Source of the DNA: Polyangiaceae bacterium
GTDB taxonomy: Bacteria > Myxococcota_A > Polyangia > Polyangiales > Polyangiaceae
Reading direction: 5' to 3'
Length of the DNA stretch: 36,725 nt
NCBI GenBank assembly: GCA_009781005.1
Contig: WQYX01000039.1
Location: 1 to 36,725, forward strand
Made by a program: the position numbers and the translations under genes. Of the stretch, positions 1 to 36,725 are shown piece after piece. A model generated the notes under the pieces. The model was not told the origin of the DNA and did not search any database. It saw only the letters and a list, made by a program, of their open reading frames with translations. Within the stretch, counting starts at the first letter, position 1. Each line of letters opens with the position of its first letter.

Positions 1-51
1 GCAGCGGACTGAAAATCCGCGTGTCGACAGTTCGATTCTGTCCCTGGGCAC
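1..51 (+). repeat. attL: attL, 51-bp attachment core
   Basis: This sequence is repeated exactly at 36675-36725. It covers the last two bases of the D-stem, the anticodon arm, variable region, T-arm and 3' acceptor strand of a tRNA-Phe gene. The 5' part of the tRNA must lie just left of the window. Integration at the 3' end of a tRNA with the phage supplying an identical replacement end is standard for tyrosine integrases. Confidence 0.95.
1..51 (+). tRNA. 3' part of tRNA-Phe (GAA), 5' part outside the window
   Basis: The anticodon arm GCGGA-CTGAAAA-TCCGC gives anticodon GAA in a 7-base loop. It is followed by variable bases GTGTC, T-arm GACAG-TTCGATT-CTGTC, acceptor strand CCTGGGC, discriminator A and CC. 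The next base is T, so the terminal CCA is not fully encoded. The expected 5' acceptor strand, GCCCAGG, should lie upstream of base 1. Because the phage supplies this 3' end, the host tRNA stays functional after integration. Confidence 0.9.
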
Positions 52-180
52 CTAAAAATAGGCGCTTTTGCGATCTTCATGCTTCTCATTTTTCTCATCT
101 TTCGCTGTGGTGGTGCACAACCAGTTCACAGTGGTTTGCTCTTGCGTGAAGATGAGCAGAGAGTTATCGATCAACTTTCG

Positions 181-220
181 ACGCCCGCCTTACCTACCTT
201 TGGCGGGCGTCGGTTTTTTT
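181..220 (+). terminator. Rho-independent terminator just inside attL
   Basis: A 9-bp GC-rich stem (181-189 with 202-210) is followed by CGG and a run of T (214-220). In the lysogen it would end the host tRNA-Phe transcript. In the excised circle it would end the integrase transcript after it crosses attP. There is no T run on the other strand. Confidence 0.75.
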
Positions 221-234
221 GTGCAAAAAAAACT

Positions 235-518
235 TTGACAAACGGCGAATGGAGCGACACTCATTCCCGTCTCGAGACAGTTCCCCGCTTTGGCGTGGAC
301 TTTCCTCTGAGGTAACTCAGAGGCCTAATTGAAGCGCTGCAGTACCATGAGACAGCTACGCAAGTAGATCTCACTATCCGTGTGGGAAACCATGCGGCTC
401 CATTGAAGACCGCGAGAGGCAAAATGATGCACCGATCGCGCATCATTCTATCCGTCATCGAAAGCTGACGGCTCCAGTTGAAACGGCTGTCAGTCCGAAG
501 CTGACAGCCGTTTTTTTT
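235..518 (+). ncRNA. Candidate small structured RNA at the prophage left end (tentative)
   Basis: Bases 52-523 hold no convincing protein gene. Within them a consensus-like TTGACA (235-240) has only a poor -10 match (ACTCAT, 259-264). Downstream are a perfect 8-bp hairpin closed by a GTAA loop, of GNRA type (304-323), a 7-bp hairpin (424-446) and a strong + strand terminator ending at about 518. This is the layout expected of a short terminated RNA. No known RNA family was recognised. The weak -10 keeps confidence low, and the hairpins may be incidental. Confidence 0.25.
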
Positions 519-519
519 G
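482..519 (+). terminator. Strong hairpin terminator, possibly bidirectional, at the end of the late operon
   Basis: A perfect 12-bp stem (482-493 with 501-512) has a 7-base loop and is followed on the + strand by T through 518. Read on the minus strand the loop contains CTTCGG, a stable UUCG-type loop, followed only by TTTCAA. It lies 12 bases beyond the endolysin stop codon, so it probably ends late minus-strand transcription as well as blocking + strand readthrough. Confidence 0.75.
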
Positions 520-523
520 CCGG

Positions 524-1072
524 CTACGACGCTGCGGGCAGAGCCTCAACGGCCGTATCGTACGCGCCCGAGCGCGCGAACTCCGCCTGCAGCGAGACGA
601 GGCTGCGCGCGTAAGTCTCCTCGTCGCCCGTGTAATAACCGCGCGCTTTGAGCGCGTAAGCAAACGCGCGCGCGTCTCCCTTCTCGACTTCGCTCCACGC
701 CGCAGCGTAGCGACGGCGGAGGAACTCGAGGTGCTCGCGCATTCCGTCAGCGAGCGACGCGTACGCGCGAAACCACGTCTGCGGATCGGGCGGGTTGAAC
801 GTCACGCGCTTGCCGTTGACGATCTCCGGAACTGATTGCAACATACAATAATCGCGGCCGTCACCCTCAACGTGTTTGACGTTGCCGATATTATTGTTCC
901 AGCAAAATTTTCCTCGTCCGGTCTCAAGCGCGTACTGCGCCCAGATCACGCCGCATGAAGCTTTGCTCGGCGCGGCGCCGTCGTAGAGATCGCGCCACGC
1001 AGCGACGAGAGCACGCGCGAAGTCTTCGGTGGAGAACTTCGTGCGCACGGTGGGTACGAGCTGCTCGGTCAC
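524..1072 (-). CDS. Endolysin, glucosaminidase/lysozyme-like
   Basis: This 182-aa protein has the hallmark of the FlgJ/N-acetylglucosaminidase (lysozyme-like) fold: an ALETG motif with presumed catalytic Glu50, followed by a CWNNNIGNVK segment matching the usual NN-(F/I)GNxK. The Trp/Phe/Tyr-rich middle (WFRAYASLADGMREHLEFLRRRY) fits the family. Such enzymes cleave the peptidoglycan sugar backbone at lysis. The start is GTG, preceded by GGAGG at 6 bases and overlapping the previous stop as GTGA. No signal peptide is seen, so export should depend on the holin-like protein encoded upstream. It is the last gene of the minus-strand late operon. A virion-associated hydrolase is less likely given its place in the lysis cassette. 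Confidence 0.85.
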   Translation of the reverse strand: MTEQLVPTVRTKFSTEDFARALVAAWRDLYDGAAPSKASCGVIWAQYALETGRGKFCWNNNIGNVKHVEGDGRDYCMLQSVPEIVNGKRVTFNPPDPQTWFRAYASLADGMREHLEFLRRRYAAAWSEVEKGDARAFAYALKARGYYTGDEETYARSLVSLQAEFARSGAYDTAVEALPAAS

Positions 1073-1296
1073 TGACCACCTCCGAACTTCGCCGCCTCAG
1101 CGAGATCGGCGAGGCGCTCGGCGCGCGCCCGATCAGCCTCGACGAGGTACTGGCGGAGCTCCTCGACGGGCACGAGATCGAGACCGAGCTCGACGAGCCG
1201 GCGCGAGATCTCCCCGGGCTCAGAGAGCCTGCCGGAAAGTACGCTGGCCACGAGCGTTGCCAGCTCCGCGGTGACTGCTGCCGGGATGGCGATCAT
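1069..1296 (-). CDS. Small helical protein of the lysis cassette, unknown function
   Basis: This 75-aa protein is predicted to be nearly all helical. Its N-terminus is mildly hydrophobic (MIAIPAAVTAELATLVASVL) and its C-terminus is charged and Ala-rich (VPVEELRQYLVEADRARAERLADLAEAAKF). The start is ATG with a purine-rich AAGGGGG upstream, overlapping the previous stop as ATGA, and its own stop overlaps the endolysin GTG. Proteins of this kind are often found beside phage holins, but I do not know a function. The N-terminal hydrophobic stretch is short for a membrane segment, so a soluble accessory or antiholin-like role is only a guess. Confidence 0.65.
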   Translation of the reverse strand: MIAIPAAVTAELATLVASVLSGRLSEPGEISRRLVELGLDLVPVEELRQYLVEADRARAERLADLAEAAKFGGGQ

Positions 1297-1691
1297 TGCG
1301 CACCCCCTTCCGCGCCGGCGTCGACGCCCCATGCCTCGCGGACCTTCGCGCGACACTCACGTGACTCGGCAAGTGTCGTAGCGTAGTCCACGCATTCAAG
1401 TTGCTGCGCAAGGTAACCGGCGCTCGCTGCATCGCGCGAGGCGCTCGTGCCGCAGGCCTGCGCTGCCATCGCAGCCAGACCCACGAACAAGAGCACCGGC
1501 AACGGCGGTGGTGGGGTCGACGACGATGGCCGATAGACCCGGCGCATGACGCCCATGAGCGCAACCCCCAGCGCAGACGCCGCGCCGAACTCCACGGGCG
1601 ATGCCTCCAACCACACCATCGCGACGATACCCACCATCACCACGGCGAGTGCCACTACAGACGACCAACGAATTTCGCTATCACTCGGCAT
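1293..1691 (-). CDS. Membrane protein with lipobox-like segment, possible spanin
   Basis: This 132-aa protein has two N-terminal hydrophobic segments (about residues 11-28 and 36-49). A basic MRR precedes a proline stretch (PPPPLP, 60-65) and a third hydrophobic run ending in AAQAC (Cys80). The region from MRR to AAQAC looks like a lipoprotein signal peptide with a non-canonical lipobox, and two further Cys (100, 113) follow in the tail. Proline-rich lipoprotein segments and this position between holin and endolysin suggest an outer-membrane spanin, perhaps made from an internal start. The AGGAGA ribosome site at 8 bases supports the full-length start. A second holin is an alternative. Confidence 0.6.
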   Translation of the reverse strand: MPSDSEIRWSSVVALAVVMVGIVAMVWLEASPVEFGAASALGVALMGVMRRVYRPSSSTPPPPLPVLLFVGLAAMAAQACGTSASRDAASAGYLAQQLECVDYATTLAESRECRAKVREAWGVDAGAEGGAQ

Positions 1692-1869
1692 TGTTATTTC
1701 TCCTGTCGAAAATAATATTATCTAAATCTTTCCTAATCTTATCGACAGCCTTCACGAGGCCGTCAATCGTGTTGGTCAGTTGGCCAAGTCGGTAGATTGA
1801 CCACCCGACGGCGCCGATTGCGGTAATCGACGCAGGAACAAGCCACTTCAGGACCTCATGATCAATCAC
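1681..1869 (-). CDS. Putative holin, one membrane span plus coiled coil
   Basis: This 62-aa protein has one hydrophobic span near its N-terminus (about residues 8-24) and then a charged amphipathic helix (LTNTIDGLVKAVDKIRKDLDNIIF) likely to form a coiled coil. Small size, single span, charged tail and a position directly upstream of the spanin-like and endolysin genes fit a holin or hemolysin-XhlA-like protein, which permeabilises the inner membrane. I chose the GTG start because GGAGG lies 8 bases upstream; extending further gives an unlikely N-terminus and runs through the preceding small gene. It overlaps that gene as GTGA and the next gene by 11 bases. Confidence 0.7.
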   Translation of the reverse strand: MIDHEVLKWLVPASITAIGAVGWSIYRLGQLTNTIDGLVKAVDKIRKDLDNIIFDRRNNNAE

Positions 1870-2027
1870 GGTACGACCTCCTTTCTTTTTTGACCCGGGC
1901 AACGCTCCAACGAACACATCACCAAAGACCTCTCCCCGCGCAAGGAGACCCAGGCGGAAAACGAATCTCGTTCCTCCCAATGGTTCCAGGAGATATCCGC
2001 CACACGCGCTTGATCGCTATTGCACAT
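1866..2027 (-). CDS. Hypothetical 53-aa protein between fibre and holin
   Basis: This short frame fits exactly between two well-supported genes. Its ATG overlaps the tail-fibre stop as TAATG, the same junction type seen between the two preceding genes, and its stop overlaps the holin start as GTGA. The product (MCNSDQARVADISWNHWEE...) has several Cys and Trp residues, no hydrophobic span, and a basic C-terminus. There is a G-rich stretch about 12 bases upstream but no ideal ribosome site, so translation would depend on coupling. No family was recognised. The alternative is a 160-base spacer carrying only the holin ribosome site. Confidence 0.5.
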   Translation of the reverse strand: MCNSDQARVADISWNHWEERDSFSAWVSLRGERSLVMCSLERCPGQKRKEVVP

Positions 2028-3628
2028 TACGACACCGACCCCCATTTCTTTGCCCACGTATTGAGTTTCGCTCGGAACGCCGGAGATGTTGGCTGGTCTT
2101 CGAACATCAAGACGAAGGCGCCAAACCTGTAGATTGCATTGTCGGCGCCGTTGTAACCGACGCCAATGCCGCTCACCATGACCGTGGCCGGGTCATACGG
2201 GACGAACCCTTCCACGCCTTCGGGTGAAGTGCCAACGAATGCCCGAAGGTGATTGTCCCACGCCTCGAATCCGATCATCCTTGTCTGCCCGTCGTTGACG
2301 GAACCTCCCAGTGGGAAGCGAAGAAAGTTGCCTCCCCCCATATCCCAAAAGACCTCGATAGCCCCATTGCTTAGGCCGAACTTTGGATTGCTGGTGACCA
2401 ATGTGTTGGGAGGATTATTTGACGGGTAGTTCGCGGCGCTCCTTGCGTCCGTCGTGTTGCCCACGATCCAGAACTCAAGACCGCTCTTGGTCGGCTCGCT
2501 CCCGTCGCTATCTGTCCGATAGAGTTCGTCTTCCCCCTCGAAAGAGACGGCGGGGAGAGAACCAAAGGCGTTCTCTCGGTAGTATGCGCCCCACCCTCCA
2601 AGACCGTAGCCGGCTCCCTGGGCGACCCACGACTTGACGCGCCCAGCAGTGGGAGTGACCTGGTCGGACTGCCACACCGCCGCGGTAGGAACATCCACGG
2701 TTGGATGCCAGGCCTCGAAGCCGCCAACGAGCGGAGCGCTCGATCCGTCTGGGCCAGACACCACAACATCCTGCATCCCAGCCGGCAATGCCGGAGAAAT
2801 GCAGGTAACGGTACCATCGTTCTGCACGACAGACGTACAAGCCATACCCCCGATCGTCACCGCAGAGACATCGCCGACAACTGTCAACGTGAGGGGGACA
2901 GAGCCGTAGGTATCGCCAAGAGAGGGTGATACGGAAAGGATAGCAGGGGGAGGATTGGGCGCTGGCAATGTTTCTGTGTACACGAGCACGATCGAGTTGC
3001 TGTCTCCCGCTGCTGTCGTCACGCTCACCGCCACATCTCCGGGGGCATGAGGGGGCGCAACGAACGTACACGTTACTTCGTCGCTCGAAATGGGGGCGAC
3101 GTCAGCGTCTCCCACTCGAACGTTGTTAGCTCCTGCGAGATGGGTACCGATCGCGATGACCGTCTGCCCCCCTGTCTCTTCCACCTCCGGTGGGCTCAAC
3201 ATCGTGAGGACGGGAAGGGGCAATGGTGGCGTGACCTTTGGCGCAACCATTTCCGCCGTGAGAATCCCGCAACACAGATGCAGGGTACCATCCGCCTCAA
3301 CGTTGCCAACAATGTCATCGCCCGATACAGGAGTGCATCGCTCGAGTGTGCCAGTATCTGAGACGCGAACCCATGACGAAGTTCCAGGACCAAGCTTGGT
3401 GAGCCATCGCGGAACCTGGCCAAACTGCTGAATCTCAACTGCCGAACTGGGCCAGTAGGAACCAAGAGTAATACCCGTCGTTCTTCGCCCCCCATTCCTC
3501 GCTTCTGCCGTTGCTTGAACAAAGGTCCCGGAAACCGGGTCTTGGATGACGGGGTCGCCCGCGTCTCCTTTGCTACCCATGCCAGAAAGAGTTGCGTGAA
3601 AACTGATCGAGAATTGGGGCGATGTCAT
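2027..3628 (-). CDS. Tail fibre/receptor-binding protein with IPT/TIG and lectin-like domains
   Basis: In this 533-aa protein an N-terminal module of about 135 residues, probably the particle anchor, is followed by two Ig-like IPT/TIG repeats (about 137-218 and 226-308). Both show the family pattern of PxVxSVSPxxG-like openings and V..G..C...V-type strands. The C-terminal 220 residues (WQSDQVTP...AVSFEGEDELYRTDSDG...FWIVGNTTDA) resemble a concanavalin-A/LamG-like jelly roll, a common carbohydrate-binding fold. It lies between the ejection-protein genes and the lysis cassette, as expected of a fibre. Its likely role is host recognition at the tail tip. The ATG overlaps the upstream stop as TAATG. 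Domain assignment is by eye. Confidence 0.75.
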   Translation of the reverse strand: MTSPQFSISFHATLSGMGSKGDAGDPVIQDPVSGTFVQATAEARNGGRRTTGITLGSYWPSSAVEIQQFGQVPRWLTKLGPGTSSWVRVSDTGTLERCTPVSGDDIVGNVEADGTLHLCCGILTAEMVAPKVTPPLPLPVLTMLSPPEVEETGGQTVIAIGTHLAGANNVRVGDADVAPISSDEVTCTFVAPPHAPGDVAVSVTTAAGDSNSIVLVYTETLPAPNPPPAILSVSPSLGDTYGSVPLTLTVVGDVSAVTIGGMACTSVVQNDGTVTCISPALPAGMQDVVVSGPDGSSAPLVGGFEAWHPTVDVPTAAVWQSDQVTPTAGRVKSWVAQGAGYGLGGWGAYYRENAFGSLPAVSFEGEDELYRTDSDGSEPTKSGLEFWIVGNTTDARSAANYPSNNPPNTLVTSNPKFGLSNGAIEVFWDMGGGNFLRFPLGGSVNDGQTRMIGFEAWDNHLRAFVGTSPEGVEGFVPYDPATVMVSGIGVGYNGADNAIYRFGAFVLMFEDQPTSPAFRAKLNTWAKKWGSVS

Positions 3629-6321
3629 TATCTCTGTCCTCTCTGCGCTACTCCGTCGGCGCCTGACGCGGCAGGGACGGAAAGCCGGAAGTTGGAAACG
3701 CGGGAAGGTGGTGGCGGCTGTGCGGCCGGTCGCTGATACGTGGATTGAATTGTTTGCACGAAGTCCGGCGCAAGCGTTTGGTCTGTTGGCAAGTCGAGCA
3801 GAATCCCGAGTGCGATTCGTCGCGTATAGGGGATGGGTGATTTGCTGTCGACAAGAGCCTGAAACACTTGGTTGCGCATCTCATCGTAGAGTCGAGGGTA
3901 CACAGCCTTAACTGCCTCGACGTGCTCGGGGGTGAGCCCGCCGTGCACGGCTTTGCGTACGATGATGGTGGGATCATCGAGTGCTTCTTTGTACCTTCTG
4001 AATTGCGCAATCTCCGCGTCACTCGCGCGCGTCGCGGGCTGGAATTGCGGCTGCAAAGAGTATGGGTCTTTTTTTGCGCTCGGGAGTTTTGAAGCGAGAA
4101 AGGCGACCCCTCGCATGGCCGTCGCCGTTGCCGCCGTCGTCGTCTTTGGAGCGGCGTCGCTCACGGGGTTTAGCGCTGCGCCAACGCGATCGGAAAGTTG
4201 CTGCGGATTCGCTTGGAGTGCGGATATCCCGCGTTGATCGCGAATGAACTTTTCCGTCTTCACCCCTCCCGCTCTCGCGGCTTCACCTACGGCCTTCGCT
4301 TTGTCTTCCGAGCCGAGGACGCTGTTGACGCTAGATCTCGCGACTTCGTCACCAACCTTTTGCGCGCGCCCTTTGCTCGCGGCGCTGCTGATTAGCTGCG
4401 AGAAAAACCCGCTATCCACGCTCGAAGGAGACGGACTCGGCGACGGCGCTCGAGCAACGCCAACAGCCTCACGCGCGCCGCCGGTGAACTTGCGCATGAC
4501 GCTCTTCGCTTGCTGCTCGAGCATCGCAAGACGTTTCATCGTGGATATTGGGTTGACGGCTAGATCGGTTACGACGCCGACCAGCCCACCAAATTGTCGC
4601 TCATGTTCCTCCGCTTGAAGGCGTCGGATTTGGTTGATCGTCGAGGCCTCCTGCGTTGCCGAGTTGAACGTCTTCTCGAGCGAGTCGAGCGCCGCGCGCT
4701 CGTCTGCAATGGCCTGCGCCCCGCGAGCTCCGTGGTCATAGGCTTGCTCTGTCGCGTCGAGGAAGCGTCGGCGTGTCGAGAGAAAGTCTCGAACGGACTG
4801 CGCGTCGAGGTCCCTCGCTGGCGTCGTCAGCTGGTCGATGAAGCCGTGCACCGCGCCGGTATCGCCGACGAAGTCCGGGCGCCCAGCAGTCGATCCATAT
4901 CGTGTCGTGAACCTGTTTTGAAATCGTTCCCCGAGCGCGATGTTGCTCGTCGTTGCCTCGTTGACGATCCGCTGCGCCTCGCCCGCTTTGCCCCATGCAG
5001 TGTCCTCGAGTGCAGATTGCAACCCCTTCGAGTCTCTGTAGAGTGCATCAAACGTACGCCCTGATTCGGACAGACCAACGGCAGTACGACCAAATTTCGC
5101 CTCTTGTCCGACCCACCTCTTTGTGGTGTCGAGCGCATCAAAAAGCTTGGCGCTGTCACCGGAATCAATCGCATCATTGATTCTCGACACATAACCCGCG
5201 AACCTCTTCGCGCTCTTCTTGGTGAGCCCGGAATTGGCGTCTCCAATCATCGGCTCGACTTCCGCTTGTGCGCGTGAGAGCCAATCTTTTGCAATCAACG
5301 ATTGCTCTTGAAAGTTGGATTTGTCGACCAGGTTCTCGATTTGTTTTAGTTTCGCTTCCCCGAACGTTTCCATTTGGGTGATCGACTGCGCCCGTTGCTG
5401 CTTTGTAATCGACTCCGACAAGTCGCGGGCTTGTTCTGCGAGACGGCGCTCGCGAGCGACGAGAAGGTTCTGGCGGTTCGCCCAGATCTCGCCCAACGTC
5501 GAGGGCGAGGCCTGGTTCGCGAGCTCTTGGCCCGCAGCTTCCTCCGCCATCGTCTTACCGACGTTCGGCGCTGCCTCTCCGAAGGCCTTTTCCGCGACAG
5601 CATCGTAAGCCTCGGCGCTCACCTTGGGCGCTTTCCACGCCCGGTAACCTTCGCCGAGGCCGTGCATCAGACCGCCGGCAATCATGCCGCCGAGAGCTCC
5701 GTGAGAGGCACCGCCGATCAATGCCTCGCCTGTGAGGTCGGTGTCTTTAAGCGCGGACTCGGAGATTGCCTCTCCGGCGCCGTAAAACGATCCCTCGACG
5801 GCGCCACGAGCAAGGGCGCCGCCCGCGCGTGCAAGAGCACCTTCGCCGAGCACCTTTGCGAGCCCGCGCTCCGTGCCGGCGCCGATACGAGAGACCATCG
5901 CCGGAAGCGTGGAGAGTCCCTCTTCGTCTCCCGCAAGCGCGCCACCGAGGACGCCGCCGAGCTCGGAGATGGTCGACGCAATGGGCGCGTAGGACTTCCA
6001 GCGCTCGAGGCCTTCGGACGCGAGCTTCGCCCCTTCATCGCCGCGGAGCGCTCGCGTCAGTTCTACGATCGCCTTGTCGCTCAGCCCCAGCGTAAGGCCT
6101 CGCGCGGCGCCCTCGAGCGACGGCATGATCGCGCCCTCGATAGGATGCTCGGCGAAGTACGCGTCAAGGCGGGCGCGCGCCACGTCCGTGTTGGCTTGCT
6201 GCTGCGCAGCCTGCTGCTCAGCAGGTGTCGCCGCACGCACGCCTTGCCCTTCGCGCGCAATGCCCGCGGGGAGATACCCGACCTTTCCGGTAGCCGTCGT
6301 GACGGGCGTCGGATCTGCCAT
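3628..6321 (-). CDS. Large internal virion (DNA-ejection) protein
   Basis: This 897-aa protein is rich in Ala, Gly, Glu and Gln. Residues about 100-230 hold many Gly/Ala-rich amphipathic stretches (GGVLGGALAG, GASHGALGGMIAGGLMHG) that could insert in membranes, followed by long predicted helices (270-620) and a Pro-rich C-terminus (AAQPPPP). These are features of podoviral internal virion proteins ejected with the DNA to form a trans-envelope channel, such as P22 gp16. I see no transglycosylase or protease motif. It follows two other Ala/Gln-rich genes with stop-start overlap (TGATG), the usual position for the largest ejection protein. The exact role is inferred from composition and gene order. 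Confidence 0.65.
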   Translation of the reverse strand: MADPTPVTTATGKVGYLPAGIAREGQGVRAATPAEQQAAQQQANTDVARARLDAYFAEHPIEGAIMPSLEGAARGLTLGLSDKAIVELTRALRGDEGAKLASEGLERWKSYAPIASTISELGGVLGGALAGDEEGLSTLPAMVSRIGAGTERGLAKVLGEGALARAGGALARGAVEGSFYGAGEAISESALKDTDLTGEALIGGASHGALGGMIAGGLMHGLGEGYRAWKAPKVSAEAYDAVAEKAFGEAAPNVGKTMAEEAAGQELANQASPSTLGEIWANRQNLLVARERRLAEQARDLSESITKQQRAQSITQMETFGEAKLKQIENLVDKSNFQEQSLIAKDWLSRAQAEVEPMIGDANSGLTKKSAKRFAGYVSRINDAIDSGDSAKLFDALDTTKRWVGQEAKFGRTAVGLSESGRTFDALYRDSKGLQSALEDTAWGKAGEAQRIVNEATTSNIALGERFQNRFTTRYGSTAGRPDFVGDTGAVHGFIDQLTTPARDLDAQSVRDFLSTRRRFLDATEQAYDHGARGAQAIADERAALDSLEKTFNSATQEASTINQIRRLQAEEHERQFGGLVGVVTDLAVNPISTMKRLAMLEQQAKSVMRKFTGGAREAVGVARAPSPSPSPSSVDSGFFSQLISSAASKGRAQKVGDEVARSSVNSVLGSEDKAKAVGEAARAGGVKTEKFIRDQRGISALQANPQQLSDRVGAALNPVSDAAPKTTTAATATAMRGVAFLASKLPSAKKDPYSLQPQFQPATRASDAEIAQFRRYKEALDDPTIIVRKAVHGGLTPEHVEAVKAVYPRLYDEMRNQVFQALVDSKSPIPYTRRIALGILLDLPTDQTLAPDFVQTIQSTYQRPAAQPPPPSRVSNFRLSVPAASGADGVAQRGQR

Positions 6322-7994
6322 CAGCGACCTCTCAGAGGAGCGACGAGATCGTCGTAGCTCTCCGTGCGCTGCGTGACCGGCATCGTGTTACCCGTCAGTT
6401 TGCTTGTGGGCTCAACGCCTTGCGCACCTTGTTTGTAGCTCTGTTGTCCGCGCATCAAGCCGCGCGCCTCGCCCTGCATGCGATGCTCACGCATCATCAT
6501 CTCAGCGTGCCGCGCGAGCGCCTGCTGCTCGCGCACGAGTACAAATTCTGGCTTTCCCTGCACGCTCATGCTGCCGAGCGCATCGCCAATCGCAGGATCG
6601 TCTTTGGCAACGCGCGCGACGAGCTCTTTGTTTTCTTTGTCAATCTCGTGGAGCCGCTGAAAGTCGCCTCCAACAGACGACAGCTTTTTCGCCTCTTCGA
6701 TGTTTTTGGCTATCTGCCGAAGTGCATTCGTCTTTTGAAGTAGCTGCGATCCATCCTTATTCAGTTCGTTTGCAACACCTGCGTCCGGAGCAAAGCCGCC
6801 AAGCGTCGGAACATAGGACGTCGAGCGGTCTTTGCCGCCAGTACCAGGCACGCCGTACCTTTCGGCCATATCCACGGTCGCCTTGTCGTGCGTCAGTTGT
6901 GCGAAATTGTCCGCAGCTTTTGCGCGTTCATCATCGATGCTTGCAAGCATCGTCTGATAAGCTGCCTGGTTTTTTGCGTTGCGCGATTGCGCGTAGAGTG
7001 CGCCCAATTGGACTTTTGCATTATCCAAATACTGCGCCCGCGTGGCTGCCGCTGCGCGTTCGGGGTCGCCGAACGCAGCGAGGTTTTGCGCATAAAGATT
7101 CGTTCGTAGGTCGTACGCGTTTCTCGCCTTCGCGATGTTCGCCTTTTGAGCGTCGATGTTCGCGTCGACTGCCCGGTTGACGATTGACAATGCTGCGTTT
7201 TGGCCGCCCGTCAATGAGGCGCCAAACTGGCCAAGTCCGATTGCAAGAGCGGCGAGCACCTTGGCCGCGCCGCCCTGCTCTTTCCAATACGCATTCGGAT
7301 CGATCTTGGCATTTGCATCATTGGCGAGCTGCTCAAACCTGCCTTGTTCCTGTTGGATATACGCGTTTCTCTTTTGCGTGATTTGACTGCTCACCGCTTG
7401 CGCCTTCGCACTCGCGATGACGTCGGCCTGTGCCATCTGAGATTCAGCATCGGACTCGAGCTGGGAAGCGGCGTAAGTATTCTGTGCAGCTGCAACTCGA
7501 GCGGCAGACGCTCGAGCGCGAGCCTCTTCTCCTCGCGCGAGGTCCTCGGGATCGATCCCGTATTCGACTTTGCTCGAGCGCGTGCTTGGCGTCCACCGAG
7601 GTTTGCCGGTTGCGGGGAGCGACGCGGGGGCCGCTCGCTGCAGGTCGTCGAACGACATTGCGCTGGGGAATCCGTCACCCTCAGCCGGTCCTTGCACTGG
7701 AAGAGGGGCAGCCGCGGCCGCTTCAGGCGTTGCGGTTTTCTCTCCGAGAATGCGTTGCAGCCATGGCCTTGGAGCCCCTGCGAGTTGAAGCGATTGCAGC
7801 GGGTTTGGCCCCGCAGGTTGTGGCTGCGGAGAAGGAGCGACGGGAGGCGGATCGTCGAGCTCGATGGTCGGGTTAGCAGCCTGAAGCGGCAACGGTGGAG
7901 CAGCCGAAGGAACGGGCGATCCCGTGATGCTCGCCAGTCCCGCGAGCGTGCCGGGCGAAAGGTTGTATCGTGCACCCAATGATGCGAGGTTCAT
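6321..7994 (-). CDS. Internal virion protein, Ala/Gln-rich
   Basis: This 557-aa protein begins with a helical segment, then a Pro-rich linker (about 30-130, with PPPVAPSPQPQP), then long predicted coiled coil rich in Ala, Gln and Asn (about 150-480). A Gly-rich amphipathic patch lies near the middle (VLAALAIGLGQFGASLTGGQNAAL). This composition matches proteins packed inside the capsid and ejected with DNA. Its start overlaps the previous stop as ATGA and its stop overlaps the next ATG. With the two paralogous genes before it and the 897-aa gene after it, it forms an ejection-protein block analogous in position to P22 genes 7, 20 and 16. No enzymatic motif is seen. Confidence 0.6.
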   Translation of the reverse strand: MNLASLGARYNLSPGTLAGLASITGSPVPSAAPPLPLQAANPTIELDDPPPVAPSPQPQPAGPNPLQSLQLAGAPRPWLQRILGEKTATPEAAAAAPLPVQGPAEGDGFPSAMSFDDLQRAAPASLPATGKPRWTPSTRSSKVEYGIDPEDLARGEEARARASAARVAAAQNTYAASQLESDAESQMAQADVIASAKAQAVSSQITQKRNAYIQQEQGRFEQLANDANAKIDPNAYWKEQGGAAKVLAALAIGLGQFGASLTGGQNAALSIVNRAVDANIDAQKANIAKARNAYDLRTNLYAQNLAAFGDPERAAAATRAQYLDNAKVQLGALYAQSRNAKNQAAYQTMLASIDDERAKAADNFAQLTHDKATVDMAERYGVPGTGGKDRSTSYVPTLGGFAPDAGVANELNKDGSQLLQKTNALRQIAKNIEEAKKLSSVGGDFQRLHEIDKENKELVARVAKDDPAIGDALGSMSVQGKPEFVLVREQQALARHAEMMMREHRMQGEARGLMRGQQSYKQGAQGVEPTSKLTGNTMPVTQRTESYDDLVAPLRGR

Positions 7995-9133
7995 CGTCGC
8001 GCCTCCAATCTCTTGAGCCTCTCGTTTTGCTCTCGTTGCTGCGCCGCGAGATGACCAGCAGCAGCGAGTGAAAGTTTGAGCGCCTTCGGTTGGTCGATCC
8101 GCAGCAGACCGTCCGGCCCACGCATGACAGCCGATCCGGTGATGTCGTTGCGCGCCATCCGCTGCGCCATCGGTCCGACATTCTGCTCTCCCACGACTTG
8201 CCCCTGCGACTCAGCGAAGCCAGGGAGGTAGCTGTATTCATATGGCTCGAGACCCTCTTCAAGCGCTCGGCCCATATCTACATTACGGATACCTTGCTTC
8301 ATCCGCTCGTCGCTGCCTAAAGCCGCGAAGGCACCAATAGTAGATATCAACGCCTTGCCGTACCCGAGCGCCCTGTCCCAACCAGATTGTTTATTTTTCT
8401 CATCAATTGCCCCCACCTGTTGCTCGACCCCGCGCTGCTGCAATTGCGATTGTAGGTCCGCATTCTGCGCATTGTATCCCATCTGCTCATATCCGAGTTG
8501 CTTTTGGGCATTGAGTTGACGCTGTGTCATCTCAGATTGCGCCTGTGCGGTTGCCTGCTGCTGGTAGAGTTGTTGCGCGGTCAGGTCCTGCGTACCCATC
8601 GCGCCCGCCCCTTGACCGTAAGCATTGCGTGCTGTCGAGAGCTCGCCGGTTCTTGCATTGCCGTACTGCATGGCACCAGAAAGTTGCTGTTGCTGCATTG
8701 CCTGCAGCGACTGCGCATTTGCCGCCGCCTGCGCGAGGGAGCCACCCTTTGCGGCCGCCTGCGCCGTCAGCTGGCTTGCGAGCGATTGGCCCGCCACGCC
8801 TCCACCAAGGATGGCGGCCTGCGAGGGCGCTTGTCCGTTTGCCGACTGCTGCAGCAACGCGAGCGCTTGCTGCTGCGTGGCGCGATCTTGAAGCGCCTGC
8901 GCCGCAACTTCGTTCGCGCCGGAGAAATCAGCCTGGTAGGCCTGCTGCTGGGACGCCGCCCCTGCAAGACTCCGATATCTATTGACGTCCTGGTCGGAGC
9001 CAGAATATCCGATCAGGTTGCCGTCTTTGTCGTATTGCGGAGTACCAATATATCCACCAAACGCGAAACGATCGTAGAGCGGATCTTGCGTCGTCCCGTC
9101 CGAGTTGGTGCCATACAAAGTTGGGTCAAACAT
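7991..9133 (-). CDS. Virion protein with C-terminal S74-type intramolecular chaperone domain
   Basis: This 380-aa protein is Gln/Ala-rich and coiled-coil-like over residues 60-250. A short hydrophobic segment (ALISTIGAFAALG) follows, and residues 274-380 look like a peptidase_S74/intramolecular chaperone domain: SDERMK (274-279) opens it, with YEYSYLPGF, VGPMAQ and a terminal helical LAAAGHLAAQQREQNERLKRLE. In known families this domain trimerises, helps folding of the preceding region and cleaves itself before its conserved Ser. The start ATG has GGGAG at 5 bases; a GTG four codons earlier is possible. The preceding gene is a paralogue that lacks most of this domain. Its place among ejection proteins suggests a particle component. 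Confidence 0.65.
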   Translation of the reverse strand: MFDPTLYGTNSDGTTQDPLYDRFAFGGYIGTPQYDKDGNLIGYSGSDQDVNRYRSLAGAASQQQAYQADFSGANEVAAQALQDRATQQQALALLQQSANGQAPSQAAILGGGVAGQSLASQLTAQAAAKGGSLAQAAANAQSLQAMQQQQLSGAMQYGNARTGELSTARNAYGQGAGAMGTQDLTAQQLYQQQATAQAQSEMTQRQLNAQKQLGYEQMGYNAQNADLQSQLQQRGVEQQVGAIDEKNKQSGWDRALGYGKALISTIGAFAALGSDERMKQGIRNVDMGRALEEGLEPYEYSYLPGFAESQGQVVGEQNVGPMAQRMARNDITGSAVMRGPDGLLRIDQPKALKLSLAAAGHLAAQQREQNERLKRLEARR

Positions 9134-9134
9134 A

Positions 9135-10172
9135 TCAGCTCCCACCTACGGCTTGAGCAAGACTCAAACGACGAACTCGGAACTTCATCCGCTCGTCGCT
9201 GCCCATGGCCGCGCCCGCGCCAAGGCCAGATCCAACCATACTGGCGCCATATCCGATCAGATTCTGTATACGATTCAGGTCTTGTTGATTCGCTTGTTGA
9301 TTGACGTCGTAGACTCCAAACTCGATCTGCTGGTTCTTGAGCGCCGCCTGCTGTGCCGCGTCGTTGACGTTGTAACCCAACTGCTCATATCCCATCTGGG
9401 CTTGTTGGTTGATTTGGCGTTGCTGCAACTCGTTCTGTTGCTGTGAAAGCGTCTGCTGCTGCGTGAGGTTCATGCTCGAGTAGTCGCCCTGCCGGACGTT
9501 GTTTGCGTCCTGCATATACTGTTGTCGAGCCTGCGCTTGTTCTGCTGCCTGTTGCGCTGCAATCTGTTGGTTGCCCGTCTGCATGTAGCTGCCCTGCGTC
9601 CCTTGCTGTTGGCGCATTGCTGCTGCCTGCGCGAGGGAGCCGCCGCGCATGCTCATCGCGCCCGCACGCTGTGCCTGCGCTCCTTGTTGCAGCATCTGTT
9701 GTGACAATTGCGTAGCCTGTGTTGGAGCTCCGTTGGCCACCGCAGCATCCAAGTTCATCGCGTCGACTTGTGAGGCGCGCGCCGCGTCGCCCAACGATGC
9801 ATATTGGTTCGCCGCGGAGAAGTTTGTTTGGTACGCGGGCACCGCCGCGGCCGCCTGCGCGAGACTCTGATACCGTGCGACGTCTGCCGATTGCCCGCTG
9901 GCCGTTGGGTCGTTGACAAGCTTACTGGTGTTCGGATCGACAAAAACCGTCGACGTGTAGCCGCCCCAAACAGGCTCGTCTCCCGCAACGAACCCGGCCT
10001 TTGTCGGCGTATCGTTTGTGGCGCGCGTGGTCGTGTTGCCGGAAACGTCCGAATAGTAAATGGGGTTTGACCCGCGATATTGATGATAAAGGGCGTAGTC
10101 TTGCGCTGTTTGCGGAGAGAACGCCTTCGTGAGTTGCTTGCCAATCGAAGGGAGCGATCCAATCGTGTCCAC
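9135..10172 (-). CDS. Virion protein, paralogue of the next gene with truncated chaperone domain
   Basis: This 345-aa protein is Gln/Ala-rich. It aligns by eye with the downstream neighbour at several places: VARYQSLAQAAA with VNRYRSLAGAA, GGSLAQAAA with GGSLAQAAA, GYEQLGYN with GYEQMGYN, and GSDERMK with GSDERMK. It ends only 15 residues after SDERMK (325-330), so it keeps the motif but lacks the rest of the S74-type domain. The start is GTG, two bases after the previous stop, with GGAAGGGG upstream. It is probably an internal virion or ejection protein made by tandem duplication. Whether the short tail is degenerate or functional cannot be told from sequence. Confidence 0.65.
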   Translation of the reverse strand: MDTIGSLPSIGKQLTKAFSPQTAQDYALYHQYRGSNPIYYSDVSGNTTTRATNDTPTKAGFVAGDEPVWGGYTSTVFVDPNTSKLVNDPTASGQSADVARYQSLAQAAAAVPAYQTNFSAANQYASLGDAARASQVDAMNLDAAVANGAPTQATQLSQQMLQQGAQAQRAGAMSMRGGSLAQAAAMRQQQGTQGSYMQTGNQQIAAQQAAEQAQARQQYMQDANNVRQGDYSSMNLTQQQTLSQQQNELQQRQINQQAQMGYEQLGYNVNDAAQQAALKNQQIEFGVYDVNQQANQQDLNRIQNLIGYGASMVGSGLGAGAAMGSDERMKFRVRRLSLAQAVGGS

Positions 10173-10173
10173 G

Positions 10174-13100
10174 TCACCCCTTCCTTTCTGCGGCTGGATG
10201 CTTGAATCCCTTCTTGGTCCCGACCTCGAGGCCAAAGGTTTCGAGCACGGGCCCCTTGCCCGTAGTGAGCACAAGTCCGTTCGACGGCGCCGAGTCCGAG
10301 AAACGGAAACGAATCTGCCTTGCCTTGCGGCGCGCCCCAATCATGACCTGGCAATGTTCAAGTTTTCCCGGCGATGTCACTGCCGAACCTGCTTCGAACG
10401 TGTGCGTCTGCGTGAATGCGTCCTCGCCGTCAAAGGCAATATCGACCGTGAGATCATGGTGGTCTTGCGACACCCCTTCGAGCACCAGTCGGCGCACCGA
10501 CTGGAACGAGAGCGGCGAAGACATGGTGGTAGGAACCGTGCCCGGGGCAACGTCGGCCGCTGCCGCGTCGTAATCCGTCGTCTCGATAACTATCGGGACG
10601 TAATGGGTATCATCCTGATTTGTCGTTTCTTCCTCCACGAGCACCGTGCCAAGCGGCGTCACGAGCGTGTACTGGTCCCGGTATATGCACGCGTCCGCGA
10701 ACGGGGTGCCGTAGACACCATCCGCCCAATACTTCGATGTTGCCCATTGGTTCTCGGCATAGTCCCAAACGAGAACCAGGCCACTTGTGCCGTCTGAGGT
10801 GTTGCACGTGAAGCGCACGTGGCTCGTGTTGGCACTCGCTACCAATACCGCGCTCGTCACGTCATGGTATTGTGCAAGTGTCTCGCGGACGGGGCGGCCA
10901 ACCCATGACACTTCGAGTGCGCGACTCAAAAGCTGAAGTCCTTTGGTCGACTGGAAGAGAACTCCTACGGGCGTGCTGATAACACTACGCGGATTGATGC
11001 ATCCTGCATCGGTTGGGATCTCGAACGGTCCCTGCAGATCGCTATTTTGCCCGTTCGCCGCCGGACCTTGACCGATGATGTACTGCATCCAATTCCGGCC
11101 AAAAACAACGAGTTTGTCGTCGAGCGAAGCGAGTGCGACAACCTCACGCTCGAAGGCAAACCGAAACGCTCCCGACGCAAACCCCGGCGCCGTCCCCTCA
11201 TCGTCGAGGAACGATTTGGTGAACCATACCTCGTGCCTCGAGCCGTCGACGATCCAAAGCCGGTTCATGTGCAAGGTCATCGTCGTTTGTGCCGGCGGTT
11301 GCTCGTCTGCCAAATCCCCGCCTTGCGTGTAGATTGCAGGCCTTTCCGCGAGCGCAATACCATTGCCGATATCCCCATCCGCAATCGTGTCAACGAGGTG
11401 AGAAAGCTGCGCGCTCCCGTCGTTGAGCACCATGTTGAAGGATGGCGGAATCGACAATTGTTGCGGGTTCGCCTGTCCCATAGGAGTTCGGTACGCCGTG
11501 AGGTAGTACCACCCCGATGGATCGACCGGCCCCTTGTTGCCGACCGTAATCGAATTTAGGTCAACCAGTGTCTGGTAGTTCGCGTTTGCAAGAGTAAACG
11601 GTTTGGAGAGGAGCGCTGGCGGGCTTCGGTATTTGAGTCCTGAAGCCGAATAGTATTCAGCCACAAAACCATAAACATAATCGCCCGCCTGCATGCTGCC
11701 GCCCGCCATGCCTTCTTTGATGTCGGCGATGGTTGGCTCGCGCGAAAAGCCGTAGTCGAAAACCTGCTGCCCGTCGTAGACAGACAGAAGCCCTCCCGTG
11801 ATGAATATCTCTCGGTTGTACGACACGACACGGTCCGCATCCTTTGGACGGTTTGCGCCCATCGTCACGGACAGCAGCCTGAGCCCGCACATCTGCGATT
11901 CGCTACGGTTCTGCGAGAGATCGAGCTGATATGGGATTAGCGAGACAGCTTCGGTCGGGAGAGTGCATGCATGAGGGGGGCGAGGAAATGGGCCGCCGGC
12001 GATAGAAGTGTCGATGCGGCCGACATAATGGTGTGTCCCGGTCGCGTCCGGCACTTGCTGCGTGGCTACCAGGAGATAAGAGTTTGGCGTTTGCGTGATC
12101 GCCTCTGTCGAGGAAAACGCATCAACTACGGCGAACGTCGGAGTTAGCCCGGTGTCGAGGATACCCGTGAGCGGAAGAACGTTCGCCGTGTGCGTTGGCG
12201 AGTACATGAATCCGTCTGGCGTGACGATGCATGTTGCGGTATACGGCGCGGAAGTGTCGGCATATCCAACCCATGCCGCGGACGTCTTAGCCACGATCGA
12301 GAAGGGTGTTGCCGGCACCGCATCAATCGTAATGGGGCCCGTAGCCTGAATGAGCGAAAGCGGATCATGTGTCGTCATCCGCACCGCGCTGCCGTTCGAG
12401 TACGCAACCCAAACCTGGCTCTCGTCTGCATCTACCACGGGAGACGAACATGCTGTGGCTTCGCCTGCGGCTGAAACCGTTCCAATCGACACGGGAGGGC
12501 CGCCGCCAAACGAATAGGAGAAGCGCTGCACCCTTACCAGGTGAGTCACAATATCGACGTACGCAACGATGAATCCACCAAGAGCTGGGCAAACGTCGAA
12601 GTCCAAGGCTCCAGAAATGAGAACGGAATCGGCCGGAAAGGACGGGTCGACATCAAGGGCGGAGGTGCTCACGGCGTTGACCAAGATGTTGCTTTCGGCG
12701 TGTGTCAACATGACTGCCGTCGTGGCATCGACGCTGGCCACGCGAACAACTCCCATCGAAATGCCGAAGCGGAACGGACCCGCGATTCTCGATTTCGAAG
12801 CGGTGTCGAAAATGCCAAGCCACGACAAGCCGAAACTAGAATTCGCTGCATCTCCGTCAATCCAGCCCACAACAAGGTGCGGGCCGCAGGCGGCTAGGTC
12901 TGCACACGCAACGCCGGCCGATGACGCAAGGATGGTATCCCATGTCAACCCTGGTTTTGGTCGGTATTCGACCAAAACCCATTGCTCAAGATTTGGCTCG
13001 TAAGCAAATACTTCTCCGGTCGGCGCAAGAAGAACGAGCTGGTCGCCGCGCGCTCCAATCCTCGACGCAGAAGGGATGGCCGTCGATCCACTCCCGGGCG

Positions 13101-13269
13101 CCATCGCTTTCGACAGCGATCTGGTTCCTGCCCTTTTTTCGAGGGCATTCCCTCGCGTCCACCTCACGTTTTCCGCTCGCGCGAGCGTGCCGAACGGGTC
13201 ATGGATCGATGACGTGCCCTCAGACAAGCCCGCCTTGAACGAGGTCTTGATGGTCTGAAATTGAAGCAT
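10174..13269 (-). CDS. Tail nozzle/stabilisation protein of a short-tailed phage
   Basis: This 1031-aa protein has an opening (TSFKAGLSEGTSSIHDPFGTLARAENVRWTRGNALEKRAGTRSLS) typical of podoviral tail-tube or nozzle proteins of the P22 gp10/T7 gp12 type, in which a gene-product start describes parameters at the wall of the tail. The rest is predicted beta-rich, with repeated Ser/Thr/Val strands and no membrane span or catalytic motif, in keeping with a multi-propeller nozzle. The segment around 640-760 (MTLHMNRLWIVDGSRHEVWFT...VVALASLDDKLVVFGRNWMQYI) is characteristic of this class. It lies immediately after two connector-like genes. The nozzle would attach below the portal and carry the fibre. 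Confidence 0.7.
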   Translation of the reverse strand: MLQFQTIKTSFKAGLSEGTSSIHDPFGTLARAENVRWTRGNALEKRAGTRSLSKAMAPGSGSTAIPSASRIGARGDQLVLLAPTGEVFAYEPNLEQWVLVEYRPKPGLTWDTILASSAGVACADLAACGPHLVVGWIDGDAANSSFGLSWLGIFDTASKSRIAGPFRFGISMGVVRVASVDATTAVMLTHAESNILVNAVSTSALDVDPSFPADSVLISGALDFDVCPALGGFIVAYVDIVTHLVRVQRFSYSFGGGPPVSIGTVSAAGEATACSSPVVDADESQVWVAYSNGSAVRMTTHDPLSLIQATGPITIDAVPATPFSIVAKTSAAWVGYADTSAPYTATCIVTPDGFMYSPTHTANVLPLTGILDTGLTPTFAVVDAFSSTEAITQTPNSYLLVATQQVPDATGTHHYVGRIDTSIAGGPFPRPPHACTLPTEAVSLIPYQLDLSQNRSESQMCGLRLLSVTMGANRPKDADRVVSYNREIFITGGLLSVYDGQQVFDYGFSREPTIADIKEGMAGGSMQAGDYVYGFVAEYYSASGLKYRSPPALLSKPFTLANANYQTLVDLNSITVGNKGPVDPSGWYYLTAYRTPMGQANPQQLSIPPSFNMVLNDGSAQLSHLVDTIADGDIGNGIALAERPAIYTQGGDLADEQPPAQTTMTLHMNRLWIVDGSRHEVWFTKSFLDDEGTAPGFASGAFRFAFEREVVALASLDDKLVVFGRNWMQYIIGQGPAANGQNSDLQGPFEIPTDAGCINPRSVISTPVGVLFQSTKGLQLLSRALEVSWVGRPVRETLAQYHDVTSAVLVASANTSHVRFTCNTSDGTSGLVLVWDYAENQWATSKYWADGVYGTPFADACIYRDQYTLVTPLGTVLVEEETTNQDDTHYVPIVIETTDYDAAAADVAPGTVPTTMSSPLSFQSVRRLVLEGVSQDHHDLTVDIAFDGEDAFTQTHTFEAGSAVTSPGKLEHCQVMIGARRKARQIRFRFSDSAPSNGLVLTTGKGPVLETFGLEVGTKKGFKHPAAERKG

Positions 13270-13649
13270 CAGGGACTTTGCCCTTTCGACGCATCAACGG
13301 GGTTCGATGATCGAGGATAAAACCACAAATCGAGAACGCACGTTTCGTTCGCGATGAGAGCGAGCTGCGAGAGCTCGTCGAAACTGATACCGGCCGCCTC
13401 TGCGAGAGCAACGGGGAACCCTCTCGCATCGTAGTTCTGGCGCACAGCCATGCACGCTGCTGGCATGCCAAGCCCATGGTTTACAATTTTTGGCACCCCG
13501 CCAGAAAGCGCCACGCTCACAAGGCGTCCAAATGAAAACGGCGTCTGCTGCGCAGCGAGAGATTGCGCGGTCCGCTGTGCCTGGTCACCCACGAACGAGC
13601 CCGTATGCACTCGCCTGTAGGGCACACGTACCGGCTTCATGGCCACCAC
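13269..13649 (-). CDS. Small tail or connector-associated protein
   Basis: This 126-aa protein is predicted mainly beta with short helices (VPYRRVHTGSFVGDQAQRTAQSLAAQQTPFSFGRLVSVALSGG...). It contains a tract ending VNHGLGMPAACMAVRQNYDARG and a closing WFYPRSSNPVDASKG. Small beta proteins at this point, between the adaptor and the nozzle gene, occur in many podoviral modules, but the family and exact role are not recognised. Its ATG overlaps the end of the adaptor gene by 13 bases, and its stop overlaps the nozzle start (TGATG), so the three are likely translated together as a tail-assembly group. Confidence 0.6.
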   Translation of the reverse strand: MVAMKPVRVPYRRVHTGSFVGDQAQRTAQSLAAQQTPFSFGRLVSVALSGGVPKIVNHGLGMPAACMAVRQNYDARGFPVALAEAAGISFDELSQLALIANETCVLDLWFYPRSSNPVDASKGQSP

Positions 13650-14323
13650 CCGTAGACCCTGCCCGGTGCGCCAAACCCATGCGATTCGTCAACGTCCTGC
13701 ACCCTCTCCGGCTGCAGCATGTCCCGGTACGCAGAGAGAGAGTCGATATGACCATAAACTCTTTCCTTCTGCGAAAGATAAAAACCAGGATCGCTCTCTT
13801 CCTTTGCAAGCACCGTTGCGCATGCGCCGTATATGGCCGCCACCTCATATCCGTTGTAGCCGTCAAAAACATCGGACGGGTTGACGAGACGAATGCTCGC
13901 GGGCGTGTAGTAGACAGTTGCCGTATACGAGAGTGTCTTCGGTAAGAACTCAATGTTGTTTGCCTGCACTCGATACCTCGCCGCTTGGAAGGGCGAGATG
14001 GCAATGTTGCTCGAGAGGAAGCCGTGTTGAACAGGCCCAAACGAAAGCATGGGCGCAGTGATCCCGCCGTACGTCGCTGTCACTTCCTGTGCTGCCCAAA
14101 AATCAGAAGGCAAAGAGTAAAGCGACGTTGGCGGTCGAACATCAAAGACGATCTGACTGCGCAAGAAGGGTTGCCCCTGGTTGCGCGTGAGCCGGCCATG
14201 CAGCTCGGCGAGCTCTTGATTTAGATATTCCGTAAGCTCCGCGTCCGTCACAAACTGCGAGTTCTCTTGATTCGTCCTTTGGCGGATATCAAGAAGCATG
14301 TCCTGCAGCGAACGCGGTCTCAT
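13637..14323 (-). CDS. Head-tail adaptor/tail accessory protein (gp4-like)
   Basis: This 228-aa protein has a helical N-terminus (LQDMLLDIRQRTNQENSQFVTDAELTEYLNQELAELHGRL) followed by beta-rich sequence (YSLPSDFWAAQEVTATYGG, IEFLPKTLSYTATVYYTPASI). A C-terminal helical segment follows (GYEVAAIYGACATVLAKEESDPGFYLSQKERVYGHI). This is the pattern of adaptor proteins that dock on the portal ring of short-tailed phages, such as P22 gp4 and T7 gp11-type proteins. The start ATG is preceded by GAGGTGATCCC. It sits between the head genes and the nozzle gene, the standard location. Any enzymatic function is not evident. Confidence 0.65.
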   Translation of the reverse strand: MRPRSLQDMLLDIRQRTNQENSQFVTDAELTEYLNQELAELHGRLTRNQGQPFLRSQIVFDVRPPTSLYSLPSDFWAAQEVTATYGGITAPMLSFGPVQHGFLSSNIAISPFQAARYRVQANNIEFLPKTLSYTATVYYTPASIRLVNPSDVFDGYNGYEVAAIYGACATVLAKEESDPGFYLSQKERVYGHIDSLSAYRDMLQPERVQDVDESHGFGAPGRVYGWWP

Positions 14324-14327
14324 GGGA

Positions 14328-14561
14328 TCACCTCACGCTCAAGACGGCGGCGCGGAAGGCCTCGACGAAGGCTTGTCGATCGCCTCGTTGTGACGCCTCG
14401 TAGAGTTCGTCGATGGCCGCCGAGCTCTCGTCATCGTCGCCGTCGTCGCCCAATTCGAGATCACTCTCGCTTGGGCGGTCGCTCTCTGAGTCGTCACCGC
14501 CGCGAGATTTTCGCGACTGCGAAATCACGACGGCAAGACTCGGTTTCTTCTCGTCGCTCAC
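14328..14561 (-). CDS. Small acidic head-region protein, unknown function
   Basis: This 77-aa protein starts at GTG, overlapping the previous stop as GTGA. The middle is strongly acidic (SDRPSESDLELGDDGDDDESS) and the C-terminus is a predicted helix (AIDELYEASQRGDRQAFVEAFRAAVLSV). The last helix, with spaced acidic and aromatic residues, appears in many small proteins lying beside phage capsid genes. I do not recognise a specific family. It could assist capsid assembly, but that is only inferred from position. A slightly longer reading from a TTG at 14573 is possible. Confidence 0.6.
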   Translation of the reverse strand: MSDEKKPSLAVVISQSRKSRGGDDSESDRPSESDLELGDDGDDDESSAAIDELYEASQRGDRQAFVEAFRAAVLSVR

Positions 14562-14959
14562 TTGACGCCCCAATATCCGTTGCGGAATGCAACGAAGAGC
14601 ATGATGGTCGACGTGGGATCATCGAGCGGTGTGCCGTCCGCATTCCACGTGTAGACATCAAAGGAGATGGGCGTTTGTGACGCCTCGTTGCGGACGTTAC
14701 CCGCCGTGGCGTATGCGCCTGCGCCCGCTGCTGTCGATTCGGCAACGGTTGCCGAAATCGAAATGAGGCGATTGAATGTATCCTGCAAGTTGACCGTGAA
14801 CTTGTTTGTTCCGGCTACGTGCGTAATCGAAGTTACCGCGTTCGCCCCATCAACCGCGCTTTGTGGAACGGAGGTGCCGGCACCTTGAGCGACGAATTGA
14901 AACTCGAGATAAATGCGACTCGAGCCGAAAGACTGAGACGGATAAAGGGTCCGGTTCAT
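14558..14959 (-). CDS. Capsid-associated (decoration-like) protein
   Basis: This 133-aa protein is predicted mostly beta, rich in Ser, Thr, Ala and Gly (SSRIYLEFQFVAQGAGTSVPQ, VTSITHVAGTNKFTVNLQD, SISATVAESTAAGAGAYAT). It has a closing strand (TSTIMLFVAFRNGYWGVK). It lies directly after the major capsid gene with a 9-base gap, where decoration or head-stabilising proteins commonly sit. No motif fixes the function. A similarly placed beta protein in some podoviruses binds the capsid exterior; this is the favoured reading, but a tail or adaptor role cannot be excluded. Confidence 0.5.
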   Translation of the reverse strand: MNRTLYPSQSFGSSRIYLEFQFVAQGAGTSVPQSAVDGANAVTSITHVAGTNKFTVNLQDTFNRLISISATVAESTAAGAGAYATAGNVRNEASQTPISFDVYTWNADGTPLDDPTSTIMLFVAFRNGYWGVK

Positions 14960-14968
14960 CGCGACACC

Positions 14969-16207
14969 TCACAACAAGCCAACGGCGTTCCAGCCGGGAG
15001 CATTGCAGCCGATGTTGCCGTAATACCCAATACGGATCTGGTACGAATCCGTTGTTGGATTACGAAGAAGACGAAGCCCGTCGCCGGACTCGCCAAGAAC
15101 ACGCGGCGCCTCAAGAAGGGACTTGAACGTCCACGTGGAGAGGGTGAGCATGTAAAACTGCCCAGTTGGACAATTGTTGTCTGAGATGATGTCGAGCGGG
15201 CCCTTGGGCCCGTGCATCTGAAGCCCCGTAACACCAATGTCCGCATCGGGGAGTTGGGAATTCAGAATGATAACCTTGCTCCCCAGCGCGATTGATATGT
15301 TCGCGAAATCTAGGGGATTGACCACGATCAAGTCCGGTTTGCCACCCTCGAGAACGAGACGTGCGGCGCACTTCTGGATCGTCTCTTCGATTGGTCCGCC
15401 CTGGGTCTTCGTCCACCTCAAACCCGAAAGACGAGTGACATCAACCGAACGGTCGATGCCAAAGAAGTTGTCTCCGGGCGCCGGCGGCACCATGGGAATC
15501 CAGCCCGCAAGCCCGGTAGGCAACGAGCGTGGAGTCTCGAAATCTCCGTTTTGGAAGATGTAGTCTCCGATGGCGGCAGTGGGGATTGCGGTGCTGATCG
15601 GCGCACTCAAGGTGAGAATGCCATTCTCTCGGTCAACTGCCGTGACCTGCACAACACCAGTCTCTTTGATTCCTGTCGTTCCGTCCGTGGCGGCGAGATT
15701 GAGCTGCATATTGATCTCGAAATTGACTACGCTGTTTGGGTCGGCCAATATGAGCTGATTCGTCGTGAGGACGGTCGTGGCACCAATCCTTCCGCGTGAC
15801 CCGCCACCGTTACCAAATAGCGTATTCGCGATCGAACGACCGGCCGTGTAAAACGCATTACTGATTTCGCTCTTCATGCCGTCGAGCATGCTGAAGTCGC
15901 CAAGCTTGGCGGCGTCGACCATGTCCCCGGCGATGTTCGCGAACACATAATCGCGAGCTCGCGGAACGTTCACGGCGCTGTAGACGGACGGCGTCGCGTT
16001 GGCTTGGCCTACAGCGAACGCCGCGCCTCGGCCCTGCGGGCTGCCGTACTGGAATGCGATCTGCCAGTTGAGGCCGCCGAACTTCGTGTTCTTCGCCATG
16101 CGGGCAAAGAGCGTCGATTCGCCGTAACAAATGTTATTTACGGTTCGTGGGTCATATTGAATTTTTAGAACTCGACCTAATGCGAGTTCGTCCAACGTGT
16201 CAGACAT
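14969..16207 (-). CDS. Major capsid protein
   Basis: This 412-aa protein is the expected length for an HK97-fold coat protein without a protease domain. The N-terminal region includes RTVNNICYGESTLFARMAKNTKFGG, and the middle has a typical inserted beta domain (VVQVTAVDRENGILTLSAPI). Later parts hold the pattern of P- and A-domain segments (PDLIVVNPLDFANISIALGSKVI, GPKGPLDIISDNNCPTGQFYMLTL). The strong GGAGG site 5 bases before ATG suits an abundant structural protein. The scaffold gene lies just upstream with a 50-base gap and the portal before that, the standard order. Confidence 0.85.
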   Translation of the reverse strand: MSDTLDELALGRVLKIQYDPRTVNNICYGESTLFARMAKNTKFGGLNWQIAFQYGSPQGRGAAFAVGQANATPSVYSAVNVPRARDYVFANIAGDMVDAAKLGDFSMLDGMKSEISNAFYTAGRSIANTLFGNGGGSRGRIGATTVLTTNQLILADPNSVVNFEINMQLNLAATDGTTGIKETGVVQVTAVDRENGILTLSAPISTAIPTAAIGDYIFQNGDFETPRSLPTGLAGWIPMVPPAPGDNFFGIDRSVDVTRLSGLRWTKTQGGPIEETIQKCAARLVLEGGKPDLIVVNPLDFANISIALGSKVIILNSQLPDADIGVTGLQMHGPKGPLDIISDNNCPTGQFYMLTLSTWTFKSLLEAPRVLGESGDGLRLLRNPTTDSYQIRIGYYGNIGCNAPGWNAVGLL

Positions 16208-16257
16208 AACGTCCTCCGGATTGAGCGGTGGTTGTCACCGCGCAGCCGGACGAGCGA

Positions 16258-17274
16258 TTAGGTCGGGTGGAAGGCTTCCCTCAGAATACGAAGTGACGCC
16301 TCGTCCTTTTCGGCCGACGTCATCTTGCGCGGAGGGGACGCCCGCTCTCCCGACGCCGTCGTCGTCAGAGTGCGCGGACCATCGGCCCTATCCGTTGGCC
16401 GTTGTATCAGTGTCTTCTCCGCATTGTTGCTGCCATTCCCTGGCATCGGAGCAAGCTTGCTCCACGCATCCACACGTGACGAGCGTTGCTTGGCCATCTC
16501 TTCGAGAAGCCCTGCAACGTAGTCGTTGTCTGGATCTTCGCCGTGTTCTTCCTTGTAGGCGACCCGATGCTTATCTGCGAGTTGAAGTCCGTAAAAAGCA
16601 ACTTCTTCCGGGGTGAACTCTTTTCGAATATTTGGATATTTCGTGACATTACCGGCCACGAGCATGACAAAATCGCGTTGTGCCTCGCGAATCGAATATT
16701 GTGTTTGCGCCTGCTGCTTCTCGGCTTTCTCGGCCGCGAGCTCGCGACGAATGACGGCAAGCTCCTCGCGGAGCGCCGCAGTCTCGGTCTTCGTCTCTTC
16801 GCGCGCCGTCGCTACGAGCTGCGACGGATCATGTTCCGTCGCGAGCATCTCAAGAAATTTCTTTGGCTCGATCCCCGAGAGCTCGAGGAGCTTCGATGGC
16901 GACATCTTCGCCGCCTTCGCGCGCTCGGCAAACTCTTTGTCCGACCGCAATTGCGCACGCTCTTGTTCGATTTGTGCGCGCTCCTCATTCAGCTTTTTTC
17001 GGGCTTCCGCAGCCCGTAAGTCAGCTTTGCGAGCTGCAAGAATACGAACAGACACACGGTCGTCAGTCTTCGCCGCCTCGCCTGCCGGCGCATCTGCTGC
17101 TGTCGCTGCATGCTCTCCTCCTGCCGAAGGAGAAGCGGGATTAGAGGCATTGGGACCCTCTTTAAGCTTCTTTGCCGCTTCAGGGAATACTCGTTCAATC
17201 GCGGACTTGAAGTCCGCTTGCGATTCCGTTTCCGCAGTTTGCGGCTGCGCGTTCGTAGTTGCTACGTCTGTCAT
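16258..17274 (-). CDS. Scaffolding protein
   Basis: This 338-aa protein is highly charged and helical with a long coiled coil (about residues 80-215, rich in Glu, Lys, Arg and Ala, e.g. ARKKLNEERAQIEQERAQL). The N-terminus is flexible and Ala/Pro-rich, and the C-terminus is basic (SPPRKMTSAEKDEASLRILREAF). That combination, with position between portal and capsid, marks an internal scaffold guiding procapsid assembly. The C-terminal helix would bind capsid protein. The ATG overlaps the portal stop (ATGA) and follows GGAGG. No protease motif is present, so the scaffold is probably released intact. Confidence 0.8.
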   Translation of the reverse strand: MTDVATTNAQPQTAETESQADFKSAIERVFPEAAKKLKEGPNASNPASPSAGGEHAATAADAPAGEAAKTDDRVSVRILAARKADLRAAEARKKLNEERAQIEQERAQLRSDKEFAERAKAAKMSPSKLLELSGIEPKKFLEMLATEHDPSQLVATAREETKTETAALREELAVIRRELAAEKAEKQQAQTQYSIREAQRDFVMLVAGNVTKYPNIRKEFTPEEVAFYGLQLADKHRVAYKEEHGEDPDNDYVAGLLEEMAKQRSSRVDAWSKLAPMPGNGSNNAEKTLIQRPTDRADGPRTLTTTASGERASPPRKMTSAEKDEASLRILREAFHPT

Positions 17275-19067
17275 GCTGCCTCCGGCATGGGCATAGGTGC
17301 GGATCCCGGTCCTGGTCCCGGCATTGGTCCAGCACCTGGCATAGGCCCGAGAGCCGGCCCTGGTGGAGGAGTTGCCTGCGCAATGAAACCCTGCGTAAGG
17401 GCCATGTAATCTCTCAGTAGGCCAAGTCTGGTATCTGGCACCATATCCAATCGAGCATCATGGTATGCCTGGTTGACCAGCCTCAACGCTAGGTGGTGAT
17501 CGTCGAACGGCTCGGGAGAGACGGCGAGACCATCGGTCAACATGGTTTTGATGTTGCGCTCGATGATACGTCGTGAAGCATTTGCCCGGCGCACGTATTG
17601 CTGCGTGTCGGGGAAGTCTACGATATCGAGAACATCCTCGGGTGGGATCATGCCTGCCTGAATCATGTCCTGCGCCCATGCGAGCTTGCCCGCGGGCGTG
17701 GAAGGGATCATCGATACGGGATAGACGTCGATAACCGGATCATCCACTGCCACGTCCGACCACCGAATCTGCTCTACAGCCCCCTGCGCCACCGAGCGCA
17801 CGCTGTAGCTCCCGCCAATCTTCTTGGCCATTCGCACCACGAGGTGCGCAATGTCGATAATGAACTGCTCGTAATCTCGGCCTACCTTCATGAACCGCTC
17901 GGACGCGATATCCTGATACGTCCTTTGCGCAGGCTCGGAATCGAGGCCCGCAGGCTTCTGACCTGTCGCATTCATTTGCGACACGCCCTCGTCCTCAAAT
18001 GCCTTATTGTAGATTTGCCACAAATGTGCGTATATCTCTTGAGATATAACCGAAGGGGCATGGTACGTTGGCGGAGTCCCGCTGTACTTGACGATGGCCG
18101 CGAGATCGTTGTTGATCTGCTGAACCAGCGTCTGCCCGTTCTGCACCATCCAGTGACCCTGGATAAGATGATGGCCCTTTTGAATTTGCTGAAGGAGCTT
18201 GTTGATCTCGCGCTGTTTGCCGGCTTGTGCCTCGGCAATGCCGACGCCGAAATAACCAATCACGTCCTCTTGCCAACGAATAACGGCGAAGGGGAAGGGA
18301 TCTTCCCATTCCTCGTCAACGAGAGTGGCGTTGTCAATGGCGATGACGTGCCGGCCCGGACTCTTTGGGCCTGCGAGATGCCATGCCTCGGTAACCAGAA
18401 CCTGGTCGGCGTTCGATTGCCAGGAGAATTCGCGGTCATCTGCCGACGCGGCCACCGTCATGATCTCTGACTCTTTGTCGGGATACGATTCCGCGAGCGT
18501 ATGCCGGTCTATGTAGAGTCGCTGATACATATTCCGGGGCTTCATGTGCAGCCCCTCGGCCTCGTCGACGACAATCGTATACGTCGGAGCGTGCTCGATA
18601 CAGACCCGACCATCCGCCTCGTACACCTTCACGAATCCGGTGCCGAAAATGCATGCATGCGCAAATGCGCGATCGGTTTCGACGTAGGCCTTCGTCTCTC
18701 GAAAAATACCAGAAACGAACTTGTCCAAGTTCTCCGCGAGCACGCGAGACTCGTAATCGCCGCCATCCGTGAGGAACTTTGGTTTTGGTCGATTCTTCGC
18801 CGCAATCTTGCTTACGGCGGTCTGCACCATATTACGAATGACGTTGAGCGATAGACTCGGCACCGTCGAATGGCGGCGAGTGCCAATTACGCCAAAACCG
18901 CTAATCGAGCGATCTGCGTAGAGTGTGGCGTTGCGCAGGTCGAGAAACTTGCGATCACCCTGCATGTTGCGCATTTCACGAACTCGCGTCACGAGCTCAA
19001 GATGCGGGGTACCCTCCACCTTCCACCATGCGAGAGGACCCGGTACGGACGCAAAGGCATTCAGCAT
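17271..19067 (-). CDS. Portal protein
   Basis: This 598-aa protein is in the usual range for portals of short-tailed phages. Features include NVIRNMVQTAVSKIAAKNRPKPKFLTDGGDYESRVLAENLDKFV near the start, TGFVKVYEADGR followed by acidic loops, and a helical central region (FGVGIAEAQAGKQREINKLLQQIQKGHHLIQGHWMVQNGQ) resembling the stem and clip helices. A later portion (AQRTYQDIASERFMKVGRDYEQFIIDIAHLVVRMAKKI) matches the wing/crown of portals. The C-terminus is Pro/Gly/Met-rich. It lies between TerL and scaffold as expected. The ring would anchor the motor and adaptor. Confidence 0.85.
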   Translation of the reverse strand: MLNAFASVPGPLAWWKVEGTPHLELVTRVREMRNMQGDRKFLDLRNATLYADRSISGFGVIGTRRHSTVPSLSLNVIRNMVQTAVSKIAAKNRPKPKFLTDGGDYESRVLAENLDKFVSGIFRETKAYVETDRAFAHACIFGTGFVKVYEADGRVCIEHAPTYTIVVDEAEGLHMKPRNMYQRLYIDRHTLAESYPDKESEIMTVAASADDREFSWQSNADQVLVTEAWHLAGPKSPGRHVIAIDNATLVDEEWEDPFPFAVIRWQEDVIGYFGVGIAEAQAGKQREINKLLQQIQKGHHLIQGHWMVQNGQTLVQQINNDLAAIVKYSGTPPTYHAPSVISQEIYAHLWQIYNKAFEDEGVSQMNATGQKPAGLDSEPAQRTYQDIASERFMKVGRDYEQFIIDIAHLVVRMAKKIGGSYSVRSVAQGAVEQIRWSDVAVDDPVIDVYPVSMIPSTPAGKLAWAQDMIQAGMIPPEDVLDIVDFPDTQQYVRRANASRRIIERNIKTMLTDGLAVSPEPFDDHHLALRLVNQAYHDARLDMVPDTRLGLLRDYMALTQGFIAQATPPPGPALGPMPGAGPMPGPGPGSAPMPMPEAA

Positions 19068-19303
19068 GTAGACCCCCTCTTGAGTCGGAGGAGCCCTTCT
19101 CCGTCGAGACCGAGGTCGTCAAGTGCTACCCTTTCGACATCGACCAGCGTTGGCGCGTCATCGCTAGGAAGGTCTGGGGCAGTTTCTTTTCGTAGCGTCC
19201 CCGGCAACAAAGAGATCTTTGTGTTGCCGACCTCCAAACTGACAACGCCCCTCTCCTGCATCCAGGCGTGAAGTCGTGTCAGCTCCTCAAGGTCTACCTG
19301 CAC
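19061..19303 (-). CDS. Small hypothetical protein between TerL and portal
   Basis: This 80-aa protein begins MQVDLEELTRLHAWMQERGVVSLEVGNTKISLLPGTL and has an acidic C-terminal half (APDLPSDDAPTLVDVERVALDDLGLDGEGLL). No known motif was recognised. Its stop overlaps the portal start, so translation is probably coupled. The GTG start has no clear ribosome site; a shorter form from Met15 is possible. The 96-base gap upstream to TerL holds no further gene that I can see. The protein may help head assembly, but this is not supported beyond location. Confidence 0.6.
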   Translation of the reverse strand: MQVDLEELTRLHAWMQERGVVSLEVGNTKISLLPGTLRKETAPDLPSDDAPTLVDVERVALDDLGLDGEGLLRLKRGSTC

Positions 19304-19399
19304 ACCGCACGCATAACGCTTTATTTCAGATCGTCAAGAACTTTTTGCGCACTATGAAACTTTTTCAGCTTCTCGTTTCGAGGCCTCGAAAAATCAGGG

Positions 19400-20773
19400 T
19401 CAATACCATCCGCTCTCTTCGCGCTCGCGAAGTGCGCGCTCTTCTGCCTCGATAAGCGCGCGTTCTTCTTCTGCCGCGCGCTCTTGCGCCGACGGGGGCG
19501 GAGCGGCTGGGCGCTCATGGTACGCCGTCGTCGCGCGCCATCCGTAGAGCACGCCGTCTGCGCAGTGATTTTCGAACCCCTCGCACTCCGTGCTTTGGTC
19601 TTCATTCCACGGTAATTCAGACCATTCTCTGATCAACGACTTGCACGCGGGACGATAGACCTTGATTCGCCCGCGTTCCAAATCTCCGTTCAGGAGACTC
19701 TGATATCCACGCTTATTGTGCTTGTCCGCCGCCTCAATGGGCAGACTGAAGCGTGCGCGCGCCTCTTCGACGTAGCCTTTGCCAAGGCCTCCAATGTCGC
19801 CGACCATGCGAACAAACTTGTATTTTGCGTTCAATCGCTGCGTCTCTTCAGCCGCAAGCGATGGCGTCATCTTGCGCCGCTTGTAGCTCTCGACGACGTA
19901 CGCGACTGGATCGTTCTTGCGCCAACCGAGAACGCTGAAGCTGCACGAGTCTGTAAATCCGTAGTCTTGGCCGAGCAGATAGAATTCGAGCTCAGGCAAG
20001 ACGTCCGTGCCGTTGCGGACGTCATCGTACGAGTAGACGAGGCCACCAGGAACGATGGTCCAGTCGCCGTCACGCAAACGCCGGCGCGTGTCCTCGTCGA
20101 GCCGCTCGAGCGATTCGATGTATTTTGCACGGTCTAAGTGCGGATTGTCGTCGAGGCGCGCCGGAACGTAGACGCCCTTGCGTGTTGCCTCGTCGACGTA
20201 CCGGTGCTTGACCCATGCGTGCCCGATGCCGATCGGGTTCGAGGCACAGCGAAAGCGAATAGGCACGTCATTGTCGATGTTGCGCCGGAGCCGCGAGAGC
20301 AGAAACACCGCGGGACGCTCAGGCCACGTCGTGATTTCGTCGATGCCGATGAACTGGAATTCTGCCGACGAAAAGCGATCGACGTCTCGCGGAGATTGGC
20401 AATGTGCGAACGTGAGCGTTGCGCCAGAAGGAAAGGTGAATTTTTTGAGATCGGCATTCCAGTGCGCGCGCGTACCCGCAAGCCATTTCTGCGCGCGATC
20501 CATGATGGCGCCCTCGAGGGCGAGCTCGGGGTACGTTCGGCGCAGAATGAGTGCCGCGTAGCCTGGGACGTCCACGTATTGGAGCGCCGCCATCAGGAGC
20601 GCGTCGCTCTTACCTCCGCCTGCTGCACCGCCGTAGAGGGCCTCGAGGCAGTCGAGCGCGAGGAATTCGCGCTGCTTTTCCGTCGGCTCGTGAGGACAGA
20701 ACGGACGCGGCGAATAACGCGTAATCGTAGCTTCGGCACAGGCCTCGATGTCGGCGAGGTCAATCGGATCCAC
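19400..20773 (-). CDS. terL: Terminase large subunit (packaging ATPase/nuclease)
   Basis: This 457-aa protein carries the full set of TerL landmarks. Walker A is GGAAGGGKS (48-56) and Walker B is FIGIDE (141-146), with a coupling-type motif around CASNP (177-180). The RNase H-like nuclease domain has candidate metal-binding Asp at GQDYG (D270), VGD (D326) and CADG (D406). The enzyme pumps DNA into the procapsid through the portal and cuts concatemers. The GTG start overlaps the upstream gene by 14 bases and lacks a clear ribosome site, so coupling is likely. TerS lies unusually far upstream, beyond six or seven small genes. Confidence 0.93.
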   Translation of the reverse strand: MDPIDLADIEACAEATITRYSPRPFCPHEPTEKQREFLALDCLEALYGGAAGGGKSDALLMAALQYVDVPGYAALILRRTYPELALEGAIMDRAQKWLAGTRAHWNADLKKFTFPSGATLTFAHCQSPRDVDRFSSAEFQFIGIDEITTWPERPAVFLLSRLRRNIDNDVPIRFRCASNPIGIGHAWVKHRYVDEATRKGVYVPARLDDNPHLDRAKYIESLERLDEDTRRRLRDGDWTIVPGGLVYSYDDVRNGTDVLPELEFYLLGQDYGFTDSCSFSVLGWRKNDPVAYVVESYKRRKMTPSLAAEETQRLNAKYKFVRMVGDIGGLGKGYVEEARARFSLPIEAADKHNKRGYQSLLNGDLERGRIKVYRPACKSLIREWSELPWNEDQSTECEGFENHCADGVLYGWRATTAYHERPAAPPPSAQERAAEEERALIEAEERALREREESGWY

Positions 20774-21374
20774 GCGTGCGCCGTATCTTCATCCGCCACC
20801 AATAGTATCGATCACACGAAGCGCAATACGCCGTACCTCCCGTCACCCGCTTGCGGCGGCCGCCTACGCGATCTTCTTCCGTGATCTCAAGAGCCCCGTA
20901 ACATTTGAGACATGAAAATAGCAGACCGTCTTCTTCGGTGTCTTTTCTCTCGTCCCCCTCTTTGGGCCCACTTTTTTCCGCCAGCTCTCTTTTGGTGTCG
21001 GCAAGTTGCGTCAGTGCATCATTGAGTGCGTTTTGAAGCGCCACCTTGTCTGCGACCAACCCTGACATTTGCCGACCCAAATCAACGGCTTTCCCTTCCA
21101 GCACTCGGATCTTCTCAGCGTCGCCAAGCTGGTGAAAATGCCCCGGCTGCGCAAGCGGCGGCGAACGCGCTTCAAGCTGCCACGCCCCGCAGCCATTCAG
21201 ACAACGAATCAACGAATTGATGTGGTAATACGTTGGCTCTCTGTATATCTCGCTGGATTGAGACTCGCACTCTGAATGGCATCTCAGACAGCGCGCAAAA
21301 ATACTCCCGTTCGATTTCCACTCTAGCGAAAAGGCCGGAGGAATAGCGCCTTTCTCTAGGGCGATATTGCTCAT
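20760..21374 (-). CDS. Zinc-binding coiled-coil protein upstream of TerL
   Basis: This 204-aa protein has an N-terminal Cys cluster (CLRCHSEC at about 34-41, plus CLNGC at 58-62), a central coiled coil (about 88-140, AEKIRVLEGKAVDLGRQ...TQLADTKRELAEK) and a C-terminal CLKC...CASC pair. The two paired-Cys sites suggest two zinc ribbons joined by a helical rod. Such proteins can bind nucleic acid or act as assembly factors, but no family was recognised. The ATG overlaps the upstream stop (ATGA), and the gene end overlaps terL. A packaging-related role is plausible from position only. Confidence 0.6.
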   Translation of the reverse strand: MSNIALEKGAIPPAFSLEWKSNGSIFARCLRCHSECESQSSEIYREPTYYHINSLIRCLNGCGAWQLEARSPPLAQPGHFHQLGDAEKIRVLEGKAVDLGRQMSGLVADKVALQNALNDALTQLADTKRELAEKSGPKEGDERKDTEEDGLLFSCLKCYGALEITEEDRVGGRRKRVTGGTAYCASCDRYYWWRMKIRRTRGSD

Positions 21375-21583
21375 TTTTTAGCTGCCTTCCCGGGCGTCAT
21401 CCACGCAATATTGGATATGTGCGTGAGCCTACAATCGGTCCCTTTTTTGATTTGGATGATCCCCGACGCGAGGTCAAGCTCGATGTCGTATCCCTGCGCA
21501 CGAGTCATGCGTGACTCGAGTTGGCGCGTTGGCTGGTCGGGCGGAGGAACGCGATCGTGAAAAAAGACTTCGTCGAGAATCAT
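21371..21583 (-). CDS. Small hypothetical protein
   Basis: This 70-aa protein (MILDEVFFHDRVPPPDQPTR...) has a basic C-terminus (TPGKAAKK). The middle is predicted beta (GYDIELDLASGIIQIKKGTDCRLTHISNIAWM). No domain was recognised. Stop-start overlaps on both sides (ATGA with the acetyltransferase upstream and with the zinc protein downstream) strongly indicate a real gene. Small beta proteins like this accompany terminase modules in several phages, but I cannot state a function. Confidence 0.6.
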   Translation of the reverse strand: MILDEVFFHDRVPPPDQPTRQLESRMTRAQGYDIELDLASGIIQIKKGTDCRLTHISNIAWMTPGKAAKK

Positions 21584-22023
21584 GATTTACTCCTTGGCCA
21601 AATTAGATATGGCCGAAATGCCCAATTAGGCGGAATGCCGAATTTTACCGCAAGGTCGGTGCGGTGCGTGTAGTCGAGGCCCATCTCGAGCAGCTCTCGC
21701 GTCATCCACGACGCGACGCCCAGTCGGCGCCATCTTGGTTTGACGGCCAGATAATGCACCACAGTTAGCGGCGCGTCTGGCGTAAGGCCCTCTCGGGCGT
21801 GCCATCCTACGATGACGTCAGGCTCAGCACGCAAACACGCAATACGCACCACCGAGCGCGCGACCAGCGCTTCCGCGATGGGCGCATAATCTGCACACAG
21901 ATCGCGGTGGTCAACGTAGCCGTGCAACCCATGCGCCGAGTAGCTACGCACCCATGACGACAAGACGTAGTTTTTGTCGCTCTCGCGCATATCGCGCAAG
22001 GTCAGTTCGGACGCGACATCCAC
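21580..22023 (-). CDS. GNAT-type N-acetyltransferase-like protein
   Basis: This 147-aa protein is about the length of a single GNAT domain. The signature region is VVHYLAVKPRWRRLGVASWMTRELL: a hydrophobic beta strand followed by a basic R-R-L-G-V loop corresponding to the acetyl-CoA-binding motif (usual R/Q-x-x-G-x-A/G). The N-terminus (LTLRDMRESDKNYVLSSW) fits the first strand and helix of the fold. The GTG start has AGGAG 9 bases upstream. In phages such genes near terminase are of uncertain role and may modify a host protein or small molecule. The substrate cannot be told from the sequence. Confidence 0.65.
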   Translation of the reverse strand: MDVASELTLRDMRESDKNYVLSSWVRSYSAHGLHGYVDHRDLCADYAPIAEALVARSVVRIACLRAEPDVIVGWHAREGLTPDAPLTVVHYLAVKPRWRRLGVASWMTRELLEMGLDYTHRTDLAVKFGIPPNWAFRPYLIWPRSKS

Positions 22024-22077
22024 CGCACGCTGCTCCTGCTATGCATTTTTTGCGTAGTAGCATGTGCTGGACGCGTG

Positions 22078-22437
22078 TCAAGTCATGAGGCTCCACAGGT
22101 AGTCACCGATCGACTGCTCCCCGCGGCAAGCATCGACGCGCTCCCACTGCTCAGTCGTCAAGTAGATCGAGCGCCGCTCCTTTTTGCGCTGCGACTCATC
22201 GAACTTTTTGCGAAGTGGGTTCTCGTAGCGCGCAATCCCGTTCGCGCGCAAAAACTGCCACACGGGCGATGTGTCAGGGTAATCGCGCGTCAAGCGCGCG
22301 AGAGGCGCGCGGCGCCACGTCGTAGAGTTCGGACCCCTCAGCCACGCAACGCGTGCATGTTTTGTGCCTGAACAAACGATACGGCTAAACCGAAGTCTAC
22401 CGCCATCAATCTCGTATTCTTGTGACAAGTTGTCCAT
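22078..22437 (-). CDS. Small basic protein with ribbon-helix-helix-like C-terminus
   Basis: This 119-aa protein has a basic N-terminal half (GTKHARVAWLRGPNSTTWRRAPLARL). The C-terminus (RRSIYLTTEQWERVDACRGEQSIGDYLWSLM) resembles a ribbon-helix-helix DNA-binding unit, with a short strand then two helices. A DNA-binding or regulatory role is therefore possible. The ATG start has no ribosome site: the preceding bases are C/T-rich and form the 3' end of a tRNA-like element. No better start was found. A 54-base gap separates its end from the acetyltransferase gene. Confidence 0.55.
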   Translation of the reverse strand: MDNLSQEYEIDGGRLRFSRIVCSGTKHARVAWLRGPNSTTWRRAPLARLTRDYPDTSPVWQFLRANGIARYENPLRKKFDESQRKKERRSIYLTTEQWERVDACRGEQSIGDYLWSLMT

Positions 22438-22481
22438 GGGAGGGCGGGGCGGAGTCGAACAGCCCAAAACCGTGCGCCCTC
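22437..22481 (-). ncRNA. tRNA-like minihelix ending in CCA at a start codon
   Basis: On the minus strand, AGGGCG can pair with the CGCCCT part of a 3' strand to give an acceptor-like stem. The T-arm is represented by GGGCTG-TTCGACT-CCGCCC (one mismatch), whose loop is a canonical TTCGA-type T-loop. A C (discriminator position) and CCA follow. D-arm and anticodon arm are replaced by about nine bases. The A of CCA is also the first base of the next gene's ATG. It could be a tRNA relic, a processing signal, or chance in GC-rich DNA. No full tRNA could be folded here. Confidence 0.3.
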
Positions 22482-22492
22482 AGGTCCGCAAA

Positions 22493-23014
22493 TTATGCGG
22501 ACTCAAACCAAACCATCGGATCACAGTTCTGCGGCCCGTCATCGATGTCCCACCCATCCAGACGTTTCACTTTGCGTGTCCCACACCCGGGACACGTCCA
22601 CTCATAGTGATGAGCGTCCCTCGGCTGCTCCACTTGCTCCCACAGGTGGTGACACGAACCATCACCACACCACGCGCACGACACGAACCGTTGCGGGAGC
22701 GTAATATGACTGGTGGTGTGCGAGTGGTTGTCTAGGTGCGCGGAATACTCCACCACCACCGACCGCTTATTCCGCAGCTCGGATGGCCACGGGACGTGCT
22801 CTACATGCCGCTCTGACATGGTGCCACGTCCCGCGCGGAGCGTCCACGCGTGATCGTCCAGGTCCAGGATGGCGTGTCGAATAGTCTCCTCTTCCGTGTC
22901 CTGGACATCGATGACACACGGCGGCTCGTCCCTGTGGGCACCTGCCACCTTGTGGGTGACGACAAGTTCGCCTCCCACAAACTCATACCATGCACGAATA
23001 TATACCTTAACCAT
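22493..23014 (-). CDS. Cys/His-rich, probably zinc-binding phage protein
   Basis: This 173-aa protein opens with a beta-rich half (VKVYIRAWYEFVGGELVVTHKVAGAHR, PCVIDVQDTEEETIRHAILDLDDHAW). The C-terminal half has CAWCGDGSCHH and CPGCGTRKVKRL (a Cys-x2-Cys zinc-ribbon-like knuckle), plus many His (HLDNHSHTTSHITLPQ), so metal binding is likely. It ends in an acidic tail (DGWDIDDGPQNCDPMVWFESA). The start ATG follows GGTAGGATGTT, nearly the same leader as the 59-aa gene upstream. No precise family was recognised; a nucleic-acid-binding accessory role is possible. Confidence 0.6.
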   Translation of the reverse strand: MVKVYIRAWYEFVGGELVVTHKVAGAHRDEPPCVIDVQDTEEETIRHAILDLDDHAWTLRAGRGTMSERHVEHVPWPSELRNKRSVVVEYSAHLDNHSHTTSHITLPQRFVSCAWCGDGSCHHLWEQVEQPRDAHHYEWTCPGCGTRKVKRLDGWDIDDGPQNCDPMVWFESA

Positions 23015-23054
23015 AACATCCTACCTTTCATCGCCGTCTAATCCAGACGACGTA

Positions 23055-23099
23055 CGGGCTCGAGTCCCGCCTACTGCCCCACCGGTGAGGATGGGGCAG
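23055..23099. other. Two adjacent hairpins upstream of the zinc-binding protein gene
   Basis: Bases 23055-23069 form CGGG-CTCGAGT-CCCG, a T-arm-like stem-loop on the + strand, and 23074-23081 pairs perfectly with 23092-23099 (CTGCCCCA with TGGGGCAG, 10-base loop). They occupy the 100-base gap between the 59-aa gene and the zinc-binding gene. No T run follows the second hairpin on either strand, so it is not a normal terminator. It could be a regulatory or processing element of the minus-strand transcript. Confidence 0.35.
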
Positions 23100-23114
23100 T
23101 GAGCGAAACGCGAA

Positions 23115-23294
23115 CTACTCGGTACTGACGGCGCCGTCCTCGATGGTGGCTACGGTATGCCCCTGGTCATCGCTGATATCGACGCCCCATGCTGGCTGGT
23201 GCTCGGCCTCCACCACCTTCCCCCGCTCGATGGCCTCAGCCAGCGAGCCGTCGAACTTCTCCCGCGTCTTCACAGATGAGATGACGTATTCCAC
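23115..23294 (-). CDS. Hypothetical 59-aa protein
   Basis: Translation from GTG at 23294 gives 59 aa (MEYVISSVKTREKFDGSLAE..., ending EDGAVSTE). The leader AGGTAGGATATC before the start closely matches that of the zinc-binding gene (AGGTAGGATGTT before ATG), which supports this reading. The protein is acidic and probably a short alpha/beta fold (IERGKVVEAEHQ, WGVDISDDQGHTVATIEDG), with no membrane span or known motif. It is the gene after TerS in the transcript and otherwise would be a 300-base empty stretch. Function unknown. Confidence 0.6.
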   Translation of the reverse strand: MEYVISSVKTREKFDGSLAEAIERGKVVEAEHQPAWGVDISDDQGHTVATIEDGAVSTE

Positions 23295-23340
23295 GATATC
23301 CTACCTTTCGCGCGAGGCCCATCATGTCCTCGCACCCATC

Positions 23341-23368
23341 ACTATAATCACTGGATGCCCAGCGTCTA
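23341..23368 (-). promoter_or_regulatory. Weak promoter candidate ahead of the 59-aa gene
   Basis: On the minus strand, TAGACG (23363-23368) and TATAGT (23341-23346) are separated by 16 bases, with the 59-aa gene starting about 47 bases downstream. The -35 matches the consensus at four of six positions and the -10 at five of six. It overlaps the GC-rich hairpin at 23357-23379, so the call is tentative. Confidence 0.22.
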
Positions 23369-23386
23369 GTACGCTGGGCGCTTTTT
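23357..23386 (+). terminator. Hairpin with T run on the + strand, no + gene upstream
   Basis: A perfect 9-bp stem (GCCCAGCGT at 23357-23365 with ACGCTGGGC at 23371-23379) is followed by GC and TTTTT (23382-23386) on the + strand. On the minus strand there is no T run. It lies in the 190-base gap after TerS, where all genes run on the minus strand. It may block antisense transcription or act as an RNA hairpin in the minus-strand message. Confidence 0.4.
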
Positions 23387-23488
23387 GGTAGGATGATGTA
23401 GTCAAAGCGTTATGCGGATTTTGCGTCAAAAGACGTGCCGTCATAACCCATGCCGCATTGCTGGCACGAAATACTTTCCTCAGTGAAG

Positions 23489-23995
23489 TTAGCCGCCGTC
23501 CGGGCCATCGGCCGGAAGGGCAGCGAGGGCGGCGGCAATCTTCAACTGCGCGGCCAGTAGGCGCGCACGTTTGGTTGCTGGTGGCATAGCGTCCCATTGC
23601 GCCACCAGAACGGCGTGCTCCACTCGTATTGGGGCGTGTAGGCCCAAGAGCCTGTCCTGCTCCGCGACGGCAGCAACGGCTGTCCTGGTGTCGGGGGACA
23701 GGTAGAGCTCTCCCGTCTTCGAGTTCGGGAGCTCTCGTTTCAGTGCGACTGAAATTATGTGGTCAAGCCTCGCGCTGTTGCGGGCGATGAGCGACTCACG
23801 GTCTGCGGTAGCCATACCACGTAGCTGACGTTCGGCCTCTCGGACCCATCGCGCAACGGTGTCTTGGGTGACGCCGTGCTTGGCTTGCAGCTCGAGTGAC
23901 GTGGCGTAGCTCCACTTACATTCTGCGATATCGCGAGCAACCCCAGCAATAATCAGTTCATTGCTTGTCTCACTTTTGACTACCTTTTTCGACAT
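23489..23995 (-). CDS. terS: Probable terminase small subunit
   Basis: In this 168-aa protein an N-terminal helix-turn-helix (LQAKHGVTQDTVARWVREAERQLR, about 37-60) is followed by helices and a stretch DTRTAVAAVAEQDRLLGLHAP, which is the characteristic segment in many phage TerS-like proteins (usual LLGLxAP). The tail is Ala-rich and helical. TerS recognises the packaging site and recruits TerL. It lies about 2.7 kb upstream of terL on the same strand, a wide but not unprecedented separation. The ATG starts after TTTTTCG with no clear ribosome site. A DNA-binding regulator is the alternative. Confidence 0.6.
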   Translation of the reverse strand: MSKKVVKSETSNELIIAGVARDIAECKWSYATSLELQAKHGVTQDTVARWVREAERQLRGMATADRESLIARNSARLDHIISVALKRELPNSKTGELYLSPDTRTAVAAVAEQDRLLGLHAPIRVEHAVLVAQWDAMPPATKRARLLAAQLKIAAALAALPADGPDGG

Positions 23996-24003
23996 TTACA
24001 TAC

Positions 24004-24411
24004 CTATTGGCGTACGTAACTCACGTTGTAGGTACCAACACAACTTTCGCCGTCGCGAAGAGTGACGGTGAGAGTAACGGTACCTTCGATTACTGAACCG
24101 TCATCCGTAACCTGCGTCGTCACGCCGGTGCCCTTCGTCGTCGACCCATCAGGGTTCGTACATGTGAGCGTGCGTGCGTCCTGGCATTGATCGGCACTCC
24201 ACGCATCAGAAGTAACGACGCATCCAGGAGTCACGTCACTGGCTATCAGCGACGAAGGCACATCTCCGCACGTGCCAGAGAGCGTCGTAGCCGTCATTAA
24301 ATAGGTGCCCTGACGATCTGTCGGGGAACACAAGATAGGCGACGATCCATAACCTGAACTGCATGACACAAGAGAAACGAAGAGGACTGCGAGCATGAGG
24401 GAGGTCTTCAT
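24004..24411 (-). CDS. Secreted lipoprotein, possible lysogenic-conversion gene
   Basis: This 135-aa protein has a clear lipoprotein signal: basic start (MKTSLM), hydrophobic core (LAVLFVSL) and lipobox VSC with Cys17. The mature part is Ser/Thr-rich, beta-type and has six further Cys that may form disulfides outside the inner membrane (STTKGTGVTTQVTDDGSVIEGTVTLTVTLRDG). I chose the internal ATG that starts the signal peptide. It is flanked by the origin region and TerS. Phage lipoproteins often change the host surface or block superinfection, but no family was recognised, so the role is inferred. Expression in the lysogen is not shown by the sequence. Confidence 0.7.
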   Translation of the reverse strand: MKTSLMLAVLFVSLVSCSSGYGSSPILCSPTDRQGTYLMTATTLSGTCGDVPSSLIASDVTPGCVVTSDAWSADQCQDARTLTCTNPDGSTTKGTGVTTQVTDDGSVIEGTVTLTVTLRDGESCVGTYNVSYVRQ

Positions 24412-24434
24412 GGCAACACGATACTGCCGCGCTA

Positions 24435-24724
24435 TGCAGGTGATCACCAATTTTCATCACCGGCATAAAATTATCATTGATTTCAATAACTTAGGCCCAA
24501 ATGCAGGTGATCGCAGGTGATGTTGAGGGCAACCTTCGTGCGCGCCTGTGCGCGTACGCACGCGCGATCATTATATGCATTTTTCTTATTTTCACTTTTC
24601 CCTCCTTAGCATTGAAAACATCACCTGCATCACCTGCAGAATTGGTTATTTGCCTATAATATAGATGGATCATATGCAGGTGATGGTGCAGGTGATGCGC
24701 AGGTGATGCTGTGGATCACCTGCA
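24435..24724. repeat. Iteron array, candidate replication origin
   Basis: Nine copies of a 10-base unit, TGCAGGTGAT (seven copies) or CGCAGGTGAT (two copies), lie in this stretch. Forward copies: 24435, 24502, 24512 (tandem), 24675, 24687, 24698. Reverse copies: 24620, 24629, 24715 (all first bases). Between them are A/T-rich segments (24449-24492 and 24560-24600). Clustered short direct and inverted repeats with an A/T-rich part are the layout of an initiator-bound origin. The last four copies fall inside the 3' end of the adjacent initiator/helicase gene. The 242 bases between that gene and the lipoprotein gene hold no protein gene that I can support. Confidence 0.75.
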
Positions 24725-26342
24725 CGACAACCCAAACGGCAGTGCGAGTGCGGTTGAGTTTTTGTTCGAGCTTGCATCCTACGACAATACGACCACGTAA
24801 TCTTCGAAGCGCGTAACCCAAGTCCTTCGAACTTGGCGCGCGTCCGGGTTGAACACGCGCGAGCTGCTCGATGGCCTCGCGCAGGTCGTCGTAACCGTCC
24901 GGAGGACCATCTGCGGGCGGACGCCCGCGGGGCCATAGGACGTCGATGGCCGTCTTGACCGAAATTCCCTCTGTACCCCCGAGCCGGCGCCAGTGCGTGT
25001 AGAGCGCCGCGATGGCCGAGCCGGTCAGGTCGCTCTCTGGCGTCGTTCGGCACGCCGACACGTCAGCGCCGCCGGCCCAGACGATGGCGCTCGTCACGAC
25101 CCGCGACCAGTCCTCGTAGCTGCCCCACTCGGCAGCCCCGCATGCTGGGCGACCAACAAGGGCGTGAGCTCGTAGGAGCGTGAGCGCCGCGCCGACGTAC
25201 TTCGGCCGCTCCACGAGAGCGTGCTCGGCGAGTCGGGGGAAGCGCCATCCTCCGCGCGTCTCGGGCGTCTCGGTCTGCGGCTCGATGCGCGAGAGGAGCG
25301 CGCGCCTCGTCGTGTCACCCTTGATTTGCACGTTGTTTCCACTCACGAGCATAACGGCGCGCCAAGGTAGATCGCGGCTCTGCGTCAGGCCGAGCACGCG
25401 CAGGCTCACCGCGTCGCTCGTGAGGTACTTGTCGATCGGAGCGCAACCAAAAGGTTGCGTTAGGTTGTCCCAGTGCACGATCGCGCGACCATCGAGCGCA
25501 TAGCTCGCGAGCATCTTCTCTGCCTCTTCTTCCTGCCTCGGGTACGTGCAGAGTGCAGCTATTCGACCTGTCGTAACGAGTGAGATCACCGCCGTCTGCA
25601 GCGACTTGCCCGAGCCCTGCACCGACGCGTCAAAGATGAACGCAGGGACGGGGCCGCGGATGGCAGGACGGCCGATGACTGAGAGGATGGCGGCGATGGG
25701 GACATCGCGCGAGGCCGGAGAAACGTAGGGGAAATCGACGAAGAGATCGCGCAAGAGTGCAAGCGCTTCGCGCGCGTCCTTCTCTGACGGCGCCGTCGAC
25801 AGCGGCACGTCAATGCGTGGACAATGCACGTACTTGGTTTGTGTGTCGTAGCCAGCTACGGTGTGCACAGATCCGTCCGGCCGGAGGATGGGCGTCTCAC
25901 TCACGCCGAGCAGAGGGCGAATGCCGGGATACTTCGCTCGAGCGCTTACCGCCTGCACGATCGCGTCGTTTGGAACGACGGCGCGGTAGCCTATTTTCTG
26001 ACCGCCCACGTCCTTCTCTTTGTCGTCCTTCGCGATCCACAGCGCCACGCGCGTGAGCCGCTCGCGCAGCGTTGCGAGCGGCAGAGCGCGAAGCCTCGAC
26101 ACCTCGCCGAGCTCGGTTTCGAGATCGAGCACCTCGGTGAGCTGCCCATCGCGCTGGTAGAGCGACGGCAGCGCCGAGAGCGCGTCGATCGCGTCGTCGA
26201 CCACGCGGTGTAGATCGACACCGACGCGAATCGTTGCTCGGATGCCGTCCTCGCCCGGCAGGTACGCGGACGGTCGCGCCGACTTATAGCCCGACGCACG
26301 CAGTACGTCGTTGAGCACGTCGCTCTGTCCGCTGTCAGCCAT
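24654..26342 (-). CDS. Replication initiator/SF3-like helicase
   Basis: This 562-aa protein has a P-loop ATPase core: Walker A QGSGKS (242-247), a Walker-B-like hydrophobic stretch ending HWDN (290-293), a sensor-type VSGNN (333-337) and TTRRALLSR (344-352) with possible arginine fingers. The layout, with a SF3-like helicase domain preceded by a 200-residue N-terminal part, suits primase/helicase-type replication proteins encoded by phages and plasmids. No intact primase active-site motif was found. The gene contains and borders the iteron array, which points to a role as replication initiator and loader/helicase. The last 23 residues are encoded across four iterons. ATG with GAAGG upstream. 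Confidence 0.7.
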   Translation of the reverse strand: MADSGQSDVLNDVLRASGYKSARPSAYLPGEDGIRATIRVGVDLHRVVDDAIDALSALPSLYQRDGQLTEVLDLETELGEVSRLRALPLATLRERLTRVALWIAKDDKEKDVGGQKIGYRAVVPNDAIVQAVSARAKYPGIRPLLGVSETPILRPDGSVHTVAGYDTQTKYVHCPRIDVPLSTAPSEKDAREALALLRDLFVDFPYVSPASRDVPIAAILSVIGRPAIRGPVPAFIFDASVQGSGKSLQTAVISLVTTGRIAALCTYPRQEEEAEKMLASYALDGRAIVHWDNLTQPFGCAPIDKYLTSDAVSLRVLGLTQSRDLPWRAVMLVSGNNVQIKGDTTRRALLSRIEPQTETPETRGGWRFPRLAEHALVERPKYVGAALTLLRAHALVGRPACGAAEWGSYEDWSRVVTSAIVWAGGADVSACRTTPESDLTGSAIAALYTHWRRLGGTEGISVKTAIDVLWPRGRPPADGPPDGYDDLREAIEQLARVQPGRAPSSKDLGYALRRLRGRIVVGCKLEQKLNRTRTAVWVVVQVIHSITCASPAPSPAYDPSIL

Positions 26343-26625
26343 CGACCTTCACCGCTTCACCCTGCTGGCGCATCCACTCGATAGCTCGAGCGGGAAGGGG
26401 CGATGACGCGTCTTTGGCGAGTTTGCGAATAATATATATTCCTTGGCGTATATCTACTTTGTAGTTGATATATCCAATTCTCAGGGACGACTTGGCTTGT
26501 TCGAGCTGCCCCGAAAGAGCTATTACTCGATCAAGGAGCGTCTCGAGCTCGCGAGTTTCCTCTTCGATCTTGCTGCATAATGCAAGTATCGCAGCCTTCG
26601 CAATCTGCTCGTCTGTCGGTGTCAT
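26335..26625 (-). CDS. Small coiled-coil protein
   Basis: This 96-aa protein is strongly helical (ILALCSKIEEETRELETLLDRVIALSGQLEQAKSSL), with heptad-like spacing indicating a coiled coil over about residues 15-50. A shorter beta/helix part follows (YINYKVDIRQGIYIIRKLAKDA). It overlaps the VRR-NUC gene at its start (ATGA) and the initiator gene by 8 bases at its end. No catalytic motif is seen. Its location between a nuclease and the initiator suggests a replication accessory role, but no family was recognised. Confidence 0.6.
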   Translation of the reverse strand: MTPTDEQIAKAAILALCSKIEEETRELETLLDRVIALSGQLEQAKSSLRIGYINYKVDIRQGIYIIRKLAKDASSPLPARAIEWMRQQGEAVKVDG

Positions 26626-26960
26626 CTTGCCCTATCCACCGCTGCCAACGCCTCTTCGACGGTCGTCACGACGCACGCGACGCCACCAGAACGCTCGATG
26701 ATGCCGAGCCAAATCTGTTGCACTCGAGTGACTGTGTGCAACTTGTCTGGCCTCTTAACTTCGAGCGCCAAGAATCGTCCGTGCGGAGGAACGACGCATA
26801 TTAGGTCGGCAACGCCGATGCCTAATCCGGTGTGTAATTGCCTGTTGTCGACATGGTGTTTCCAGCAAGGAATGCATGCTTTGCCGAGCGCAATCCGAAT
26901 GTCCGTCTCAATGGCTCTTTCGGTACGCCTCTTTTCGGGTTTCCGGCGTCGGCCACTCAC
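26622..26960 (-). CDS. VRR-NUC nuclease, Holliday-junction-resolvase type
   Basis: This 112-aa protein has all the landmarks of the VRR-NUC domain (PD-(D/E)xK superfamily): an N-terminal basic helix with E18, HHVDNRQLHTGLGIGVADLI with D52, LEVKR with E67 and K69, and QQ (81-82) in the following helix. Such enzymes cleave branched DNA, especially Holliday junctions. It follows the SF2 helicase gene, which it overlaps by 53 bases, a context seen in phage replication modules. I chose the GTG at 26960; an earlier ATG would read far into the helicase gene in another frame. Confidence 0.8.
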   Translation of the reverse strand: MSGRRRKPEKRRTERAIETDIRIALGKACIPCWKHHVDNRQLHTGLGIGVADLICVVPPHGRFLALEVKRPDKLHTVTRVQQIWLGIIERSGGVACVVTTVEEALAAVDRAR

Positions 26961-28239
26961 CGTATGTGGCCTTGTACCGGTGCGACGCCGACCCGAGCTT
27001 GTAGCCTTTGATTCGTGCATCATGTATCCACCTCGCGAGGGACCAAATACGTTGTTCGTTCGTCTCGGTGCGCTTGCGGACGAAGCGATCGATCGGGAGA
27101 CCGAGCACGCGCGGAGCACGCTTACGGAGCTCGCCCTCGTAGCCACACGTGCATGGCGGCGCGTCTACGACGCCACCGCAAACAGGGCAGAATCGCACGT
27201 CCTGCGCGTCACGACGGCGGAGCGCTTTTCCTTCGAGCGACCAGCACCAGTCGTCCGTCGGCTCGCCTAGATCGTGCGTGCAGCCCGTCAGGTCGACGAC
27301 GATGCAATCGCTCTTACCGTCGCACGGCCGAAGTCCTCGACCTATCGCCTGCAGGAGAGGGACGGCAGAAGCGAAGCGGCGCGCGAGCACGATGGCGCTC
27401 GTACGCGGTGAGTCCCAGCCTTCAAGGAGGATTGAGTGATTGCAGAGTACATTGATGTCTCCCAGGTCGTACTGCGCGAGAACTTCAGCGCGCTCCCTCG
27501 ACGACATTCCGCTGTGAATTGCGGCGGCTCGACATCGTTCTCCGGTGCGCGTTGAGAGCTCGATCGCGAGTGTTTGCGCTTCCTCGACAGAGGAGCAGAA
27601 GACGATTGTGCTGCGCGGAATTCGCCTCCCATACGCAAAGCCGCCGAACACTCCACGATCGCCGAACACATCGATCGGATCTTGCGCGAGCTCGCCGGGA
27701 GCAAGCGCATGGTCGGGCCGGTAGATCTGTCCGTACGGCACGAGCCACCCCTCATCGATGGCTTGACGCGTCGTGAGCGGTTCGAACAAGGTGTCGAACA
27801 TCTGTTCGAGCCCTCGCCCGTCCCCACGTGCAGGTGTCGCGTCGAGGCCTAGCACCTTCGCCGTGGGGTATGCCTCACGCAGCTTGCTCCACTCGTCAGA
27901 GAGGTAGTGTCGCGCCTCGTCGAGGACAATAACGTCTGGCCTCCACTTTCCGCCGGACGAACTAGCGTCAATTAGATAATCGCACGCTTCAAGCAACTGA
28001 ATCGTCGCGACGCGCCAACGCTCGATGTCGCGACGCCTTACCCACTGATTAGCAATCTCTCTTCGGGGGGCAACAACGAGAACGTTCTTGTCTCCGTCTG
28101 CCATCCGGAAAGCGACGTGAATTCCCACCGTCGTCTTGCCCGTGCCAGTGGGCATGACGACAAGCACGCCTTTGGCGCCTCCGCGGAAGGCGGCGAGCGT
28201 CTCGCCGACGGCCGTCTGCTGGTATGGTCGGAGGGTCAC
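26908..28239 (-). CDS. Superfamily 2 helicase with C-terminal zinc ribbon
   Basis: This 443-aa protein has helicase motif I PTGTGKT (30-36), motif II DEARH (107-111), motif III-like DATPAR (133-138), motif IV-like STIVFCSS (210-217), motif V region LLEGWDSP (271-278) and motif VI QAIGRGLRP (297-305). This places it in SF2, DEAD/DEAH-like with RecA-like folds. A four-Cys ribbon (351, 354, 363, 365) and a basic C-terminus follow and probably contact DNA. Its likely role is unwinding or branch migration during phage replication or recombination, together with the VRR-NUC enzyme encoded immediately after. ATG overlaps the upstream stop (ATGA). Confidence 0.85.
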   Translation of the reverse strand: MTLRPYQQTAVGETLAAFRGGAKGVLVVMPTGTGKTTVGIHVAFRMADGDKNVLVVAPRREIANQWVRRRDIERWRVATIQLLEACDYLIDASSSGGKWRPDVIVLDEARHYLSDEWSKLREAYPTAKVLGLDATPARGDGRGLEQMFDTLFEPLTTRQAIDEGWLVPYGQIYRPDHALAPGELAQDPIDVFGDRGVFGGFAYGRRIPRSTIVFCSSVEEAQTLAIELSTRTGERCRAAAIHSGMSSRERAEVLAQYDLGDINVLCNHSILLEGWDSPRTSAIVLARRFASAVPLLQAIGRGLRPCDGKSDCIVVDLTGCTHDLGEPTDDWCWSLEGKALRRRDAQDVRFCPVCGGVVDAPPCTCGYEGELRKRAPRVLGLPIDRFVRKRTETNEQRIWSLARWIHDARIKGYKLGSASHRYKATYGEWPTPETRKEAYRKSH

Positions 28240-28484
28240 GGCTTTACCTCTCGTATCGTGAATTCTACACGGATTTCAAAAACGTGCCCTATCCCGTCAG
28301 GAGTGACGAGACTGAGCTTTTCTTTTTTCCAGCAGTCAGATTTTGGCCAGTCTATTCTGGAAATCATGGCCGCCATATCACGTGACGAAAACGTTCGCGT
28401 TCTTAGAACGAACGTCTTGGCGTCCTCGCGTGTCTCGTTACGGTCAGGCCACCAGTATAGCCAGGCATGTCCCTCTTCATTCAA
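28236..28484 (-). CDS. Small hypothetical protein before the helicase
   Basis: This 82-aa protein (MNEEGHAWLYWWPDRNETREDAKTF...) is mixed alpha/beta with Trp-rich N-terminus and a C-terminal strand pattern (KLSLVTPDGIGHVFEIRVEFTIREVKP). No domain was recognised. Its start overlaps the upstream stop and its stop overlaps the helicase ATG (ATGA), which supports it as a real member of the replication operon. A role with the helicase is inferred from this coupling only. Confidence 0.6.
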   Translation of the reverse strand: MNEEGHAWLYWWPDRNETREDAKTFVLRTRTFSSRDMAAMISRIDWPKSDCWKKEKLSLVTPDGIGHVFEIRVEFTIREVKP

Positions 28485-28852
28485 GGCAACCTCCTGTATT
28501 TGTATTCGATCGCTGCACGTCGGCCCTCAGTCTCCACGTCTTCGGAGATGGTGATCGTGGTCTGCCGCTCGGCCTGCTGCGCAACGACCTTTTTCCTTTT
28601 CTTCGTTTTCGCCGCCTTCTCTGCCCTTAAATGTGCCGCCCACCATTTGGCGAGCTCGGGGCCGACGGGAACGATGGCGGTCACGCACACCACGTTCTTG
28701 ATCTCGCAGAGCCGGTGAACCAGGTAGTCCGTCGTCGCGCAGGCATGCCATGCGAGAGGTGGGGTTGGGCCCTTGAGCGTTGGCGCGCGGTCAATCCAGA
28801 TCGCCAGCAGGCCTCCCCAGGTGCCCTCATGCGAGACGTATGCGGTCGTCAT
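28481..28852 (-). CDS. Basic hypothetical protein
   Basis: This 123-aa protein starts at ATG with GGAGG at 6 bases. The N-terminal half is mixed alpha/beta with aromatic residues (TWGGLLAIWIDRAP, LAWHACATTDYLVHRLCEI, VVCVTAIVPVGPELAKWWAAHLRAEKA). A very basic stretch, KAAKTKKRKKVV, lies in the middle of the C-terminal half, which could bind nucleic acid. No family was recognised. Stop and start overlaps with neighbours fit an operon gene. It might assist replication, but no evidence beyond location. Confidence 0.55.
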   Translation of the reverse strand: MTTAYVSHEGTWGGLLAIWIDRAPTLKGPTPPLAWHACATTDYLVHRLCEIKNVVCVTAIVPVGPELAKWWAAHLRAEKAAKTKKRKKVVAQQAERQTTITISEDVETEGRRAAIEYKYRRLP

Positions 28853-29046
28853 TGGCGGCCTCCAAACTCGTGCACTATGCACGGATATTCGAGAATTGGT
28901 TCAGACGACAACCCGTGTAAAACACGGTGTTTTTGTGGTGTTCTGCGACGGCGCCGTCGCTCGAGCACACACATGGCGAGGACCGCGGCGAGGCCTCCAA
29001 GGCCGAAGCCAAACAAGAGGAGGCCGGCAACCAAGACGGCACTCAC
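28849..29046 (-). CDS. Small single-span membrane protein
   Basis: This 65-aa protein has a hydrophobic span (AVLVAGLLLFGFGLGGLAAVLAMCVL, about 2-28) followed by a strongly basic RRRRRRTP, so the N-terminus would face out and the basic tail in. The GTG start has GGAGG 5 bases upstream and overlaps the previous stop (GTGA). It follows another tiny membrane gene (29043-29156). Pairs of small membrane genes right after the Cro-like gene may affect host membrane or superinfection, but no family was recognised. An upstream start would add an unlikely Arg-rich N-terminus. Confidence 0.55.
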   Translation of the reverse strand: MSAVLVAGLLLFGFGLGGLAAVLAMCVLERRRRRRTPQKHRVLHGLSSEPILEYPCIVHEFGGRQ

Positions 29047-29156
29047 GGCTGCCTCCGATCGGACTGGACGAACCACGCGTAGAGCACGGCGGCCGCGATG
29101 CCGATGACGAGCCAGTCTGGCAACGCTTCGAGCGCATCGAAGTAGGCGCGGATCAT
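29043..29156 (-). CDS. Tiny single-span membrane protein (37 aa)
   Basis: Translation from ATG at 29156 gives 37 aa with hydrophobic span WLVIGIAAAVLYAWFV and a basic end (QSDRRQP). The start has a strong AGGAGG at 7 bases. It overlaps the Cro-like gene stop (ATGA) and the next gene start (GTGA), so it fills the gap exactly. Tiny membrane proteins at early lytic positions can regulate host membrane functions, but this one matches no family I know. Reading a longer frame in another phase across this region gives only an Arg-rich sequence. Confidence 0.6.
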   Translation of the reverse strand: MIRAYFDALEALPDWLVIGIAAAVLYAWFVQSDRRQP

Positions 29157-29392
29157 GACGCAACCTCCTGGTTGCTAGGTCGAGGCCTGCGCGGGAGGTC
29201 GGCGCGCACTTCGCCTTTGCTCCACCGCTCGATCTGTTCGCGCGTTTTGTGTCGTGGGTAGCTGCCCTGGCACCAGTAGTGGATCGAAGAGAAGGAGCGT
29301 CGCAGTGCGAAGGCCGCCTGCAATTTCGCGCCCTGATTTGGGTAGCGACGCAACAAATACGCGCTGAAAACTTCCGACCAGGTCATGCACAT
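29153..29392 (-). CDS. Cro-like regulator (first lytic gene)
   Basis: This 79-aa protein (77 aa if the second ATG at 29386 is used) has a helix-turn-helix in the LQAAFALRRSFSSIHYWCQGSYP segment, followed by TREQIERWSKGEVRADLP, the usual end of Cro/YdaS-like proteins (REQIE...GxV...DL). It is divergent from the CI-like gene and sits at the head of the minus-strand lytic operon. By analogy it would bind the same operators and favour lytic development. There is no ribosome site before either ATG, and the inferred promoter is very close, so the message may be leaderless. Both points are inference. Confidence 0.7.
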   Translation of the reverse strand: MCMTWSEVFSAYLLRRYPNQGAKLQAAFALRRSFSSIHYWCQGSYPRHKTREQIERWSKGEVRADLPRRPRPSNQEVAS

Positions 29393-29436
29393 TCGTATTC
29401 TGATTTGAATGTCGGCGTCAACCGCGAAATCAGAAT
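29390..29436. promoter_or_regulatory. Divergent operator/promoter region of the genetic switch
   Basis: A perfect 10-bp inverted repeat, ATTCTGATTT (29397-29406) and AAATCAGAAT (29427-29436), is separated by 20 bases. On the minus strand a TTGACG (29414-29419) is followed by AATCAGAAT and an A/T-rich -10 candidate (ATACGA) just ahead of the Cro-like ATG, so the repressor site lies between -35 and -10. The same AATCAGAAT motif occurs at 30066 in the + strand early promoter. Confidence 0.7.
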
Positions 29437-29467
29437 CCGAAGGCTACGGGTGGATACGGTGCCTTTG

Positions 29468-29953
29468 ATGGCGAAGGAGATCGAGCCGGTGAGTGAATTT
29501 CTTCGGCACCTCATCGCGCAGTGGGAAGCCGAAGGAAAAATGATCAAGGACTTAGCCGCTGAAGCGGGCGTCGCTCAGTCCTTGCCTTCGCAGCTCAAAG
29601 CACGAACAACCAACGCCTCTTTCTACTCCGCAACCAAACTGGCGAAGCCGTTCGGGTTCCCCGATCTCGCGGCGCTCGTATCGGCTGCTCTAGCATGGGA
29701 CGGAACAACCGGCGTCTCGGCGCTACATCTCGCGACGTCCTCACGCACTGAAGCGGTCCGTATTGCCGAGCGGTACGGAGCAACCACGGAACAAATCTCG
29801 CGCGCGCTGCAACGCTATCCAGAAGCTGATTTCGCGCGCAAGGACACTCTTTGGTGGCTTGCGCGCATTCAGGACGAACGCGCACTGGATGCAGAGCGGG
29901 AGGCGGTAACACCCGCTGCCACGACTTACCGATCGCGGCGTAAGTCAGGGTAG
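29468..29953 (+). CDS. CI-like repressor, HTH protein without cleavage domain
   Basis: This 161-aa protein has a helix-turn-helix near the N-terminus (KMIKDLAAEAGVAQSLPSQLKARTTNASFYSATKLAKPFGF, about 24-64). A helical domain follows that contains no visible S24/LexA-type Ser-Lys protease residues, so induction may not involve self-cleavage. It is divergent from the Cro-like gene with a 75-base operator between and is followed by the early promoter, the standard place of a lysogeny repressor. It should bind AATCAGAAT sites. I chose ATG at 29468; a GTG seven codons earlier is possible. A basic tail closes the protein. Confidence 0.7.
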   Translation: MAKEIEPVSEFLRHLIAQWEAEGKMIKDLAAEAGVAQSLPSQLKARTTNASFYSATKLAKPFGFPDLAALVSAALAWDGTTGVSALHLATSSRTEAVRIAERYGATTEQISRALQRYPEADFARKDTLWWLARIQDERALDAEREAVTPAATTYRSRRKSG

Positions 29954-30028
29954 CTCATCTACTGCGTCATGTCGTCGACGAGCGCAGCACCTGCTCGCGA
30001 TCGGGCCGGTTCGGGCTAGATGTCGCAG

Positions 30029-30050
30029 TCAAAACAAAATGTTGTTTTGA
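30029..30050. promoter_or_regulatory. 9-bp inverted repeat upstream of the early promoter
   Basis: TCAAAACAA (30029-30037) and TTGTTTTGA (30042-30050) form a perfect inverted repeat with a 4-base centre, ending 3 bases before the -35 element. It differs from the AATCAGAAT operators and has no T run, so it is unlikely to terminate transcription of the repressor gene. It may bind a second regulator. Confidence 0.5.
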
Positions 30051-30053
30051 TCG

Positions 30054-30080
30054 TTGACACAACCGAATCAGAATCATAAT
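30054..30080 (+). promoter_or_regulatory. Early promoter with embedded operator
   Basis: A perfect -35 TTGACA (30054-30059) and a CATAAT (30075-30080, five of six to TATAAT) are separated by 15 bases. AATCAGAAT (30066-30074) lies between them, where a bound repressor would block polymerase. Transcription would begin near 30087, 18 bases before the first gene. The short spacing is slightly sub-optimal. Confidence 0.65.
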
Positions 30081-30104
30081 GTGAAGGCGAAAGGAACGGA
30101 CACT

Positions 30105-30272
30105 ATGACCTCCGTGGCCAAAGCTCTTCGCGCTCGCATCACCGCCACCTACGCCGAGCTCTCCGAGCTCCGAGCCACCAAGCCACGCAACTGGGAGCTG
30201 AAGGCAAGGTGCGTGAACCAGACGCTCGTGGCGCTCGAGCGGCAGCTGACGGAGATGGTGCTGGGAGCGTGA
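30105..30272 (+). CDS. Small early protein, unknown
   Basis: This 55-aa protein (MTSVAKALRARITATY...) is entirely helical and probably a single amphipathic hairpin (AELSELRATKPRNWELKARCVNQTLVALERQLTEMVLG). AAGGA lies 9 bases before the ATG. It is the first gene after the early promoter, a location often used by host-takeover or regulatory peptides, but no family was recognised. A GTG at 30081 in the same frame would add eight residues and is less likely. Confidence 0.6.
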   Translation: MTSVAKALRARITATYAELSELRATKPRNWELKARCVNQTLVALERQLTEMVLGA

Positions 30273-30296
30273 GGAAGTGGTGAGAAGGAGGATGAC

Positions 30297-30746
30297 ATGC
30301 AGTCTTTGACCGATTTTCTAAATGAGAGTGAAGTCCCCGTCGCGGACCATAATAGGAGTTTGGTGCTGGTTGCGTCCGCGATCGCCCGCACCATGCTCGA
30401 CCTATTCCCTGAGGGAGAGGTTCGGCCACTGCATGCTATCGAGGCAGCAGAGCGGTGGGCCCGTGGAGAGGACGTGTCGAGCGACGAGCTCCGCGACGCC
30501 CACGACGCTGCATGTAAGTACGCCTATGACGCGCATGTCTCCGTCATCCATGCTGCGACTGCCTCTGCCGAGGCCGCGAGAGCTGCCCGCGCTGCTTGCA
30601 GCAGCGACGGGCATGTCGTGCTGGCTGTCGCGAACGCGGCAAGACAAGCCGCCTACGGGCTCACCTCTACCAGGCGCATGAGCAAGGAGCACATAGCGAT
30701 TGTGCGCAAGTATTTCCCTAGCTGCCCGGAGTCGTTGGTTGCGTGA
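30297..30746 (+). CDS. Imm-5-like putative immunity protein
   Basis: This 149-aa protein starts at ATG after AAGGAGGATGAC, an excellent ribosome site. Residues about 25-120 show the Ala-rich repeated-helix pattern of the Imm-5 putative immunity family (usual L....RP..A....ERW..GE..VE.LR.A...A...A..A...A), here VRPLHAIEAAERWARGEDVSSDELRDAHDAACKYAYDAHV...AARAARAACSS. The family is named from toxin loci, but members occur widely in phages and the true function is unclear. It is placed early in the operon. Assignment is by pattern. Confidence 0.55.
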   Translation: MQSLTDFLNESEVPVADHNRSLVLVASAIARTMLDLFPEGEVRPLHAIEAAERWARGEDVSSDELRDAHDAACKYAYDAHVSVIHAATASAEAARAARAACSSDGHVVLAVANAARQAAYGLTSTRRMSKEHIAIVRKYFPSCPESLVA

Positions 30747-30755
30747 AGAGATGGA

Positions 30756-30775
30756 TGGGGCCCTCCGGGGCCCCA
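30756..30775 (+). other. 8-bp RNA hairpin with UNCG-type loop between two early genes
   Basis: TGGGGCCC (30756-30763) pairs with GGGCCCCA (30768-30775) around TCCG, a UNCG-type stable tetraloop. It lies in the 47-base gap between two genes and is followed by CCCGAAAGG, not by T, so it is not a terminator. It may stabilise or mark processing of the polycistronic RNA. Confidence 0.5.
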
Positions 30776-30793
30776 CCCGAAAGGAGAGGTGAC

Positions 30794-31024
30794 ATGCAAA
30801 GCACCAAATGGTTGCACGGCGCGAAGCGCCGGAGAGTGCACGCAAAGTTCAGGGCGCGCCTTCTTGGGCTTCTCGGTCAAGAGCCTGAGGGCAAGAGCCG
30901 GACCTGGGACGATAAGTACCCTGAGACCACCGGCGAGCTGCTTTGCAAGTGCCGCCATCTGTACCTGAGGCCAGGATACGAGAAGGAGAGGGGGCGGCTA
31001 TGGGACGGCGTGGAGAGTCGGTGA
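30794..31024 (+). CDS. Small basic protein, unknown
   Basis: This 76-aa protein (MQSTKWLHGAKRRRVHAKFRARLLG...) has a basic N-terminal half and a C-terminal part (TTGELLCKCRHLYLRPGYEKERGRLWDGV) with CKC. The basic part could contact nucleic acid. The ATG follows AAAGGAGAGGTGAC, and this is the reason for choosing it over an earlier start. Its stop overlaps the next GTG (GTGA). No family was recognised; a DNA-binding role is suggested only by charge. Confidence 0.55.
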   Translation: MQSTKWLHGAKRRRVHAKFRARLLGLLGQEPEGKSRTWDDKYPETTGELLCKCRHLYLRPGYEKERGRLWDGVESR

Positions 31025-31179
31025 AGACATGCTCGTGCGGTGCCAAGTATCCACCGTCAAGGTGGAAGCGGCTGAAGAAGCTCCAAGACTGGGAGATGGC
31101 AGGCATGACTCTCGAGCTGCGGAATTGTTCTCGATGCCATTCTACGATGGCGCGAGAGAAAGAGGGGGTAACGCCGTGA
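31021..31179 (+). CDS. Short zinc-ribbon protein
   Basis: This 52-aa protein starts at GTG (MKTCSCGAKYPPSRWKRLKKLQ...) and has two Cys pairs: CSCG near the start and CSRC in LELRNCSRCHSTM. Small proteins of this form, with a helix between Cys knuckles and the LELRNC motif, are common in phage early or recombination operons; their role is unknown. An ATG 21 bases upstream also has a purine-rich leader, but the GTGA overlap with the preceding stop and the usual MKTC start favour this one. It overlaps the next gene as GTGA. Confidence 0.6.
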   Translation: MKTCSCGAKYPPSRWKRLKKLQDWEMAGMTLELRNCSRCHSTMAREKEGVTP

Positions 31180-31361
31180 CCGTCAACGAGGATGGCGGCG
31201 TGACCATCACGCTGGACGCGGGAGACAGGGCTCTAATTGAGGCGCTCTGCAAGCTGGTAAGAGAACGATACTGCGAAAGCCTCACCGGGGATGAGATGGT
31301 TTCCGCCGTATTGCGGCGGCATTGTGAACTCTTGACCGGGGGGAAAGAGCTGGCGATATGA
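31176..31361 (+). CDS. Small hypothetical protein
   Basis: This 61-aa protein begins MTVNEDGGVTITLDAGDRALIEALCKLV, a short beta strand pair and then helices (RERYCESLTGDEMVSAVLRRHCELLTG). No family was recognised. The GTG start follows AGAGGGGGTAACGCC and overlaps the preceding stop (GTGA); the end overlaps the next ATG (ATGA). Tight overlaps support reality. Confidence 0.55.
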   Translation: MTVNEDGGVTITLDAGDRALIEALCKLVRERYCESLTGDEMVSAVLRRHCELLTGGKELAI

Positions 31362-31552
31362 TCCGCCGGCTCGAAACCAACGAGAGAAATTCTCGCCTCT
31401 ATGCAGGATGGTGCATGTCCCTCGCGCAGGCTGGGACGAGTGTTCCGCGCATCGACGTCGACATGTTGATTCGCGTCTTCGAGCTCGGCGAGACGTGGGC
31501 GTGTTGCGCCCAGAAATGGGCGAAAAGGAAAGGTAGGAAGTCATGGGACTAG
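31358..31552 (+). CDS. Small hypothetical protein
   Basis: This 64-aa protein (MIRRLETNERNSRLYAGWCM...) is helical and ends in a basic stretch (CCAQKWAKRKGRKSWD). A short CC pair sits near the C-terminus. The ATG overlaps the preceding stop (ATGA) and the end overlaps the nuclease gene by ten bases. No known motif. It may be a partner of the nuclease, which is inference from coupling. Confidence 0.5.
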   Translation: MIRRLETNERNSRLYAGWCMSLAQAGTSVPRIDVDMLIRVFELGETWACCAQKWAKRKGRKSWD

Positions 31553-32580
31553 AGAGAAAAAAACTAAACGTACTCACGCATTCCAGCGTCGCGTGCTTTC
31601 GGCGCTGTCCGCGCGAGTACAAGTATCGCTACGTGATGCTGCGCCGAGTGCGTGCAGGAGACGAGGCGCCGGCGTTGAAGTTCGGCACTCTCATGCACGC
31701 GGCGATGGCGGAATGGTGGAAGCATCGGATAGGTGGTGCTGCGGGATGCGCTCTGGACATGGGCCTGCGCCCTCTCTGCGGACAGGGCGATCCGTACGAG
31801 CGCGCCAAGGCACAGGAGCTCCTCATTGCGTATGACGCGTATTGGGACGATTCGCCGCTGGGCACTCACCTGCACGTTATTGGTGTGCGAGTCGAGCAGG
31901 AATTCGCGGCGCCTATTCTATCCCCGCTCGGCAAGCCTTCTCTGCGTTATGTTTACGCCGGCAAGGTCGACGCGGTCGTGACCGCTCTTGTGCAACCCGA
32001 CCGACTCACGCAACTAGTCGTCGAGCATAAGACGACGAGTGAAGACCCGAGCCCAGAGACCCATTACTGGGAGATGGCGGCCGTGATGGATCCACAGGTC
32101 ACGGGATATCTCGACGCGTACCCCGGAGCCGAAATGCTCTACGATGTCATCCGCAAGGTAGATCTGCGGCCGGGGAAGGCCACCCCGGAAGACCGGCGCA
32201 AGTACCGCAAGGATGGCGGTCTCATCGCCTCGCAGCGTGCAGAAGATGAGACGCCAGAAGAGTATCAGGTGAGGGTGCGCGAGGAGATTAAGGGGCACCC
32301 CGAGAAGTATTTCCATCGAGGTAGGATCGTGAGGCTGTCTCGCGACTCGGCACAGCATCGAGCCGACCTATGGCTAACCTGTCTTCTCATCGATGACGCG
32401 TTGGAGGTGGATGGTTTCGTTCGCCACCCCCACTCATGTGTTCGTTATAGCAGGCTCTGCGAGTATTTCGACGTCTGCTCGGGACAGACATCAATCGACA
32501 GCGATGACCGATTCCGCACCGCGGATAGGCCGCACGAAGAGTTGAGTGCGGAGATAAGCGAGAAAGGAGAAGGCGCATGA
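31543..32580 (+). CDS. Cas4/AddB-like PD-(D/E)xK nuclease with Fe-S-type Cys
   Basis: This 345-aa protein has the RecB-like nuclease order: N-terminal HSSVACFRRCPREYKYRYV, FGTLMHAAMAEWW with the conserved His52, GKVDAVV with D143, VVEHKT with E161 and K163, then a C-terminal Cys set (C299, C306, C312) that with an N-terminal Cys (C18 or C22) can bind a 4Fe-4S cluster, as in AddB and Cas4. It would trim DNA ends for recombination. No helicase domain is attached. ATG with AGGA eight bases upstream. The next AAA ATPase and SSB-like genes suggest a recombination module. A defence function is not indicated by neighbours. Confidence 0.8.
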   Translation: MGLERKKLNVLTHSSVACFRRCPREYKYRYVMLRRVRAGDEAPALKFGTLMHAAMAEWWKHRIGGAAGCALDMGLRPLCGQGDPYERAKAQELLIAYDAYWDDSPLGTHLHVIGVRVEQEFAAPILSPLGKPSLRYVYAGKVDAVVTALVQPDRLTQLVVEHKTTSEDPSPETHYWEMAAVMDPQVTGYLDAYPGAEMLYDVIRKVDLRPGKATPEDRRKYRKDGGLIASQRAEDETPEEYQVRVREEIKGHPEKYFHRGRIVRLSRDSAQHRADLWLTCLLIDDALEVDGFVRHPHSCVRYSRLCEYFDVCSGQTSIDSDDRFRTADRPHEELSAEISEKGEGA

Positions 32581-32801
32581 AAGGCGAAGAATATCCCTCC
32601 GACGCCGAGATGTCGAAGGTAGAGGAATTGTTGAGCGGGACGGATGATCGCATAGGGTATATTCCTAGCGAATCTCCGGCCTACGACGAGCTTCACGCGG
32701 CAAGGCATGGATTGCAGTCCGCGCGCAAACATGCGCGACATGCGCGCAACATGATGTTTGCAGCGCGAGGAAGGCTGGGGGCGCGCTATGAAAACGCGTA
32801 A
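32577..32801 (+). CDS. Small helical protein
   Basis: This 74-aa protein (MKGEEYPSDAEMSKVEELLSG...) has an acidic N-terminus and a basic, His/Arg-rich helical C-terminus (DELHAARHGLQSARKHARHARNMMFAARGRL). ATG overlaps the nuclease stop (ATGA), and its end overlaps the ATPase start by 14 bases. No family was recognised. The basic helix could bind DNA. Confidence 0.5.
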   Translation: MKGEEYPSDAEMSKVEELLSGTDDRIGYIPSESPAYDELHAARHGLQSARKHARHARNMMFAARGRLGARYENA

Positions 32802-33768
32802 CACCTATGCGCCGGCCGAACGTCAGCGCATGCTGATATGCGGACCGCCCGGTGTCGGCAAGAGCACGCTCGCCGCGAGCTCGCCGAACCCCATCTTTTT
32901 GGCGGCGGAGAATGGGTTGCAGTACCTGCACGCGACAGCCTACGATCCTACCCCGCGGACGTACCACGACGTGCTCCGCGCGCTGCGAGAGATTGCGGAG
33001 GATTCCACGTTCGAGACCTTTGTTGTCGACACGCTCAATTGGGTGGAGCCCATAGTGTGGGCGCACGTCGGAACCCTCGGCAAAAAGATGGCCGTAGAAG
33101 ACTACGGCTACCAGGATGGCTACCGGATGGCGGCTCGAGAATTCCGGCCAATTCTCAAAGAGCTCGAGGCCATCAACGAGCGAAAGAACATCATCCTTCT
33201 CGCGCACGTACGAGTGCGGACGCGCAAGAATCCAGAGGGTGATGATTACGAGGCCATGGCCGTAAGCGTGCACGACTTGATTGGCGATCTCATCACGCAA
33301 TGGGTCAACGTGGTCGGCTACTTGACCACTGACGCAACAGTGGGCAAAGCCAAGGGAGACCGCGTCGCGAAAGCCACCGAGAGCGAGACGCGCATCTTGA
33401 GGATGCGTTCGCATCCTGCATACCCATCTAAGAGCAGACCTGATGCTCCGGAACGGATCGAGATTCCAAAGGATGGCGGATGGGATGCGATGATGCGGGC
33501 GCTCGGGAGCGAACTTCCAAAAGCGCCTCAGGGATCCACGTGTGAGGGTCCCGAGACGGAAAATGGGAGGATATATCGCGAGGCTCTCGAGATGCTCGCG
33601 GAACATCAGCGGGTAGCGAATCCAGAGTACAGGGGGTTTGTTGACCGGATGGCTCGATTTTTGGAGGCCCCTCAGAGCACGCTCTCTATTGAGCGGCTTC
33701 TTTCGGCAAAAGAGGCGTTATTCGACCCGGCCGCGTGGCTGGCAAAAGAAAGGACGGCACGACCATGA
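32788..33768 (+). CDS. AAA-type ATPase (AAA_24-like recombination protein)
   Basis: This 326-aa protein has Walker A GPPGVGKS (19-26) and a Walker-B-like FVVDTLNW (78-85) with D81. The region FVVDTLNWVEPIVWAHV and the later NIILLAHVRVRTRKNPEGDDYEAMAVSVHDLIGDLI are typical of phage RecA-like ATPases called AAA_24 (Pfam PF13479). These proteins probably assist annealing, strand exchange or repair in phage recombination. The start ATG at 32788 follows GGGGGCGCGCT and overlaps the prior gene. With the Cas4/AddB-like nuclease upstream and SSB-like protein downstream it forms a recombination cassette. Confidence 0.8.
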   Translation: MKTRNTYAPAERQRMLICGPPGVGKSTLAASSPNPIFLAAENGLQYLHATAYDPTPRTYHDVLRALREIAEDSTFETFVVDTLNWVEPIVWAHVGTLGKKMAVEDYGYQDGYRMAAREFRPILKELEAINERKNIILLAHVRVRTRKNPEGDDYEAMAVSVHDLIGDLITQWVNVVGYLTTDATVGKAKGDRVAKATESETRILRMRSHPAYPSKSRPDAPERIEIPKDGGWDAMMRALGSELPKAPQGSTCEGPETENGRIYREALEMLAEHQRVANPEYRGFVDRMARFLEAPQSTLSIERLLSAKEALFDPAAWLAKERTARP

Positions 33769-34217
33769 CTGACGATATCCTGCGAGACGGAGATAGGCTG
33801 GACGCGAGAGTCGTCCGCAACCGCGGGCTGCAATACAGCCAACTGAAAGGCACGCCATACATCCTGCTGGAGTTTGAAACGTCGAAGTCTCGGCGCATTA
33901 TTCCTTGCCGGCGTTGGTTGTCTGACGGCGCCATCGAGAACGCGATTCGCACCTTTCAGGCCTGCGGCTGGAAGGGCGAAAACGTCGACGAGCTCGCGAC
34001 CGGCGACCTCTGCGGGATGGATCGCAATGAGGTGTCGGTTACGGTGCGCGTGCAGGAATACCAGGGCAAGGAACAGCCCCCTGAGGTTGGGTTCGTCAAT
34101 CCCATTACGAGCCACGTAGAGATGACGCCGAACGAGTTGAAGAGGTTTGGCGAAAAACATCGTGGCTTGGTGCGGCGTTTACAAAAAGAGATGCCGGACG
34201 ACGAACTGCCTTTCTGA
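33765..34217 (+). CDS. SSB-like single-stranded-DNA-binding protein
   Basis: This 150-aa protein ends in DDELPF, like the DDxIPF/DDDxPF tip of SSB proteins that binds partner enzymes. The preceding part has beta strands (YILLEFETSKSRRIIPCRRWL, EVSVTVRVQEYQGKEQPPEVGFVNP) compatible with an OB fold. It probably coats ssDNA during replication and recombination. The ATG overlaps the ATPase stop (ATGA). The full OB fold is not certain from sequence, but both the C-terminal tip and the position after the ATPase support the call. A conserved small phage protein of other function is the alternative. Confidence 0.65.
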   Translation: MTDDILRDGDRLDARVVRNRGLQYSQLKGTPYILLEFETSKSRRIIPCRRWLSDGAIENAIRTFQACGWKGENVDELATGDLCGMDRNEVSVTVRVQEYQGKEQPPEVGFVNPITSHVEMTPNELKRFGEKHRGLVRRLQKEMPDDELPF

Positions 34218-34238
34218 CTTTTAGCGAAGGAGTCAGTT

Positions 34239-34472
34239 GTGGACAAACGTGCACCCGTGCAGGGAGAACGCTTAGCCGGATTGCTTCACATGGCACCAGG
34301 CACGATCGCTTGGGACGAGCACCTCGAAGTGTGGAATGCATACGCCGCGATGTTCGGTAAGAACCAGAGCGCGGAACGAATAGCTGAGCGTGGAGGATTT
34401 GGGCACTTCGAGGCGACAGCTTTGTTAGGTCGGCCTCTACGAACCTGGATCCAGAGTGCGAATCACGAGTAA
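34239..34472 (+). CDS. Small hypothetical protein
   Basis: This 77-aa protein starts at GTG with AAGGAG at 7 bases (MDKRAPVQGERLAGLLHMAPGTIAWDEHLEVWNAYAAMFG...). It is helical with aromatic residues (ERGGFGHFEATALLGRPLRTW). No family was recognised. It is the last gene before a 139-base non-coding stretch. A short adaptor or regulatory role is possible, but nothing in the sequence proves it. Confidence 0.55.
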   Translation: MDKRAPVQGERLAGLLHMAPGTIAWDEHLEVWNAYAAMFGKNQSAERIAERGGFGHFEATALLGRPLRTWIQSANHE

Positions 34473-34495
34473 ACACGCCAACGCGGCAGCGAATA

Positions 34496-34601
34496 GCGTG
34501 ACAGCCGGGAGAGACCGGCACTTGGGTCGCCAGGTTTGGCACCTGCCTGTTTCAATCCTTTCCGGGTAGGTGGTGGAGTTCGATTCTCCACCGACTCACG
34601 A
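34496..34601 (+). ncRNA. Structured non-coding segment with CRISPR-repeat-like and T-arm-like hairpins
   Basis: Bases 34473-34611 lack a gene, although neighbours are almost gapless. They can fold into three stems: GCCGG-GAGAGA-CCGGC (about 34504-34519), CACCTGCC (34540-34547) with GGTAGGTG (34565-34572; one wobble), and a perfect GGTGGAG-TTCGATT-CTCCACC (34572-34592), like a T-arm. The loop of the second contains GTTTCAATCC (34549-34558), a start shared by many CRISPR repeats. AGTTCGATTCT also occurs in the attachment core. Single copy only; no Cas genes. Function unknown. Confidence 0.35.
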
Positions 34602-34611
34602 GGAGACTGCC

Positions 34612-34926
34612 ATGAAATATCGGTGTTACATCGAAGCCCACGTAGACATTGACGCGAACAGTAAGGGTGAGGCCGAAAGGATGGTGATGCTTGGCCAAGG
34701 AAACGTCGAGGCTGACCTGAGTCAGGATCAGTTCCGGATAGTGTGTCGCGTCAAAGAGAAGATGCGGTCGTACGACGTCGCCGTAGCCGTGAAGGGTTAT
34801 GTTGTCGCGGAAAGTCTAGGTGATGCTGAAAGAAGGTTTTTCTGCGACGTCAAAGCGGCAATCGACTCTCGCGTTCCTTGCGCAGGCATGTCCACAGTGG
34901 AGATTGTGCGATGCGCTGCCAAGTAA
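34612..34926 (+). CDS. Small hypothetical protein
   Basis: This 104-aa protein (MKYRCYIEAHVDIDANSKGEAER...) has two halves of similar layout: a beta strand, then ANSKGEAERMV, and later a strand followed by AESLGDAERRFFCDV. This suggests a duplicated alpha/beta unit. No named family was recognised. The ATG follows GAGGAG at 7 bases. It overlaps the next gene by 16 bases. Function unknown. Confidence 0.6.
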   Translation: MKYRCYIEAHVDIDANSKGEAERMVMLGQGNVEADLSQDQFRIVCRVKEKMRSYDVAVAVKGYVVAESLGDAERRFFCDVKAAIDSRVPCAGMSTVEIVRCAAK

Positions 34927-35213
34927 GGAGCGGACCCAAGCAATGTGACCATGAGCAGGGCCACGAAGGAGAGCATGAGTGCGCGTCCAATTCCGTGGCC
35001 GATCCTCTTCCTCCGTCGAGCGATATTGTGCTGCTCCGGAAGCAACTGCTCCGGAGCGCAGAAACGTTGCATACCATCTTCAGGCGAGCCGACTATTGGA
35101 GAGAAGGGAGGAGCATAAAAGAGACGGAATCGGAGCTCCGCTACATAGCTCAGATTGCTGAGGCGGAATTCAGCAAAATCAAGAAGCTCTTCAACGATGG
35201 GTTGAAGCCGTGA
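34911..35213 (+). CDS. Small Cys/His protein with C-terminal helices
   Basis: This 100-aa protein begins MRCQVRSGPKQCDHEQGHEGEHECASN, a Cys/His set (CQ...C-H...GHEG-H-C) likely to bind zinc, followed by helices (DIVLLRKQLLRSAETLHTIFRRADYWREGRSIKETESEL). No ribosome site is evident; the start lies inside the preceding gene, so coupling is likely. The C-terminal helices may form a coiled coil. Its stop overlaps the next GTG. Function unknown. Confidence 0.55.
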   Translation: MRCQVRSGPKQCDHEQGHEGEHECASNSVADPLPPSSDIVLLRKQLLRSAETLHTIFRRADYWREGRSIKETESELRYIAQIAEAEFSKIKKLFNDGLKP

Positions 35214-35461
35214 ATCTCGCCCGAGGTATTAGGAGGGCAAGAGAGTGGCGCCAGCTATCTGCGCGGAGAGTGTCGATCCGCATGGGTCGAGACCCGAGCC
35301 TTATCTGCCAGTACGAGAGCGGGAGGAAGACCCCTTATCTGTCTTCCGTCAAGACCATCGCTGCAGCCATACCCGGCTGCAGTCTCTGGCGGATCCTTCT
35401 GCTGTCAGCGGACGAGGGAGAGCTGCTCGAGATTCAGCGACTTCTAAACGAAATAATATAA
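35210..35461 (+). CDS. XRE-family HTH regulator
   Basis: This 83-aa protein has a classical helix-turn-helix: IRRAREWRQLSARRVSIRMGRDPSLICQYESGRKTPYLSSVKTIAAAI (about 7-54), with a sequence that fits XRE/Cro-type proteins. A short C-terminal helix may allow dimerisation (DEGELLEIQRLLNEII). The GTG overlaps the previous stop (GTGA). It sits directly before the excisionase-like and integrase genes and may regulate them, though the CI/Cro switch lies elsewhere. Target sites are not visible. Confidence 0.7.
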   Translation: MNLARGIRRAREWRQLSARRVSIRMGRDPSLICQYESGRKTPYLSSVKTIAAAIPGCSLWRILLLSADEGELLEIQRLLNEII

Positions 35462-35463
35462 TT

Positions 35464-35835
35464 ATGACTCGTTATCTCCGCGCGAAAGACATCGCCGAGG
35501 ACCTCGGCGTTTCACTCGCGAGCGCATATCGCATCATGCGCGAGTGCACGCGACTGGTGGCCGGCAAGTCTGTGCGCGTGACCCATCAAGCATTTCACGC
35601 CTGGAAAGAGAGACACACGGAGGGCCCGTGCGAGACACCCTTTATTTGCGTGGCCGGATCTGGTGGTGCCTCGTCACCAACCCGAAAGGGGGTAGGAGCC
35701 TCCGCAGATCGACCCGCTGCCATGACCGAGTCGCTGCCCGCAAGCGGTGGCTCGAGCTCGAGCGCGCTGTCATCACGCAGGCCGATCGTCCCCCGGACTC
35801 GCCCACGCTTGCCTTCGTCCTCGACTGGCGCCTAA
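35464..35835 (+). CDS. Excisionase-like HTH protein; C-terminal part doubtful
   Basis: Translation gives 123 aa. Residues 1-50 (MTRYLRAKDIAEDLGVSLASAYRIM...) form a winged helix-turn-helix typical of excisionase/AlpA-like DNA-binding proteins. Residues 55-123 are Ser/Pro/Arg-rich low-complexity sequence that lies over the integrase start in another frame and may be an accidental readthrough, although no earlier stop exists in this frame. It lies between the XRE gene and integrase, standard for a recombination directionality factor. No ribosome site is seen; coupling to the preceding gene, two bases away, is likely. Confidence 0.6.
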   Translation: MTRYLRAKDIAEDLGVSLASAYRIMRECTRLVAGKSVRVTHQAFHAWKERHTEGPCETPFICVAGSGGASSPTRKGVGASADRPAAMTESLPASGGSSSSALSSRRPIVPRTRPRLPSSSTGA

Positions 35836-36686
35836 GCGAGCGCGAGACGGCCGGAAAGAAGCCGGGCACGCTCAGCATGTACGGACAGAAAGGGAGACAC
35901 CTCGTGCGCCTCCTTGGCGCCGATACGCTGCTCTCGGACATCGGCGCGCAGCAGATCGACCAGTTCGCTGCCGAGCGGCTGAAGGAGGGTGCCGCCAGAA
36001 CGACGGTCCACAAAGAGCTCGTCACGCTGAGGGGCGCGTTGAAACTCGCGCGCCGCTACCGGCAGTATCCCTACGCGCTCGACGAGGTGATGCCCGAGTT
36101 TGCGATCGAGTATGTGCCGAAGGAGCGCGCGCTGCCGCTGCACGAGATCGCGCTGTTGCTCGGGACACTGCCGGCCAAGCGCTCGGCGCTGGTCGGCTTG
36201 CTCATTGCGACGGCGGCCACGTACCCGAGCGAGATCGATCGGCTGCGCAAGACCGACATTGACCTCGTCGCGGGCTACGTCAGGCTGCGAGGGACAAAGC
36301 GCACGACGCGAGATCGCCGCGTGCCCATCGTGGACTTCGCACGCCCATGGGTTGAGCGCGCGGTGGCTTATATGCCGTTCGAGAGGTGGACCAACGTGAG
36401 GCGAGATCTGCATGTCGCCTGCAAGCGGGTCGAGATCGAAGCGTGCTCGCCGAACGACTTACGCCGCACGATGTTGACCCTCCTGCGAGCTCACGGCGTG
36501 GAGCCGTCGTTGCTCGCGGTGTTCGCTGGCCATGCCGACTCCCGGATGGTCGAGAGGGTCTACGGACGCCTCGCGCCCGAGCAGCTCGCGAAACTGCTCG
36601 AGCAAAGACTCGCGTTCACAACCAGTGCACAGAGAGCAAAAAAGATGGTAAAAACATCGAGAAAACGAACGAATGCAGCGGACTGA
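35628..36686 (+). CDS. int: Tyrosine integrase, catalytic set atypical
   Basis: This 352-aa protein begins with an arm-binding-like domain (LYLRGRIWWCLVTNPK...AARKRW), then a core-binding helical domain (about 58-150) and the catalytic domain. There K224, R279 (NDLRRT), H302 (GHADSRM) and nucleophile Y312 are recognisable. The first Arg is replaced by Y199 in ATYPSEI and the usual His before R279 is N276. It should carry out site-specific recombination at tRNA-Phe. I chose GTG at 35628 because GGAGGG lies upstream and the domain starts here. The last codons and stop are inside attR. Confidence 0.85.
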   Translation: MRDTLYLRGRIWWCLVTNPKGGRSLRRSTRCHDRVAARKRWLELERAVITQADRPPDSPTLAFVLDWRLSERETAGKKPGTLSMYGQKGRHLVRLLGADTLLSDIGAQQIDQFAAERLKEGAARTTVHKELVTLRGALKLARRYRQYPYALDEVMPEFAIEYVPKERALPLHEIALLLGTLPAKRSALVGLLIATAATYPSEIDRLRKTDIDLVAGYVRLRGTKRTTRDRRVPIVDFARPWVERAVAYMPFERWTNVRRDLHVACKRVEIEACSPNDLRRTMLTLLRAHGVEPSLLAVFAGHADSRMVERVYGRLAPEQLAKLLEQRLAFTTSAQRAKKMVKTSRKRTNAAD

Positions 36687-36725
36687 AAATCCGCGTGTCG
36701 ACAGTTCGATTCTGTCCCTGGGCAC
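36675..36725 (+). repeat. attR: attR, 51-bp attachment core
   Basis: This is an exact copy of bases 1-51. It overlaps the end of the integrase gene, giving the final codons GCA GCG GAC and the stop TGA. The 5' part of the tRNA is replaced by phage DNA here, so this copy is not a functional tRNA. Chromosomal DNA should continue at the next base. Confidence 0.95.

Follow-up and report, generated by a model that had tools for sequence, protein, structure and literature searches.

The 290 bp at positions 24435-24724 of a temperate myxobacterial phage are very probably the phage's replication origin, or else a cis element like the crr of P4, built on the plan of the Rep-ori modules of P4, PICI and SaPI elements. 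In the best-supported reading of the sequence, this origin would be recognized by the adjacent helicase/initiator. The agreement with P4 and the PICIs covers the protein fold, the order of gene and iterons, and the form of the array. A known kind of origin would thus be found in a new place, namely a complete phage in which the array overlaps the rep gene.

The DNA analysed, referred to here as the window, is a stretch of 36,725 nucleotides that makes up a whole contig of the host assembly and also has an IMG/VR record. It represents a podovirus-like temperate phage that sits as a prophage in the genome of a myxobacterium, and the hosts of related loci are Myxococcota. The phage encodes a terminase, a portal, a putative major head protein and a putative internal virion protein, as well as an integrase. 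A satellite would be a small genome devoid of terminase, portal and virion genes; because the window has these genes, it is a full phage, and only its replicon type is common to P4 and the PICIs. The ends of the window (1-51 and 36675-36725) form a 51-bp direct repeat identical to the 3' portion of a tRNA, probably tRNA-Phe as read from the anticodon loop. Another contig of the same genome (C131, positions 1-123) runs from 77 bp of the phage right end through the 51-bp core into host DNA, arguing that the phage is integrated and therefore temperate. The phage contig ends in the core at both sides, which suggests that circular phage copies were also sequenced. An AAA_24 ATPase gene (32758-33768, + strand) lies beside a PD-(D/E)XK exonuclease gene (31543-32580, + strand), and the two are likely a phage recombination module. 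Near 29.4 kb, a divergent pair of small ORFs (29153-29392, - strand, and 29447-29953, + strand), neither with a family match, looks by position and sequence like a candidate lysogeny switch. The GC skew provides no mark of an origin, as its turning point is at ~28.5-29 kb, where genes switch strand, and not at 24.5 kb.

The iteron array and the initiator gene

A preliminary description of this DNA reported nine repeats, direct and inverted, within 290 bp, and all nine exact copies of YGCAGGTGAT were found again on both strands at 24435-24724. On the + strand they occupy 24435-24444, 24502-24511 (TGCAGGTGAT), 24512-24521 (CGCAGGTGAT), 24675-24684 (TGCAGGTGAT), 24687-24696 (TGCAGGTGAT) and 24698-24707 (CGCAGGTGAT); the copies at 24502 and 24512 are the inverted set of the canonical module (see below). 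Those on the - strand are at 24620-24629 and 24629-24638, which are head-to-tail with a 9-bp step, and at 24715-24724 (TGCAGGTGAT). A degenerate tenth iteron with one mismatch (TGCCGGTGAT, 24456-24465, - strand) can be added to the array. It forms a palindromic pair with the copy at 24435-24444, 24 bp upstream of the start codon of the next gene, and the pair is a possible operator. The iteron is better taken as the 9-bp GCAGGTGAT, with steps of 9-12 bp. With positions counted in the direction of the helicase gene, starting where the conserved domain ends, one unit at 5 is followed by three in the opposite orientation at 21, 32 and 44, the stop codon at 74, two in the first orientation at 91 and 100, two opposite at 207 and 217, the mismatched unit in the first orientation at 264, and one opposite at 284.

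This clustering is specific to the locus. No exact YGCAGGTGAT occurs outside the array in the 36.7-kb phage, and allowing one mismatch yields only four outside matches in the window, scattered at 2244, 6774, 27344 and 31865. When the region is shuffled, any 8-mer reaches at most 2-3 copies, versus nine in the real array. The A/T-rich tracts of the preliminary description turn out to include the A/T-richest 100 bp of the whole 59%-GC phage (24567-24666, 68%) and its A/T-richest 240 bp (24449-24688, 57%). The 100-bp segment is a candidate melting region, and the spacer also contains a 20-bp alternating purine/pyrimidine run (24547-24566). Oppositely oriented iteron sets thus lie on either side of an A/T-rich region immediately 3' of rep, which is the layout of the P4/PICI type.

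The helicase gene itself (24654-26342, - strand) encodes a 562-residue protein assigned from profiles, fold and alignment as a D5/SF3-type initiator helicase (Rep), with a conserved part that ends at about residue 541. No Pfam model matches the protein, and a phmmer search against solved structures gave no match. Its best profile match is phrog_29234 (E 5e-66), a family of phage proteins whose function is not known, and a weaker match is to phrog_19930 DNA polymerase/primase (E 4e-16). The AlphaFold2 model (pLDDT 83) is closest among solved folds to the SaPI5 Rep primase-helicase (7ola; Z 13.3, 5.5 A over 315 residues); other matches are to PriRep1, to vaccinia D5 (Z 12.6) and mpox E5, and to NrS-1 (Z 11.0). 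Residues G243, G245, D292, N336, N337, R346 and R347 are invariant across 18 relatives and K246 is nearly so, and these include the Walker and Arg residues. The model and alignment together place the protein among the D5/SF3-type AAA+ initiator helicases, with SaPI5 Rep as its predicted nearest neighbour. The C-terminal part, taken as residues 424-545, is modelled at pLDDT > 90 as helices with a wing formed by a beta-hairpin. Its best matches to solved structures are assorted winged helices at only Z 5-6, and with these modest scores the conserved C-terminal domain appears winged-helix-like to about residue 541. No primase domain was detected in the 562-residue protein or in the neighbouring ORFs scanned; several relatives of the helicase have Toprim/DnaG or Prim-Pol N-termini.

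As the preliminary description held, the 3' end of this gene contains four iterons (24675-24724), and they fall in codon phases 2, 2, 0 and 1, arguing that they are not a peptide repeat. The claim that the last 23 residues are encoded by iterons was also right and can be refined, in that the iterons span residues ~540-556 with a few further residues before the stop. From alignments, pLDDT and codon phases, this C-terminal tail (residues 540-562; 24654-24724, - strand) is outside the conserved domain, and its last ~20 residues amount to iteron DNA read in three phases. Residues 543-562 have pLDDT < 50, being disordered in the model, and are unconserved in alignments. Because the tail is iteron-encoded, disordered and unconserved, the constraint there presumably acts on the DNA rather than on the protein.

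The helicase's operon also includes a VRR-NUC nuclease gene (26622-27146, - strand) and a gene for an SF2 DNA helicase of phrog_16 (26908-28239, - strand), both assigned by family match. The next gene downstream of the helicase (24004-24411, - strand) has no family match; a lipoprotein-like signal sequence can be read from its ORF, and iterons of the array fall in its leader.

Arrays beside the genes of related helicases

Among 96 related genomes, 18 have a homologue of the helicase, a count that includes the genome of the window itself; further homologues were found at 17 loci on genome contigs and 2 on viral contigs, some of which are the same loci. A 15-sequence alignment was too divergent for the locus search, which worked with six closer sequences. 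Word clusters were present at helicase gene ends in a first set of loci (A), and the word-cluster rule written on that set held again in a set fetched later (B; P 0.002), where three clusters were near the gene end (6% of the length) versus two far from it. Reading of the 3' ends showed a typical module of 2-3 degenerate head-to-tail 9-bp units, a spacer of 30-100 bp and 2-3 inverted units; because these units are few and degenerate, the word-cluster rule undercounts. A fixed module rule detected a module at the helicase gene 3' end in 13 of 28 divergent relatives and only 3 modules elsewhere in 337 kb (binomial P about 1e-16, a generous figure since the rule was written after some of the loci had been seen). 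The internal control, in which the same rule is applied to the rest of each locus, is unaffected by that prior viewing. Six more loci were added by reading of the sequences (L032, L037, L047, L049, L058 and L067). The window meets the 9-bp module rule only at relaxed thresholds and P4 fails the strict rule, so the rule describes the majority form only.

As in the window, the array can extend into the gene. It is inside the coding tail at L033, L036, L039, L047, L052, L053 and L063, where it is read as, for example, GDAGHAGD, GTRGTRGT or HPPHHPH, and it begins just past the stop codon at L034, L037, L043, L057, L061 and L068. The words used include GCAGGTGAT, GCGGGTGAT, GCGGGGAAT, TGGTGACAC, GGGGAACGT and GGTTAGGAT, among others, and are mostly lineage-specific. 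A Mantel test gave a weak correlation between iteron word and C-terminal domain similarity (r 0.23, P 0.04); the word tracks this domain no better than the ATPase part, and the effect is inseparable from general relatedness.

The L043 helicase is ~31% identical to that of the window in the aligned part, and the two loci agree in the order of their sets and each have 47-bp gaps; the final palindromic pair of L043 is likewise shortly before the next start codon. The L043 contig (C93 of genome G021, which belongs to the same family) also has three ~202-bp repeats, each with the L043 word, ~4.6-5.1 kb past the stop codon of the helicase gene, and by analogy with P4 these look as if they were a second ori/crr-type site. 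In the Methanosarcinales virus vir525 (L106, BK063673.1), TGCGGGTAT occurs eight times and its 8-bp core nine times, 33-360 bp after the helicase homologue. A phrog_16 DNA helicase is encoded upstream of the homologue in vir525, as in the window, and the order of the replication operon is to that extent common to a phage of bacteria and a virus of archaea. L048 (G041:C187) has a dense array of another kind ~0.5-0.8 kb after the helicase gene, made up of eleven direct and inverted GATCTGCCG/CGGCAGATC words.

The spacers of the modules are A/T-richer than their own loci (combined P 1e-7, a value to be read with the frequent A/T-richness of intergenic DNA in mind), as would be expected of melting regions. 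Alternating purine/pyrimidine runs of 17-25 bp, otherwise rare in those loci, are present in 5 of 18 modules (window, L047, L052, L057 and L068) and so are not a defining feature. Some homologues lack an array at the end of the gene. L031, the relative nearest in sequence, is one of them, and has a module 1.7 kb downstream; L038, L040, L042, L044, L045, L064 and L065 have no array, and the homologues in phiCbK, RcXuper, V10, C1, phiAsp2, TPWB-08 and Rctr197k have no gene-end array.

The viral contigs beyond the window that contain the exact word pair (L003, L004, L006 and L007) have the word in tandem in what look like coding repeats and were rejected, as were the GCRGGTGAT doublets found in 10 of 96 related genomes, which are mostly coding DAG repeats. 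At L096, L093 and L098, in GC-rich myxobacterial genomes, coding repeats of the Asp-Ala-Gly type or similar mimic the tandem iteron word. Such repeats are a trap for searches with the GCRGGTGAT pattern.

Known systems and alternative readings

Lambda also has iterons that lie within an initiator gene, namely O. A lambda-type O/ori, in which an O-like initiator works with a separate DnaB-type helicase loader, was rejected, because the window protein is itself a helicase and its iterons are at and past the 3' end, whereas O is not a helicase and its iterons are mid-gene and bound by the O N-terminal domain. An iteron plasmid of the Rep_3/RepA kind, with 17-22 bp iterons at a period of ~22 bp, was rejected as well, since there is no Rep_3 Pfam match and the steps are 9-12 bp.

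Closer parallels come from mobile elements. Every PICI origin has an A/T-rich region with a set of iterons on either side, and rep together with ori is enough for a plasmid to replicate (PMC6092414). SaPI Rep recognizes an origin directly downstream of its own gene via its C-terminal domain (PMC7581432). The window shares with these elements the location of the candidate ori directly downstream of rep and the two iteron sets around an A/T-rich region (PMC6092414, PMC7581432), in addition to a helicase whose best solved fold match is SaPI5 Rep (7ola). It differs in being a virion-encoding temperate Myxococcota phage with another iteron word, and, relative to the pri-rep-ori order, in that no adjacent primase was found among the ORFs scanned and that the iterons are partly inside rep. 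In SCCmec, the D5-family helicase Cch2 binds and unwinds short repeats that immediately follow its own operon, again via the C-terminal domain (PMC7581432); these are only three AAGTG iterons at a putative origin, in an element of another type than the window. The Sulfolobus plasmid pRN1 has its origin within 166 bp downstream of ORF904, the gene for a primase-helicase with a C-terminal winged helix (PMC4234260), but this origin is a 100-nt stem-loop without iterons. The helicase fold, the arrays at relatives' gene ends and the order common to P4, PICI and SCCmec elements all support the likely origin proposed in the preliminary description.

The comparison with P4 leads to the strongest alternative. 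In the P4 sequence (NC_001609), the initiator gene alpha is directly followed by the crr, which consists of clusters of an 8-bp iteron (GGTGAACA) that occurs in either orientation with steps of 9-18 bp, and the P4 word has a GGTGA core like that of the window. P4 is a satellite without virion genes, whereas the window is a complete phage; alpha has a primase domain, which is not detectable in the window helicase; and a terminator separates crr from alpha, whereas the window array overlaps the helicase gene. P4 also needs a second iteron site, ori1, 4.7 kb away. Because the P4 iterons beside alpha are crr and ori1 is elsewhere, the window site may likewise be a cis replication enhancer for a start point that lies at another place in the phage. 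The second array of its own word ~4.6 kb away in L043 would fit this possibility, but the window has no second array and PICI origins at the equivalent place suffice together with rep, so that an enhancer is the less probable reading, though one to be taken seriously.

It is considerably less probable that the array is a set of operators for a transcription regulator, such as a phage repressor or late activator, acting on the lipoprotein or late genes. Iterons within the leader of the gene that follows, among them the palindromic pair just before its start codon, would fit such a regulator. However, four copies are inside a coding region, the two sets flank the A/T-richest segment of the phage, and no iterons are present at the candidate lysogeny switch or any other promoter region. 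A scan of the array region revealed no sigma-70-type promoter, and the arrays of relatives trail the helicase gene with many different words, often wholly inside the gene. A partition (parS-like) or DNA-packaging site is very unlikely: clustered inverted sites can act as centromeres, but no ParA/ParB match was found among the ORFs scanned, the phage is integrative, and the terminase genes are 4 kb off and without repeats. Least credible of all is a peptide or simple-sequence repeat, with tandem GCAGGTGAT arising from the Asp-Ala-Gly codons common in GC-rich myxobacterial proteins (as in the largely coding doublets of related genomes, such as DAGDAG in L096 and L098), which is refuted by strand and phase, the window copies being in both orientations and three codon phases and half of them non-coding.

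Proposed mechanism and significance

If the array is the origin, the C-terminal winged-helix-like domain of the 562-residue helicase would bind the GCAGGTGAT iterons, and the two oppositely oriented iteron clusters would load two helicase rings. These rings could then melt the A/T-rich spacer at 24567-24666, and replication would proceed with a primase and polymerase from elsewhere, whether phage or host enzymes. The array can overlap the 3' end of rep because the conserved domain ends at ~541 and the tail tolerates any sequence. More speculatively, the palindromic pair at 24435-24465 might allow the initiator to regulate transcription of the next gene, a form of autoregulation suggested by the same pair in L043.

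Loci with the helicase and an array occur in assemblies of Myxococcota, Planctomycetota, Acidobacteria and Alphaproteobacteria, and also in a methanogen virus. The case is about evenly balanced that this helicase family, for which there is no Pfam model, and its 3' array constitute one widespread replicon type, with 9-bp head-to-tail iterons shorter than a helical turn, a word that changes between lineages together with the C-terminal domain, and DNA that is often read as a disposable protein tail. If so, about 20 natural initiator-iteron pairs would be available for decoding recognition, and the relatives with differing words would offer natural variation for how initiator helicases read origins. 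The module is small enough for trial as a myxobacterial plasmid replicon. For the phage itself, the analysis assigns a probable origin and initiator to a temperate phage of myxobacteria that has no Pfam family for its replication gene, and it would carry the P4/PICI-style replicon beyond satellites, to complete phages and probably to an archaeal virus.

Follow-up and report, generated by a model that had tools for sequence, protein, structure and literature searches.

Phages are already known to carry cis-acting structured RNAs. The RNase III processing sites of T7 are hairpins placed between the genes of a long phage transcript, with long stems and no fixed loop, and the boxB hairpin of lambda, in the early operon, combines a 5-bp stem with a purine-rich, GNRA-like loop. 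We describe here an element that joins this kind of RNA, which we refer to as the GARAGA element, and a tRNA-like RNA that follows it in the early operon of a prophage. Like the T7 sites, the element forms intergenic hairpins, but its stems are of 5 bp and its loop and linker are fixed. With boxB it shares the 5-bp stem and the purine-rich loop; in contrast to boxB, it has a hexaloop, a freely varying stem, an upstream hairpin in place of boxA, and a spread over hosts of several phyla. The downstream RNA has the T-arm, the acceptor-like stem and the length of a tRNA (RF00005), but its middle arm is of 9 bp with a 13-nt loop and it falls below the thresholds of Rfam and ARAGORN.

The likeness to the put RNA of HK022 is that of a cis-acting phage RNA with two stem-loops in an early operon. 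The GARAGA element differs in being found also in tRNA clusters and after head genes. In the available text of its description (PMC9378689), put is an RNA of about 70 nt with a triplex and with stems unlike those of the element. A single family comprising both was considered and rejected: going by that text, sequence and structure are unlike, and in a one-way search of our model R1 against HK022 the HK022 stretch (L133) gave no R1 match, nor was a GARAGA-type hairpin of note seen there. Searches of the openly available literature on structured phage RNAs, on phage tRNA-like, tRNA-cluster and motif RNAs, and on put and antitermination turned up no description of the element, which is apparently uncatalogued. 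The candidate list of a human-microbiome survey of structured RNAs (PMC8040213) could contain it.

The gap, its prophage and a tRNA-like RNA

The window, by which we mean the whole stretch of DNA analysed (36,725 nt), carries the identical 3' part of a tRNA gene at both ends (1-51 and 36675-36725), with an Rfam tRNA match at 1-50; the loop CTGAAAA indicates that this is probably tRNA-Phe. These repeats are the attachment-site repeats of an integrated prophage. The features discussed below are as follows.

34239-34472, + strand: 5' ORF, 77 aa, without PHROG match
34473-34611, + strand: gap between two co-directional ORFs (ORF list)
34480-34519, + strand: GARAGA element, two hairpins (match to model R1)
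34481-34499, + strand: stem 1, A34481-C34484 with G34496-T34499, followed by G34500
34501-34503, + strand: linker ACA
34504-34519, + strand: hairpin 2, GCCGG-GAGAGA-CCGGC, the most conserved part
34524-34598, + strand: tRNA-like cloverleaf (predicted fold), beginning 4 nt 3' of hairpin 2
34524-34528 with 34593-34597, + strand: acceptor-like stem GGGUC/GACUC, 6/7 pairs in the tRNA register
34529-34540, + strand: D-arm-like hairpin
34541-34571, + strand: middle arm, 9 bp with a 13-nt loop, in the place of the anticodon arm
34549-34558, + strand: GTTTCAATCC, mostly within the 5' part of the middle-arm loop
34572-34592, + strand: T-arm GGTGGAG(TTCGATT)CTCCACC, loop UUCGAUU canonical
34598, + strand: A in the discriminator place
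34612-34926, + strand: 3' ORF, 104 aa, without PHROG match
35544-36686: integrase

The earlier note on this DNA had called the gap the sole long one of the early operon and had seen several stems in it, and both observations hold. As read off the ORF list, nothing else longer than about 80 nt interrupts the plus-strand gene row from 30297 to the integrase, and the predicted folding energy of the gap is -59.5 kcal/mol, where its shuffles average -48.2 ± 3.7 (n = 200; z -3.08) and none did as well. No promoter-like site was found in 34200-34950; the one terminator-like site in that range lies on the minus strand. What had been passed over is the feature that proved to be conserved, the first GC-rich hairpin of the gap (34504-34519).

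The minimum-energy fold of the tRNA-like RNA is a cloverleaf-like junction, and the piece 34524-34602 reaches a z of -3.65, with none of 200 shuffles as good. A frame made of an acceptor with 6/7 pairs and a 5-bp T-arm with a TTCRANN loop is found a single time in the window (34579); of 20,000 dinucleotide shuffles of the gap, 15 contain it. The earlier interpretation, a tRNA-like RNA or a CRISPR repeat, is supported in its first half: the perfect T-arm-like hairpin is present, with a canonical T-loop and an acceptor-like stem beside it in a cloverleaf-like fold. Its second half is not supported, as set out below. The RNA is not a canonical tRNA, given that neither ARAGORN nor Rfam calls one and that the middle arm, in the predicted fold, offers no usable anticodon. 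An origin from a host tRNA was considered and rejected: when the RNA was aligned locally with 30 of the 36 tRNA loci of the host, it gave short, chance-like matches only. A search for prophage relatives through two early proteins returned the window alone, and one of these two was found in 1 of 108 family genomes, namely its own. Directly 3' of the tRNA-like RNA, before the ORF at 34612-34926, lies a GAGGAG stretch that is a possible ribosome-binding site.

Sequence, structure and spread of the GARAGA element

The consensus of the element reads AAC-NNN...NNN-GU-G-ACD-GNNNG-GARAGA-CNNNC. The copy in the window has the two hairpins, the G-ACD linker and the GARAGA loop, and scores 47.4 bits (E 3.7e-12; match 34478-34525) with model R1, from whose 48 seed rows it is absent. 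Evidence for the stem comes from search patterns in which its bases were left free. With three free bases on each side, the first not C, 101 of the 102 distinct copies among the matches listed were fully complementary, in 25 combinations. When the linker base and three loop bases were freed as well, the matches listed held 85 new copies, 54 of them fully paired where 4.5 were expected; among these matches the loop was GAAAGA or GAGAGA in all 54 paired copies, and the linker was ACA in 38, ACG in 10, ACT in 5 and ACC in 1. A pattern with a free 3' end gave 74 paired copies out of 78 among the matches listed. The apparent conservation of an AC 3' of the hairpin was an effect of the search pattern, for the first base, once left free, was A in just 46 of those 74.

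The upstream hairpin, AAC-NNN...NNN-GU, was present in 162 of 219 copies against a shuffled mean of 101, and in 107 against 30 in shuffled controls when the preceding A was required. In 48 aligned rows all 471 cells pair and 6 of the 10 pairs carry double changes, which is supportive only, the rows having been picked for paired stems. As far as comparison of sequences goes, these patterns show the element to be a structured RNA common to phages of many bacterial phyla. Rfam 15 returned no match to it in the whole window, the gap, 13 loci at the gathering threshold, or two array stretches, the gap and the array stretches having been searched with permissive limits; the hits obtained were to tRNAs at other places, plus a single CRISPR match at chance level, and the array stretches gave none.

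A BLAST search with the gap as query gave 30 phage records; most of the 20 listed match only the first GC-rich hairpin and belong to unrelated phages. A shorter query gave 33 phage records. The exact 21-mer ACAGCCGGGAGAGACCGGCAC occurs in at least 120 viral-contig stretches. Among 84,980 species genomes, an exact 24-mer was found in 32 stretches, whose record titles name Alpha-, Beta-, Gamma- and Deltaproteobacteria, Anaerolineae, Planctomycetes, Cyanobacteria, Clostridiales, Spirochaetes and Bryobacterales. Nine of these stretches were probed through ten of their proteins: clear matches of phage type came from four (terminase, exonuclease VIII, anti-repressor, DnaB-like helicase), a match to a DNA methyltransferase from a fifth, and weak matches or none from the rest. 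The element was present in 2 of 377 genomes of the host phylum, its own counted, in 1 of 5,426 genomes of E. coli, and in 8 of 72,556 plasmid records at E <= 10, some of these by chance. Its carriers would be phages or prophage-bearing genomes. Most copies came in through exact patterns, and some counts retain near-identical phages. Two of the plasmids, from Acinetobacter and Pantoea and of one replicon cluster (L505, L506), have the element in a gap of about 1.75 kb for which the plasmid gene table, itself incomplete, lists no genes, and at the same place in each ARAGORN calls a tRNA-Stop (tta).

Genomic setting of the copies

Copies were placed relative to genes with a codon-scored caller, a first, crude caller having been discarded after it put 154 of 247 copies inside shadow ORFs. 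The codon-scored caller left 179 of 232 copies examined, the 53 inside ORF calls being dropped. Both neighbours lie on the strand of the element in 120 of the 179, on the opposite strand in 14, and in 45 the arrangement is mixed or open. Gaps that contain the element have a median length of 496 nt (n = 179) against 36 nt for all gaps, and the strand majority within 3 kb is sense for 143 copies, mixed for 49 and antisense for 35. No place within the gap is preferred: among the 120 co-directional copies, 36 are about 40 nt or less from the upstream stop. A strong copy in Rhodobacter phage RcCWillis (L132, 2984-3030; 47.6 bits) is antisense to all its annotated neighbours and sits beside a tyrosine integrase.

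With the window excluded, an ARAGORN tRNA starts within 10 nt downstream of 13 of 250 copies, compared with 0.11% of 20,000 random positions, and within 50 nt downstream of 20 of 250, compared with 0.33%; none of the 250 copies has an ARAGORN tRNA ending within 50 nt upstream. For 20 of 248 copies, a count that takes in the window and some near-identical pairs, the cloverleaf frame starts no more than 24 nt from the hairpin, as against 17 of 5,760 random spots; 16 of the 20 have it at a distance of 3-8 nt. Some of these downstream cloverleaves are ordinary tRNAs (Glu, Gly and Asn by ARAGORN), and others have aberrant middle arms resembling that in the window. At the level of sequence, then, the element is shown to sit in untranslated gaps, with a tRNA or tRNA-like structure beginning 2-15 nt downstream of part of its copies. 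Odd cloverleaves stand directly 3' of the element in nine further loci (L018, L030, L039, L081, L093, L188, L199, L224, L260). The middle arms in this set are long or odd, and for some of its members ARAGORN gives anticodons of 2 or 4 bases or, in two cases, an implausible Asp call.

In single phages the settings vary. The element is found inside annotated tRNA clusters, or immediately ahead of them, in Phaeobacter phage MD18, Microcystis phage Mwe-JY26 and Stenotrophomonas phage Pokken, and mEp390, Medea1 and BUCT708 carry it in the leader, untranslated, of their left early operon. At two loci (L163, L221) the linker follows the stop of the major head gene by 30 and 59 nt, and at a third (L012) a called head gene ends 391 nt before the element, with a head-tail adaptor beginning 27 nt after it. 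Same-strand series of two to four copies, mostly spaced by 70-260 nt and flanking non-coding units, were seen at about 20 loci, and the final copy of such a series is often immediately 5' of an ORF.

Further features were seen beside the element. An RNA body with GAACTCGGCCAGAGTGTG recurs between two copies (L205, L085, L188, L016), and in L205 and L085 it matched no Rfam family. Downstream of the element, three Anaerolineae loci (L261, L262, L272) have in common another stretch that looks structured, GGTGGGTGCAA..CCCACCCGG. On one viral contig (L207) a tmRNA gene at 3869-4216 precedes a copy by about 75 nt.

Proposed RNA punctuation and other readings

We tentatively suggest, while granting that the case falls somewhat short of even, that the element serves as RNA punctuation for the untranslated RNAs of phage operons, through processing or insulation, and that the gap studied here is a minimal phage non-coding RNA island within a long early operon, made of a GARAGA element and then a tRNA-like RNA. 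The free stems, the fixed loop and linker, and the many phyla of the hosts suggest that the loop is recognised by a partner common to these hosts, or that the RNA acts by itself; a role in processing or insulation is suggested by the repetition of the element between units. A widely conserved host factor may recognise the folded element, chiefly through the GARAGA loop and the ACA linker, and the element would then mark, insulate or help to release the untranslated units of an operon, whether tRNAs, tRNA-like RNAs or others. In the window it would mark where the untranslated stretch begins. The fold of the tRNA-like RNA suggests that RNase P could cut its 5' side and the tRNA end-processing enzymes its 3' side, a trimming that would part the upstream message from the downstream one.

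Several observations count against punctuation. About 92% of the copies have no tRNA within 50 nt, 14 of 179 copies have two antisense neighbours, the position of the element in its gap shows no preference, and no relatives of the tRNA-like RNA were found. Moreover, RNase P cuts the 5' side of a tRNA unaided, which makes an additional cleavage signal there superfluous.

A more ambitious form of this proposal would make GARAGA a new class of autonomous phage RNA punctuation across phyla, either self-cleaving or the target, for cutting or binding, of a universally conserved host factor, and one that delimits cassettes of tRNAs, tRNA-like RNAs and small RNAs; the tRNA-like RNAs would be products in themselves, for instance decoys for defences that attack tRNAs. 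We consider this extended form unlikely. A constant loop with free stems across Proteobacteria, Cyanobacteria, Planctomycetes, Chloroflexi, Clostridia and others points to a partner present in all these hosts or to action by the RNA alone. The element may in any case offer a handle for locating the untranslated RNA islands of phages, including tRNA-like RNAs that standard tools miss.

It is also conceivable, if somewhat improbable, that the cloverleaf is a decayed and functionless phage tRNA and that the element alone matters. The lack of an ARAGORN or Rfam call and of a usable anticodon would be expected of such a relic, but the strength of the fold and the intact T-arm speak against decay, as do the odd cloverleaves that follow the element in other phages.

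The main rival to punctuation is that the element is a cis-acting antitermination signal comparable to nut, put or the rRNA leader, with which polymerase crosses untranslated stretches in spite of Rho-dependent or intrinsic termination. Placement in untranslated stretches, the copies in the left early leaders of mEp390, Medea1 and BUCT708, and the two-hairpin plan shared with put of HK022 all agree with it. A processive signal, however, needs neither tandem copies 70-260 nt apart nor copies just before ORFs, the start of the gap is not clearly preferred, and the early region of HK022 lacks a sequence match. Punctuation is put before antitermination on account of the tandem copies, the sites after head genes and in tRNA clusters, and the absence of a preferred position in the gap, and we regard antitermination as an unlikely explanation.

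We give rather less credit to the idea that the element works as a hairpin for a phage-specific factor, in protein binding or in regulation, and that the arrays are regulatory small RNAs, not processed units. Recurrent RNA bodies of no known family do stand beside the element, and its loop could be recognised as the loops of boxB hairpins are; yet no shared neighbouring protein was noticed in the loci viewed, a non-systematic comparison, and the hosts are too diverse for any single known phage factor. That the element is a small self-cleaving ribozyme separating RNA units is very unlikely. Action by the RNA alone would account for the spread over hosts of many phyla, and fixed unpaired bases with freely varying stems would suit a ribozyme, but two short hairpins show no evident third helix or pseudoknot, and no Rfam family matches, those of ribozymes included.

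The solitary CRISPR repeat or anti-CRISPR RNA that the earlier note had proposed from GTTTCAATCC in the loop is refuted for the present host as far as Cas1 and five genomic sites were tested: no Cas1 match was found in the host assembly (completeness listed as 100), while 9 of 14 control genomes were positive, the five of eight host GTTTCAATCC sites inspected lie in no repeat array and show no 18-mers repeated at 50-89 nt, and the best Rfam CRISPR match to the gap, CRISPR-DR9 on the minus strand, is at chance level (13.4 bits against a cut-off of 45, E 4.4). The motif itself is in the loop as described, in a window whose shuffles average 0.07 copies (7 of 100 have one), and its eight occurrences in the host genome, against one for a reversed control pattern, are scattered.
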